This document shows, one piece after another, positions 1 to 41,545 of a DNA stretch of 41,545 nt. Source of the stretch: a virus; the IMG/VR virus record IMGVR_UViG_3300042922_000482, positions 1-41,545 of that record; one strand, written 5' to 3'. The notes under the pieces are model-generated. The model worked only from the letters and a program-made list of their open reading frames with translations. It ran no database searches and was not told the origin of the DNA. How positions within the stretch are numbered: position 1 is the first letter of the stretch; each line of letters begins with the position of its first letter. The position numbers and the translations under genes are program-made.

Positions 1-127
1 AGCACCTCGAGTTGAAGGGCGAGCGCGCCTGGTTCGAGGTCCACTACCCGAAGCCCCACGGCATGTCGGACGAGGAGTTCGCCGCGAAGGACGCCGAGAC
101 GTTCGACGCGGTCGAGGTCATCGACGG
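1..127. repeat. Terminal direct repeat, left copy (assembly overlap)
   Basis: Bases 1-127 are identical to 41419-41545. The repeat falls inside a gene and the reading frame continues through it. That indicates a circular assembly graph or a circularly permuted genome rather than a biological terminal repeat. The length of exactly 127 matches a common assembler k-mer. Confidence 0.95.
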
Positions 128-191
128 TGAGATCCACACCCTCCCGCCGTACGAGCTCCTCGGCAACCCGACGGAAGAGCAGGTGAAGTGA
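1..191 (+). CDS. Small conserved phage protein, 3' part (continues from 41343)
   Basis: This is the C-terminal part of an 88-residue protein whose 5' part lies at 41343-41545. Because bases 1-127 equal 41419-41545, the frame continues across the join to the TGA at 189-191. The product is acidic and soluble, with no signal peptide or membrane segment. I do not recognise its family. The next gene starts at 191 in a TGATG overlap, so it is co-transcribed with, and probably translationally coupled to, the lysis gene that follows. A minor tail accessory or lysis-associated protein is possible from position only. Confidence 0.75.
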   Translation, partial: HLELKGERAWFEVHYPKPHGMSDEEFAAKDAETFDAVEVIDGEIHTLPPYELLGNPTEEQVK

Positions 192-1087
192 TGGGCGCCT
201 TCTGGCCCAACGGGTCCAAGACCAACAAGCCCCGCCGCACCCGCGAGTTTGGCTACCGCAGCTCGATCTACAAGCGCGGCTGGCACACCGGATGGGACAC
301 CGCCGGGTATCCGCGGAACCATGTTCCCGAGCGGGGCGTCGTCGAGCGCTGCTACTACGACGGCTCCTACGGGAACACCGTCCTCGTCCGCCACCACGAC
401 GGCGTCGTCTCCCGCACCGCGCACGGCGCCCCCGGTGGGTTCCTCGTCAGCCCCGGCCAGATCGTCGAGGACGGGCAGGCGCTGCTCGTCCAGGGCACGA
501 CCGGCATGTCGACGGGCGTCCACAACCACGAGGAGATCATCCTCCCCGACGGCACCTTCGTGGACCCCGAGCAGTGGATCGCGAACCGCGGTGAGGCGCC
601 CGCCCCGGCACCCGCGGCCGGCGGGAACCCGCTCGGCTACTTCGATGTTCCCGCCGACAGCCAGTACTACTACTGGCACTACGGCAACGCCCTCATCGGG
701 AACTACGCCTCGAACCAGTACCTTCGCGGCGGCCAGACCCTCGCCGTCGTCGAGAACCCCGGGACCGGACCCGTCCGGGTCCGCGCAGCCGACGGCGACC
801 TCGTGTGGGTCGGCACCCGGAAGAACCCGGCCCGCGTCCGGCCCGGCGCCGCGCCCGCCCCGGCGGCGAAGCGGCACCTGTTCGATGTTCCTGCCGGCGG
901 GCAGTACTGGTACAGCAAGTACGAGAACGCCCTCGCCGGGAACTACGACGCGAGCCAGATCATGCACGGCGGCACCCGCGAGGTCGTCGAGGACCCGGGC
1001 ACGGGCCCGGTCCGCATTCGCGCGAATGACGGCTCGCTGATCTGGGTCGGCACCCGCCGCAATCCGGCTCGGACGTACTGGGCATGA
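191..1087 (+). CDS. Endolysin: M23 (LytM-type) endopeptidase with two C-terminal repeats
   Basis: Likely lysin that cleaves peptidoglycan cross-bridges at the end of infection; 298 residues. The N-terminal ~140 residues carry the M23 pattern: GWHTGWD near residue 31 (zinc ligands H and D) and TGMSTGVHNHEE near residue 110 (the HxH ligand pair, usually HLHFE). From about residue 150 come two tandem repeats of ~65 residues, each running from a FDVPA motif to WVGTR-NPAR with a GTGPVR core. They probably bind the cell wall. The ATG at 191 overlaps the previous stop (TGATG) and has AGGTGA upstream; an in-frame GTG at 188 is less likely. Four small membrane-protein genes follow at once, which supports endolysin over a tail-associated peptidase. 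There is no signal peptide, so export should need a holin. Confidence 0.85.
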   Translation: MGAFWPNGSKTNKPRRTREFGYRSSIYKRGWHTGWDTAGYPRNHVPERGVVERCYYDGSYGNTVLVRHHDGVVSRTAHGAPGGFLVSPGQIVEDGQALLVQGTTGMSTGVHNHEEIILPDGTFVDPEQWIANRGEAPAPAPAAGGNPLGYFDVPADSQYYYWHYGNALIGNYASNQYLRGGQTLAVVENPGTGPVRVRAADGDLVWVGTRKNPARVRPGAAPAPAAKRHLFDVPAGGQYWYSKYENALAGNYDASQIMHGGTREVVEDPGTGPVRIRANDGSLIWVGTRRNPARTYWA

Positions 1088-1227
1088 GCGACCGCGCCAT
1101 CGCCACCGTCGCGATCTCGGTCGCGGCGGTGGCGGGCGCCGCGGCGGTCGGCGGGCTGTCCTGGCTCGCCGACCTCGTGCGCGCCGGCATCGCCGTGTTC
1201 GCCGTCTTCGGGGGAGGGGTCCTGTGA
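1084..1227 (+). CDS. Small membrane protein, 47 aa (lysis cassette)
   Basis: The ATG overlaps the endolysin stop (ATGA) and the TGA stop overlaps the next GTG start (GTGA), so the gene is fully embedded in the lysis operon. The 47 residues are almost entirely hydrophobic: Ala/Val-rich from about residue 6 to 26, then a second apolar stretch to the C-terminus. There is one Trp and few charges. That fits a tiny one- or two-pass holin-like or antiholin-like protein, but the family is not recognised. Confidence 0.7.
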   Translation: MSDRAIATVAISVAAVAGAAAVGGLSWLADLVRAGIAVFAVFGGGVL

Positions 1228-1649
1228 GCTCTACCGACAGCATCGACGTCTCCCAGGCCGACCGTCGGCTCACCCGGTACGTCGTCAAGTACGCGCTCAT
1301 CGCCATCTACGGCGCCTGGTCTGCAGTCGTCGGGATCCCCACGATCCGCGAGATCTCGGGTCAGGTCGTCGAGGCGGCGTGGCCCGTGCTGATTGTCCTC
1401 GCCGCGCTTGTCGGCATCGCGGGAGTCGTTCGATCGCGGCTTACCAGCCGCCACACGCTCGAGGTCACCGGCATCATCCTGCTGATCGCCTTCCTCGCCG
1501 GCTACGCGATCACGATCTATGCCCGTTGCATCACCGAGGGCACGTGGACACGCGCACCGACGGGGATGTTGCCCGTGATCGTCATGGTGATGCCGTTCGA
1601 CCGGCTTCTCGAGATCGCGCGGCGTCACGTCAGGAAGGTGCCCACGTGA
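1224..1649 (+). CDS. Multi-pass membrane protein of the lysis cassette
   Basis: 141 residues with a GTG start overlapping the previous stop (GTGA) and a TGA overlapping the next GTG. The N-terminal ~20 residues are polar and are followed by about four hydrophobic segments (roughly residues 22-42, 52-68, 80-98 and 112-124). The C-terminus is basic (LLEIARRHVRK), which predicts cytoplasmic orientation by the positive-inside rule. Small membrane proteins of this kind are regular partners of the holin in actinophage lysis cassettes. Whether it is a holin, antiholin or accessory factor cannot be told from sequence. Confidence 0.75.
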   Translation: MSSTDSIDVSQADRRLTRYVVKYALIAIYGAWSAVVGIPTIREISGQVVEAAWPVLIVLAALVGIAGVVRSRLTSRHTLEVTGIILLIAFLAGYAITIYARCITEGTWTRAPTGMLPVIVMVMPFDRLLEIARRHVRKVPT

Positions 1650-2065
1650 TCGTCGCCCTCGTCCTCGCCGCCGGGTCGGCGATCCCACCCACCGCCTGGG
1701 TCACCTTCGGCGGCGGCGTGGTCGTCGCGATCATCACCGGCGTCGTCGCGCTCATTGTCCGCCTGACCCGCACACCGATCCAGATCCAGGACCTGTGGGC
1801 GGAGAACGCCAAGCTGCGAGACCGTGTCGACGGACTCGACGGCACGGTGCGGCGACTCATCTCCGACCGCAACCAGCAGATCGACATCAACCGCATCGTC
1901 GGCGAAGGCTTCGACGCGCTGTCGAACTACGTCGAGCGCGAGGCCGAAGCCGCGGGCCGATCGCCACGATTCACCGCCCGCGAGCACGAGGCGATCGAGC
2001 GCGCGAAAGCGATCCGAAACGACGACGACCTGTGGGCAACAACCCCGACCAAAACCACGACCTGA
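1646..2065 (+). CDS. Holin-like protein: one TM helix plus coiled coil
   Basis: 139 residues. The N-terminus is hydrophobic from residue 1 to ~45, with a Gly-rich apolar core (FGGGVVVAIITGVVALIV), then basic residues, then a heptad-like stretch (WAENAKLRDRVDGLDGTVRRL). The C-terminal tail is charged. A single membrane anchor followed by a cytoplasmic coiled coil is common among phage holin-like or lysis-regulating proteins. The GTG start lies in a GTGA overlap with the preceding gene. Assignment rests on topology and operon position, not on a diagnostic motif. Confidence 0.7.
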   Translation: MIVALVLAAGSAIPPTAWVTFGGGVVVAIITGVVALIVRLTRTPIQIQDLWAENAKLRDRVDGLDGTVRRLISDRNQQIDINRIVGEGFDALSNYVEREAEAAGRSPRFTAREHEAIERAKAIRNDDDLWATTPTKTTT

Positions 2066-2076
2066 GGAGGTAACCC

Positions 2077-2535
2077 ATGAAGAAGTTCCTCGCCGCTCTC
2101 CTGCCCGGCATCATCATCCTGTTCGGCGGCCTGCAGACCGCGCTCGCCGACGAACGCATCGACAGCACCGAGGGCAGTCAGATGCTCGCGCTCACCGCCG
2201 GCATCATCGTCACGTTCGTCGTGCCGGTCGTCGACGGCCGCTGGCGCGGCCTGTTCAAGACCGGCGCGGCCATCTTCGCGGCTGTCGCGACGCTCATCAT
2301 CCCGCTGCTCCTCGGCTTCACCTGGCAGTCGCTCGTGATCTTCGCTCTCGCCGCGCTTTCCGCGCTCGCGACCGAGATCGGCGTGCAGGTCCGCGAGGCA
2401 CCGATCGACGCGGGCGAAGCCGGTCCCGGCACCGTCGTGAACATCACCACGCTCGAGGACCCCCAGGTGATCGCTGCCGCGATCGACCCGCACCGCCCCG
2501 GCAACTTCGCCCACCCGGGCGCACACAACATCTGA
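2077..2535 (+). CDS. Putative holin (three hydrophobic segments)
   Basis: 152 residues with the strongest ribosome binding site of the cassette, GAGGAGGTAACCC before the ATG, suggesting high or independently tuned expression. Hydrophobic segments lie at about residues 5-25 (signal-like, ending ALA), 38-55 and 68-98. The C-terminal ~45 residues are soluble and Pro/His-containing. Three membrane segments and position after the endolysin make this the best candidate for the pore-forming holin, with the preceding gene as partner. The roles could be the other way round. Confidence 0.65.
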   Translation: MKKFLAALLPGIIILFGGLQTALADERIDSTEGSQMLALTAGIIVTFVVPVVDGRWRGLFKTGAAIFAAVATLIIPLLLGFTWQSLVIFALAALSALATEIGVQVREAPIDAGEAGPGTVVNITTLEDPQVIAAAIDPHRPGNFAHPGAHNI

Positions 2536-2545
2536 GGGGGCGTCG

Positions 2546-3751
2546 GTGGCTGGTTACCTCGTCGGCGGGCGGTTCCTCTCCGGAGAGATCACCCTGCGCA
2601 AGCTCGTCCCCGGGTCCTGTGGCGTCGAGCTCACGCTCAACGCGCCCGAGACCATCCGGGCGCAGCTGCCGCTGCCGTATGTGGACCCGGCCACCGACGT
2701 CGCCCTCGACCTGCCGAACCAGCTCCTGCCGCAGCGGGACTTCATCGGCTGGGTTGAGAACGACGTGCTGCTGGCCGCTGGCCAGATTCAGGGCGACCCG
2801 TTCTCGTTCCCCAGCTCGTCGACACTGAACGCGGCCGGCGCGTGGGACTACTTCCGCAAGCGCACGGTGATGCCGGTGCTCACGACGGCGCAGCTGCCTT
2901 CCGACGTCACGTCGAAGTGGACGAACACGTCGCTGCGCACGATCGCGAAGCGGGTCGTGCAGCAGGCGTGCTCCTGGCCGTCCGCGGGCATCCCGATCGA
3001 CTACGAACCCGACTTCCCCGGGACGAACGAACGCGAGTACCCCGGCGTCGACCTCATGTGGGTCGCCGAGGCGCTCACCAACCTCACCGAGGTCGACGGC
3101 GGCCCCGACATCGCACTCCGCCCGAAGCTCGACGGTAACCGTCACGTGCGCTGGGATCTCCTGACCGGCGACCCGGACCTGACCCAGGGCGGCGCGGACC
3201 ACTACTGGGACGTCTCAGCCCCCGGCCCGTACGCGTCGATCTCCGACCTCGACCGTGACGGCCGCGACCTGGCGACGCACGCGTGGGGCGTCGGTGCGAC
3301 GAACGACGAGACGCAGCTCCGCCTCGAGGCGAAAGCGTCGTCGCCAGCGCTCACCGATGCCGGCTTCCCGATGATGGAGACGGTCGAGAACCGCAACAGT
3401 GTGCTCCGCGCGGAGACGCTGCAGGCGTATGTCAACGAGGCGGTCGTCCGCTACTCGGCATTCACCGAGACCTTCACGCTCAAGGTCAAGCGCGACGAGG
3501 ACCCGAAGCTCGGGACCTACTGGCCGGGGGACTGGGCCAAGATCAAGGTCGCCGACACCGCCCGCGTCCCTGCCGGCACGTACCGAGTCCGCATCATCCG
3601 GATCTCCTTCGACGCGGAGGGTGACGTCACGCTGCAGTGCTCACCCGAACGCATCGCGGGCGGCTACCCGGTGCCCGCGAGCGACCGCTCGTGGCTCTCC
3701 AACCAGCTGCGTGCCCTGCAGGGCCGCATCGACGAAACGAACAGGGGGTAG
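2546..3751 (+). CDS. Minor tail protein, probable tail hub / baseplate-like protein
   Basis: 401 residues, GTG start ten bases after the preceding stop with GAGGGGG upstream. The protein is beta-rich. Its opening (an FLSGEITL element, then a 'VELTLNAP' stretch) and later sections resemble hub/Tal-type minor tail proteins of actinobacterial siphoviruses, the family loosely called Gp37-like in phage ReqiPepy6. That is recollection of pattern, not a search. It ends in a polar segment (SNQLRALQGRIDE) that may be a short helix for assembly. No peptidase motif is visible. It lies after the lysis cassette rather than directly after the distal tail protein, which is unusual. Confidence 0.65.
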   Translation: MAGYLVGGRFLSGEITLRKLVPGSCGVELTLNAPETIRAQLPLPYVDPATDVALDLPNQLLPQRDFIGWVENDVLLAAGQIQGDPFSFPSSSTLNAAGAWDYFRKRTVMPVLTTAQLPSDVTSKWTNTSLRTIAKRVVQQACSWPSAGIPIDYEPDFPGTNEREYPGVDLMWVAEALTNLTEVDGGPDIALRPKLDGNRHVRWDLLTGDPDLTQGGADHYWDVSAPGPYASISDLDRDGRDLATHAWGVGATNDETQLRLEAKASSPALTDAGFPMMETVENRNSVLRAETLQAYVNEAVVRYSAFTETFTLKVKRDEDPKLGTYWPGDWAKIKVADTARVPAGTYRVRIIRISFDAEGDVTLQCSPERIAGGYPVPASDRSWLSNQLRALQGRIDETNRG

Positions 3752-3756
3752 GCGGC

Positions 3757-4188
3757 ATGCCTACGATCACAGGTCCGATCCTCGACTCCGCGGGCCGCCC
3801 CGCGAACGGTCTCCTGCGCGTGCGTGCGTCGCGACCGTTCGACGTCGGCGCCGGCCACGTGACCCAGGCCGTCGGCATGGCCACCGTCCGCGACGGCATC
3901 CCGTACCTCACGACCGGATCGTGGTCCCTCCCGACGACGCCGGATGGTGTCTATCTCGAGCTCGAGCAGGACCTCGACGGCGAGCAGGTCAACAAGTTCA
4001 CCCTGGCCGTCCCCGACGTCCAGACGATGTCCTACAGCGAGCTGCTCTTCAACCGCGGCGGCGGCGAAGGCGGCGCGAACCCCTACTGGTGGGACCTCAC
4101 CGGCGGGCTCGACTTCCCTCCCGAAGCCGTCGACGGCGACTTCGGCTACGACACCGTAACGGGCGACTATTGGAGATACGAACGATGA
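3757..4188 (+). CDS. Minor tail protein / fibre adaptor, 143 aa
   Basis: The ATG at 3757 has AGGGGG eight bases upstream, and the TGA overlaps the ATG of the fibre gene (ATGA). The first half (ITGPILDSAGRPANGLLRVR) looks like the small beta-sandwich 'substitution' domain often found at the base of phage fibres. The C-terminus has a Gly-rich patch (RGGGEGGANP) and aromatic residues ending DTVTGDYWRYE, a motif often seen where a fibre begins. Tight coupling to the collagen-like fibre gene suggests it anchors that fibre to the tail tip. Confidence 0.6.
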   Translation: MPTITGPILDSAGRPANGLLRVRASRPFDVGAGHVTQAVGMATVRDGIPYLTTGSWSLPTTPDGVYLELEQDLDGEQVNKFTLAVPDVQTMSYSELLFNRGGGEGGANPYWWDLTGGLDFPPEAVDGDFGYDTVTGDYWRYER

Positions 4189-5240
4189 CGAAGATCCTGC
4201 TCGGAAACCTGAAAGGTCCGAAGGGCGACAAAGGAGACAAGGGCGACAGCGTCAAGGGTGACCCGGGTCCTGCCGGGCCGAACACCGTACCGACCAACGA
4301 GGCGATCGCCGCCGCGGTAGCTGCTGAGGGGCCGGCCCGGGCTGCACTAGACGCCGCGATCGGTGAACAGATCGAGGCGGCTCTTGAGGACTATACGCCC
4401 GGGGCTGCTCCCCTCATTGTGGACGCAGGATCTGACTTGTCCACCCCGCGCCCTGCATACTCTGGCAAGGTTTGGTGGTACATCACCGACCCGGATGGAG
4501 TCCCGCTGTTCGCGATCGACCGCGATGAGGTCTTCCCCTATGAGGATCTTCCGGTCCCGGACCCCACTGCCTTCCTCGACACCTACACGGGGCTCCTGTC
4601 CCGGTGGCGGGCCGACGATCTCAGCGCTTCGAGCGGATCCATCGCTACCGTGCCTTCACGCGCCGGCTCCGCGGCTGTCGCTCTCACCGCGCCGGCCGCT
4701 CAGCCCACCCTGGAGACCCTGAGCAGTCACAAGGTGCTGAAGTTCACGGCGTCGGCGTCGCAGTACATGCAGGCCGCGTTCGCCGCGTTTAACAGCCCGT
4801 TCACGGTCGTCGGCGTCATCGACGCAAACACGGCAGGCCGCAACCCGTTCGGATCCGGCGGGTCGGGCGCCAGCTACTTCGGCATGGCCGTCAACGGCGG
4901 CGGAACTACCATCCGGCTGAACACCTACGCGGACCTCGGTGGCGGAGTGTCAGCGCCTTGGAGCCCGTCGACCGGACTCGTGGCTTTTGTCGCGGTCTAC
5001 AGCCCCGGCACGGAAAACAGCCGCCTGTACTACAACGCGCTGACCCCGGTGACGGGAACCACACACCCGAGTACGCACGCGGTCGACTCCACGTTCCGGG
5101 TCGCGTCGAGCTACCTCAACACGTACATGGATCTGTCGCTGGCTGACCTTGCATTCATCTCTGGTGCAGTCCCGGACGCCGACGCTAAGACCATGCTGCA
5201 GGCGCTCGCGAACTACTTCGGTCTGACTCTGGGGGCTTGA
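4185..5240 (+). CDS. Tail fibre: collagen-like stem plus lectin-like head
   Basis: 351 residues. After MTKILLGNL comes a collagen-like segment of Gly-X-Y triplets (about residues 11-32, rich in GDKGD and GPAGP), which would trimerise as a stem. A short Ala-rich helical region follows. From about residue 140 to the end the sequence looks like a concanavalin/LamG-type jelly roll: a WRADD element, FTVVGVIDA, YFGMAVNGGG, and a final helix (MLQALANYFG). This fits a host-recognition fibre that binds surface glycan. Base composition is somewhat less extreme than in the capsid genes, as expected for a fast-evolving, exchanged receptor-binding gene. Confidence 0.75.
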   Translation: MTKILLGNLKGPKGDKGDKGDSVKGDPGPAGPNTVPTNEAIAAAVAAEGPARAALDAAIGEQIEAALEDYTPGAAPLIVDAGSDLSTPRPAYSGKVWWYITDPDGVPLFAIDRDEVFPYEDLPVPDPTAFLDTYTGLLSRWRADDLSASSGSIATVPSRAGSAAVALTAPAAQPTLETLSSHKVLKFTASASQYMQAAFAAFNSPFTVVGVIDANTAGRNPFGSGGSGASYFGMAVNGGGTTIRLNTYADLGGGVSAPWSPSTGLVAFVAVYSPGTENSRLYYNALTPVTGTTHPSTHAVDSTFRVASSYLNTYMDLSLADLAFISGAVPDADAKTMLQALANYFGLTLGA

Positions 5241-5241
5241 T

Positions 5242-6138
5242 ATGGCGTGGCCTGACGAGACATCTTCCACTGCTGGCACTACACAGTCAGGCGCGGCGTT
5301 CACCGCGGTCACGATCAACCCGCTGGGCGGGGACGACAATGCGCAGATGGTCGTCCCCGCGGGGGTGCAGGCCGGTGATCCGGTGACGGTCCTCATCGCT
5401 TCGCACGGACACGGGGGTTCCTACCTGACGTTCCAGAATGATGCGAACTCGCGAACCGTCCGTGACATGGCGATCGACGCTGGCTGGGTGTTCATCTCGC
5501 CAGACATGCACGGAAACCGGTGGGGGAACCCGACCGCGGTTGCTGACGTGGTCCGCGTTCGTGACTACGCGGCCGCCCTGTTCGACGTTGGGAAGCTGCA
5601 CCTGTACGGGCAGTCGATGGGCGGCATGGCGATGATGCAGGTCGTTGCTCAAGGGGTTCTCCCTGAGGTGGAACGGCTTGCGGTGATCGCGCCGGCGTGC
5701 AACCTGGGACTAATCAACAACACCGAGTCGACTCTGTGGTCGACCCTGCGTTCCGCTTACGGGGCCGCAACCGATGGGTCAGACTTCGACACCAGGGTCC
5801 TGCCCTACGACCCTGTCGCGAACCACAGTGCGTCGCAGTACGCAGGGATTCGGTTCAAGGTGTGGGCGTCGAACTCCGACGCCCTCATCCCGAAGGTGGG
5901 ACATATCGACGCGTTCGTGGACGCAGGCCGGACAGTCGAGATGGAGTCTTTCGAACTCGTCACCGTCACCGGTGGGCACCTGTCCGCGGATCACTACCGG
6001 ACAGCCGAGTTCATGTCGTTCTTCGCGGATGAACCGGTTGCGCCGAAGTTCGTGCGGAGAGTCCTTGCCCGCTACATCCTCATCGGGCGGCAGCGTCACC
6101 GGATAGCTTCGGGTCCTCCCCGAGCCATAGTTGGATGA
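5242..6138 (+). CDS. Alpha/beta hydrolase (esterase-like), candidate tail-associated enzyme
   Basis: 298 residues starting one base after the fibre stop, so part of the tail operon. The alpha/beta-hydrolase signature is clear: an HGHGG oxyanion-hole motif at residues 55-59, the nucleophile elbow GQSMGG with Ser125, a plausible acid at Asp213 (NSDALIP) and catalytic His246 (GGH). There is no signal peptide. The fold covers esterases, acetyl-xylan-type deacetylases and lipases; the substrate cannot be read from sequence. Position directly after the receptor-binding fibre suggests a structural or tail-carried esterase that trims surface polymer. The basic last ~35 residues (RRVLARYILIGRQRHR) are not part of the usual fold and may mediate attachment. 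Confidence 0.8.
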   Translation: MAWPDETSSTAGTTQSGAAFTAVTINPLGGDDNAQMVVPAGVQAGDPVTVLIASHGHGGSYLTFQNDANSRTVRDMAIDAGWVFISPDMHGNRWGNPTAVADVVRVRDYAAALFDVGKLHLYGQSMGGMAMMQVVAQGVLPEVERLAVIAPACNLGLINNTESTLWSTLRSAYGAATDGSDFDTRVLPYDPVANHSASQYAGIRFKVWASNSDALIPKVGHIDAFVDAGRTVEMESFELVTVTGGHLSADHYRTAEFMSFFADEPVAPKFVRRVLARYILIGRQRHRIASGPPRAIVG

Positions 6139-6153
6139 GAGGCAGGCGCTCGA

Positions 6154-6336
6154 TCAGCTCGTGTACGCGGCGCGAACCATTTGAGCGAAGACGTCGCCGT
6201 ACTCTGCCGCGACTTCTTCATGTGACCGCGCTGCGGCCCAGTCGGGACGCTTGAACTCGGCCGCGGCCGCATCCTGTCGCTCAATGGCCTCGTACTCGAC
6301 GGTCAGCTGCAGTAGGCGCTGGGCAAGCTCGGTCAT
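6154..6336 (-). CDS. Small acidic helical protein, 60 aa
   Basis: The start is taken at the ATG at 6336 because a TACACT hexamer (6344-6349 on the complement) lies seven bases upstream, the spacing of a leaderless actinobacterial promoter, and no Shine-Dalgarno sequence is present. The product is Ala/Glu-rich and mostly helical with no membrane segment. The gene is divergent from the flippase gene and shares a 52-base intergenic region holding a palindrome. The family is not recognised. It converges on the hydrolase gene with 15 bases between stops. Confidence 0.6.
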   Translation of the reverse strand: MTELAQRLLQLTVEYEAIERQDAAAAEFKRPDWAAARSHEEVAAEYGDVFAQMVRAAYTS

Positions 6337-6343
6337 GAAGCTG

Positions 6344-6349
6344 AGTGTA
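6344..6349 (-). promoter_or_regulatory. -10 box TACACT for the 60-aa gene
   Basis: On the complement TACACT is followed by seven bases and then ATG, which predicts a leaderless transcript. No recognisable -35 element is seen. Confidence 0.5.
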
Positions 6350-6351
6350 CG

Positions 6352-6390
6352 CACAGTGGGGGACTGCCCGCGCGGTAGTCTCCCACTGTG
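6352..6390. promoter_or_regulatory. Inverted repeat over the flippase start; candidate operator or start-occluding hairpin
   Basis: CACAGTGGGGGACT (6352-6365) and AGTCTCCCACTGTG (6377-6390) are inverted copies matching at 13 of 14 positions. The one mismatch becomes a G-U pair in RNA. The right arm covers the TAGTCT -10 box and the GTG start codon of the flippase gene. The site could be a shared operator for both divergent genes. Confidence 0.6.
6376..6381 (+). promoter_or_regulatory. -10 box TAGTCT for the flippase gene
   Basis: TAGTCT lies six bases before the GTG at 6388, the leaderless spacing. There is no Shine-Dalgarno sequence before this GTG. The box lies inside the inverted repeat at 6352-6390. 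Confidence 0.5.
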
Positions 6391-7887
6391 CCCGAGCCAA
6401 AACGACACCGTGGCATCTCCGGCGTCCTGAGCAGCTCGGCCACCGGACTTCTCTCGATCGCCACGGGCATTCTGCTGCTCCCGCTGATCATCTCGACGGT
6501 CGGCAGCGGCCCGTACGGCGTATGGCTCGTCCTGATCGCCGTCGCCGCGTACCTCCAACTCACCGACCTCGGCATCGGTTCAGCGCTCATCCACTTCGGA
6601 TCGCGCACCCGCGGCGGCGCCGAGTTCGACGCGACGCCGGGGGGCATGCTCGGCGCAGCGCTGCTGTGGAACGCCGTGGCGGGTGTCGTCGGCGTTACCG
6701 GATTCGGGATCGCCGCGACCTTATACGTCTCGTCGGCGGATGCCGCTGCCGTTGTCGACCCCGCGACCGGACATGCGCTCGCGCTGCTCGGGGCGGTTGC
6801 GCTCAGCAGCATCCTGCTGAAACCGTTCGACGCGGTCCTCACCGGTGCCGGGGAGCTCCCGGTCGAACGACGGAACATGTTCATCGGTCTGAGCGCCCGG
6901 ATCGTCGTCACGCTGCTCGGATGCCTCGTCTTCGAGTCGCTCCTGGTTGTCGCGATCGCCGAGGTTGTCGCGATCGTTCTCCCGTCAATCATCTCGATGA
7001 CCATCGTTCTGCGCCGCATCACCCGGCCGCACTGGTCTCGAGCGACATTCGCGACGCTGCGCTTCATGTGGCGGTTCAGTCTCCGCTCGTTCGCGACCGC
7101 ATCGGTGGGCATGCTCATCCTGCAGGTCGGCACGGTGCTCGTCGCGATCGTCGCGACCCCTAGCGCCGTCACCTACTTCACTGCCGCCTTCCGGGTGTAC
7201 ACCGGAGTTCGGCAGGTTTTCTCGTGGACGACCGACCCCTTCAAATCGATGCTCGCTCGCGTGTTTGTGGGCGACCATCGGCAGGGGCGCCAGATCGTCA
7301 TGACCCTCGGGTTCATCTCGCTGCTGGTCGCCGGCACAGGATGCGCGATCATCATCCTGCTCGCGGAGGATTTCACGCGGATCTGGCTGGGAGCCGACGT
7401 TCCGACCGGGACCATCGCGCTCACGATCATGATCCTCCTGAGTGGCATCGTCCTCAACTCGATCCACGTCCAGTTCGTCCCCGCCGCCGACGCACTCGGC
7501 CGCCCCGCCGCGTTCCTCGGGCTTCAGGTCCTGTGGCTCGTGCTGTACGTCGTGCTCGGACTCTGGCTCGGCTCGCTCTGGGGAACCGTCGGCGTCGCTG
7601 CCGCATTCGCGCTGCCGCTGCTCATCGTCGAACCGCTCTACGTGATGCGCGCCCGCGCGGTCCTCGGCTTCTCGACAACCGAGTGGCTGAGGAACACCAT
7701 CCGGCCGGCCGCCTCCATCGTCGTTCCGCCGGCTCTCATCGGATCTGCGATAGCGCTCCTCTTCCCGAGCATCGGCAATCTCGTCGGCGCCACCGTCGTC
7801 GCGGTGTCCGTGGTCGGCACGCTCTACGCCTTGCGCCGACGCCCACCTGTCTCCAATGTCCCCGAACTGCTACGAACTGAGCTGTGA
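6388..7887 (+). CDS. Polysaccharide flippase, Wzx/MOP-exporter type
   Basis: 499 residues with about a dozen hydrophobic helices along the whole length. The N-terminal pattern (SSSATGLLSIATGILLLPLI, then GPYGVWLVL and LTDLGIGSALIHF) is characteristic of the oligosaccharide-flippase (RfbX/Wzx) branch of the MOP exporter superfamily. A cytoplasmic turn near residue 155 and a positive C-terminus (LRRRPP) fit the usual topology. The family moves lipid-linked glycan units across the plasma membrane. A full-length copy with an intact frame on a phage is unusual and suggests lysogenic conversion of a surface glycan. It has its own predicted promoter and ends at a strong bidirectional terminator, so it is a self-contained moron. 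Base use is slightly less GC-extreme than the capsid genes. Confidence 0.85.
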   Translation: MPEPKRHRGISGVLSSSATGLLSIATGILLLPLIISTVGSGPYGVWLVLIAVAAYLQLTDLGIGSALIHFGSRTRGGAEFDATPGGMLGAALLWNAVAGVVGVTGFGIAATLYVSSADAAAVVDPATGHALALLGAVALSSILLKPFDAVLTGAGELPVERRNMFIGLSARIVVTLLGCLVFESLLVVAIAEVVAIVLPSIISMTIVLRRITRPHWSRATFATLRFMWRFSLRSFATASVGMLILQVGTVLVAIVATPSAVTYFTAAFRVYTGVRQVFSWTTDPFKSMLARVFVGDHRQGRQIVMTLGFISLLVAGTGCAIIILLAEDFTRIWLGADVPTGTIALTIMILLSGIVLNSIHVQFVPAADALGRPAAFLGLQVLWLVLYVVLGLWLGSLWGTVGVAAAFALPLLIVEPLYVMRARAVLGFSTTEWLRNTIRPAASIVVPPALIGSAIALLFPSIGNLVGATVVAVSVVGTLYALRRRPPVSNVPELLRTEL

Positions 7888-7895
7888 ACAACGAC

Positions 7896-7939
7896 AACGC
7901 CCCGGCGCCCCTCCATCACGGAGCGGATGCCGGGGCGTT
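7896..7939. terminator. Bidirectional rho-independent terminator
   Basis: AACGCCCCGGC (7896-7906) pairs perfectly with GCCGGGGCGTT (7929-7939), an 11-bp stem with a 22-base loop followed by TTTCG. It lies between the convergent stops of the flippase (7887) and acyltransferase (7946) genes and can serve both. Confidence 0.85.
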
Positions 7940-7945
7940 TCGTCG

Positions 7946-9022
7946 TTAGGCGGGAAGCGTCGCCGCCCGGTCTGGGACGGCCTTCGCGGCAGCCTTCGCA
8001 TCGAGCTGCCGCCTCCACAGCTGAACGGGCTTCTCGACGATCCACCAACTCAGTGTGGCGGCAAGGATCGTCAGCACGATCGATGCGACTGGTGCCCACG
8101 CCGGCGCCGGGTCCCACACCATCCACGTGACGATCGGGTAGTTCCAGAGGTACGCGGCGTAGGAGATCGTTCCAAGCCATAGCAGGGGGGCGAGAGCCTT
8201 TGTCGGGAGGTCGCGCCAGGCGCTCCAGACGTAGATGAGGACAACGGTGACGAGCGCGACTGCGGGCCCGACGGTGTAGTAAGTCCACGCTTCGTCGATG
8301 TCCTCGCGGACGAACGTGAGCGCGATCAGAGCGGTGAACGCGCCCCATCCGGCGATGTGTCGGGCGACTGGCGTGGCGGGGATGAGGCGGCGGAGGTTCC
8401 CCTCCCACAGCTTGGCCGCGGCGCCGATCAGCATCGCGATTGCCCAGGAGCTCGGGAACGGGTAGATGCGGTAGACGTCGGGTTCGGCGACGAACACGGT
8501 TGCCGTGAGGACCAGCATGATGGCGACCGCCGAGCCGGCCACGAGAGCACCCACTCGCTTCCACCGGATGCCGAGTGTGAGCAGGATGGGCCACACGAGG
8601 TAGAACTGCTCCTCCGTTGCCAGCGTCCACAGGTGCCCGATCGCCGCGGTGCCGTGGTCGTACGGGAGGTTGCCGGTGTAGGTGATGCCGGTGAAGAAGA
8701 CGCGGGCGACGCCCTCGAGGTCGCCGTCGCCGAGAGGGTTCCAGGTGAGCATCACCGCGGCGACGACGACGAGAAGAGTGAGCATGGGCGGGAACAGGCG
8801 TAGCGCACGGTTCCGGTAGAACCGCCCGTACCGCACGCGCCCGTACTTCGAGATGTCCGCGGTCAGCAGTCCCGTGATGAGGTACCCGCTGAGGGTGAAG
8901 AAGGCGACGACGCCGACGATCCCGGCGATGCCGCCGGATTCTGGCCAGGCGTGGCGGATGAGGACGAAGGCGATGGCGATGCCGCGGATCAGGTCGAGGC
9001 CTGCGATGCGTCCGTGTGTCAC
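7946..9022 (-). CDS. Membrane O-acyltransferase, acyltransferase family 3 (OafA-like)
   Basis: 358 residues from the GTG at 9022. Family signatures: an N-terminal LIRGIAIAFVLIRH (residues 11-24; the R and H of the conserved first helix), VAFFTLSGYLITGLL, YGRFYRNRALRLFPP, and HLWTLATEEQFYLVWP, which is close to the family consensus. About ten hydrophobic helices follow. These enzymes transfer acetyl or other short acyl groups to surface polysaccharides. The start follows the stop of the 99-residue gene by only four bases, so the two may be coupled. A TACAGT box also lies six bases upstream, so a leaderless transcript is possible. With the flippase it forms a surface-glycan modification pair. 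An open extension upstream of 9022 is Arg/Pro-rich and unlikely to be translated. Confidence 0.9.
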   Translation of the reverse strand: MTHGRIAGLDLIRGIAIAFVLIRHAWPESGGIAGIVGVVAFFTLSGYLITGLLTADISKYGRVRYGRFYRNRALRLFPPMLTLLVVVAAVMLTWNPLGDGDLEGVARVFFTGITYTGNLPYDHGTAAIGHLWTLATEEQFYLVWPILLTLGIRWKRVGALVAGSAVAIMLVLTATVFVAEPDVYRIYPFPSSWAIAMLIGAAAKLWEGNLRRLIPATPVARHIAGWGAFTALIALTFVREDIDEAWTYYTVGPAVALVTVVLIYVWSAWRDLPTKALAPLLWLGTISYAAYLWNYPIVTWMVWDPAPAWAPVASIVLTILAATLSWWIVEKPVQLWRRQLDAKAAAKAVPDRAATLPA

Positions 9023-9026
9023 GCGC

Positions 9027-9326
9027 TCACTGTAGCGGTGGGATTGGCGCTCCGTGGCGTGGGATGCCTCGCCGACGTCGGCCCTCGGCGACCCAGGTCG
9101 CGGTTCCGGGGAGCATGCGCAGAGCAGTCGCGAGCGTGCTGGTCTCGGCGGCGTCGAAATAGCCGGCCCAGATCCCCGCCGCTTGCGCCAGGACGTCGTC
9201 ACGCCCGTCCGCTGCAGCGATGAGCTCGGCGATGACTGGTGCGGGGTCGCGGGTGTACTGGTTGCGGGCGCAGATCGCGGACAGCGTCACGTCCAGCATG
9301 GTGTCCTGGTCGAGCGGTGATCTCAT
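9027..9326 (-). CDS. Hypothetical protein, 99 aa
   Basis: The ATG at 9326 is chosen because GAGAAAGGGG lies upstream on the complement, a good ribosome binding site. The product is soluble, helical in its first 70 residues (around ARNQYTRDPAPVIAEL and AGIWAGYF), with an Arg-rich linker before a Pro-rich tail. It resembles small orphan proteins common in actinophages, but I cannot name a family. A TACGAT box (9362-9367 on the complement) may be its promoter. It is transcribed towards, and probably with, the acyltransferase gene. Confidence 0.65.
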   Translation of the reverse strand: MRSPLDQDTMLDVTLSAICARNQYTRDPAPVIAELIAAADGRDDVLAQAAGIWAGYFDAAETSTLATALRMLPGTATWVAEGRRRRGIPRHGAPIPPLQ

Positions 9327-9375
9327 GGCCGGGTTCCCCTTTCTCCGGCCGAGAGGATGCCATCGTACGCCGACA

Positions 9376-9381
9376 TAGGCT
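9376..9381 (+). promoter_or_regulatory. -10 box TAGGCT for the zinc-ribbon gene
   Basis: TAGGCT is followed by six bases and the ATG at 9388, predicting a leaderless transcript. The same hexamer recurs at 24595-24600. Confidence 0.5.
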
Positions 9382-9387
9382 GGCCGC

Positions 9388-9567
9388 ATGGACGAGCCCG
9401 AAGACGACTTCGACATCGGCTCGGAGCCGCGCTGCGAGGTCTGCGGCACGGTCATGCGTACCGTCGACGGTGGCTACCAGTGCGGCGGCTGCGGGTGGGA
9501 GATCGACATCCCGTGGATCGAGCGGCCGGATGCCGGCGACGAGCTACCAGGCATCCGCGGCGGCTGA
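9388..9567 (+). CDS. Small zinc-ribbon protein, 59 aa
   Basis: 59 residues with two CxxC pairs: CEVCG and CGGCG separated by 13 residues (a TVMRTVDGGYQ segment), a classic zinc ribbon. Flanks are acidic (DEPEDDFD at the N-terminus). There is no Shine-Dalgarno sequence; a TAGGCT box six bases before the ATG suggests leaderless expression. Possible roles include binding nucleic acid or RNA polymerase, but nothing in the sequence decides. It starts a short rightward pair with the DUF3263-like gene, just before attP, so it is a candidate lysogeny-expressed gene. Confidence 0.65.
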   Translation: MDEPEDDFDIGSEPRCEVCGTVMRTVDGGYQCGGCGWEIDIPWIERPDAGDELPGIRGG

Positions 9568-9600
9568 CCGCGTGTCGGTGGCCCGGCGGAGAATCGGGGC

Positions 9601-9840
9601 ATGCCCACCACCGCTGAACTGCTCGACTTCGAGGCTGCTCATCCGACGTGGACCGGCAAGAAGGACGAGCTCTGCATTTCGGTGCTCGGGCTGCGGCCGG
9701 CCCGGTACTACGTGCTGTTGCACCGTGCGGTCGAGACGCGCGAGGCGCTTGAGCATGACCCGGTGACGACGCACCGCGTGCTGCGGCGTCTCGCTCGCGC
9801 GAACGCGTCGCGCCGTGCCGGCGGTCGGCTCGCGTCGTGA
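9601..9840 (+). CDS. DUF3263-like protein
   Basis: 79 residues. The pattern LLDFEAAHP-W...KK-E-...LGL-PARYY-LLHR...ALEHDP..THRVLRRLARAN matches what I know of DUF3263, a short helical family found in actinobacteria and their phages, likely a helix-turn-helix that senses or binds DNA. The function is uncharacterised. GGAG lies eight bases before the ATG; GAGAAT six bases before could instead be a degenerate -10 box. It is the last gene before attP. Confidence 0.75.
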   Translation: MPTTAELLDFEAAHPTWTGKKDELCISVLGLRPARYYVLLHRAVETREALEHDPVTTHRVLRRLARANASRRAGGRLAS

Positions 9841-9864
9841 GTGGCCGCCGGCGACGGATGCAAG

Positions 9865-9885
9865 CCATGGTTTACCCATGGTTTT
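9865..9885. repeat. attP left arm: tandem CCATGGTTT pair
   Basis: Two CCATGGTTT units start at 9865 and 9876, 11 bp apart. The same 21-bp arrangement recurs exactly at 10073-10093, on the other side of the attP core. Paired arm sites flanking a core are what a lambda-type tyrosine integrase needs. Confidence 0.8.
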
Positions 9886-9890
9886 GCGCA

Positions 9891-9964
9891 TGTACTTAGT
9901 TGTACTTTGATGTACCGCAACCGCCGAGAGCCGCGGAAAGTACAGCAAAGTACACGATGGTACG
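9891..9964. promoter_or_regulatory. Mirrored, helically phased TGTACTT array left of the attP core
   Basis: Copies in one orientation start at 9891 (TGTACTTAG), 9901 (TGTACTTTG) and 9911 (TGTACC). Inverted copies end at 9944 (GAAAGTACA) and 9954 (CAAAGTACA), with a GGTAC remnant at 9959-9963. Spacing is 10 bp throughout, one helical turn. Such phased repeats are typical of excisionase or accessory-factor binding. Confidence 0.65.
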
Positions 9965-9975
9965 GCGCACGTCGA

Positions 9976-10014
9976 AAACGGGGGTTACGGGTTCAAGTCC
10001 CGTAGTCGGCTCCA
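9976..10014. other. attP core: 3' end of a host tRNA gene
   Basis: The segment reproduces the 3' part of a tRNA: T-stem ACGGG (9987-9991), T-loop TTCAAGT (9992-9998), T-stem CCCGT (9999-10003), acceptor strand AGTCGGC (10004-10010), discriminator T and CCA (10012-10014). There is no 5' half, D-arm or anticodon here, so it is not a tRNA gene. It lies next to the integrase gene between identical arm repeats. Integration would restore the host tRNA. The GCCGACT/AGTCGGC acceptor suggests a tRNA-Thr type gene, but the isotype is uncertain. Confidence 0.85.
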
Positions 10015-10041
10015 AAAAGGCCAGGTCAGCCCACTAAATCT

Positions 10042-10068
10042 CCCCGATCCGTACAACGCGGATCGGGG
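10042..10068. terminator. Hairpin between attP and int, probable terminator
   Basis: CCCCGATCC (10042-10050) pairs perfectly with GGATCGGGG (10060-10068) around a nine-base loop. It lies just past the integrase stop on the complement and could end the leftward lysogeny operon. There is no long U tract. Confidence 0.6.
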
Positions 10069-10072
10069 CGAT

Positions 10073-10093
10073 CCATGGTTTACCCATGGTTTT
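10073..10093. repeat. attP right arm: tandem CCATGGTTT pair
   Basis: Exact second copy of the repeat at 9865-9885, with units at 10073 and 10084. It abuts the integrase stop codon. Confidence 0.8.
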
Positions 10094-11253
10094 CAGGTGA
10101 ACAGCTTCGACAGAACAAGTGCGCTCGCCGGGCCGCGATGGACCTCGTCGGCGTAGTGCGCCTCCGTCGTCTTCTTATCCTCGTGGCCGAGCTGATCCTT
10201 CGCGGCCTCGATCCCGAGCTCGTCGCGGATGACGGTCGCCACGGTCTTGCGGAAGCTCTTCGGGGTGATGCCTGCGTACGGCGTCCCCGCGAGCGCGGCG
10301 CGCCAGGTCGTGCGGTAGTTGTTCGGGTGTCGGAAGGTGCCGACCGCTGACGGGAAGACGAACTCGGTGTACGACGCGACGCGGCGGCGCATGAGCATCT
10401 CGACGACCTCCGTCGGCAGCTCGAGCTCGCGGTAGCCGGCGTCGGTCTTCGTGAAGTCCTGGACGAAGAATCGCTCGTCGCGGTCCTGCGCGATCGTGCG
10501 CCGCACGACGACGCGATGCTTCGCGAGGTCGACCGCGTCCCATTGCAGCGCGAGCAGCTCGCCCGTGCGCATGCCGGTCCCGATGATCATGTCCGTCGTG
10601 TCGAGCAGCGTGCTCGCGCGTGCGAGTCGGCGGCGCCGGTCGTTCTCGGGGCGTGGCTCGGTACCTGCGTCCCACTGCTCGAATCGGGACCGGATGCCGC
10701 GGACTACCTCGAGGTCAGGCGCAGCTGCGCGTCGGGTGCGCTTCGGGCGCTCGGGCTTTGGAACGTCGGCCATCGGGTTCGGCCGGACGGCGCCGTGCCG
10801 CGCCGCGAGCGTGAACATCCCGCGCAGGACGACGTGCACCGTCGCCGCGGTTCCGTGACCGGACGACGTCGCGACGGCCAAGATGAAGCGATCGAGCTTC
10901 GGGACGGTCGCCTCCTGCAGTCGCACTGACCCGAGGCCGCGGTCGATGTGCTTGATCGCATTCCGGTAGGTACGGATCGATCCCTCGGCCAGCCGGGCAC
11001 GGGAGTCGATCCACTTCTGCGCGAGCTCCGAGACGGTCGATGTTCCGGTGATCTCGTCGCTCGCCGGCGCCAGCCGTGCTTTCAGGGCGCGCACGAGGTT
11101 CCGCTCGGACTCTGCCGCCGTCTTGCCCTGGCGCTGCATCAGCCGCGTGACACCGTCGGCGTCGCGGTAATAGGCGAACGCGGTCGGCTTACCGTCGACC
11201 GTCGTGCGTCGGATGCGGCCCCACGTCTCGAGCTCGAGAGGCGGGCGTGCCAT
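10093..11253 (-). CDS. int: Tyrosine integrase
   Basis: 386 residues from the ATG at 11253, the last gene of the leftward lysogeny operon, overlapping the ImmA-like gene by one base. An N-terminal arm-binding domain (residues 1-60) is followed by a SAM-like core-binding domain (about 70-160: SELAQKWIDS, RTYRNAIKHID) and the catalytic domain. Catalytic residues: Arg229 (GTGMRTGELLALQW), Lys269 (FTKTDAGYR), Arg335 in PKSFRKT, His357 (LGHEDKKTTEAHY) and nucleophile Tyr367. Box II has Lys332 where His is usual (HxxR becomes KxxR), a variation I believe is tolerated in actinophage integrases. The attP site lies directly downstream. Upstream in-frame extensions are Arg-rich and not supported. Confidence 0.95.
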   Translation of the reverse strand: MARPPLELETWGRIRRTTVDGKPTAFAYYRDADGVTRLMQRQGKTAAESERNLVRALKARLAPASDEITGTSTVSELAQKWIDSRARLAEGSIRTYRNAIKHIDRGLGSVRLQEATVPKLDRFILAVATSSGHGTAATVHVVLRGMFTLAARHGAVRPNPMADVPKPERPKRTRRAAAPDLEVVRGIRSRFEQWDAGTEPRPENDRRRRLARASTLLDTTDMIIGTGMRTGELLALQWDAVDLAKHRVVVRRTIAQDRDERFFVQDFTKTDAGYRELELPTEVVEMLMRRRVASYTEFVFPSAVGTFRHPNNYRTTWRAALAGTPYAGITPKSFRKTVATVIRDELGIEAAKDQLGHEDKKTTEAHYADEVHRGPASALVLSKLFT

Positions 11254-11705
11254 CAGTGCACCGTCTCGCGGTGATGCCACATGCCGGCGCCCATGCGGGC
11301 CTGCACGTAGACGGTGTCGCCGAAGCGAGACAGGATGCGCTGGAACGCTTCGACGATGTCGGCCGTGACGTCGAGTTCGAGCGCGATCGCGTCGGGGTGC
11401 CCGGCGTGGATCGATTCGGCGAGCTTGTAGGCGTCGATATCGATGAGCCGAAGCGCTGCCCACTCATCCGCACGGCGTTCCATCTTCGCGTTCGCCGGAC
11501 CGAACATGCTGGGCTCGTCGCCGAAAACAGCGTGCGCGCACTCGTGCGCGAGCACGGAGCGGTGCAGCCGCCGAGGCATCCCGGGCTGCAGTCGGATTAG
11601 GCGGCGGTGGTGGAGGTACTCACCGTCGCGGTCCTCGTCGAGCGCGACGTAGCGGACGCGCACGCCGAGGTCGCGCAGTGTCTGGCGTATGTGCTCGTCG
11701 GTCAC
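11253..11705 (-). CDS. ImmA/IrrE-family metallopeptidase
   Basis: 150 residues. The HExxH zinc motif is HECAHA at residues 54-59, preceded by LIRLQPGMPRRLHRSVLAHE, the usual strand-helix arrangement of ImmA/IrrE proteins. A further acidic ligand probably lies in MERRADEWAA around residue 75-80, also typical. In ICEBs1 and related elements ImmA cleaves the adjacent ImmR repressor to trigger induction. Here the gene overlaps the repressor upstream by four bases (ATGA) and the integrase downstream by one, so the same logic is likely. The target is inferred, not shown. Confidence 0.9.
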   Translation of the reverse strand: MTDEHIRQTLRDLGVRVRYVALDEDRDGEYLHHRRLIRLQPGMPRRLHRSVLAHECAHAVFGDEPSMFGPANAKMERRADEWAALRLIDIDAYKLAESIHAGHPDAIALELDVTADIVEAFQRILSRFGDTVYVQARMGAGMWHHRETVH

Positions 11706-12115
11706 GTGTCGGCGTCCTCTCCGCGGTCGCGGCCCTTCTTCTTGGCGATGGCCCGATCATCTTGCGCGGAACCTCGGACACCGAAGCGCCCGACGGTGAC
11801 GTTGCTCGGCGCTCGGCGTTCAACGCGATCGAGGAGCTCGCGTGCCAGCTCGACCTCCGAGAGATCCTCGGCGCCGATCTTCACCTCGCGGATGTTCGCC
11901 TCGTCGTCGGTGATGTACTCCGACTCGGCCAGCGCCTCGATCACAGAACGGCCGTAGGCGCGAGCGAACTTCAGGACGAACTCGACGGCGGGCCGGCTGC
12001 CCTGCTTCCAACGCGTCACGTTCGACTTGTCGATGCCGACGACGTCGGCGATCTCCTTCGCCTGCACGTCGCCAGCGACGACCTGTACGTACTTCCACCA
12101 GCGGGTCTCGTTCAC
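11702..12115 (-). CDS. Immunity repressor (helix-turn-helix)
   Basis: 137 residues from the GTG at 12115, chosen because TACAGT lies seven bases upstream with TTGCGC 17 bases further, and because residues upstream are Cys-rich noise. The HTH spans about residues 17-45 (QAKEIADVVGIDKSNVTRWKQ), followed by a helical region (VEFVLKFARAYGRSVIEAL). The acidic C-terminal half contains EDLSEVELARELLDRVE and ends in a highly charged, probably disordered tail (KKKGRDRGED), which may be where the neighbouring peptidase acts. It heads the leftward repressor - peptidase - integrase operon and faces the Cro-like gene across the operator region. Confidence 0.85.
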   Translation of the reverse strand: MNETRWWKYVQVVAGDVQAKEIADVVGIDKSNVTRWKQGSRPAVEFVLKFARAYGRSVIEALAESEYITDDEANIREVKIGAEDLSEVELARELLDRVERRAPSNVTVGRFGVRGSAQDDRAIAKKKGRDRGEDADT

Positions 12116-12122
12116 GGTCCTC

Positions 12123-12151
12123 ACTGTAGTTGCGTACGCGCAACAGCGCAA
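12123..12151 (-). promoter_or_regulatory. Leftward lysogeny promoter
   Basis: On the complement: -35 TTGCGC (12146-12151), a 17-base spacer and -10 TACAGT (12123-12128), seven bases before the repressor GTG. The spacer contains the whole GTTGC-N6-GCAAC palindrome at 12129-12144, so repressor binding there should control its own synthesis. Confidence 0.75.
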
Positions 12152-12233
12152 GCGAGTGCAGCAACCCAATTTGTGGTTGCACAAGCGCACCGCATCGCTT
12201 ACGCTCAGTTGCACACCAGCAACCCGAAGTTGC
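12129..12233. promoter_or_regulatory. Operator cluster of GTTGC/GCAAC half-sites
   Basis: Seven half-sites lie between the divergent genes: GTTGC at 12129, 12176, 12208 and 12229; GCAAC at 12140, 12161 and 12219. Two form identical 16-bp palindromes, GTTGC-N6-GCAAC, at 12129-12144 and 12208-12223. GCAACC and GGTTGC (12161-12180) form a wider palindrome over the -35 of the rightward promoter. This is the expected layout of a CI/Cro-type switch. Confidence 0.8.
12177..12205 (+). promoter_or_regulatory. Rightward early promoter
   Basis: -35 TTGCAC (12177-12182), a 17-base spacer and -10 TACGCT (12200-12205). The -35 overlaps one GTTGC half-site and the transcription start would fall within or beside the palindrome at 12208-12223. 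It should drive the Cro-like gene and the whole early operon. Confidence 0.75.
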
Positions 12234-12258
12234 AGCACACCTATCCGAAGGGGGAGAG

Positions 12259-12528
12259 ATGGCCACGCTGATCATCGACTCCGAGCGATTCAAGCAGCTG
12301 CGAGCCGAGCAGGGACTCGACACCGTTCAGAGTCTCGCGGCCGCACTCGGCGTCGACAAGGGAACCGCCTCCCGCGTTCTGAATGGCAAGGCGGCGCCCG
12401 GACCTCACTTCATCTCGTCCGTGCTGCTGACGTTCCCCGTGAAATTCGAGGACGTCTTCACGATCGTCACCGGCGACGACCACGCCAACGAAGCAGCAGC
12501 CCCGCTCGAGCTGGCGGCCGCATCATGA
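12259..12528 (+). CDS. Cro/C1-type helix-turn-helix protein
   Basis: 89 residues with GGGGGAG before the ATG. The HTH core is in TVQSLAAALGVDKGTASRVL (about residues 22-41), typical of the XRE/Cro family, followed by GPHFISSVLLTFPVKFEDVF, which completes the fold. First gene of the rightward operon, divergent from the repressor across shared operators, so it probably acts as Cro. The four-base overlap (ATGA) with the Xis-like gene indicates co-translation. Confidence 0.85.
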   Translation: MATLIIDSERFKQLRAEQGLDTVQSLAAALGVDKGTASRVLNGKAAPGPHFISSVLLTFPVKFEDVFTIVTGDDHANEAAAPLELAAAS

Positions 12529-12752
12529 GCACCTCACCGGAGCGCTCGGGGCGCGTTCTCACCACTCGCTCGGCAGCGGAATTCTGCGGCATGGCATACC
12601 AGACCTTCCGCAATCTGCTCGCGGCGGGGGAGGGGCCGAAGGTGTTCAAGCAGGGACGCCTGAATGCGTTCTACGAAGTGGACCTCGACGCCTGGCTGCG
12701 CAGTCGTGTCGTCGACCCCGCTGCCGAGACGACGACGGCGGCAGCAGCATGA
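12525..12752 (+). CDS. Excisionase-like / MerR-type winged-helix protein
   Basis: 75 residues. VLTTRSAAEFCGMAYQTFRNLLAAGEGPKVFKQG followed by FYEVDLDAWL is the pattern of small excisionase/AlpA-type DNA-binding proteins: helix-turn-helix, a wing around a basic turn, then 'DLDAWL'. The tail is Thr/Ala-rich. Expected role is directionality of the integrase, with the phased TGTACTT array at attP as a plausible target. A general regulator is the alternative. Both ends overlap neighbours by four bases. Confidence 0.75.
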   Translation: MSTSPERSGRVLTTRSAAEFCGMAYQTFRNLLAAGEGPKVFKQGRLNAFYEVDLDAWLRSRVVDPAAETTTAAAA

Positions 12753-12955
12753 CCGCGCGCGTGCTGCTCCTCTGCGGCCTCGTCCTGCTCGCGTTCGACG
12801 TGGCCCGGCTGAACATCACCGGGGTCGCGCTCCTCGGGATCGTGCTGATGACGATCTCGGCTTTCCTGGCCGGAGTCTTCACCCGCGAGTTCTGGATCGC
12901 GGACGACGAGACCTCCGCCCGGCTCAGTGCCATCGACCAGGAGATCGGCCGATGA
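12749..12955 (+). CDS. Small two-pass membrane protein
   Basis: 68 residues with two hydrophobic helices (about residues 3-21 and 25-45), a short turn between them and an acidic C-terminal tail (DDETSARLSAIDQEIG) predicted to be cytoplasmic. The ATG overlaps the previous stop. Position second after cro suggests an early membrane function such as superinfection exclusion, but nothing in the sequence proves it. Confidence 0.65.
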   Translation: MTARVLLLCGLVLLAFDVARLNITGVALLGIVLMTISAFLAGVFTREFWIADDETSARLSAIDQEIGR

Positions 12956-12992
12956 GCTTCCCCGTCACCGCGTAGCCCCCACACTCCCGAGT

Positions 12993-13035
12993 CGCAGCGC
13001 CCGCTGCGGACCCGTATTCGTCGCGCCTTGGCGCG
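12993..13035 (+). other. Two GC-rich tetraloop hairpins in a short intergenic gap
   Basis: CGCAGC/GCTGCG (12993-12998/13003-13008) with a GCCC loop, then CGCGC/GCGCG (13022-13026/13031-13035) with a CTTG loop. Neither is followed by a U tract. They lie in the only real gap of the early operon and could cause pausing, processing or messenger stabilisation. Confidence 0.4.
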
Positions 13036-13064
13036 GCGGAAGAGCACTCCCGAAGGGACGAACC

Positions 13065-13250
13065 ATGACCATCGATCTGACCGACGCCATCGAGCTTCCG
13101 GCCCCCGTGCCGGCTAGCGCTGGCCGCGGCGTCGAGCTTCGCGTGAGCCGCGAGCGTGACCTGCTCGCCCGCGCCGTCATCCTCGCGACGGGCGGCCTCG
13201 CGGTCGCGGTCGCGCTGCTCCTGATCCTCGGAGCGGCGGTGATCGCGTGA
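13065..13250 (+). CDS. Small tail-anchored membrane protein, 61 aa
   Basis: GAAGGGACG lies before the ATG. The first ~35 residues are polar and soluble; the last ~25 form a single hydrophobic helix (about residues 37-61), so the protein is a C-terminally anchored membrane protein with a cytoplasmic N-terminus. The TGA overlaps the next GTG (GTGA). The family is not recognised. Confidence 0.65.
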   Translation: MTIDLTDAIELPAPVPASAGRGVELRVSRERDLLARAVILATGGLAVAVALLLILGAAVIA

Positions 13251-13465
13251 CCCTCGCCGACGTCGCCCCGGCGACCATCCCGACGCGCCTGAAGCCCGAG
13301 GAGAGGTGGCAGGTCGGCGACATCGTCACCGTCGACGACGTCCGCTGGAAGCTCCGCGCGATCAGCCACTCGGGGCGCGTCGTCGCCTCCTCCATGAACA
13401 CCAGCAACGTCGAGATCTGGTGGGACACCACCCTCGACATCCTCCCGAAGCGAGAGAACCGATGA
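13247..13465 (+). CDS. Hypothetical protein, 72 aa
   Basis: A GTG start in a GTGA overlap with the membrane-protein gene, and a TGA overlapping the exonuclease ATG. The product is probably a small beta-barrel-like fold: EERWQVGDIVTVDDVRWKLRAI looks like an SH3-like or cold-shock-like strand pattern, with WWDTTLDILP at the end. Similar short proteins often precede phage recombination genes. The function is unknown. Confidence 0.65.
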   Translation: MTLADVAPATIPTRLKPEERWQVGDIVTVDDVRWKLRAISHSGRVVASSMNTSNVEIWWDTTLDILPKRENR

Positions 13466-14418
13466 AGCAGCCCACCGCCCGAATCGTCGTCCCTGCAGGC
13501 GCTGACCGCGAGCTCTGGCTCGCTGAGCGCGGCGAGGGTGTCACCGCCTCCAACGCGTGGCGTATCGCCCGTGCCGGGCTGAAGGCCCGCCGCACGATCG
13601 TCGAAGAGAAGATGAATGGCGCCCGCTTCCGCGGCAACGCCGCGACCCGCGCCGGGTCCGCCCGCGAGGCTGCGCTGCTCGACGAGGCGGTCGAGCGCCT
13701 GCAGAGCGTCGTCGCGAACGATGCGCTCTGGGCGGCCGCAGACAACGACCTCCACCGCGCGACCCCCGACGGCTTCGGCTGGGATGGCGACGGTCGCCTC
13801 GCCGTCGTCGAGGTGAAGTCGCACGAGCACGGGTGGGAGCACGACGGCATCCCGATCGAGCACTACGCGCAGCTTCAGTTTCAGATCCGCGTGATGGGCG
13901 CCGACTTCGGCCTGTACGGCTTCGAGGTTCGCGACGAGGACGACCAGCCCCCGGCGGATGGTGCCACGTGGAAGGTCGTCGAGCGCGACGAGGAAATGAT
14001 CGCCTGGCTCACCGAACGCGCCGACGACTTCATCGCCTGGCGCGACGCCGGATGCCCCGACGTCGACGACCTCCCCGACGACGTCGCCGCTGCGCTCAAG
14101 GCGTGGGTTCCCCTGAAGCTCGCGCTGACCAAGGCCGCCGACGCCGAGAAGATCGCGAACGCGGCGCTCAAGAAGGCCATCGCGAAGCTGCCCCACGCCG
14201 CCCGCTTCGGCGCCGTCGGCATGGGGGAGGTCGGCGGCTTCCAGCTTTCCGTCAGCGAGACCGTCGCGATCGACGAGGCCGCGTGGGCGGCCGCCGACCC
14301 GGCCGAGCACGCCCGCGCCGAGAAGCTGCGCGTCGACCTCGCATTCGCGGAGGCCGCAGCCAAGCGCAAGCACCCCAAGACCTCGCGCCGCACGACGCTC
14401 AACTTCCAGGAGGCGTGA
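13462..14418 (+). CDS. YqaJ-type viral recombinase / exonuclease
   Basis: 318 residues. Nuclease motifs of the YqaJ (lambda-exo-like, PD-(D/E)xK) family: the GVTASNAWRI entry motif near residue 26-35, an acidic residue in GSAREAALLDEA, Asp103 in ATPDGFGWD, the ExK pair in VVEVKS (Glu117, Lys119) and QLQFQIRV with Gln near 138-141. The enzyme should resect DNA ends for single-strand-annealing recombination. The C-terminal ~100 residues are helical and Ala/Lys-rich, perhaps for partner contact. The following gene may be the annealing partner. Confidence 0.85.
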   Translation: MKQPTARIVVPAGADRELWLAERGEGVTASNAWRIARAGLKARRTIVEEKMNGARFRGNAATRAGSAREAALLDEAVERLQSVVANDALWAAADNDLHRATPDGFGWDGDGRLAVVEVKSHEHGWEHDGIPIEHYAQLQFQIRVMGADFGLYGFEVRDEDDQPPADGATWKVVERDEEMIAWLTERADDFIAWRDAGCPDVDDLPDDVAAALKAWVPLKLALTKAADAEKIANAALKKAIAKLPHAARFGAVGMGEVGGFQLSVSETVAIDEAAWAAADPAEHARAEKLRVDLAFAEAAAKRKHPKTSRRTTLNFQEA

Positions 14419-14421
14419 GCC

Positions 14422-15165
14422 ATGCCCGAACCTCGCACCATCCCCGTCGAGGCCGCCCGCGCCGCCGTGCTCGCCTCCGGCCAGCTCGCCGCGATCGACG
14501 GCCCCTACTTCCTCGCGGCCGCCGACGCCGAGTGGGCCGACTTCCATGTCACCCCCGACCCCCCGATCGCCGCCCGGGTCGTCATCACGCGCGTCGGCCA
14601 GGAGCCCCGCAAGGTCACGATCGGCTGGGCGGAGTACGAGCAGCAGGAGTCGAACGACCCCGACTGGAACGAACTGCGCGCACGGAAGCCGATGGCGATA
14701 TTCGGCTCCGAGGTTGAGCGCCACGCGTACCGCGTCGTCTTCGCCGACATCCTCGCCCCGCTGCTCGAGACCCGCCCCGCGGCACCGGCCGCCGACGCGG
14801 CGCCGGGGGAGGCATCCGCGGAGCCGGCGGCCCGCAACTGGGCGGCCGAGATCGAAGCCGCGCAGACCATCCTCGAGATCGACACGATCGACCGCGAGGC
14901 GCGCGCGGTCCGCGCGTTCCGCGCCGACGCCGAGGGCACCGCGCTTCACCGTCAGCTGAAGGCCAAGCGCAAGGCGCTCGCCGAGGTGCCGGCCGCCGAG
15001 GACGACTGGGCGCCCGCGCCGGGGCCGAGCGCGGACGCGCAGGGACCGGCTGCGCCCGAGCGCGCCGCCGCGGTGCAGGCCGGCATCCGCCGCCCGCAGG
15101 ATCACCTGCCCGGCAACCGTGCGACCCGCCGCGCCGCCAAGCGGAAGGGCGGGCGCCAGCGATGA
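14422..15165 (+). CDS. Possible RecT-like annealing protein, divergent
   Basis: 247 residues. Residues ~45-115 follow, loosely, the C-terminal pattern of RecT-family annealases: a conserved strand (ARVVITRVGQEPRKVTIGW), AEYEQQE, then DWNELRARKPMAIFGSEVERHAYRVVFADIL. It lies directly after the YqaJ exonuclease, the usual place for RecT. The rest is Ala/Pro-rich linker and a basic tail (NRATRRAAKRKGGRQR) able to bind DNA. The match is weak and the protein lacks the longer RecT N-terminal half, so a different recombination accessory is equally possible. Confidence 0.5.
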   Translation: MPEPRTIPVEAARAAVLASGQLAAIDGPYFLAAADAEWADFHVTPDPPIAARVVITRVGQEPRKVTIGWAEYEQQESNDPDWNELRARKPMAIFGSEVERHAYRVVFADILAPLLETRPAAPAADAAPGEASAEPAARNWAAEIEAAQTILEIDTIDREARAVRAFRADAEGTALHRQLKAKRKALAEVPAAEDDWAPAPGPSADAQGPAAPERAAAVQAGIRRPQDHLPGNRATRRAAKRKGGRQR

Positions 15166-15632
15166 GCGAGGAACCGAACCACGTCGACCCCGCGTCCGGC
15201 GTGCTCCTCGAGATCCCGGCGGGGTTCGACATCGTCCCCCTGAACGTCGCGATGCTCGACGAGGATCTCCTCGCTCAGTGGTCGCCGACGCCGGCACAGG
15301 TGGTCGGGGCGCTGTCGATCGCGCGAGCGAAGAACATCGCCGCTCCCGCCGCGCTCGCCGACTACCGGCGGAAGCTGAAGGTCGCCGAGAACGAGAAGAA
15401 GGTCGCGCTCGGCCTCGCGGTGCAGTCGCTGCGCGCACAGTACGGACGCGGCGCGACGATGACCGAGCTGCGCGAGCTCGCGTACGGCGTCGACGCGCGA
15501 CTCATGCGGGCCGTCGACGCGTACGACGAGGCGTGGCTGCTGTTCGAGTACGCGAAGGACTTCGCCGAGGCCGTCGAGCGCGACGTGACCCTGCTGCAGT
15601 CGATCGCCAAGTCGATGCGGGGCGAGAAGTGA
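15162..15632 (+). CDS. Hypothetical helical protein, 156 aa
   Basis: It overlaps the preceding gene by four bases. After a Pro-rich N-terminus the protein is almost all helix: LSIARAKNIAAPAALADYRRKLKVAENEKK and a later segment around YDEAWLLFEYAKDFAEAVERDV form likely coiled coil. There are no cysteines or membrane segments. Proteins of this kind recur in actinophage replication modules, but I know no function. It ends in a GTGA overlap with the HNH gene. Confidence 0.65.
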   Translation: MSEEPNHVDPASGVLLEIPAGFDIVPLNVAMLDEDLLAQWSPTPAQVVGALSIARAKNIAAPAALADYRRKLKVAENEKKVALGLAVQSLRAQYGRGATMTELRELAYGVDARLMRAVDAYDEAWLLFEYAKDFAEAVERDVTLLQSIAKSMRGEK

Positions 15633-15973
15633 CCCGCGCCACCGTCGACCCGATGGCCGACTCCCGCCCCATCGTGAAGGGCCGCTCCGGCGGCATGTGC
15701 GAGCACTGCGGCGCCGCTCGCGCGACCGACATGCACCACCGGCAGCTGCGCCGCCACGGCGACCACCTGCCCGCGAACCTCGTGCACCTGTGCCGCACCT
15801 GCCACAACGCCGTGCACGCCGACCCCGCGGCCGCCGAGCTAGCCGGGTTCATCGTCCCCTCGTGGGCGAACCCGCGCCAGTGCCCGATCAAGCACTCCGT
15901 CTGGGGCCGCGTGCGCCTCGACGACGACGGCGGATGGACCCCCGCCCCGACACCCCAGGAAGTGACCGCATGA
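15629..15973 (+). CDS. HNH endonuclease
   Basis: 114 residues. Zinc pair CEHC (near residue 24-27), the first active-site motif in ATDMHHRQLRRHGDH, Asn in ANLVHLC, then CRTCHNAVH, the second zinc pair with the catalytic HN. This is a compact, complete HNH fold. It overlaps both neighbours and sits directly before a C5 methyltransferase, so a nuclease/methylase pairing is conceivable. HNH genes in replication modules are also often solitary. Confidence 0.85.
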   Translation: MTRATVDPMADSRPIVKGRSGGMCEHCGAARATDMHHRQLRRHGDHLPANLVHLCRTCHNAVHADPAAAELAGFIVPSWANPRQCPIKHSVWGRVRLDDDGGWTPAPTPQEVTA

Positions 15974-17211
15974 CGCACGAGCTCGTCGCCCTCGACCTCT
16001 TCGCTGGCACCGGCTGGGGTGTCGCCCTGCAGCAGCGCGGCATCCGCGAGGGCGGCGTCGAGATCGCCCCGGCCGCCGTGGCGTCGCGCACGGCCGCCGG
16101 CATGGACACGATCTACAACGACGTGTGGGACGGGCTGCTCGGCGACAACCCGCTGCGGTTCTGGCACGCCCTGCAGATCGCGTCGCCCCCGTGTCAGTCC
16201 TTCAGCATGGCCGGGAAGGGCGCCGGTCGCGCGGCTCTCGACGACGTGCTCCGCGCGATCGACGCGCACGCCTACCGGCAGCCCGAGCGCCTGCGCGCGC
16301 TCGGCGCCGAGACCGACGACCGCACCGCGCTCGTGCTGACCCCGCTCGCACATGTCTACCGTGACCGCCCGCTCTACATCACGTGGGAGCAGGTGCCGCC
16401 CGTTCTGCCGGTGTGGGAGGCCTGCGCGGTCGTGCTTGAGCAGATGGGCTACTCGGTGTGGACCGGCATCATGCGGGCCGAGCAATACGGCGTCCCGCAG
16501 ACCCGACGCCGCGCCGTGCTCATCGCCCGAGCCGACGGCATCGCCGCGGCCATGCCGACCCCGACGCACTCCCGCTACTACGAGCGCGACCCGCAGCGCC
16601 TCGACGCCGGCGTGCTGCCATGGGTCAGCATGGCCGACGCCCTCGGGTTCGGCGACTTCGAGCTGGTCGGTAATCAGGTGCCCCGAGGGCGAGAGCGCGG
16701 GGACTACCACGCACGCCCGTCGACTGCGCCTGCTCAGACCCTCACCGGAGCGGGTTCCCGCTCGTGGGTGCTGCGGTCGAACTACTCCGCAGGCTCCGCG
16801 TCGCACGAGGCGCCAGAGGGCAACAAGCTGCCCCGCACGGAGCGCGACGTGTCGCAGCCAGCTACGACGATCACGAGCAAGGCAAGCGCGATGGCCTGGG
16901 TTCGGCGTGAGTCGCTGCCGGAATGGTGCTCGACGCGGCCGGCGACGACGGTCGTCGCGGACCCGCGCCTCGGCGGGCCGGGACGCTCCGAGTTCGTCAA
17001 GGGCGGGGTATCTCGCCAGAACCGACCGGGGTCGCTGAAGCTCGAGGTGCACGAGGCTGCCCTCCTGCAGTCCTACGCGGCCGACTTCCCGTTCCAGGGC
17101 GGTCGGGGCGCCGTGTTCCTGCAGATCGGGAACGCCGTGCCGCCGCTCATGGGCGGCGCCATCGTCGACGAGCTCGTCGCCCCGGCGGCCGCGAGGAGCG
17201 CCGCGGCATGA
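15970..17211 (+). CDS. DNA (cytosine-5) methyltransferase
   Basis: 413 residues from the ATG at 15970 (ATGA overlap with the HNH gene). Motif I LDLFAGTGWGVAL (residues 9-20), motif IV SPPCQSFSMAG with catalytic Cys75, a variant motif VI (ITWEQVP in place of ENV), motif VIII in YGVPQTRRRAVLIA, a variable region around 230-370 for target recognition, and C-terminal motif X (IGNAVPP). All blocks needed for activity are present. Probable roles are protection of phage DNA against host restriction or pairing with the adjacent HNH protein. The recognition sequence cannot be predicted. Confidence 0.95.
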   Translation: MTHELVALDLFAGTGWGVALQQRGIREGGVEIAPAAVASRTAAGMDTIYNDVWDGLLGDNPLRFWHALQIASPPCQSFSMAGKGAGRAALDDVLRAIDAHAYRQPERLRALGAETDDRTALVLTPLAHVYRDRPLYITWEQVPPVLPVWEACAVVLEQMGYSVWTGIMRAEQYGVPQTRRRAVLIARADGIAAAMPTPTHSRYYERDPQRLDAGVLPWVSMADALGFGDFELVGNQVPRGRERGDYHARPSTAPAQTLTGAGSRSWVLRSNYSAGSASHEAPEGNKLPRTERDVSQPATTITSKASAMAWVRRESLPEWCSTRPATTVVADPRLGGPGRSEFVKGGVSRQNRPGSLKLEVHEAALLQSYAADFPFQGGRGAVFLQIGNAVPPLMGGAIVDELVAPAAARSAAA

Positions 17212-17507
17212 GCATCATCGGGTCGGCCTTCGACGCATGGCGGGAGGTGCGGGAGGAGTACGAGGAGGTGCGTCTCGCGGCGTACATGCTCGCCGAGGAG
17301 GCGACGAACGGCGCCCTGTTGAACGCACGCGGCCGCGCGGCGGGGATCGACCCGGGCTCGCTGTTCATGGGAAACGAGCGCCGCGCCCGCGCGTACGCCT
17401 CGCCCGAGCTGCTCGAGCACTGGGGGAAGCACCCGCGCGTGACCTACGCCGACTACGAGCGGCAGTGGGTCCGCGAGCGTGAGGCCGAGATGGGGCTCGC
17501 GTCATGA
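17208..17507 (+). CDS. Hypothetical protein, 99 aa
   Basis: The ATG overlaps the methyltransferase stop. The N-terminus is strongly helical and charged (AWREVREEYEEVRLAAYMLAEEA); the rest is mixed with conserved-looking aromatic residues (LLEHWGKHPRVTYADYERQW). There are no cysteines or membrane segments. It is coupled to the next gene by ATGA. The family is not recognised. Confidence 0.65.
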   Translation: MSIIGSAFDAWREVREEYEEVRLAAYMLAEEATNGALLNARGRAAGIDPGSLFMGNERRARAYASPELLEHWGKHPRVTYADYERQWVREREAEMGLAS

Positions 17508-17800
17508 AGGCCGCATGCAAGTTCGGATGCTGCACCGCCGAGGTCGCCGCGCTCCCCGACGGCGGATGGTCGCCCGACGGGCTCGTGCTCGACGACCGCC
17601 GCCGCGAGCACGTCCGCCGCGAGCGGGAAGCAGAATTCGCGCGCATCGACCAGATGCACGCAGCGATCTACCGCCCGTGCGCCGTCTGCGGACAGCTGGC
17701 GATCCGGCTCGACACGTTCGGGCTCTGCAGCAAGAACACCGAGACCCACAAGGCCCGCCGCGGCGGGCTCACATTCGCACCAGCAGGGAGAAGACGATGA
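17504..17800 (+). CDS. Small cysteine-rich, probably zinc-binding protein
   Basis: 98 residues with CKFGCC near the N-terminus and CAVCG plus a later Cys in the second half (RPCAVCGQLAIRL and GLCSKNTETH), enough for one or two zinc sites. A central charged helix (RRREHVRREREAEFARI) separates them. Typical of the many small zinc proteins in actinophage early operons. Function unknown. Confidence 0.65.
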   Translation: MKAACKFGCCTAEVAALPDGGWSPDGLVLDDRRREHVRREREAEFARIDQMHAAIYRPCAVCGQLAIRLDTFGLCSKNTETHKARRGGLTFAPAGRRR

Positions 17801-18210
17801 CCGATCAGTGGCTCGAGCGCGTGAACCGCGCTCTGCGGCAGTACGACATGGGGCTGCTCGACGTCCGCGGAGTGGCGGAGGTACTGATCCCCGAGCCGCC
17901 CACCGACGACGAGCGGGAAGCGCTGATCGAGCAGGCCACCTGGGCCCTCGTCGAGTGGGACACCGACACCGCAGATCGCGGCGTGCGCGACGAGCACTAC
18001 CGCGAGCGTCGCGCCGACGTCGAGCGAGTGTTCCCCATCCTCGCGCGCAACCGTGGGCGCGGACCGATCACCGACGAGGCAGTCGATGCGGCGTGCGAAG
18101 CATGGGCGAGCGAGCCCGTGACGATCCCCGGCGAGGGCGCGCTGCTGGCGGGTCGACGCTACATGCACGCCGCCCTCGAAGCCGCCCGCAATGCGGAGGC
18201 CGGCCGATGA
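17797..18210 (+). CDS. Hypothetical acidic protein, 137 aa
   Basis: It overlaps both neighbours by four bases. The sequence is helical and acidic: WLERVNRALRQYDMGLL, then DDEREALIEQATWALVEWD and a C-terminal segment with an Ala-rich helix (YMHAALEAARNAE). There are no cysteines, signal or membrane segments. The family is not recognised. Confidence 0.65.
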   Translation: MTDQWLERVNRALRQYDMGLLDVRGVAEVLIPEPPTDDEREALIEQATWALVEWDTDTADRGVRDEHYRERRADVERVFPILARNRGRGPITDEAVDAACEAWASEPVTIPGEGALLAGRRYMHAALEAARNAEAGR

Positions 18211-19205
18211 GCGCCATGCCTCGATTCGCGATGACCTATGTCGTCTACTGGCCGGCATCCCGCGTCCTGAAGGTGGGGCGCGCGTGGAAGTGGAGCCGCG
18301 TCGAGAAGCTCATGCGCGCCGGCGCGCACGTGATCGTCTGCGCCCGGGGCACGGATGCCTCGTGGGAGCGCGAGGCGCTGCGCGTGCTGGCGCGCTGGTT
18401 CCCCCGGGCATTCACCGGGTGGGACGACGCCGAGGCGGTGCTCGGCCGCGGCGGGAAGGGATGGACCGAGTGCTTCACGGTCCACGAGCACGACGTGCAG
18501 TTCGCCCTCGACAAGTGCATCGAGGGCTTCGCGAGAGGGAACGACCAGGGTGTCAACGAAGCAACGAATGATCAGCGCGGCCGACCTGGCGCACCTCGAC
18601 GAGGTGCCGCACGAGGCGAAGCCGACGGCGCTGTGGCTGTGGCTGAACCTCGACCCGCTGGGTCGGGGGCCGATGGACCCGGCGTGGATCGCACGGGAGA
18701 CGTTCTCGACGACGGACGATGTGCTCGAGCACCTCGTCGCGCTGATGGACGCCGACTTCCTGACGACGTATGTCGCGGGCGGCGTCGAGTGGCTGCTGCT
18801 GCTGCACCCGCTGCGGGTGGACATGCGCGGCGTCCGCATTCAGACCCCGGAACCGCCGGCGCGGGATCGTCCATGGACGTCCGTGGCTGTGGGGCGGGGG
18901 AGCGCGGGCGGGCGCGAGCGAGCGCGGGAGCGGGCGAGGGCGCAGGTGCGGGCGGAGGACGCCGCGCGGGCCGATGCGTGGGACGCGGTGACGCAGGACC
19001 GCGAGGAGGAGCCCGTGCTGCCGGAGCGCCCGCTGATCCTGGATGCCCCGCCGATGTTCTGCGACGACCACATGCCGCACGGTGCCGGGAAGAAGAAATG
19101 CGGACCCTGCCGGGATCGGCGTCTTCAACGCGACGAATGGCTGCAGCGCCGGGTCTACGAGGAGAAGCTCACCGTCCACTTCGAGCGGGTGGGGACCGAC
19201 GATGA
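18207..19205 (+). CDS. GIY-YIG-like protein with anomalous 3' end (possible frameshift)
   Basis: The first ~115 residues look genuine and resemble T5orf172/GIY-YIG-type nucleases: YVVYWPASRVLKVGRAWKWSRV, then a conserved Glu in DASWEREALRVLARWF. From about 18550 the frame stays open to 19205, but its translation becomes an Arg/Ala/Gly-rich shadow of the next gene, which is read in a different frame. All other early genes here end in ATGA overlaps, and such a stop (TGA 18569-18571) exists in a third frame. An indel near 18530-18550, natural or from sequencing, is the simplest explanation. The true protein is probably ~120 residues. Confidence 0.5.
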   Translation: MSAMPRFAMTYVVYWPASRVLKVGRAWKWSRVEKLMRAGAHVIVCARGTDASWEREALRVLARWFPRAFTGWDDAEAVLGRGGKGWTECFTVHEHDVQFALDKCIEGFARGNDQGVNEATNDQRGRPGAPRRGAARGEADGAVAVAEPRPAGSGADGPGVDRTGDVLDDGRCARAPRRADGRRLPDDVCRGRRRVAAAAAPAAGGHARRPHSDPGTAGAGSSMDVRGCGAGERGRARASAGAGEGAGAGGGRRAGRCVGRGDAGPRGGARAAGAPADPGCPADVLRRPHAARCREEEMRTLPGSASSTRRMAAAPGLRGEAHRPLRAGGDRR

Positions 19206-19215
19206 ACCGTTCTGA
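18550..19215 (+). CDS. Winged-helix, replication-module protein with C-terminal zinc finger
   Basis: 221 residues from the GTG at 18550, which has GAGAGGGA nine bases upstream; an ATG at 18568 would give 215. The N-terminal 80 residues (ISAADLAHLDEVPHEAK, WLWLNLDPLG, IARETFSTTDDVLEHLVAL) look like a winged helix of the kind found in phage replisome-organiser proteins. A charged Arg/Glu-rich helix (RERARERARAQVRAEDAA) follows. The C-terminal CDDHMPH...KKKCGPC can bind zinc. It may recruit replication proteins; the exact role is inferred from position upstream of ssb. Confidence 0.7.
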   Translation: MSTKQRMISAADLAHLDEVPHEAKPTALWLWLNLDPLGRGPMDPAWIARETFSTTDDVLEHLVALMDADFLTTYVAGGVEWLLLLHPLRVDMRGVRIQTPEPPARDRPWTSVAVGRGSAGGRERARERARAQVRAEDAARADAWDAVTQDREEEPVLPERPLILDAPPMFCDDHMPHGAGKKKCGPCRDRRLQRDEWLQRRVYEEKLTVHFERVGTDDEPF

Positions 19216-19453
19216 GCGCGCGATCGCGGCCATCCTCGACACCGAGCTGCGGCTCCGTCAGGAAGCGATCGAAGCCGCCGACGACCGTGCGCTGCAGCGC
19301 CTCCACGAGGCGGGGCTGCACTTCCGCACCGTCGGCGAAGCCGTCGCCTACCAGCGGCGCCAGCGCGACGCCGCACGAGCCACGGCCGCGCTCATCGACG
19401 CGCGCAACGAGATCTCAGCCAACCGAATCACTCCCGAGAGGAAGACAGCATGA
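19202..19453 (+). CDS. Hypothetical helical protein, 83 aa
   Basis: The ATG lies inside the end of the previous gene (14-base overlap) and the TGA overlaps the next ATG. Almost the whole sequence is predicted helix rich in Ala, Arg and Glu (AAILDTELRLRQEAIEAADD, then EAVAYQRRQRDAARATAAL). No known motif. A short coiled-coil adaptor is possible. Confidence 0.6.
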   Translation: MNRSERAIAAILDTELRLRQEAIEAADDRALQRLHEAGLHFRTVGEAVAYQRRQRDAARATAALIDARNEISANRITPERKTA

Positions 19454-19758
19454 CGAACAACGACGCGGTCCGGGCGACCGTCTACCTGCAGGTGCAGCCC
19501 GAGTACACCTGGCAGGCGAAGCAGTATCGCCGGTTCGACGAGCCCGGGGCCATCCAGGGCGCGAAGGTCGTCGGGTCGACTCAGGGGAAGTCGCAGAAGC
19601 CGAAGCCGGGCACGGTCGAGGTGAAGGTCACCATCGAGATCCCCAGGGGTGCGTTCCTGCCGCTGCGGCCCGAGGCGATCGTCATCGTGCCTGAGTCGCT
19701 CACGGCGCCGCACCCGGTGACCGTCGAGGCGCAGGACGCGAACGAGGGTGACGCCTGA
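19450..19758 (+). CDS. Hypothetical beta-rich protein, 102 aa
   Basis: It sits between the helical protein and ssb, overlapping the first by four bases and the second by one. The alternating pattern ([42 protein letters not shown]) predicts a small beta sandwich. It may be a partner of the single-strand-binding protein, as the genes are coupled. The family is not recognised. Confidence 0.65.
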
Positions 19759-20234
19759 TGCCCGGCGAGACCGTCCTGACCGTCGTCGGCAACCTGACCG
19801 CTGACCCCGAGCTGCGCTACACGCAGAACGGGCTCCCGGTCGTGAACTTCACGATCGCGAGCACCCCGCGCACCTTCGACCGTCAGGCGAACGAGTGGAA
19901 GGACGGCGACGCTCTGTTTCTGCGCGCGTCGGCCTGGCGTGACTTCGCGGAGAACATCGCGGGGACGCTCACGAAGGGCATGCGTGTCGTCGCGACCGGC
20001 CGTCTGCGGCAGCGGAACTACCAGGACCGCGAGGGGCAGACCCGCACCGCGATCGAGCTCGAGATCGACGAGATCGGCCCGAGCCTGCGCTATGCGACCG
20101 CGCAGGTCACTCGCGCAGCGGGCAACGGGTCCGCGGCGCAGCCGGAGGCATCCCAGCGCCAGCAGGAGCCGTCCGCCGCGCCCGTGTCCGAAGACGGCTC
20201 CTGGACCGTCCCGAGCGACGACACCCCGTTCTGA
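19758..20234 (+). CDS. ssb: Single-stranded DNA-binding protein
   Basis: 158 residues. The OB-fold opening ([29 protein letters not shown]), then [60 protein letters not shown] matches bacterial SSB closely. A disordered Gln/Ala/Ser linker precedes the acidic tip DDTPF, which replaces the usual DDDIPF and should bind host replication proteins. The start is a TGATG overlap. It marks the replication centre of the early operon; the repeat array at 20744-20899 lies just downstream. Confidence 0.95.
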
Positions 20235-21121
20235 TGGGTGAGGTCGTGGTCGAGACGCGCACGTGCGCATGGTGCCGCGGGGCGATCCCCGCGGGCCTGC
20301 GCGCGGACGCCGTCTGCTGCTCCGTGCGATGCCGGCAGGCTCGGCACCGGTTCGCCTCCGGTGTAGGGGTCGCGCCCGCCGGCGGCCACGACGTCTTGCG
20401 CCTGGCCTACGCGGACCCGCCCTACCCGGGGCTGTCGCGCCGGTACTACGGCGATCACCCCGACTATGCCGGCGAGGTCGACCACACCCGTCTCATCGAG
20501 CAGCTGAACGGCTACGACGGGTGGGCGCTGTCGACGTCGGCCCGGGCGCTGCAGGACGTGCTCGCTCTGTGCCCTCCCGGCTCTCGTGTCGCGGTCTGGG
20601 TGCGGGGTGAGCGTCCGACCCGTAGCGCGGGCCCGCTGAACGCGTGGGAGCCGGTCATTTACTGGGGCGGCCGCCGGGATGCGTCGCGTTTCACCATGGC
20701 GGGCGAGCGGGTCGATCGTGCAGCCGTCGCGCCGAGCAGCTCCGACGCGTCGGATGCACCAGGTCGACGCGTCGCGCAGCACCGCGGTGACGCGTCGCGT
20801 CCTGCCGGCGCAGCTCGACGCGTCGCCGCCGACGTCAACCACGACGCGTCGCGCAGTGCGGCCGCTGACGCGTCGCGGGTGGCCGCCGCCGACGCGTCGT
20901 CCGGATCCGCGCGACGGGTCGACGTGCTGCAGTACCGACCCGGCGCGCGCACCACTGAGCCCGGCCGTGTGGTCGGGGCCAAGCCGGCGGCCTTCTGCCG
21001 CTGGATGTTCGATCTCCTCGGCGCTGAGCCGCAGGACGAGTTCTCGGACCTCTTCGCGGGGTCCGGCGGAGTGATGCGGGCGTGGGACACGTTCGCGGGG
21101 AAGGAGACCGCCCATGTCTGA
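20234..21121 (+). CDS. DNA methyltransferase of the DPPY type with zinc finger and repeat-bearing insert
   Basis: 295 residues. The N-terminus has a treble-clef-like zinc motif (CAWCRG...CCSVRCRQARHRF). The catalytic motif DPPYPG is near residue 60, and the SAM-binding FSDLFAGSGGVMRAWD lies near the C-terminus. This is the permuted order of beta-class amino-methyltransferases, so adenine-N6 or cytosine-N4 methylation is expected. Between them, residues ~148-225 form a low-complexity insert with repeated DASR and RRVA words, encoded by the GACGCGTCG array. The insert is probably a disordered linker whose DNA, not protein, is under selection. Confidence 0.8.
   Translation: MGEVVVETRTCAWCRGAIPAGLRADAVCCSVRCRQARHRFASGVGVAPAGGHDVLRLAYADPPYPGLSRRYYGDHPDYAGEVDHTRLIEQLNGYDGWALSTSARALQDVLALCPPGSRVAVWVRGERPTRSAGPLNAWEPVIYWGGRRDASRFTMAGERVDRAAVAPSSSDASDAPGRRVAQHRGDASRPAGAARRVAADVNHDASRSAAADASRVAAADASSGSARRVDVLQYRPGARTTEPGRVVGAKPAAFCRWMFDLLGAEPQDEFSDLFAGSGGVMRAWDTFAGKETAHV
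20744..20899. repeat. Iteron-like array of seven GACGCGTCG repeats
   Basis: Perfect copies start at 20744, 20766, 20789, 20817, 20843, 20867 and 20891, spaced 22, 23, 28, 26, 24 and 24 bp. The core GACGCGTC is an 8-bp palindrome. A near copy (GATGCGTCG) lies at 20678. Five copies are read as Asp-Ala-Ser, but those at 20766 and 20817 are in another frame (Arg-Arg-Val), so the constraint is on DNA. Candidate replication origin or protein-binding array. Confidence 0.75.
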
Positions 21122-22028
21122 CAGAGGATGCGAGCTCGGGTGCAAGGTGCCCGACGAGCACTGGGCCGCGTGCCCCTGGTACGGCGTCGAGAAGAGCCTC
21201 GTGCCGGCCGTCGCCGAGCTGCCGAACAGCCCTGACGCCTGCAGCGGGTGCGTGCCTGTCCCCGCGCGCGACGGCGTGATGATCTGCGATCGCTGCTACC
21301 GGCGGATGCGCGGGCACATCGACAACGCCGCGGATCTCGTCGGCCGCCTGCGGTCGCTCGCGGACCCGCGCAAGGCGATGGTCTACGACGCGCTGCGCTC
21401 ATCGTCGGGGAAGGGTGCCGAGGCGCCCGCGCCGACGCCGGCGGACCTGATCGACGCGTCGGAGGACGTCATGCGGTCACTGCGCTCGTGGGCCGTGTTC
21501 GTCGACCCGCGGTCGGGCATCGTCGGCGGGATGCCCGCAGGCGCCGGCTCGCTCGCCGCCTACGACTACGCCCGCAGCTGCGCGAACGTGATCCTCGGCG
21601 ACTTCGACCGGATCGCGAACAACGCCGACGACGTGCAACAGCTCGCCGAGGCCGTGCTCGTGCGGCACCCGGTCGACGAGGACGGCATCCGCTCGTTCTG
21701 GTCAATTGTCGACGCGGTGAGCCGCTACCGCCTCGAGCGGCCGGATGCCGCGCATGTCGTCGACGCGGACGCCGAGGAGACGCTCGAGGTGTCGGCAGTG
21801 GCCGAGTGGCGGGACCGGCTGATCACGAAGGACGAGGCGATCCTTCCGCGCTACGCCGGGTCGCTCGCGACGCTGAAGCGGTGGCGTGCCGACGAGGGCC
21901 TCGTGCCGCGTGCGATCACTCAGGGGCCGATGGGCCGGGTGACGTGGTTCCGCGAGTCGGAGGTGCTCGCGATTCGGGAGGCGATGCGCGCCCGCGTCGG
22001 CCGCCCCCGCAAGGAGGTGACCGCGTGA
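21114..22028 (+). CDS. Zinc-finger and helix-turn-helix DNA-binding protein
   Basis: 304 residues overlapping the methyltransferase by eight bases. The N-terminus is Cys-rich (CELGC, CPWYG, CSGC and ICDRCYRRM) and suits one or two zinc sites. A helical middle (ADLIDASEDVMRSLRSWAVF, YARSCANVILGDFDRIANN) follows. The C-terminal ~80 residues look like a helix-turn-helix (ITKDEAILPRYAGSLATLKRW, then GRVTWFRESEVLAIREAM) with a basic end (GRPRKE). The layout resembles proteins annotated as DNA-binding in many actinophage early regions. It may bind the adjacent repeat array, but that is conjecture. Confidence 0.7.
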   Translation: MSDRGCELGCKVPDEHWAACPWYGVEKSLVPAVAELPNSPDACSGCVPVPARDGVMICDRCYRRMRGHIDNAADLVGRLRSLADPRKAMVYDALRSSSGKGAEAPAPTPADLIDASEDVMRSLRSWAVFVDPRSGIVGGMPAGAGSLAAYDYARSCANVILGDFDRIANNADDVQQLAEAVLVRHPVDEDGIRSFWSIVDAVSRYRLERPDAAHVVDADAEETLEVSAVAEWRDRLITKDEAILPRYAGSLATLKRWRADEGLVPRAITQGPMGRVTWFRESEVLAIREAMRARVGRPRKEVTA

Positions 22029-22201
22029 GTGTCGAGGCGGAGGGGGCGTGGGCGCGGCAGTACCGCCAGGGGCGGGCGGAGCAGGTGCGTCAGCAGGAAA
22101 TCGCGAACCTCATCGCGATCTCCTCCGTGCCATTCCTGACAGTGGGTCAGCGCCAACGTGCCGCGGCGCGCGCGTTCAAGATGCTGGGAATGTCGGAGTG
22201 A
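22025..22201 (+). CDS. Small basic helical protein, 58 aa
   Basis: The GTG start overlaps the previous stop (GTGA). The sequence is helical (WARQYRQGRAEQVRQQEIANLIAIS, then GQRQRAAARAFKMLG), rich in Arg and Gln. It is the last gene before the convergent small regulator at 22210, eight bases away. No family recognised. Confidence 0.6.
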   Translation: MSVEAEGAWARQYRQGRAEQVRQQEIANLIAISSVPFLTVGQRQRAAARAFKMLGMSE

Positions 22202-22209
22202 TGACCGGG

Positions 22210-22392
22210 TCAGGGCTTGACGTTCGCGGCCTTCATCGCGCCGACGTGGCTCATCCCGAGCGCGCGGCCGATGGCGGGCCAGGAGTGGCCGGCGTCGCGC
22301 GCCTCGGCGATGAGCTCGGCGCGGCGTGCGGGCATGGCGTTCATGCGCGCCTGGAAGGCGGCGAGGGTCTCGAGGGTTTCGTCGGTGGCCAT
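22210..22392 (-). CDS. Small helix-turn-helix regulator, 60 aa
   Basis: From the ATG at 22392, which has TACAGT six bases upstream on the complement and no Shine-Dalgarno sequence (leaderless pattern). The sequence RRAELIAEARDAGHSWPAIGRALGMSHVGAMKAA is a compact helix-turn-helix. It is the only leftward gene inside the rightward early operon. It faces the 98-residue gene across two TGTAAC palindromes, so an autoregulated local switch is likely. Confidence 0.75.
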   Translation of the reverse strand: MATDETLETLAAFQARMNAMPARRAELIAEARDAGHSWPAIGRALGMSHVGAMKAANVKP

Positions 22393-22398
22393 GATCAG

Positions 22399-22404
22399 AC
22401 TGTA
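22399..22404 (-). promoter_or_regulatory. -10 box TACAGT for the small regulator
   Basis: Identical to the -10 of the lysogeny promoter. It lies six bases before the ATG on the complement and overlaps the first TGTAAC palindrome. Confidence 0.55.
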
Positions 22405-22447
22405 ACAGGAGTTGCAGGAAGGGGCCGACTCTGTAACAATAGTTACA
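22401..22447. promoter_or_regulatory. Two TGTAAC palindromes, candidate operators
   Basis: TGTAAC-N4-GTTGCA at 22401-22416 (one arm mismatch) and perfect TGTAAC-N4-GTTACA at 22432-22447, centres 31 bp apart, about three helical turns. They overlap the start or promoter region of both divergent genes, so one regulator could control both. Confidence 0.7.
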
Positions 22448-22743
22448 TGTTCAACACGACGGCAGCTCAGAACAAGGCCCACCGCGAAGACCTCGGCTGG
22501 ATCAAGGTCGGACGCTCGGAGTACATGCGCGGCGACGGCGTCACCGTCCGCAAGCACGCCCGCATTCAGGGGTTCTGGGAGATCCTCCTCCCGAGCGGCG
22601 AGCGTGCCGCGATGCCCCGCATGATGGAGCCCGGCGCCTACTTCAGTGCGCTGCCGGCCGCCGGCTACTCGCTGACCGACGCGAAGTACCTGGCCGAGAA
22701 CATCACGGCCGACGCCCCCGTCTACGCACCGGTGAAGCGATGA
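22447..22743 (+). CDS. Hypothetical protein, 98 aa
   Basis: The ATG at 22447 touches the second TGTAAC palindrome. No Shine-Dalgarno sequence is visible; an AACAAT hexamer six bases upstream may act as a -10 box. The protein is mixed alpha/beta with basic patches (WIKVGRSEYMRGDGVTVRKHARIQGFWEI) and a C-terminal segment around AGYSLTDAKYLAENIT. No family recognised. It is followed by genes with four-base overlaps, so the divergent switch may govern this whole downstream block. Confidence 0.65.
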   Translation: MFNTTAAQNKAHREDLGWIKVGRSEYMRGDGVTVRKHARIQGFWEILLPSGERAAMPRMMEPGAYFSALPAAGYSLTDAKYLAENITADAPVYAPVKR

Positions 22744-23354
22744 GCCTCGTCGAGTGGCAGCGGGGCCGCCTCGAGCAGGCCGAGCGCGACGGGGAGGTCG
22801 TGAAGCTGACCGGGCGCCGCTCGATCTCCCACCCGGCGCCCATCCAGGCATTCGCTGCCGAGGAGTACGACGAACCGCGCCGTGCTGGCGCGCCGCTGCA
22901 GCCGCACCGGGTGCAGATCGACGAGTCCGCCACCGACAACCGCTACCCGCAGACTCTCGGCCAGTTCGACCCCGATCTCGGCGAGGCGGTTCTCCGTGGC
23001 GAGGTCACGCTCCGCCGGGCGCGGGAGACGCAGCACGAGCGGGAGTCGCGCCGCATGTACGTCGAGACGAAGGGCTGTGGGTGGCCGGCGCCGAGCGACG
23101 ATCTCCGCGGGACCGTCGTCGGCTTCACTCGGAACCGCCTCGACGCGACTGGCGCCGTCGGGATCTATCGGGTTGACGGCGCGTTCGTGCGACTCGATGT
23201 CCGCCCGGGGATGCTCTACATCGAGCTCGGCGAGCACGTCGGCGACCGGTTGCAGCACGCCGAGATCCTCGGCTGGCGGGAGATCGACCGGGACGAATTT
23301 GATCGGCTCACCGGGCTCGCCGAGGCCCGCCGGGAGATGGGGTGGACTTTCTGA
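22740..23354 (+). CDS. Hypothetical protein, 204 aa
   Basis: It overlaps the preceding gene by four bases. The N-terminal helix is charged (LVEWQRGRLEQAERDGEVVKL), the middle polar, and the C-terminal half a likely beta domain (GTVVGFTRNRLDATGAVGIYR, VRLDVRPGMLYIELG) ending in helix. No cysteine clusters or membrane segments. The family is not recognised. Confidence 0.65.
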   Translation: MSLVEWQRGRLEQAERDGEVVKLTGRRSISHPAPIQAFAAEEYDEPRRAGAPLQPHRVQIDESATDNRYPQTLGQFDPDLGEAVLRGEVTLRRARETQHERESRRMYVETKGCGWPAPSDDLRGTVVGFTRNRLDATGAVGIYRVDGAFVRLDVRPGMLYIELGEHVGDRLQHAEILGWREIDRDEFDRLTGLAEARREMGWTF

Positions 23355-23641
23355 TGCCGATCGACGACGCGATGCGCGAGGAGCTCGCCGAGGCATGGCT
23401 GACGCCATACCTCGAGGCGGCCAGCCTGAGCCCGTCCCATCCGCTACGGGCGGCCGCCCTCAGGGCCGCCGACCGCGCGGTCTACGAGTCCTACGACGAG
23501 ACTGCCCGAAACGGCGGCCTCGTCCCACCTTTCGACGACCCTGAGGTGATGGGGCACATCGCCGCCGACGTCGTCGCAATCCTCCGCGGCGTGGCATCCG
23601 TCTACGCCGACACCATGCAACCGGACAGGAGCACGTCATGA
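23354..23641 (+). CDS. Hypothetical helical protein, 95 aa
   Basis: The ATG at 23354 overlaps the previous stop (TGATG); a GTG at 23342 with GGGAG before it would add four residues. The sequence is mainly helix (MREELAEAWLTPYLEAASL, LRAAALRAADRAVYESYDETA, IAADVVAILRGVASVYADTM). No motif recognised. It overlaps the next gene by four bases. Confidence 0.65.
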   Translation: MPIDDAMREELAEAWLTPYLEAASLSPSHPLRAAALRAADRAVYESYDETARNGGLVPPFDDPEVMGHIAADVVAILRGVASVYADTMQPDRSTS

Positions 23642-23940
23642 AGGTCAAGGCGACATTTCGGCACGTCTTCGAGGTCACCCGGGAGGTCGAGATCGATGAC
23701 GAAGACTTCGCACGTCTGCGCGAGCACCAAGCAATCCGCGACCTCGACACGTCCGACGAGTACCTGATTCCGATCTACATCGAATCGCAGGACACCGAGT
23801 TCACCGCGGAGGTCTTCTCTGACTGGAAGACGAGCGCCCCGCTGCCATCCGACTTCGAGTTGCAGTGGACCGAAGTCACCGACGCGGAGCGCCTGGACGA
23901 GCCGACCATGACAGATCACACGGATGGGGGCCAGCGGTGA
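23638..23940 (+). CDS. Hypothetical acidic protein, 100 aa
   Basis: A four-base overlap with both neighbours. The N-terminal strand (VKATFRHVFEVTREVEI) and DDEDFARLREHQAI suggest a small alpha/beta fold; the C-terminus is polar and acidic. No cysteines or membrane segment. The family is not recognised. Confidence 0.6.
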   Translation: MKVKATFRHVFEVTREVEIDDEDFARLREHQAIRDLDTSDEYLIPIYIESQDTEFTAEVFSDWKTSAPLPSDFELQWTEVTDAERLDEPTMTDHTDGGQR

Positions 23941-24176
23941 GCGTCGACCACATCCTGGATCGGATGGGCATCTGCCGGAAATGCGGCCAGGGGATCACCG
24001 CCCGCGAGATCGTCGACGGCACTCAGGAGTGCTCGGGGCGCGACCCCTACGCCGACTGCATCTGCAATCACGGTCGGCACACCCACGCGCAATACACCGG
24101 CGCGTGCGGACTCTGCGACTGCCCCTACGTGCGCGAGGCGTATCCGAGCACCAGTCCGACCGGTTCGGAGTCGTGA
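23937..24176 (+). CDS. Small zinc-binding protein, 79 aa
   Basis: The GTG lies in a GTGA overlap. Cys/His are unusually dense: CRKCG near residue 13, then single Cys, CICNHGRHTH and CGLCDC near the end, suggesting two or three zinc sites. The first finger resembles a rubredoxin-type knuckle. It is followed immediately by another probable zinc protein. Role unknown. Confidence 0.65.
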   Translation: MSVDHILDRMGICRKCGQGITAREIVDGTQECSGRDPYADCICNHGRHTHAQYTGACGLCDCPYVREAYPSTSPTGSES

Positions 24177-24550
24177 GTCTGCGCCTCGTCTCGCACCCGC
24201 TGCCGGTCGCCTGGGATGGGCGAGAGGTCAGGTGGGGCCGCTGGGAGTCGACCGATCACATCCGCATCTGCCCGCCTCGCGCGAGCAGATGCGACGGATG
24301 CAGCTCGACGCGCTCGCCGTTCCTCGCGGTCGGTCTGCGCGCCGCCGACGCCGCCGCCGGCCGGTTCGCTCGGCGGCACGCGCTCCGCGACATCCACGCT
24401 TTCCGGTGCCCGGACTGCGGCGAGGTGGTCGTGTGGGACATGGATAGCGACGAGTGGTGGACCCTCGACGAGTCCGACTATGGACCCGAGGGGTCGCGCC
24501 CGCCGGGGGAGTGGACGGGCGGCCTGTTCGACCTGCTGCCGGCCGACTGA
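24173..24550 (+). CDS. Zinc-ribbon protein, 125 aa, last gene of the early operon
   Basis: GTG in a GTGA overlap. CDGC and a later CPDC (FRCPDCGEVVVWDM) form a zinc ribbon around a helical, Ala/Arg-rich segment. The C-terminus is acidic and aromatic (DEWWTLDESDYGPEG). It ends 78 bases before the terminator at 24628 and closes the rightward early operon. Confidence 0.65.
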   Translation: MSLRLVSHPLPVAWDGREVRWGRWESTDHIRICPPRASRCDGCSSTRSPFLAVGLRAADAAAGRFARRHALRDIHAFRCPDCGEVVVWDMDSDEWWTLDESDYGPEGSRPPGEWTGGLFDLLPAD

Positions 24551-24594
24551 CACGCCGCGGCGGGATGCTGCGAAAACGTGAGCCGTTTCCCTGA

Positions 24595-24600
24595 TAGGCT
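24595..24600 (+). promoter_or_regulatory. Candidate late promoter -10 box TAGGCT
   Basis: TAGGCT in a CTGATAGGCT context, the same hexamer as at 9376. No clear -35 is seen. A start near 24607 would give a ~45-base transcript before the terminator at 24628-24654 unless it is read through. Confidence 0.4.
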
Positions 24601-24627
24601 GTGCCTCGCACAAGAACTATGACCGGA

Positions 24628-24654
24628 AGCCTCACCCCGAGCGGGTGGGGCTTT
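24628..24654 (+). terminator. Rho-independent terminator between early and late operons
   Basis: AGCCTCACCC (24628-24637) pairs with GGGTGGGGCT (24643-24652), nine of ten Watson-Crick plus one G-U, with a CGAGC loop, followed by TTT. It lies after the last early gene. Confidence 0.75.
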
Positions 24655-24782
24655 CGGCGTTCCTGGTGCTACCGCCCCCGCTGGCCGCGCGACCTCAACC
24701 ATCGCGGCTTTCGCCAACGTCGCATGACGGCACAGCGGGGCGCAGGACTCCTCGCTGGTCGCCTCACCCGCGGCGTGAGCGA

Positions 24783-24917
24783 GTGACGGCCGCGTGGCAG
24801 CGGCACCAACCGGCGGCGCGTGGCTGCTGGTTTCGAGTGGGGCGCGATCGGGAATGGGTTGCGCGTACCGGACGCGCCCGCCCCACTCCCACAATCTCCC
24901 GCGGAGGTGAGTCGTGA
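24783..24917 (+). CDS. Possible small protein, 44 aa
   Basis: A GTG-initiated frame of 44 codons rich in Arg, Trp and Pro, ending in a GTGA overlap with the next gene. The next gene's Shine-Dalgarno (GGAGGTGAG) lies in its last codons. It may be a leader peptide for the late operon or a chance frame; no family is visible. The rest of the gap from 24551 holds the promoter and terminator listed separately. Confidence 0.35.
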   Translation: MTAAWQRHQPAARGCWFRVGRDREWVARTGRARPTPTISRGGES

Positions 24918-25174
24918 GCGAAGCCAGAGACGCGGCACGCGACAAGCTGGCCGCAGCCGTCGAGGAGTTCATCTACGCCGACGCGCACGACGATGACGAG
25001 GAGACCGGGGAGCCGATGCCGATGGGCTGGGCTCTCGTCTTCGAGTACACCCGGGCATCGCTTCTCGAGCGTGACGCCTCCGCCGTGTCCGTCGCGACAC
25101 CGGCCACCCAGTATCGAGGCACCTCCCGGGGCCTGTTCGAGATGGGCGCCGACAAGTTCAAGCTGCACGGGTAG
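24914..25174 (+). CDS. Hypothetical acidic protein, 86 aa
   Basis: GTG start with GGAGGTGAG directly upstream. The N-terminal helix (EARDAARDKLAAAVEEFIYAD) is followed by a very acidic stretch (HDDDEETGEP), then GWALVFEYTRASLLERD. Short proteins of this sort commonly precede the terminase in actinophages. The function is unknown. Confidence 0.7.
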   Translation: MSEARDAARDKLAAAVEEFIYADAHDDDEETGEPMPMGWALVFEYTRASLLERDASAVSVATPATQYRGTSRGLFEMGADKFKLHG

Positions 25175-25184
25175 GGGGCGACCG

Positions 25185-25343
25185 ATGGGGAACGCTGCAC
25201 GCAAGGCGCGCAAGCGAGCCGGCATCCGGTACGCCAAGCCCACGAAGACACCGACCCGCCCGTATGGACGCAAGCCCCTCGGCCTCGGCCTGGTGTCACG
25301 CGCCGAGCTGCTCGCGTCGCTCGTCGTCCGCGGCCTGGCCTGA
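25185..25343 (+). CDS. Small basic protein, 52 aa
   Basis: GGGGG lies before the ATG. The N-terminal ~35 residues are extremely basic (ARKARKRAGIRYAKPTKT), with a short hydrophobic C-terminus. A small nucleic-acid-binding protein is likely. It lies between the acidic protein and the HNH gene in the packaging module. Confidence 0.6.
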   Translation: MGNAARKARKRAGIRYAKPTKTPTRPYGRKPLGLGLVSRAELLASLVVRGLA

Positions 25344-25355
25344 TCGGAGATCGCG

Positions 25356-25661
25356 ATGCCGTGGGACAACAGCCGACCAACGCACGTGCCCGCCGCTGTC
25401 CGTGCAGCGTGCCTCGAGCGCGACGGTCACCGATGCGTCGAGACACTCGCCAACGGGACACGCTGCACCGAGACACGCGACCTGCAAGCCGCTCACCTCG
25501 CCCAGTGGACACCCGGTGAACGCACCACGATCAACGACGTGCGCACACTGTGCCACTGGCACCACAACAGGGAGACGCAGCAGGAGGCCGCAGCAGCCCG
25601 CCGCGCCGCCTGGCGTCCCTCAGCACGTCACCCGCGAGAGAAGCACCCAGGACGCCGCTGA
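25356..25661 (+). CDS. HNH endonuclease of the packaging module
   Basis: 101 residues with GGAG before the ATG. HNH core: ACLERDGHRCVE, a second Cys, then DLQAAHLAQWTPGERTTINDVRTLCHWHHN with the final HHN. The Arg-rich tail fits DNA binding. An HNH protein next to the terminase is a recurrent arrangement in HK97-type siphoviruses, where in some phages it assists genome end formation. The 319-base gap before the small terminase follows. Confidence 0.85.
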   Translation: MPWDNSRPTHVPAAVRAACLERDGHRCVETLANGTRCTETRDLQAAHLAQWTPGERTTINDVRTLCHWHHNRETQQEAAAARRAAWRPSARHPREKHPGRR

Positions 25662-25980
25662 GCCCCTCCCGCCCCCACCCGGGGACCCCCCACCCCCGCT
25701 CCCGTTCTCGCGGAGAGGCGCTGGTGTTCACAGTGTGTACGGGTCTGGGGATTTCGACCATGCGGGCACGTCAGGCACCTTTCCCGCGGAATTTCGCGGT
25801 CCGAGGCCGTGCGCGAGGCCCCGAGCCCTGGAATTCGACCGTGTCCCGCCGGATGCCACCGTCAGAGCCCCCGCAGCCGCGGAATCACGCGGCGAAAGCG
25901 GGCGGGCAGAGAGGGGCGAGCGCGCCTCGCGCCGTCGCAACCCGGAACGGGTGAGGCGGTGACCCGAAACGGGGTGTGAG
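25662..25980. other. Non-coding region before terminase; candidate packaging site
   Basis: No convincing gene. It opens with a long C-rich stretch (25664-25706) with runs of C and CCCGGGG, then two similar words around ATTTCGACCATG and ATTCGACCGTG, several GGAATTTCG/GGAATTCG-like words, and near the end CCCGGAACGGG (25941) and CCCGAAACGGGG (25963). This is the usual position of a cos or pac site. The ends cannot be read because the assembly is circular. Confidence 0.45.
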
Positions 25981-26478
25981 ATGGCAGGACGCGGACCGGC
26001 AGGCAAGGACCCGAGCAAGCGGGCACGTCGGAACAAGGACAGTGCTGAGCTGCGCATCCTCGAGATCCACCCGACCTCCCAGCCCCGGCTGCCGACGATC
26101 TACTTCGAAGCGCTCGGCAAGGATGCCAACGGCGAGGCCGCCGTCGTCAAGAAGCGGTTCTCGTGGCCGAAGACGACGCAGGACTGGTGGGCGATGCTCG
26201 CCCGGCATCCGCTCGCCGAAGAGTTCACCGAGATGGACTGGGCGTACCTCTCCGAGACCGCGCTGATCCACGCGCAGTTCTGGAAGGGCGACGTCAAGCT
26301 CGCGCCCGAGCTGCGGCTGCGGGAAGCCAAGTACGGGTTCACGCCCGAGGATCGGGCGCGCCTGCGGATGCAGTTCGCGCTCGCGACGACCGCGGAGGTC
26401 GAGTCGGCTGAACGTGTCGACCGCGCGGTGTCGTCCAAGGAGCGCGCGCGGGGCATCACGAGGAAGGATTCCGCCTGA
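25981..26478 (+). CDS. terS: Terminase small subunit
   Basis: 165 residues, ATG preceded by GGGGTGTGAG. A basic N-terminus (AGRGPAGKDPSKRARRNKD) is followed by a helical domain (KTTQDWWAMLARHPLAEEFTEMDWAYLSETALIHAQFW) and LREAKYGFTPEDRARLRMQFA. This matches small terminases annotated in actinobacterial siphoviruses. It should bind the packaging site and recruit the large subunit, whose ATG overlaps its stop (TGATG). The basic C-terminus (SSKERARGITRKDSA) may contact the motor. Confidence 0.8.
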   Translation: MAGRGPAGKDPSKRARRNKDSAELRILEIHPTSQPRLPTIYFEALGKDANGEAAVVKKRFSWPKTTQDWWAMLARHPLAEEFTEMDWAYLSETALIHAQFWKGDVKLAPELRLREAKYGFTPEDRARLRMQFALATTAEVESAERVDRAVSSKERARGITRKDSA

Positions 26479-28166
26479 TGCCGTGGGTTCCGGAGTTCGA
26501 GGGCGACTTCCCGACGCTCGGTTGGTCGATCGCCGACCAGATGGCCGAGTACCTCGGCCGGCCCGACGCCGGCGACGAGGAGATCTTCGACCCGTTCGTG
26601 CTCACCGTCGAGCAGCAGGAGTTCCTGAACGAGCTCTACCGCATCGACCCCGTTACCGGCCGCCGGCTGATCCACCGCGGCTCGCTGATCCGTCCCCGCG
26701 GCTGGGGCAAGTCGCCCTTCGTCGCCGCCATCATGATCGCCGAGGGGATCTTCGACGTCGTCCCCAACGGATGGAACGCCGATGGCCAGCCGGTCGGCAA
26801 GCCGTGGTCGAAGGTGCGCACCCCGTACGTCGCGATCGCCGCGGTGTCGGAGGAGCAGACCAAGAACACGTGGGAGCCGCTGCTCGAGATGCTGCGGCAG
26901 GGGCGCGCCACGGACGAGTTCAACCTCGACCCGATGGATTCCTTCGTCGCGCTCGAGCGTGGTCGTATCGTCCCGATCACGTCCTCGGCGACGACGATCA
27001 AGGGCTTCAAGGCCGTCGCCGCATCCCTCGACCAGACGGAGACGTGGCTGAAGTCCAACGGCGGCGTGAAGCTCGCTCAGACACTCCGCAACAACGCCAC
27101 CAAGCTCGGCGGCGTGACGATCGAGACCCCGAACGCCTACACCCTCGGCGAACGGTCGGTCGCGGAACAGTCGTTCGAGTTCTGGGCCGACATCCAGTCC
27201 GGCAAGTACAAGAACCTTGAGGACGTTCGCTCGATCTACTTCGACCACCGGCCCGCGCCGGCGAGCACGCAGATCGACGACATGGACTCTCTCGTCCATG
27301 GCCTCCGTGTCGCGTATGGCGACTCCGCGAAGCATCCCGACGGATGCCTGCTGCACGACCCGCCATGCCCGCCGGGCTGGTTCGACGTGCACCGCGGCGC
27401 GCTGGACTTCTTCGACACCGCGAACGACCCCGCCGTCATGCGGGCGGACTTCCTCAACCAGATCGACGCCGCGCGCGACGCGTACGTCACCGACCCCGAG
27501 ATCCGCGCCTGCGTGGAAGCCGGCGCCGGGAAGACCGTCGGGCGGTCCGAGCCGGTCACGCTCGGCTTCGACGGCTCGGAGGGACGCAAGGACAAGCACC
27601 TCGCGGACTCGACCGTCCTCATGGGCTACTCCGTGACGCAACGGCACTTCTTCCTCATCGGCATGTGGGAGCAGCCCGACGGGCCGACCGGCGAAGGATG
27701 GCGGCCACCGAAGCTCGAGATCGAGCAGGCCGTCGCCAAGGCGTTCCGCGATTACAACGTCGTCGGGTTCTACGCCGACCCGTCCGCCGGTTGGGCGGGT
27801 GAGGTCAAGACGTGGGAGGCCGCGCACCACAAGCGGCTGAAAGCGAAGATGAGCGTCGCCGAGCCGATCCGGTGGAAGCAGAAGGACGTCACGCGCACCT
27901 GCGAGACCTTCGATCAGCTCTACTCCGCCATCCGGCAGACAGAGGTCACCTTCGACGGCGACCCGGCCGTCATCAAGCACTTCCTCAACGCACGGCGTGA
28001 CCCGCGCCGCGCAGGGTACGTGCTGAAGAAGGCCGACGACAACCAGGACTACGGCAAGATCGACGCGACCTACGGGGCTGCGTTCGCCTTCGCCGCCGGC
28101 AACGACGCGATCGGTAAGGGCGTCACCGCGAGCTCGCGGAGCCGGATGCCGCGACAGCTCAGATAG
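26478..28166 (+). CDS. terL: Terminase large subunit
   Basis: 562 residues. Walker A is RPRGWGKS (residues 72-79), the adenine-binding region precedes it, and the Walker B/catalytic acid segment is AASLDQTETW around residue 185-188. The nuclease half has a conserved Asp in LGFDGSEGRKD (about residue 356) and a final acidic site in GKIDATYGAAFAF. Length and order fit a two-domain packaging ATPase/nuclease. It follows the small subunit directly and precedes the portal. Confidence 0.95.
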   Translation: MPWVPEFEGDFPTLGWSIADQMAEYLGRPDAGDEEIFDPFVLTVEQQEFLNELYRIDPVTGRRLIHRGSLIRPRGWGKSPFVAAIMIAEGIFDVVPNGWNADGQPVGKPWSKVRTPYVAIAAVSEEQTKNTWEPLLEMLRQGRATDEFNLDPMDSFVALERGRIVPITSSATTIKGFKAVAASLDQTETWLKSNGGVKLAQTLRNNATKLGGVTIETPNAYTLGERSVAEQSFEFWADIQSGKYKNLEDVRSIYFDHRPAPASTQIDDMDSLVHGLRVAYGDSAKHPDGCLLHDPPCPPGWFDVHRGALDFFDTANDPAVMRADFLNQIDAARDAYVTDPEIRACVEAGAGKTVGRSEPVTLGFDGSEGRKDKHLADSTVLMGYSVTQRHFFLIGMWEQPDGPTGEGWRPPKLEIEQAVAKAFRDYNVVGFYADPSAGWAGEVKTWEAAHHKRLKAKMSVAEPIRWKQKDVTRTCETFDQLYSAIRQTEVTFDGDPAVIKHFLNARRDPRRAGYVLKKADDNQDYGKIDATYGAAFAFAAGNDAIGKGVTASSRSRMPRQLR

Positions 28167-28176
28167 GGGGTGGCCG

Positions 28177-29517
28177 ATGGCCAGCACGCCGGAAGAGTGG
28201 CTGCCGATCCTGTCGAAGCGGATGGACGCGCGCGCACCGAAGATCGCAGAGCTGCGCGGGTACGCATCGGGCAATGCCCCGATGCCCGAGATGGGCAAGA
28301 ACACCAAGGAGTCGTGGCAGGCGTTCCAGAGGAAGGCCCGCACGAACTACGCCGGTCTCGCGTGCCAGTCGCTGGCGGGTCGCATCGTCCCGACCGGGGT
28401 CGCCGTCGGAAGCTCGCGAACGAGCCCCGCCGTCGTCGCCCTGCGGAAGGTGTGGCGCGACAACCGTCTCTCGGTCGTCTTCGCCGACGCGATCCGCACG
28501 ATGCTCTCCGTCCGGGTGTCCTACCTCATCACCGGCATCCGCGACGGCGAGCCGGTCATCACCTCCGAGCCGCCCGAGAAGGTCATCACCGCCCCCGACC
28601 CCTCGCAGCCCTGGCGGGCACGGGCGGCGCTGCGAGCCTGGCGTGACAACGACGCGGAGAAGGACTTCGCGCAGGTGTGGGTCCCCGGCATGCGACAGCG
28701 CTTCGTCCGTTCGGTGAAGACCGACAGCGGCACGATCCGCGGCACGGTGGCCGGCGACTGGGAGCTCGACGGAGACCCCGAGCTGTACGACGGCCCCGTC
28801 CCGGTCTTCGCGATGGAGAACGAAGACGGCATCGCCGAGTTCGAGCCGCACATCGACGTCATCGACCGCATCAACCTCGGCAAGCTGCAACGCCTCGTCG
28901 TGACCGCCTACCAGGCGTTCAAGGCCCGCGCGCTGAAGAACCTTCCGGAGAAGGACGAAGAGGGCAATGACATCGACTGGGGCAAGCGCCTCGACTTCGC
29001 CCCCGGCGCCCTCATCGACCTGCCCGAGGGTATCGACGTGTGGGAGTCCGAAGCGGTCGACATCCGCCCCCTGCTCGAAGGCGAGAAGACCGACGCTCGC
29101 GACTTCGCTGCTGTCATGCGCACACCGATCGACGTCTTCATCCCCGAAGGGCAGAACCAGTCCGCCGCCGGCGCCGCGAACGCACACAAGGGCGAGATCC
29201 AGAAGGCCCGCGACCGCATCAACCGCTCCGGCGCGCCGATGGAGGCAGCTCTGCTGGCAGCGCTGCGCATCCTCGGCATGGACGAGGGGGAGACGATCAA
29301 GGTGACTTTCGAGTCGCCCGAGCACGTCTCGCTCACCGAGAAGGCCGCGGCTGCGCTCGCCGCGAAGGGCGCGGGGAAGTCGCAGCGGTGGATCGACGAG
29401 AACATCTGGGGCATGTCTCCGGACGAGATCGACCGTGAGGAAGCGAACCGCGCCGCCGAGCAGCTGCAGGCGGCCGCGCTGACGGGAGCGATCGGCGATG
29501 GCGGAGCTGACACCTGA
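28177..29517 (+). CDS. Portal protein (SPP1 Gp6-like)
   Basis: 446 residues with AGGGGGTGG before the ATG. Typical features: N-terminal helical entry, SLAGRIVPTGVAVG, a crown/wing with VPVFAMENEDGIAEFEPHIDVIDRINLGKLQR, and the clip/stem-like region PIDVFIPEGQNQSAAGAANAHKGEIQKARDRI. The C-terminus is Ala-rich helix. It forms the dodecameric portal vertex and overlaps the MuF-like gene by 20 bases, as is usual for this pair. Confidence 0.9.
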   Translation: MASTPEEWLPILSKRMDARAPKIAELRGYASGNAPMPEMGKNTKESWQAFQRKARTNYAGLACQSLAGRIVPTGVAVGSSRTSPAVVALRKVWRDNRLSVVFADAIRTMLSVRVSYLITGIRDGEPVITSEPPEKVITAPDPSQPWRARAALRAWRDNDAEKDFAQVWVPGMRQRFVRSVKTDSGTIRGTVAGDWELDGDPELYDGPVPVFAMENEDGIAEFEPHIDVIDRINLGKLQRLVVTAYQAFKARALKNLPEKDEEGNDIDWGKRLDFAPGALIDLPEGIDVWESEAVDIRPLLEGEKTDARDFAAVMRTPIDVFIPEGQNQSAAGAANAHKGEIQKARDRINRSGAPMEAALLAALRILGMDEGETIKVTFESPEHVSLTEKAAAALAAKGAGKSQRWIDENIWGMSPDEIDREEANRAAEQLQAAALTGAIGDGGADT

Positions 29518-30340
29518 CGCCCTGACCGCGGCGTACATGCGACAGAACGCGATCATCCGATCCGGCGCCATCTCGTATGCCGCCGCGGTATGGGACGGGT
29601 CCCGCGAGCTCCGCGACGACGACGTGCGCCAGATCATCGGGCGCATCACGCCCACGGTGCAGGGCGCGCAGCTGCAGGCCGCGACCCTGGCCAACGCGTT
29701 CGTGCAGCGGCTCGCGCTCCTCGAGGGGAGCGCGAGCGCCGCCATGCCGGCGATCGACCGCGACGCGGTCCTCGGCTACCGCGGCGTTCCCGTGACCGAG
29801 GTGTACCGGCGGCCCGCCATCACGGCCTACACGAAGCTCGCCGAGGGGGCGAGCTTCGACCTCGCCCGTGACGCCGGCCGCCGGCGCCTGCTCTCGCTCG
29901 TCGCGACCGACCTGCAGCAAGCGCGCACCCGGCAGTCCCGTGACGCGTACGCAGCCACGGGGTTCGAGTACACGGTGCGGGTGCTGTCAGGTCGCGAGAA
30001 CTGCGCGCTCTGTGTCGTCGCCGCAACCCAGCGATACCGGGCCGGCGGGCTGCAGGCCATGCATCCCGGATGCGACTGCGGTGAACGCGGCGTCCGTGCC
30101 AACTATGACCCCGGCGTCGTCATCGAACGCGAGGTCGTCGAGGAGACCCACTCGGCCATCTGGGAGCAGCTCGAGCAGTACGACCGCAACGCCCGCGACC
30201 TCGGCCTAAACAAGACCACCGCGGGCGGGCGCCGCATCAGCGACTTCACGGACCTGATCGTCACCCGCGAGCACGGCGAGCTCGGCCCCACCCTCGCCTG
30301 GCGGCAGGACCGGTTCACCGGCCCCGCCGACCTCACCTGA
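29498..30340 (+). CDS. MuF-like minor capsid protein
   Basis: 280 residues overlapping the portal gene by 20 bases. Helical N-terminal two-thirds (DALTAAYMRQNAIIRSGAIS, LARDAGRRRLLSLVATDLQQARTRQ). The C-terminal domain has the phage-Mu-F signature: GRENCALCVVAATQRYR then MHPGCDCG, a Cys/His cluster that probably binds zinc. MuF proteins attach to the portal inside the procapsid and may be injected. No separate capsid maturation protease is visible in the window. Confidence 0.85.
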   Translation: MAELTPDALTAAYMRQNAIIRSGAISYAAAVWDGSRELRDDDVRQIIGRITPTVQGAQLQAATLANAFVQRLALLEGSASAAMPAIDRDAVLGYRGVPVTEVYRRPAITAYTKLAEGASFDLARDAGRRRLLSLVATDLQQARTRQSRDAYAATGFEYTVRVLSGRENCALCVVAATQRYRAGGLQAMHPGCDCGERGVRANYDPGVVIEREVVEETHSAIWEQLEQYDRNARDLGLNKTTAGGRRISDFTDLIVTREHGELGPTLAWRQDRFTGPADLT

Positions 30341-30365
30341 CCACCCGCATCCGCGGGTTCCGGCG

Positions 30366-30403
30366 CCCCGAAACGGGGACGCCTCCACCACTCCGAAACG
30401 GGG
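30366..30403 (+). repeat. Paired CCGAAACGGGG motifs before the scaffold gene
   Basis: CCCCGAAACGGGG (30366-30378) and CCGAAACGGGG (30393-30403) are small hairpin-forming words 26 bases apart, just before the scaffold start at 30413. Related copies lie at 25963-25974 and 30527-30537. Confidence 0.55.
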
Positions 30404-30412
30404 AACATCATC

Positions 30413-30967
30413 ATGTCCGACATCCGACACACTCTCGGCGCACTGCCGGCCCCGAGCTGGCACCGTCCGTTCCTGCGTTACCTCGACGGTGACCAGGGCG
30501 GCGGCAGCGACGGCGGCGACGGCAAGCCCGAAACGGGCGGCGACAGCGACCTTGAGAAGGCGCGCGCCGACGCTGAGAAGTGGAAGGCCCTCTCCCGCAA
30601 GAACGAGGAGCAGGCCAAGGCCAACGCCGAGAAGGCCAAGAAGTTCGACGAGCTCGAAGAGGCGAACAAGTCCGAGCAGGAGAAACTCCTCGCCCGTGCC
30701 GAGGCCGCTGAGAAGAAGCTCGCCGACCGGGAAGCGAAGGACGTCGCAGCCGCAACGGCTGCGGAGGTTGCGAAGGAGAAGGGCGTGCCCGTCTCCGCGC
30801 TTCGCGGAACCACCAAGGAGGAGCTGGAGGCGCATGCCGACGAGCTGCTCGCCTTCCTGCCGAAGAAGCCCGCCGCGCCGTCCGCGGATGGCCAGGGCGA
30901 CGGTGACCAGATCGGCGACGGCGACATGTCGGCCGAAGACATCGTCAACGCCGCAACCGCGCGCTGA
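30413..30967 (+). CDS. Capsid scaffolding protein
   Basis: 184 residues immediately before the major capsid gene. A Gly/Asp-rich linker (DGDQGGGSDGGDGK) is followed by a long Lys/Glu/Ala-rich coiled coil (about residues 45-115; KARADAEKWKALSRKNEEQ) and GVPVSALRGTTKEELEAHADELLAFL. The charged helical composition, size and position are those of a scaffold. The C-terminus is acidic. No protease motif. Confidence 0.85.
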   Translation: MSDIRHTLGALPAPSWHRPFLRYLDGDQGGGSDGGDGKPETGGDSDLEKARADAEKWKALSRKNEEQAKANAEKAKKFDELEEANKSEQEKLLARAEAAEKKLADREAKDVAAATAAEVAKEKGVPVSALRGTTKEELEAHADELLAFLPKKPAAPSADGQGDGDQIGDGDMSAEDIVNAATAR

Positions 30968-31026
30968 CACCCCCGTAGACGTTCGCCACGAACGCTCACG
31001 GGCCACACCAACACCAAGGAGGAATC

Positions 31027-32274
31027 GTGGCAAACATCTTCGTGAAGGGGCAGAAGCTCGCGGCCACCGCGCTCGCTCTGCTCCGCAAGCAGGTGAAGGC
31101 CCCGGGCCTGTTCACCTACAAGTTCGGCATCGCCGACTTCAAGGGCGCCGAGGGCGACGTCGTCAACATCAAGCGCCCCGCCGTGCTCGTCGCCCGCGAG
31201 AAGCCGTGGCGCGGTGACGACGCGATCGTCGTCGACCGTCTGGCCAACTCGAAGATCCAGGTGAAGCTCAACCGGCACATCTACAGCGCCGTCGCGCTGT
31301 CGCCGGAGGAGGAGACCCTCGACGAGGTCGACTACGTCCGCGACGTTCAGGCGCCGCAGGTGCAGGCGATCCTCGACTTCTTCGAGAACATCGTCGTCGG
31401 CGCGCTGCGCGTGGCGTCGTTCGTGTTCGGGGTGACCTTCAACCCCGCTTCCGGCAACGCGATCGAGAGCGACGCCCGCAAGGTCGCCGTCCGCGCGCGG
31501 AAGCTGGCGCAGAAGGCGCACTGGCCGCTCACGGGCCGCTACTGGCTCGTCGGCGCGAACGTCTCCGAGGCGATCGCCACGCACGACAAGCTGCTCGAGG
31601 TCGACGCCGCCGGGCTTCCCGAGGCGCTCCGCGAGGGTGTCGTCGGCCGCCTCGGCGGATGGACGATCGTCGAGCTCGACGCGCTCGGCGACGACGAGTC
31701 GTACTTCGTCCACGAGACGGCGCTCGCGATCGCGACCGTCGCGCCCGCCGTTCCGAACGGCGTGGCCAAGGGCGGCGGCGTCGCGGCCGGCAACGGCCTC
31801 GCCGTCACCCAGCTGTGGGACTACGACAGCGACCACCTGAAGGACCGCTCGATCGTCCACGCCTTCGCGGGCGCAACCGCCGTGCTCGACCCCGAGCAGG
31901 AGCCGGGAACCGGCGCGATCGTGCGCGACGAGAACGACGAGGTCGTGCTGAAGTTCCAGCGCGCGATCAAGGTCACCTTCGGCGCGGGCGGCTCCGAGAA
32001 GGCCAGCTACACGCTGACCATCACCGGCGCGCCCACCGGCGGCACCTTCACGCTGACCGTCGACGGCCAGACCACCGACCCGATCGCGTACAACGCCTCG
32101 AACACCGACATCGCCAAGGAGCTCAACGAGCTCGCCGGCGTCTCGGGCGCCACCGTCACCGGCGGCACGTTCCCCGGCAACGCGAAGACCGTCACCTTCC
32201 AGGAGCGCATCGGCACCCTCGCGGCCGCCGGCGCGTTCACCGGCGGCACCTCGCCCGCCATCACCGCGGCCTGA
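31027..32274 (+). CDS. Major capsid protein with C-terminal beta domain
   Basis: 415 residues, GTG preceded by AAGGAGGAATC, the strongest ribosome binding site in the head module. The first ~315 residues fit the P22 coat-like branch of the HK97 fold (VNIKRPAVLVAREKPWRGDDA, IYSAVALSPEEETLDEVDY, then WLVGANVSEAIATHDKLLEV). After VLKFQRAIKVTF a separate ~95-residue beta-rich domain follows (YTLTITGAPTGGTFTLTVDG, then IAYNASNTDIAKELNEL), like decoration domains seen in other actinophage head proteins. It may protrude from the capsid or stabilise it. Confidence 0.9.
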   Translation: MANIFVKGQKLAATALALLRKQVKAPGLFTYKFGIADFKGAEGDVVNIKRPAVLVAREKPWRGDDAIVVDRLANSKIQVKLNRHIYSAVALSPEEETLDEVDYVRDVQAPQVQAILDFFENIVVGALRVASFVFGVTFNPASGNAIESDARKVAVRARKLAQKAHWPLTGRYWLVGANVSEAIATHDKLLEVDAAGLPEALREGVVGRLGGWTIVELDALGDDESYFVHETALAIATVAPAVPNGVAKGGGVAAGNGLAVTQLWDYDSDHLKDRSIVHAFAGATAVLDPEQEPGTGAIVRDENDEVVLKFQRAIKVTFGAGGSEKASYTLTITGAPTGGTFTLTVDGQTTDPIAYNASNTDIAKELNELAGVSGATVTGGTFPGNAKTVTFQERIGTLAAAGAFTGGTSPAITAA

Positions 32275-32305
32275 CAGCCGCACACCCCACGAGGAGGTCA
32301 GGCTC

Positions 32306-32902
32306 ATGGCTGACGACTACACGCCCCTCGCCGCTCGCGGCGATGTCGAGAAGTCGCTCGGCCGTAGCCTGACCTCCTCCGAGGGACAGCGCGTCGAAGA
32401 TGCGCTCGTGAAGGCATCCGAGCTCTTCCGCAAGGAGGCGCAGCGCACCTTCACCGCGGGGCGGCGCACGAACCGGCTGCGATCGCACGCCGGCGAAGTG
32501 CGCCTCCCCGAGACCCCCGTCACCGACGTGCACAGCGTCACCGACGACTCCGGCCGCCCCATCCGCTACACCCGGTTCGCGTCCGTCCTCACCCTTCTCG
32601 ACTCCGCGGCCTCGTTCGTGCGAGTCGACTTCTCCTACGGCGACACCGAAGCGCCCGAGATCGTGCGCACCACGGTCGCCGCCGCAGTCGCCAGCGCCTT
32701 CGACGTCGACAAGCGCGCCCGCGCCGGCATGTCCCAGTTCCAGGAGACCGCCGGACCGCTCAGCGAAGGCGGCACGTTCGCCGCGTGGGCGGTCGGTGGG
32801 CAGGTCACCCTCTCCCCGGCGGATCTCGCCGTCGCCCGCAGCCTCCGCCCCGCCAAGCTCGGCGGCACCCACACGCAGCGGGGGCAGACATGGCCGTCCT
32901 GA
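32306..32902 (+). CDS. Head-tail adaptor
   Basis: 198 residues with GAGGAGG before the ATG. A helical N-terminal half (DVEKSLGRSLTSSEGQRVEDALVKASELFRKEA) and a beta segment (VRLPETPVTDVHSVTDDSGR) with FSYGDTEAPEIVRTTVAAAVA are typical of gp6/gp15-like adaptors. Position directly after the capsid gene and before the stopper supports this. It overlaps the next gene by 13 bases. Confidence 0.8.
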   Translation: MADDYTPLAARGDVEKSLGRSLTSSEGQRVEDALVKASELFRKEAQRTFTAGRRTNRLRSHAGEVRLPETPVTDVHSVTDDSGRPIRYTRFASVLTLLDSAASFVRVDFSYGDTEAPEIVRTTVAAAVASAFDVDKRARAGMSQFQETAGPLSEGGTFAAWAVGGQVTLSPADLAVARSLRPAKLGGTHTQRGQTWPS

Positions 32903-33228
32903 CAGGGGAGGCCGTCACCGTCCAGCGCTCAGCCCAGGTCGGAGTCAACTCGCGGAACGAGCCTGTTTTCGAGTGGGAAGACGAGACCGTCGACGACGTC
33001 CTCGTCACCCCCGGGCCGCGAGACGACATCGACGACTCGACACGACCGACCGGCGTCCGCGTCGAGTGGTCCCTCATCTGGCCCAAGACCTACACGAAGC
33101 CGCTCGCCGGATGCCGTGTCATCGTTCGCGGCGGCGCGCCGCTGAACATCATCGGCGACCCCCACGCCTTCGCCAACGCGCCGACGCGATGGAACCGCCC
33201 GAGCGAGGCGGGCCGCACCGACGGATAG
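32890..33228 (+). CDS. Head-tail stopper
   Basis: 112 residues. A small beta barrel pattern (GEAVTVQRSAQVGVNSRNEP, VDDVLVTPGPRDD, VEWSLIWPKTYTKPLAGCRV) ending in GDPHAFANAPTRW. This is the size and strand order of head-closure proteins, and it is the second gene after the capsid. The start is within the end of the adaptor gene. Confidence 0.75.
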   Translation: MAVLTGEAVTVQRSAQVGVNSRNEPVFEWEDETVDDVLVTPGPRDDIDDSTRPTGVRVEWSLIWPKTYTKPLAGCRVIVRGGAPLNIIGDPHAFANAPTRWNRPSEAGRTDG

Positions 33229-33238
33229 GAGACCAGCC

Positions 33239-33487
33239 GTGGCGAACAACAACGTGCGTCTGAACCTGCGGGGCATCAACGCGGTCATGAAGTCCAAGCC
33301 CGCACAAGACCTCGTCGACGGGCTCGGAAAGAAGATCGCCGCGGCCGCAGGCGACGGCTTCGAGTACGTGCGACGCCCGCACCCGTGGACCGCCCGCGGC
33401 TACGTCCAAACGGTCAGCGCCCGCGCTCGCCGACGGCAGGCACGCGAAGCCGTGCTCGAGCGTGCGATCGGCGCGGTGCAGCAGTGA
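33239..33487 (+). CDS. Tail completion / connector protein, HK97 gp10-like
   Basis: 82 residues, GTG start with ATAGGAG upstream. A short beta strand (VRLNLRGINAVMKSKPAQDL) leads into a helix with Lys/Ala, then RPHPWTARGYVQTVSAR and a helical basic C-terminus (RRRQAREAVLERAIGAV). Size, charge and position between stopper and terminator match gp10-type neck proteins. The TGA overlaps the next GTG. Confidence 0.7.
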   Translation: MANNNVRLNLRGINAVMKSKPAQDLVDGLGKKIAAAAGDGFEYVRRPHPWTARGYVQTVSARARRRQAREAVLERAIGAVQQ

Positions 33488-33870
33488 GATTCCCCGACGT
33501 CGAAGCCGACGCGATCGGGTTCCTGGTTGCGCGGTTCGCTCTTCCGGCCTCGCTGCGCGTCCCGTCGCCGCGGCCGACCGAGTTCTACCGGGCCTACAGC
33601 ACCGGTGGCGACACCGTGAGCCGCGTCCTCGACGCGCCCCTGATCACGATCGACGCGTGGGCCGCTGACGACGAGCGCGCCCGCCGGATGGCCGATGACG
33701 CCCGCATGGCGTTCCTCGATCGCCGCGGCGCGCTGCCCCTGTGGCGTCGTGTGGAAGCCACCTCGCCCTATTTCGTCCCGGACCCGGAGACGGAGACACC
33801 CGTCTACCGCTTCACACTGCGCGCTCGCATTCGCGCCACCCGCTCGTCTCCCGCGCCCGCGGGGACGTAA
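33484..33870 (+). CDS. Tail terminator
   Basis: 128 residues from a GTG in a GTGA overlap. An N-terminal helix (DVEADAIGFLVARFAL), then strands with PRPTEFYRAYSTGG, DAPLITIDAWAADDERARRMADDARMAFLD and a final YRFTLRARIRA. This is the arrangement of lambda gpU-like/tail terminator proteins, located just before the major tail protein. Confidence 0.8.
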   Translation: MRFPDVEADAIGFLVARFALPASLRVPSPRPTEFYRAYSTGGDTVSRVLDAPLITIDAWAADDERARRMADDARMAFLDRRGALPLWRRVEATSPYFVPDPETETPVYRFTLRARIRATRSSPAPAGT

Positions 33871-33908
33871 TCGCCGGTCATGCCCGGCTCACACGAAAGA
33901 GAGACACC

Positions 33909-34469
33909 ATGACCGTGAAAGCTGAGCTGGCCCGCATCTTCGGGTCGGACTCCGACGCGATCCACCTCGCGCCGTACGGCACCACGCTGCCGACGACCCT
34001 CGAAGGCGCCCTCGACCCCGCCTTCGAGGACGTCGGCTGGCTGTCCGAGGACGGCCTGACCGAGACCCTCACCGGCTCCGTCGAGCGCCGCCGCGGGCAC
34101 CAGGGGCGCGGCGTGGTCCGCACCTTCATGGGCGAGTCCGGCACGCAGATCGCGTTCGTCGGCCTCGAGTCGAAGGCGCAGACCAACTCGCTGCGCTACC
34201 ACGAGAAGCAGGTCGATACGACGGTCCCCGGCGTGCGGAAGACCAAGCGCGGCGCCGGCCAGCGCATCCAGGTCCGTGCGGCTGTCATCGACCTGTTCGA
34301 CGCTGACGACGACGCAGTCAAGGAGCGCTTCGTCATCCCGCGATTCGAGATCGCCCCCAACGGCGACCGCACCTTCGTCGGGACCGACATCGCCGCCTAC
34401 CCGTTCCTCGGGGAGATCATCGGCGACTACGACCACTTCGCCACCGACCTCGAGAGCGACGGCGAGTGA
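33909..34469 (+). CDS. Major tail protein
   Basis: 186 residues, ATG after a GAAAGAGAG Shine-Dalgarno. Beta-rich with APYGTTLPTTLEGALDPAFEDVGWLSEDGL near the N-terminus, the common start of actinophage tail-tube subunits, then VVRTFMGESGTQIAFVGLE and FVIPRFEIAPNGDRTFVGTDIAAYPFLGEI. It is followed by the assembly chaperones, confirming its place. There is no extra Ig domain. Confidence 0.9.
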   Translation: MTVKAELARIFGSDSDAIHLAPYGTTLPTTLEGALDPAFEDVGWLSEDGLTETLTGSVERRRGHQGRGVVRTFMGESGTQIAFVGLESKAQTNSLRYHEKQVDTTVPGVRKTKRGAGQRIQVRAAVIDLFDADDDAVKERFVIPRFEIAPNGDRTFVGTDIAAYPFLGEIIGDYDHFATDLESDGE

Positions 34470-34621
34470 TGGCTGCCCGCAACCGCACCCAGAAGACCAA
34501 GCCCACCGGCGAGGTCTACCGGCAGGACCGGTTCGGTCACAAGCACCGCATCGACGACGCGGCCGCCGCCGCAGCCGAGGAGCAGTCGCCCGCACTGCCC
34601 GCGCTGCCGCCGGCGGACTGA
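34469..34621 (+). CDS. Small basic/Ala-rich protein, 50 aa
   Basis: The ATG overlaps the stop of the major tail protein (TGATG). The N-terminus is basic (ARNRTQKTKPTGEVYRQDRF), and the tail is Ala/Pro-rich and acidic. It is probably disordered. Translational coupling suggests a genuine tail-assembly accessory; no family is recognised. Confidence 0.55.
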   Translation: MAARNRTQKTKPTGEVYRQDRFGHKHRIDDAAAAAAEEQSPALPALPPAD

Positions 34622-34713
34622 CCGCGCCCACAGACCGGTGGGCGGAGCTCCTCCGACGGCTCCGCCCACCACCCCATCCACCAGTCGGAGACACCAGTCG
34701 GAGGAGACACATC

Positions 34714-35103
34714 ATGGCCACTCGGCCCACCGCCGCCAAGGCGCCCCAGGATCACCAGCCCAAGACCATCAAGCCCAAGGTCGAGAAGGTCGAAACCGTT
34801 CTCGGCGAGGGCGACGACGCGCGTACCGTCCCGGCTCGTCAGGTGACGATGCCCGTCGCACCGGACAAAAGCATCGTCGTCGTCGTCGCCGACGAAGCTC
34901 TCGACGACTTCGAAGTCCTCGACGACATCCGCGCGGTGCAGGACCAGAACGACGCGTCGCGACTGCCGTCGCTGCTGCGCCGCCTCGTCGGCGAGCAGTA
35001 CCGCACCGTCCTCGACCAGCTCCGCGGCCCCAACGGGCGCGTGAGCACGTCGGATGGTGCGCAGTTCGTCCTCGACCTGTTCCAGGCGCTCAACCCAAAC
35101 TGA
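34714..35103 (+). CDS. Tail assembly chaperone (gpG-like)
   Basis: 129 residues with GGAGGAGACA before the ATG. A basic, Lys-rich N-terminus (KTIKPKVEKVE) precedes DKSIVVVVADEALDDFEVLDDIRAVQDQ and LPSLLRRLVGEQYRTVLDQL, typical of siphoviral chaperones that bind the tape measure. The last codons before the TGA are AAC CCA AAC, which form the -1 slippery site CCCAAAC, so a fraction of ribosomes should continue into the next gene to make the long gpGT-type product of about 260 residues. Confidence 0.85.
   Translation: MATRPTAAKAPQDHQPKTIKPKVEKVETVLGEGDDARTVPARQVTMPVAPDKSIVVVVADEALDDFEVLDDIRAVQDQNDASRLPSLLRRLVGEQYRTVLDQLRGPNGRVSTSDGAQFVLDLFQALNPN
35094..35100 (+). promoter_or_regulatory. Programmed -1 frameshift site CCCAAAC
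   Basis: The heptamer reads C CCA AAC in the frame of the first chaperone, exactly the X XXY YYZ pattern, and abuts its TGA. A -1 slip continues as Leu-Ile-Val-Leu-Ala in the frame of the second chaperone. Confidence 0.9.
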
Positions 35104-35105
35104 TC

Positions 35106-35495
35106 GTGCTCGCGGGCGCCCTCGACAACCACGAGGGCGCCCTGCGGGCATCGCTCCAAGCCGAGTACGGCATCCGGCTCCTTCGCGATGGTCGCACCGA
35201 ACCGGCGCGCACCCCGTTCGAGCTCGGCGACCTCGTCGCTGGCCTCCCACACGGCTGCGCGCTGTGGCGTGACGCCGGCGGCCCGATCGCGCTGACCGAC
35301 GAAGCCCACCTGCTGCGCGAGACGATCTACCGCCTCGAGGTCATCGACTGGCACAACGCCGGGTCGAAGGGCGCCGCGCCCAAGCGCATCGAGCTGCCCA
35401 AGCCCGCGCACGAGGTGCGCGCAGCGGAGGCGAAGACGGCCACCAAGGCGCAGCGGCACGCCGCACGCGACGCGAGGCGCGCCTCGTCGACATAG
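35106..35495 (+). CDS. Tail assembly chaperone, frameshift extension (gpT-like)
   Basis: Expected to be made mainly as a fusion with the preceding protein by -1 frameshifting at 35094-35100; the frame is open upstream through that site. A GTG at 35106 would allow separate initiation, but no good Shine-Dalgarno sequence is near. The sequence has a helical segment (HEGALRASLQAEYGIRLLRDG), GDLVAGLPHGCALWRDAGG and a basic C-terminus (KATKAQRHAARDARR-like). It lies just before the tape measure, as expected. Confidence 0.85.
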   Translation: MLAGALDNHEGALRASLQAEYGIRLLRDGRTEPARTPFELGDLVAGLPHGCALWRDAGGPIALTDEAHLLRETIYRLEVIDWHNAGSKGAAPKRIELPKPAHEVRAAEAKTATKAQRHAARDARRASST

Positions 35496-35509
35496 ACCGG
35501 AGGTGACCT

Positions 35510-38500
35510 GTGACAACTGCTGTCGAGATCGCCAACGCCTATGTCGCCCTCGGGGTGAAGATGCCCGGCGTCCAGAAGGACGTCGCCGCCGAGCTGCGAA
35601 AGGCCAACCCGCAGGTCGCCGCCGCCGGTGCGGAGGCAGGGGAGAAGTACGCCGACGGTGTCGAGCGCTCCTCGAGCCGGCTCGGATCGTTCTTCGGCCG
35701 CATCGCGAAGACCGGCCTCGCCGCCCTCACCGCGGTGGGCATCGCCGCCGGCGGCGTCGGCGTGCAGACCGCTGCCGGCATGGAGACGGCGGAGATCGCC
35801 TTCACCACCATGCTGCAGTCCGGCGACAAGGCGAAGAGCTTCCTCGGCGAGCTCTCGTCGTTCGCAGCCAAGACCCCGTTCGACCTGCCGGGCCTGCAGC
35901 GGTCCGCGCAGTCCCTGATCTCGATCGGGATCGACGCCGACAAGGTCATCCCGATCATGACCACACTCGGCAACGTCACGTCCGGAATGGGCACCGGCGC
36001 CGAGGGCATCCAGCGCGCCACCGTCGCCATCCAGCAGATGAACGCCGCCGGCCGCATCAGCGCCGAGGACCTCAACCAGCTGCGCGACGCCGGCATCCCC
36101 GTGTTCGACCTGCTGACCGCCGCGACCGGCAAGACCACCGCCGAGATCGCCGACATGGCGAGCAAGGGCAAGCTCGGCCGCGAGGAGCTCGAGCAGCTCA
36201 TGAGCGCGCTCGAGACCGGCAAGGGCCTCGAGCGGTTCAACGGCATGATGGAGAAGCAGTCCGCCTCGCTGTCGGGCCTGTGGTCCACGCTCAAGGACAC
36301 CTTCTCGGTCGGCATGGCCGAGGCCATCCAGCCCGCCATCCCGCTGCTGAAGGAAGGGCTCGCCGGAGCAATCACCTTCGTCGGCCAGGCGCTGCCCTAC
36401 GTACAGGGCGGCGTGCAGTGGCTCGTCGACGCCGCCCCCCGCATCGGATCGTTCTTCTCGACCGTGTGGACCGGCGCACAGGGCCTGTACGCGCTCGTCG
36501 TCCAGGGCGACTTCACCGGCAAGCTACGCGAGGCGTTCGGGTGGAGTGAGGACTCCGCACCCGTCGACTTCATCCTCGACGTCCGCGACGGCATCCAGGG
36601 CCTGTGGGACCTCATCGTCGGCGGCGACTTCACCGGCAAGCTGCGCAACGCCTTCGGGTGGGAGGAAGACTCCCCGATGGTCGGGTTCATCCTCGACCTC
36701 CGAGACAGCGTCGGCGCGCTGTGGACCGACCTGACATCCGGCGATCTCGGCGGCGCATTCGCGTCGATCGGTGACTCGCTGGCGACCATCCTGCCCGTCG
36801 TCACCGACGCGACCAGCCAGCTGCCGGGCCTGACCGACGTCGTCCACGTCGCCGAGGGCGCCTTCGGGTTCCTCGCCGACAACGTGGGCCTGCTCACTGC
36901 GGCGATGCCCGTCATCATCGGCCTGATCCTGGCGTGGAAGAGCGCGCAGGCGCTGAACAACGTCATCGGCCGCGACTCGGCGATCGGCATGGGCCTGCAG
37001 GTCACCTCGACCTTCATGCTCGCCGGCGCGAACCGCGCCCTCGCCGCATCTAACCGGGCAGCGCTCACGAGCACCGTCGCATCGACCACCGCCGAGAACA
37101 CGCAGACCGCCGCGCGCAGCCGCGGCGTCATCGCCACGATCGCGCAGCGCACCGCCACCCTCGCGACCGCCGCCGCCTCGCGCGTCGCCGCGGCCGCGCA
37201 GTGGCTGTTCAACGCAGCCCTGTCCGCGAATCCGATCGGGCTCGTCGTCGCCGCGATCGCGGCTCTGGTCGCGGGTCTGGTGTGGTTCTTCACGCAGACC
37301 GAGCTCGGCCAGCAGATCTGGTCGACGGTCATGGCCGCGATCGGCGCCGCAGCCACCTGGCTGTGGGAAACCGTCCTGCAGCCGGTGTTCGCCGGTATCG
37401 GTGCGGTGTTCTCGTGGATCTGGGAGAACGTCATCAGCCCCATCGGGACGCTGATCGTGAACTACTTCCGGTTCTGGGGCGCGATCGCTGTCTGGCTGTG
37501 GGAGAACGTCCTGTCGCCCGTGTTTGCGGGCATCGGTCAGGTGTTCTCCTGGATCTGGTCGAACGTCATCGAGCCGATCGTCGGGTTCATCGTCGGGGCC
37601 ATCAAGGGCTGGGGCCTGATCTTCGAGTGGCTCTACAACAACATCGTCAAGCCGGTGTTCGACGGGATCTCGTCCGTCATCGGCGCGGCCTGGTCGTGGA
37701 TCGATCAGCACGTGTTCTCGCCGTTCAAGGTCGGCATCGACCTGCTCGGGAAGGCGTTCGAGGGTGTCGCCGGCGCGATCGGCACGGCGTGGGACGGTAT
37801 CAAGGCCGCCGCCGCGTCGCCGATCAACTTCGTGTTGGACACCGTCTGGAACAACGGGCTCCGCTCCTTCTGGAATGACCTCGTGGGCACGCTCGGCCTG
37901 AACGACATGAAGCTGCCGAAGGCCGACCTCGTGAAGTTCGCCGACGGTGGCGTCGAGAACCACGTCGCGCAGATCGCGCGCGGTGGCGCCATGCGGCTCT
38001 GGGCTGAACCTGAGACCGGGGGAGAGGCGTACATTCCCCTCTCGCCGGCGAAGCGACCGCGCTCGACCGCGATCCTCGCGGACGTGGCTCGGCGGTTCGG
38101 TTTCGGGCTGACGCAGTTCGCCAACGGAGGCATCACCGGCGGGGAGAGCGGCGGCCTGCTCAGCGACGTGTGGGAGCACGTGCGCGGGGCGGCGACCCTG
38201 GGGTGGGAGTTCCTTTCCAACCCGGGCGCTGCGATCCAGAAGCACGTCATCGACGGGATCCTCCGGCCGATGCTCGAGGGGCAGAACATCTTCGGGCAGA
38301 CCGTCGGCGGGCTCGCGATCAACACCGTCAAGAGCATGGCCAGCCTCTTCAGCGCCGCGGCGCCCCAGTCGGGGTCGCCGGCCGGGCGCGGGATGGGCTG
38401 GGAGGCGATGTGGAAGATCATCCAGGGCGCCCTGCCGGGCACCCAGATGTACTCCAACTACCGGCCGAACGACCCGTACTCGCGGATGCACTCTGTCGGG

Positions 38501-38911
38501 CGGGCGATCGACCTGACGCCGAGCATGCAGGTGTTCAACTGGATCCGGGAGAACTTCCCCAACTCGCAGGCGCTGATCTATTCGCCTGCGAACGGGCGGC
38601 AGCTGCTCGAGGGGAAGAACCACCTGTGGGGCGAGCCGGAACGCTCGATGCACTACAACCACGTCCACTGGGCGATGGCCAACGGTGGTGTGATCCCGAA
38701 GCTGTACGACGAGGGCGGATGGCTTCCCCACGGCGGGATGGCGCTGAACCTCTCGGGCCGGCCAGAGCCGGTCTTCACCGGCGAGCAGTGGGACACCCTC
38801 CGCGCGAGCCGTGGAGGCGGTGAAACACACATCACCGTGCAGGCGCTGCCGGGCATGAGCCCGCAGGAGCAGGCCGAGCTGATCGCGAGGGAGCTTCGAT
38901 GGACGCGCTGA
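35510..38911 (+). CDS. Tape measure protein with C-terminal M15-like domain
   Basis: 1133 residues, GTG with GGAGGTGACC upstream. The N-terminal ~250 residues are the classic tape-measure region (METAEIAFTTMLQSGDKAKS, TPFDLPGLQRSAQSLISIG, GRISAEDLNQLRDAGIPVFD). Around 330-400 a ~43-residue unit containing GDFTGKLR-AFGW is duplicated. Two hydrophobic blocks and a Trp-rich repeat region (W-WENV...PVFAGIG) follow. Near residues 960-1060 the pattern SNYRPNDPYSRMHSVGRAIDL and HYNHVHWA resembles M15-type peptidases (H..D and HxH ligands), so it may cut peptidoglycan during entry. It sets tail length. Confidence 0.95.
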   Translation: MTTAVEIANAYVALGVKMPGVQKDVAAELRKANPQVAAAGAEAGEKYADGVERSSSRLGSFFGRIAKTGLAALTAVGIAAGGVGVQTAAGMETAEIAFTTMLQSGDKAKSFLGELSSFAAKTPFDLPGLQRSAQSLISIGIDADKVIPIMTTLGNVTSGMGTGAEGIQRATVAIQQMNAAGRISAEDLNQLRDAGIPVFDLLTAATGKTTAEIADMASKGKLGREELEQLMSALETGKGLERFNGMMEKQSASLSGLWSTLKDTFSVGMAEAIQPAIPLLKEGLAGAITFVGQALPYVQGGVQWLVDAAPRIGSFFSTVWTGAQGLYALVVQGDFTGKLREAFGWSEDSAPVDFILDVRDGIQGLWDLIVGGDFTGKLRNAFGWEEDSPMVGFILDLRDSVGALWTDLTSGDLGGAFASIGDSLATILPVVTDATSQLPGLTDVVHVAEGAFGFLADNVGLLTAAMPVIIGLILAWKSAQALNNVIGRDSAIGMGLQVTSTFMLAGANRALAASNRAALTSTVASTTAENTQTAARSRGVIATIAQRTATLATAAASRVAAAAQWLFNAALSANPIGLVVAAIAALVAGLVWFFTQTELGQQIWSTVMAAIGAAATWLWETVLQPVFAGIGAVFSWIWENVISPIGTLIVNYFRFWGAIAVWLWENVLSPVFAGIGQVFSWIWSNVIEPIVGFIVGAIKGWGLIFEWLYNNIVKPVFDGISSVIGAAWSWIDQHVFSPFKVGIDLLGKAFEGVAGAIGTAWDGIKAAAASPINFVLDTVWNNGLRSFWNDLVGTLGLNDMKLPKADLVKFADGGVENHVAQIARGGAMRLWAEPETGGEAYIPLSPAKRPRSTAILADVARRFGFGLTQFANGGITGGESGGLLSDVWEHVRGAATLGWEFLSNPGAAIQKHVIDGILRPMLEGQNIFGQTVGGLAINTVKSMASLFSAAAPQSGSPAGRGMGWEAMWKIIQGALPGTQMYSNYRPNDPYSRMHSVGRAIDLTPSMQVFNWIRENFPNSQALIYSPANGRQLLEGKNHLWGEPERSMHYNHVHWAMANGGVIPKLYDEGGWLPHGGMALNLSGRPEPVFTGEQWDTLRASRGGGETHITVQALPGMSPQEQAELIARELRWTR

Positions 38912-39759
38912 TGGTGGAGATCGACGGTCGGCGCATGCGCACCGAGCCCGGCAGCCCCGGCGGCTGGTGGGTCACCGAGCTCGAGGGGTTCTTCGACTCC
39001 CCGGGGACACGGTTCGATGAGAACCTCATCCCCGGGGAGGACGGGGCCTTCGACCCCGGCGAGATCCTGCTCGAGCCGCGGCGCATCGTCGTGCGCGGCA
39101 TCTGCGAGGTCTCGTCGGGGCAATGGGCCGACCGACGTGCCCGGCCCTGGCTCGCCTCGCTGGTGAAGAAGAAGGACCTCGGCTTCCGGGCGTTCGTCGG
39201 CGGCCAGTGGCTGTCACTGCGCAACGCAAAGATCCGCGGCCAGGTCAAGGTCCGTGACATCGACGAGACCGTCACCGAGTTCGAGATCCCGATCTGGGCT
39301 GCTGACCCGCGCAAGTTCGGCCCGAAGGTCCGGATCGACATGGACGCCACCATCGAACCGTCGGGCGGTCTGCAGTTCCCTCTCGTCGACGGCGCCGTGT
39401 CGTTCGGCACGTCCGGGGGAGTGCTCTTCCCCGGCGTCTTCGTCATCCACAACCAGGGCACCGCCGATCTCGTGCCCGAGCTGTTCACGGTCCGGGGCCC
39501 GATCCCTCGGTTCTCGATCACCTCCGAGGCCAGCGTCATCGAGTACGACGGGCCGGTCGCTCGCGGCCAGGAGCTCACGATCACCCCGTACGCCGGCGGA
39601 CGCGCGCACCTCGGCGGTGCGGACGTCTCCCACAACCTGCTGCGCGCCGACTGGGTCCCCATCCGGCCCGGCGAGACCCGCGGATACCTGTTCAGCCCCG
39701 AGGACCCGCAGCCGGGCTCGCAGCTGGCGATCGACTACTCGGAAGGAGCGTGGCTCTGA
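38899..39759 (+). CDS. Distal tail protein (Dit-like minor tail protein)
   Basis: 286 residues overlapping the tape measure by 13 bases. Beta-rich, with GFFDSPGTRFDENLIPGEDGAFDPGEILLEPRRIVVRGICE near the N-terminus, the usual Dit pattern, then ADRRARPWLASLVKKK and a galectin-like C-terminal half (GVFVIHNQGTADLVPELFTVRG). It should form the hexameric ring at the tail tip. The TGA overlaps the next ATG. Confidence 0.8.
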   Translation: MDALMVEIDGRRMRTEPGSPGGWWVTELEGFFDSPGTRFDENLIPGEDGAFDPGEILLEPRRIVVRGICEVSSGQWADRRARPWLASLVKKKDLGFRAFVGGQWLSLRNAKIRGQVKVRDIDETVTEFEIPIWAADPRKFGPKVRIDMDATIEPSGGLQFPLVDGAVSFGTSGGVLFPGVFVIHNQGTADLVPELFTVRGPIPRFSITSEASVIEYDGPVARGQELTITPYAGGRAHLGGADVSHNLLRADWVPIRPGETRGYLFSPEDPQPGSQLAIDYSEGAWL

Positions 39760-40436
39760 TGGTGACCGTGACCGCTGGACTCGCGATCGACCTCAACAGC
39801 GACGGCGACGGGACGACGAGCATCGGCTTCCGCCGCGCGCTCGCCGTGCTGTTCAAGCAGTCCGCGCCCGGCGTCGCGACCCCCGGGCGCATGGGAAACG
39901 ACCACTTCGCCGTCAGCGGCGCGCCCGCCGCGATGGCTTACAGCGTCAGCGGCGGCGGGCTCGTGCTCGTGCGCACGGCATCCGGCGGGGCCTACCTCGT
40001 CGGTATGCCCTCGAGCGTGACCGTCGAGACGCAGCCCGCCGACGGCGTGAACCCGCGCATCGACCGGATCTACGCGAAGCAGCCCGACCCGCCGATCGAC
40101 GGCGCGGCCGTGGAGACCGAGTTCATCATCGACGTCGTGTCCGGGGTGCCCGCCGCGTCGCCGCTGCCGCCCGCCCTCCCGGCGGGCGCTATCGAGCTCG
40201 CGCGCAAGGAGATCGCCGCCGGGGCGACGAACACGCAAGCCGGGAAGCCATTCACCGACATCGCGCCGATCTCGGGGCTGAACGTCGGGCTCATCACCGT
40301 CGCGCAGGGCGGCACCGGCGCGACGAACCCTGGCGACGCGCGCATCGCGCTCGGGGTGCCGACCACGCACATCGGTACAGCGGCCCCGTCGAACAGCCTC
40401 GGGCGCAACGGCGACGTGTACCTGCAGATCATCTGA
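39759..40436 (+). CDS. Minor tail protein, 225 aa
   Basis: The ATG at 39759 forms TGATG with the previous stop; GGAAGGAG lies about 11 bases upstream. A GTG at 39750 is possible. Beta-rich and Gly-rich (VTVTAGLAIDLNSDGDGTTS, AYSVSGGGLVLVRTASGGAY). The C-terminus has VAQGGTGATNPGDARIALGV, a motif of phage fibre or upper-baseplate proteins. It is probably a fibre base or tip component. Confidence 0.75.
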   Translation: MVTVTAGLAIDLNSDGDGTTSIGFRRALAVLFKQSAPGVATPGRMGNDHFAVSGAPAAMAYSVSGGGLVLVRTASGGAYLVGMPSSVTVETQPADGVNPRIDRIYAKQPDPPIDGAAVETEFIIDVVSGVPAASPLPPALPAGAIELARKEIAAGATNTQAGKPFTDIAPISGLNVGLITVAQGGTGATNPGDARIALGVPTTHIGTAAPSNSLGRNGDVYLQII

Positions 40437-40448
40437 GGGCGGTGAGCG

Positions 40449-41279
40449 ATGCCTGTTTCCGAAGGGCAGCTGAACGGATCCCGCGACTACCGCGTCAAGC
40501 TCGACATCTGGTTCTCCGGCGCGCAGGACTGGGGCGCGAACACCTCCCGCTTCGACTGGCGGGTGACGCTCGACCACTACCAGAGCATCGGCTCGTGGAC
40601 GAACAACACATGTGAGGTCTGGGCCACCATCGGCGGCGTCACCTACTACGGGACGTTCACTATCCCGCAGTCGACCGCCAACCAGCAGAGCCGCGTCGTC
40701 CTGTCCGGGTCGACGTGGATCGGCCACGACCCGGAGGGATTCCGGCCGGGCTTCGCGAGCGACGCCTACATCAAGGCGCCGCATAGCTACATCGGCGAGG
40801 GCGGTTCCGGGCAGGCATGGGTCGATGCTCCGCGCATCCCGAAGACCCCCACCGCGCCGCGCAACCTGCGCGTGGAGAGCAAGTCGCCGATCAGCGCCGG
40901 CGTCCGCTATGACGGGCCCGCAGACTGGCGCGGCTCCACGGGTCAGGGGTACACCGCCGACTGGTACGAGATCAACGGGTCGAACAACCCCCTCGTCTGG
41001 CGGGATCTCAACTCGCAGGGCTACACCGACCCGCAGGGCGGGGCAGTGCCCGGCGCGCCGCAGCTCAAGCCCGGCACGACGTACCACGTGTACGTCTACG
41101 CGCGCAGCAATGTCGGCAACAGCCCCAGCGCATCGATCGCGCTGACCACCGACGCTGGCGGCCGCGTGAAGGTCGACGGGCAGTGGCGAAACGCCACCCC
41201 GTGGATCAAGCAAGACGGCGTGTGGCGTCGCGCGCGGCCGTACGTCAAGGACGCCGGCTCGTTCCGAACCGCCCGCTGA
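40449..41279 (+). CDS. Minor tail protein with fibronectin-III-like domain
   Basis: 276 residues with GAGGGCGGTGAGCG before the ATG. The N-terminal half is a beta domain (DYRVKLDIWFSGAQDWGANTS, VTYYGTFTIPQS). From about residue 135 a fibronectin-type-III-like module runs from TPTAPRNLRVESKSP to GTTYHVYVYARSNVG. The C-terminal ~40 residues carry VDGQWRNATPWIKQDGVWRRARPYVKD, a repeat often used to display or anchor tail proteins. A surface-adhesion role on the tail is likely. Confidence 0.8.
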   Translation: MPVSEGQLNGSRDYRVKLDIWFSGAQDWGANTSRFDWRVTLDHYQSIGSWTNNTCEVWATIGGVTYYGTFTIPQSTANQQSRVVLSGSTWIGHDPEGFRPGFASDAYIKAPHSYIGEGGSGQAWVDAPRIPKTPTAPRNLRVESKSPISAGVRYDGPADWRGSTGQGYTADWYEINGSNNPLVWRDLNSQGYTDPQGGAVPGAPQLKPGTTYHVYVYARSNVGNSPSASIALTTDAGGRVKVDGQWRNATPWIKQDGVWRRARPYVKDAGSFRTAR

Positions 41280-41342
41280 GCACCGCCGTCTCACCGCCCT
41301 CGGCAACCGTCGAGGACCCCGCCATCTCCGAAGGAGCCCGTG

Positions 41343-41545
41343 ATGTCCGCAGTACCCACCGCACGGCTCGACATCGTCGAACCGGCCAACGCGAACGAGG
41401 AGATCCTCGACTTCGCGAAGCACCTCGAGTTGAAGGGCGAGCGCGCCTGGTTCGAGGTCCACTACCCGAAGCCCCACGGCATGTCGGACGAGGAGTTCGC
41501 CGCGAAGGACGCCGAGACGTTCGACGCGGTCGAGGTCATCGACGG
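41343..41545 (+). CDS. Small conserved phage protein, 5' part (continues at 1-191)
   Basis: ATG at 41343 with GAAGGAG upstream; a GTG at 41340 is possible. The frame runs off the window end and, because 41419-41545 repeats bases 1-127, continues to the TGA at 189-191, giving 88 residues. The N-terminus is ARLDIVEPANANEEILDFAK. It lies between the fibronectin-like minor tail protein and the endolysin. The family is not recognised. Confidence 0.75.
   Translation, partial: MSAVPTARLDIVEPANANEEILDFAKHLELKGERAWFEVHYPKPHGMSDEEFAAKDAETFDAVEVID
41419..41545. repeat. Terminal direct repeat, right copy (assembly overlap)
   Basis: Identical to bases 1-127; see the left copy. Removing one copy gives a 41,418-bp circle. 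Confidence 0.95.

Follow-up and report, generated by a model that had tools for sequence, protein, structure and literature searches.

The genome of a temperate actinobacterial phage contains, between the gene for its receptor-binding fibre and its integrase gene, a group of genes with a predicted role in the modification of surface polysaccharides, and this locus raises the question of whether the phage alters the coat of the bacterium in which it resides. Prophage-mediated serotype conversion is a classic of Gram-negative bacteria. To our knowledge, few actinophages have a known receptor. Conversion of surface sugars is known for some viruses of Salmonella and Shigella, and no report of it was found for the group of actinobacterial phages described here. 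The locus is likely to serve a temperate Microbacterium phage as its lysogenic-conversion cassette, with the layout of P22, epsilon34 and Sf6, where tailspike gene, conversion genes, attP and int follow one another. The features that point to this role, namely the layout, the host origin of a flippase gene, the pattern found across the slot in related phages, and the promoter and terminator signatures, are read directly from the sequence.

Organization of the phage genome

The window, which is the whole stretch of 41,545 nucleotides analysed, represents a complete circular temperate phage with a terminal overlap of 127 bases and a true length of 41,418 bases. Its host is Microbacterium, a genus of soil bacteria. 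The order of genes at the locus is fibre, esterase-like hydrolase, Wzx-like flippase, AT3 acyltransferase, attP and integrase. The frames of hydrolase, flippase and acyltransferase are all intact, at the positions given by the earlier note, and their GC3 values are lower than those of the tail genes.

On its left side, the cassette is flanked by the gene for a minor tail protein (2546..3751, plus strand; PHROG 1885, E 1e-56), which is 83-90% identical in three relatives, and by a conserved gene for a small tail-region protein (3757..4188, plus strand; 81-86%). The right boundary is marked by a small conserved gene (9027..9299, minus strand), homologues of which occur at the same place in the relatives L054, L086 and L101, and in many relatives by a small DUF3263-type gene (9601..9840, plus strand; phrog_5316, E 1e-11), whose homologue in L055 matches DUF3263. 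The attP core was identified from the sequence as 26 bases at about 9988-10013 (plus strand), corresponding to the 3' end of tRNA-Thr(TGT), and in two Microbacterium genomes a tRNA-Thr gene ends with these 26 bases. It is located between the glycan cassette and the gene for a tyrosine integrase (10093..11253, minus strand; PF00589, E 2e-12; phrog_1, E 2e-46), beyond which a prophage repressor is encoded (11702..12115, minus strand).

The surface-glycan genes are thus located between the gene for the receptor-binding protein and attP/int, as in serotype-converting temperate phages. The earlier note had assigned them to a lysogenic-conversion position and had drawn an analogy to O-antigen-modifying prophages; the first is borne out by the tRNA-Thr 3' end between cassette and integrase, and the second by the shared layout of fibre, conversion genes, attP and integrase.

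The same slot in related phages

The three close relatives with the highly similar minor tail protein contain different glycan genes in the same slot. Among the relatives, the slot of L053 holds a Wzy-like gene and an esterase gene, with the Wzy-like assignment based on homologues in glycan clusters (the alignment-free AlphaFold model has a pLDDT of 48). L054 holds a GT4 glycosyltransferase (PF13439, E 1e-18), L055 a Wzy_C protein (E 1e-11), L085 and L093 each an AT3 acyltransferase, and L101 a Wzy_C-type protein together with PS_pyruv_trans (E 1e-24). Among these, two belong to more distant prophages, one with an acyltransferase and the other with a Wzy and a pyruvyltransferase. Named actinophages carry AT3 in the same place. 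A 10-TM protein of L108, encoded next to an AT3 gene and similar to MOP flippases, gave no family match and was not counted. The nearest relatives of the cargo are found in chromosomal glycan clusters, with identities of 51% for the L053 Wzy, 47-50% for the L055 Wzy, 63% for the L101 pyruvyltransferase and 55% for the L085 AT3. The hosts of the lysogens have Wzx/Wzy-type loci.

The boundaries of the slot are sharp, with the C-terminal part of the fibre and the cargo exchanged and the flanking genes conserved. By counts made by hand, from which L107 was excluded since it had been found through its acyltransferase, large cargo is absent from 10 of the relatives' 16 bounded slots, and the trait is therefore optional. 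In one relative, the slot contains PDC-S45, a defence candidate according to PADLOC.

Since the relatives hold other sugar-coat genes in the slot, these phages probably alter the coat of their bacterium. In the proposed mechanism, the exchangeable C-terminal part of the fibre would bind a host surface polysaccharide, from which the adjoining tail esterase would strip an acyl group at adsorption. Once the phage has integrated at tRNA-Thr and is repressed, the genes for flippase and acyltransferase would be transcribed from their own promoters. The flippase, derived from a host Wzx/Wzy cluster, could then alter the kind or number of the lipid-linked repeat units exported, and the AT3 enzyme could acylate the exported glycan. 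The surface of the lysogen would differ from that of an uninfected cell, so that the same and other phages would adsorb poorly to it. Among the relatives, the slot would swap steps of this pathway, namely flippase, polymerase, glycosyltransferase, pyruvyltransferase, acyltransferase and esterase. Expression in lysogens, a chemical change of the surface and the exclusion of superinfecting phages are the inferred parts of this reading.

An altered capsule or wall glycan touches many traits, and the roles of AT3 enzymes at the bacterial surface are numerous (PMC9558356), which would also fit a cargo that benefits the lysogen in other ways, for example, in biofilm formation or in resistance to desiccation, predation or lysozyme, with phage exclusion being incidental. 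This explanation is the strongest of those considered here but is still unlikely, since cargo and receptor-binding fibre part are exchanged together and a defence candidate occupies the slot of one relative, which points to competition between phages.

The predicted tail esterase and the acyltransferase

The gene for the receptor-binding fibre (4185..5240, plus strand) gave weak matches to tail-fibre PHROGs. Its N-terminus of about 67 residues is collagen-like and conserved, while the C-terminal part is not common to the relatives; identities are 44-61% over the first 66-73 residues, with nothing beyond. Residues 76-123 match gp31 of Gordonia phage Barco (40%, E 7.5e-7). The next gene (5242..6138, plus strand) starts one base past the fibre stop codon and encodes a virion-type, esterase-like alpha/beta-hydrolase of 298 amino acids. 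It scores just under the cut-off for the Pfam family Abhydrolase_6 (25 versus 26.3 bits) and matches PHROG 10356 (E 6e-20), which is labelled 'virion structural protein'. The triad S125/D213/H246, with the nucleophile motif GQSMGG (G-x-S-x-G), is invariant across seven homologues, and a profile built from these seven matches solved lipases and esterases (E 5e-8). A Foldseek comparison to esterases gave E 3e-8 with a model of low confidence (pLDDT 55). No relative was found in IMG/VR with the hydrolase as query, so that at this sensitivity it is rare in viral contigs. Similar proteins are Barco gp32, annotated as a minor tail protein, gp32 of Arthrobacter phage Faja, and ArV2 gp24 in its C-terminal domain.

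The acyltransferase (7946..9022, minus strand) is an AT3 membrane O-acyltransferase of the OafA/Oac type with 358 amino acids and without an SGNH domain, as identified by PF01757, phrog_6705 and its motifs. The match to PF01757 extends across the whole domain (E 9e-31; 107 bits, with a cut-off of 31), and an 'O-antigen acetylase' PHROG is matched with E 8e-40. The motifs R/K-X10-H and RxxR, as defined for AT3 proteins (PMC9558356), are present as R13-X10-H24 in the first membrane helix and as R72-A-L-R75 in the first loop.

Both enzymes are predicted to deal with acyl groups on surface glycans, and Faja contains a homologous tail esterase, an AT3 and a Wzy_C-type gene together. This might suggest that the acyl group added by the prophage AT3 prevents adsorption and is the very group which the virion esterase takes off. 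Such a matched pair is improbable, since either gene mostly occurs without the other. Among the phages examined, only the window phage and Faja have both; Murp, LonelyBoi, BritBrat, Peas, L085, L093 and L107 have AT3 without a detected tail esterase, while no AT3 was detected in ArV2, Barco and Seahorse, which have the tail esterase. In addition, a phage removing its own mask would not be kept out by it, and the tail esterase of coliphage G7C requires the acetyl group for infection (PMC10743462). The earlier note had proposed the shared substrate and a search for co-occurrence of the three genes in related phages; the shared substrate is not supported, with esterase and AT3 together in Faja only among the relatives. 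Its statement on the lack of a description of the combination for actinophages is correct as regards the flippase, which has no match in phages or viral contigs, but not as regards esterase and AT3, for which Faja has annotations next to each other. The assignments it had made to the single genes stand: the hydrolase has an intact Ser-Asp-His triad and follows the fibre directly, the acyltransferase is identified by PF01757 and its motifs, and the flippase by the cluster context of its homologue, with a WZX_like match below the cut-off.

The preferred reading, in which the hydrolase acts on the host surface at adsorption, places this enzyme in the particle. In ArV2, gp24 was detected by mass spectrometry in CsCl-purified virions, with 11 peptides and 38% coverage (PMC4205034), and because this homologue was found in particles, the esterase domain is probably also in the virion here, as the earlier note had assumed. 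Faja gp31 and gp32 represent the two halves of ArV2 gp24. A fusion of window fibre and esterase like that in ArV2 gp24 was considered and dismissed, with no sequence link between the fibre and ArV2 gp24. The L053 esterase homologue and Seahorse gp34 have an N-terminal membrane or lipoprotein segment and lie on the other strand, in the style of lysogen-expressed genes, which would be in line with an enzyme of the lysogen or lysis stage instead of a virion part. This is slightly less probable still than the matched pair, since the window hydrolase has neither such a segment nor a promoter signature, is encoded on the strand of the fibre one base after it, and resembles the tail proteins of Barco, Faja and ArV2.

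The flippase and its origin

The gene for the Wzx-like polysaccharide flippase of 499 amino acids (6388..7887, plus strand) is 82% identical over 499 amino acids to wzx of the Microbacterium genome G209. The nucleotide match starts upstream of the gene, at 6186, so that the stretch 6186..6387 (plus strand) is also host-derived; identity is 80.9% over window positions 6186-7742. In G209, wzx lies on the chromosome in a cluster for surface polysaccharide, together with genes for an initiating sugar transferase (PF02397, E 5e-69), Wzy_C and AT3-SGNH proteins and a gene resembling those of pyruvyltransferases, a context that is true of the G209 homologue and not of the phage flippase itself. No phage genes were found in this cluster. 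A prophage in G209 with the same flippase was rejected as the source of the match; the cluster is chromosomal, and the rest of the window is unmatched except for a family-level match of the acyltransferase. With 82% identity to a chromosomal wzx, promoter region included, the flippase appears to have been captured from a host surface-polysaccharide cluster.

The protein matches NCBIfam NF041503 (WZX_like) with E 1e-10 and 41 bits, far under the cut-off of 300, so that the assignment is based on the cluster context of the homologue and the protein is named Wzx-like. It has no Pfam match. A rough Kyte-Doolittle scan gave about 13 hydrophobic segments, with 12-14 membrane helices expected for Wzx. 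The dN/dS ratio to the G209 copy is 0.16, a value which blends selection in the phage and host lineages. At the sensitivity used, no relatives were found in phages or viral contigs, including IMG/VR. Contamination of the assembly by host DNA was rejected, with phage genes on both sides in a circular record, and with prophages in cultured genomes filling the same slot with other glycan genes.

A sigma-70 scan of the region found no promoter, but the actinobacterial leaderless pattern did match. The flippase gene is preceded by a conserved leaderless-type -10 box (TAGTCT-N6-GTG) and the acyltransferase gene by TACAGT-N6-GTG. The signature was found in 7 of 12 cargo genes, a set including the L107 acyltransferase, which is negative, and in 0 of 63 structural genes (Fisher, 4e-7). 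It is also present at the repressor gene. Where the flippase and acyltransferase genes converge, RNA folding revealed a strong hairpin (7888..7948) with -41.6 kcal/mol on the plus and -44.1 kcal/mol on the minus strand (z -7.2 and -6.8), which is probably a bidirectional terminator. A similar hairpin is located 3' of the L055 cargo gene (z -7.2).

That the flippase is passive host DNA from imprecise excision or recombination, functionless in the phage, would be in keeping with its similarity to the chromosomal gene including the upstream region and with its presence in the window phage alone, but is very unlikely for a gene bounded by conserved phage genes, with an intact frame, low dN/dS, a retained promoter signature and a strong, probable terminator behind it. 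Nor would passive capture lead one to expect that relatives fill this slot with other genes of that pathway.

Comparison to known systems

In Shigella phage Sf6, the gene oac for an AT3-family O-acetyltransferase adjoins int, and acetylation prevents the phage's own enzyme, the tailspike, from acting (PMC9558356). Phage epsilon34 has attP within a tRNA gene, directly downstream of int, and carries gtr conversion genes, and its tailspike receptor domains are swapped between relatives (PMC2629481). Like Sf6, P22 and epsilon34 (the latter two with gtrABC), the window phage combines a receptor-binding enzyme, conversion genes, attP and integrase. Unlike these phages, it has a Gram-positive, actinobacterial host without O antigen, its cargo includes a host-derived Wzx-like flippase, with Wzy, GT4 or pyruvyltransferase genes in relatives, and its tail enzyme is a predicted esterase and not an endoglycosidase.

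Prophage Wzy proteins of Acinetobacter baumannii and Pseudomonas aeruginosa (Wzy-beta) give the surface polysaccharide a different linkage or form (PMC13228068, PMC4815439). Here too, the prophage supplies one step of the Wzx/Wzy pathway; however, the hosts are Gram-negative and only the polymerase is carried, while the window phage has flippase and acyltransferase. The G7C tailspike gp63.1 is a virion O-antigen deacetylase with an activity needed for infection (PMC10743462). The window esterase is likewise predicted to be a virion protein acting on acyl groups of surface glycans, a likeness not drawn from homology, whereas G7C has a Gram-negative host and no prophage acyltransferase. Faja gp32, gp34 and gp35 comprise a tail esterase homologue (29%), an AT3 encoded on the opposite strand and a membrane protein of Wzy_C type, which scores below the cut-off, before the integrase. 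Faja has no flippase; its genes are annotated in GenBank, and no discussion of them as a system was found in the literature searched.

Tentatively, Microbacterium and related actinobacterial phages might keep a dedicated slot in which single host-captured Wzx/Wzy steps are swapped with the receptor part of the fibre. With the same reserve, each phage could then hold the key to one coat and the means of replacing that coat after integration. If this is true, prophages drive surface-glycan diversity in a Gram-positive group, for which no earlier description was found, and Gram-positive hosts, too, have seen this strategy arise or persist, with a source host cluster identifiable at 82%. Conversion could then also work through a flippase, a phage example of which did not turn up in searches. 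The origin of the flippase in a host cluster and the nature of the slot as a hotspot had been missed by the earlier note. The cargo of each phage suggests the glycan bound by its fibre.

Position and Identity of the Cassette Genes

The first and last 127 bases of the 41,545-base virus record are identical, which closes the genome to a circle of 41,418 bases coding for a full siphovirus with an integrase, an ImmA-like protein and a repressor. Against named phages, the nucleotide sequence gives short matches, almost all of them to Microbacterium phages. The closest integrated relative found is a Microbacterium kunmingense prophage, with a minor tail protein 90% identical to that of the window. 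Positions 9988-10013 directly adjoin the integrase gene and repeat, base for base, the 3' end of a tRNA-Thr(TGT) gene present in two Microbacterium genomes; in the prophage, the cassette therefore stands at the end opposite the integrase, in the order fibre, esterase, flippase, acyltransferase, small genes, att. It occupies the lysogenic-conversion position, as the earlier note had proposed. P22, epsilon34 and Sf6 have this same layout.

All three cassette genes are intact. The hydrolase (5242-6138) has an alpha/beta fold, and its Ser-Asp-His triad, already noticed in the sequence, was confirmed as S125/D213/H246, invariant in all seven homologues. Lipases and esterases are its nearest solved structures by profile comparison and are also matched by a low-confidence structure model. 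The acyltransferase (7946-9022, minus strand) clearly belongs to the AT3 family (PF01757, E 9e-31), with the motifs R13-X10-H24 and R72xxR75, in agreement with its first assignment. For the flippase (6388-7887), the Wzx type is backed by a match to NCBIfam WZX_like (E 1e-10), the score of which is under the model's own cut-off, so that it is called Wzx-like here.

The Cargo Slot in Related Phages

Relatives were collected by a search with the minor tail protein, not with the cargo. Matches came from two viral contigs (L053 and L054), from the M. kunmingense prophage (L055) and from another 20 Microbacterium genomes. L053 to L055 are the close relatives: their minor tail protein and the gene after it show 81-90% identity to the window, and they share no more of its fibre than the first 66-73 residues. 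Between this fibre start and the small genes preceding the integrase, no similarity to the three close relatives was found except a 33% partial match of the hydrolase to the L053 esterase. In L053 this slot codes for a Wzy-like protein together with an esterase that has a membrane segment at its N-terminus, in L054 for a GT4 glycosyltransferase plus a trypsin-like protein, and in L055 for a Wzy_C protein. Among more distant prophages, L085 and L093 each carry an AT3 gene, and L101 a Wzy_C-type protein and a pyruvyltransferase. The trypsin-like protein (L054:5239-6090, minus strand) matches PDC-S45, a candidate defence family in PADLOC (E 3e-13), and the slot may thus also hold defence genes.

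Sixteen slots were bounded by markers on both sides, six of them with cargo of at least 250 residues. By hand count, nine of the 10 cargo genes of this size are surface-glycan genes, with transposases and lysins omitted, the L053 esterase included and L093 left out for want of a right marker. The chance probability is about 2e-11 under an assumed 5% background of such genes, the background having been measured for AT3 only (4-12 per genome).

Host Origin of the Cargo

Among 367 Microbacterium genomes, the best relative of the flippase is 82% identical over its full length. The chromosomal cluster around it codes for an initiating sugar transferase and glycosyltransferases, a pyruvyltransferase-like product, a Wzy_C protein and an acyltransferase of the AT3-SGNH type; no phage genes were found there. 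The nucleotide similarity of the two copies (81%) starts about 200 bases 5' of the start codon, and the 46 bases immediately preceding this codon, including the -10 box, are almost identical. Their dN/dS is 0.16; therefore both copies are under constraint overall, a ratio that cannot tell the lineages apart. Other slot cargo is host-derived as well: chromosomal polysaccharide clusters hold the nearest relatives of the Wzy proteins of L053 (51%) and L055 (47-50%), of the pyruvyltransferase of L101 (63%) and of the acyltransferase of L085 (55%). The genome with the 82% flippase and four lysogen hosts were checked for initiating sugar transferases and Wzy_C proteins, and all five have both, so that these bacteria possess a Wzx/Wzy pathway that a phage could alter.

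In Acinetobacter and Pseudomonas, prophages are known to bring about Wzy conversion (PMC13228068, PMC4815439). What appears to be new is a host-derived Wzx-like flippase carried by a phage and, in Gram-positive actinobacteria, the swapping of different steps of one pathway within one slot, along with the receptor-binding domain. A search of open-licence papers revealed no description of such an exchange or of a phage Wzx-like flippase. The earlier note knew of no description of the combination in actinophages; this holds for the flippase, which had no match among the phages and viral contigs searched, but AT3 genes 3' of tail genes are already annotated in several Gordonia and Arthrobacter phages.

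At 6350-6393, a near-perfect inverted repeat (-37.9 kcal/mol, z -4.9) spans the flippase start codon and the -10 box; it is mostly kept in the chromosomal copy and is a possible operator or site of translation control. A further chromosomal flippase, 42% identical to that of the window and adjoined by a pyruvyltransferase, was identified at G352:C1:176942-178441, in a genome also hosting the L101 prophage.

Promoter Signatures

In actinobacteria, leaderless genes have the motif TANNNT placed a few bases 5' of the start codon. This signature was found in seven of 12 cargo genes (L107 being included, and the L101 Wzy doubtful among the positives) versus 0 of 63 structural genes (Fisher 4e-7), and in 15 of 144 host genes. 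Since the structural genes compared are mostly operon-internal, the difference says that the cargo genes carry their own predicted promoters, and no more. The flippase, the acyltransferase and two small genes of the slot are among the six window genes with the signature; the others are a small gene outside the slot and the repressor, which must be on in the lysogen. A hairpin lies between flippase and acyltransferase (-41.6 kcal/mol, z -7.2), and a similar one follows the L055 cargo. A 60-codon minus-strand gene (22210-22392), which lies among the plus-strand genes of the replication region, also has the leaderless signature and is possibly another lysogen-expressed gene.

The Probable Tail Esterase and Its Proposed Role

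Homologues of the hydrolase are encoded in the tail regions of Arthrobacter phage ArV2 (the C-terminal domain of gp24), Faja (gp32), Seahorse (gp33) and Barco (gp32). ArV2 gp24 was found in CsCl-purified particles with 11 peptides and 38% coverage (PMC4205034). Its two halves correspond to Faja gp31 and gp32; therefore fibre and esterase are equivalent as neighbours or as a fusion. The window hydrolase likely sits in the virion.

The earlier note had suggested a possible mask/unmask pair, in which the AT3 enzyme would add acyl groups and the virion esterase would strip such groups. Tail esterase and AT3 do occur together in the window and in Faja, which also has a Wzy_C-type gene, but in the other phages examined they were found apart, and a phage stripping its own added mask gains no self-exclusion. 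Pairing on a shared substrate is unlikely. In coliphage G7C, the closest studied case, the acetyl group is required by the tail esterase (PMC10743462), and Sf6, by adding an acetyl group, blocks its own enzyme (PMC9558356). We therefore prefer a sequence of events in which the esterase would act on the coat used for entry and the prophage would then alter that coat.

In Seahorse (L137:18624-21532; gp33, gp34), the gene of a tail protein that ends in an esterase domain converges with an opposite-strand gene for a lipoprotein-type esterase, which is homologous to that domain and 44% identical to the L053 slot esterase. In a prophage of Microbacterium genome G307, the last tail protein (L092:5095-7194) has a glycerophosphodiester phosphodiesterase domain (PF03009, E 5.5e-11) and is possibly a teichoic-acid-cleaving tail enzyme. 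In the contractile-tail prophage IMGVR_UViG_2844625742 (L108:3744-6243), an AT3 acyltransferase with 41% identity to that of the window lies beside a 10-TM protein that matches no family and has the look of a MOP-type flippase, possibly a second flippase and acyltransferase pair in an unrelated phage.
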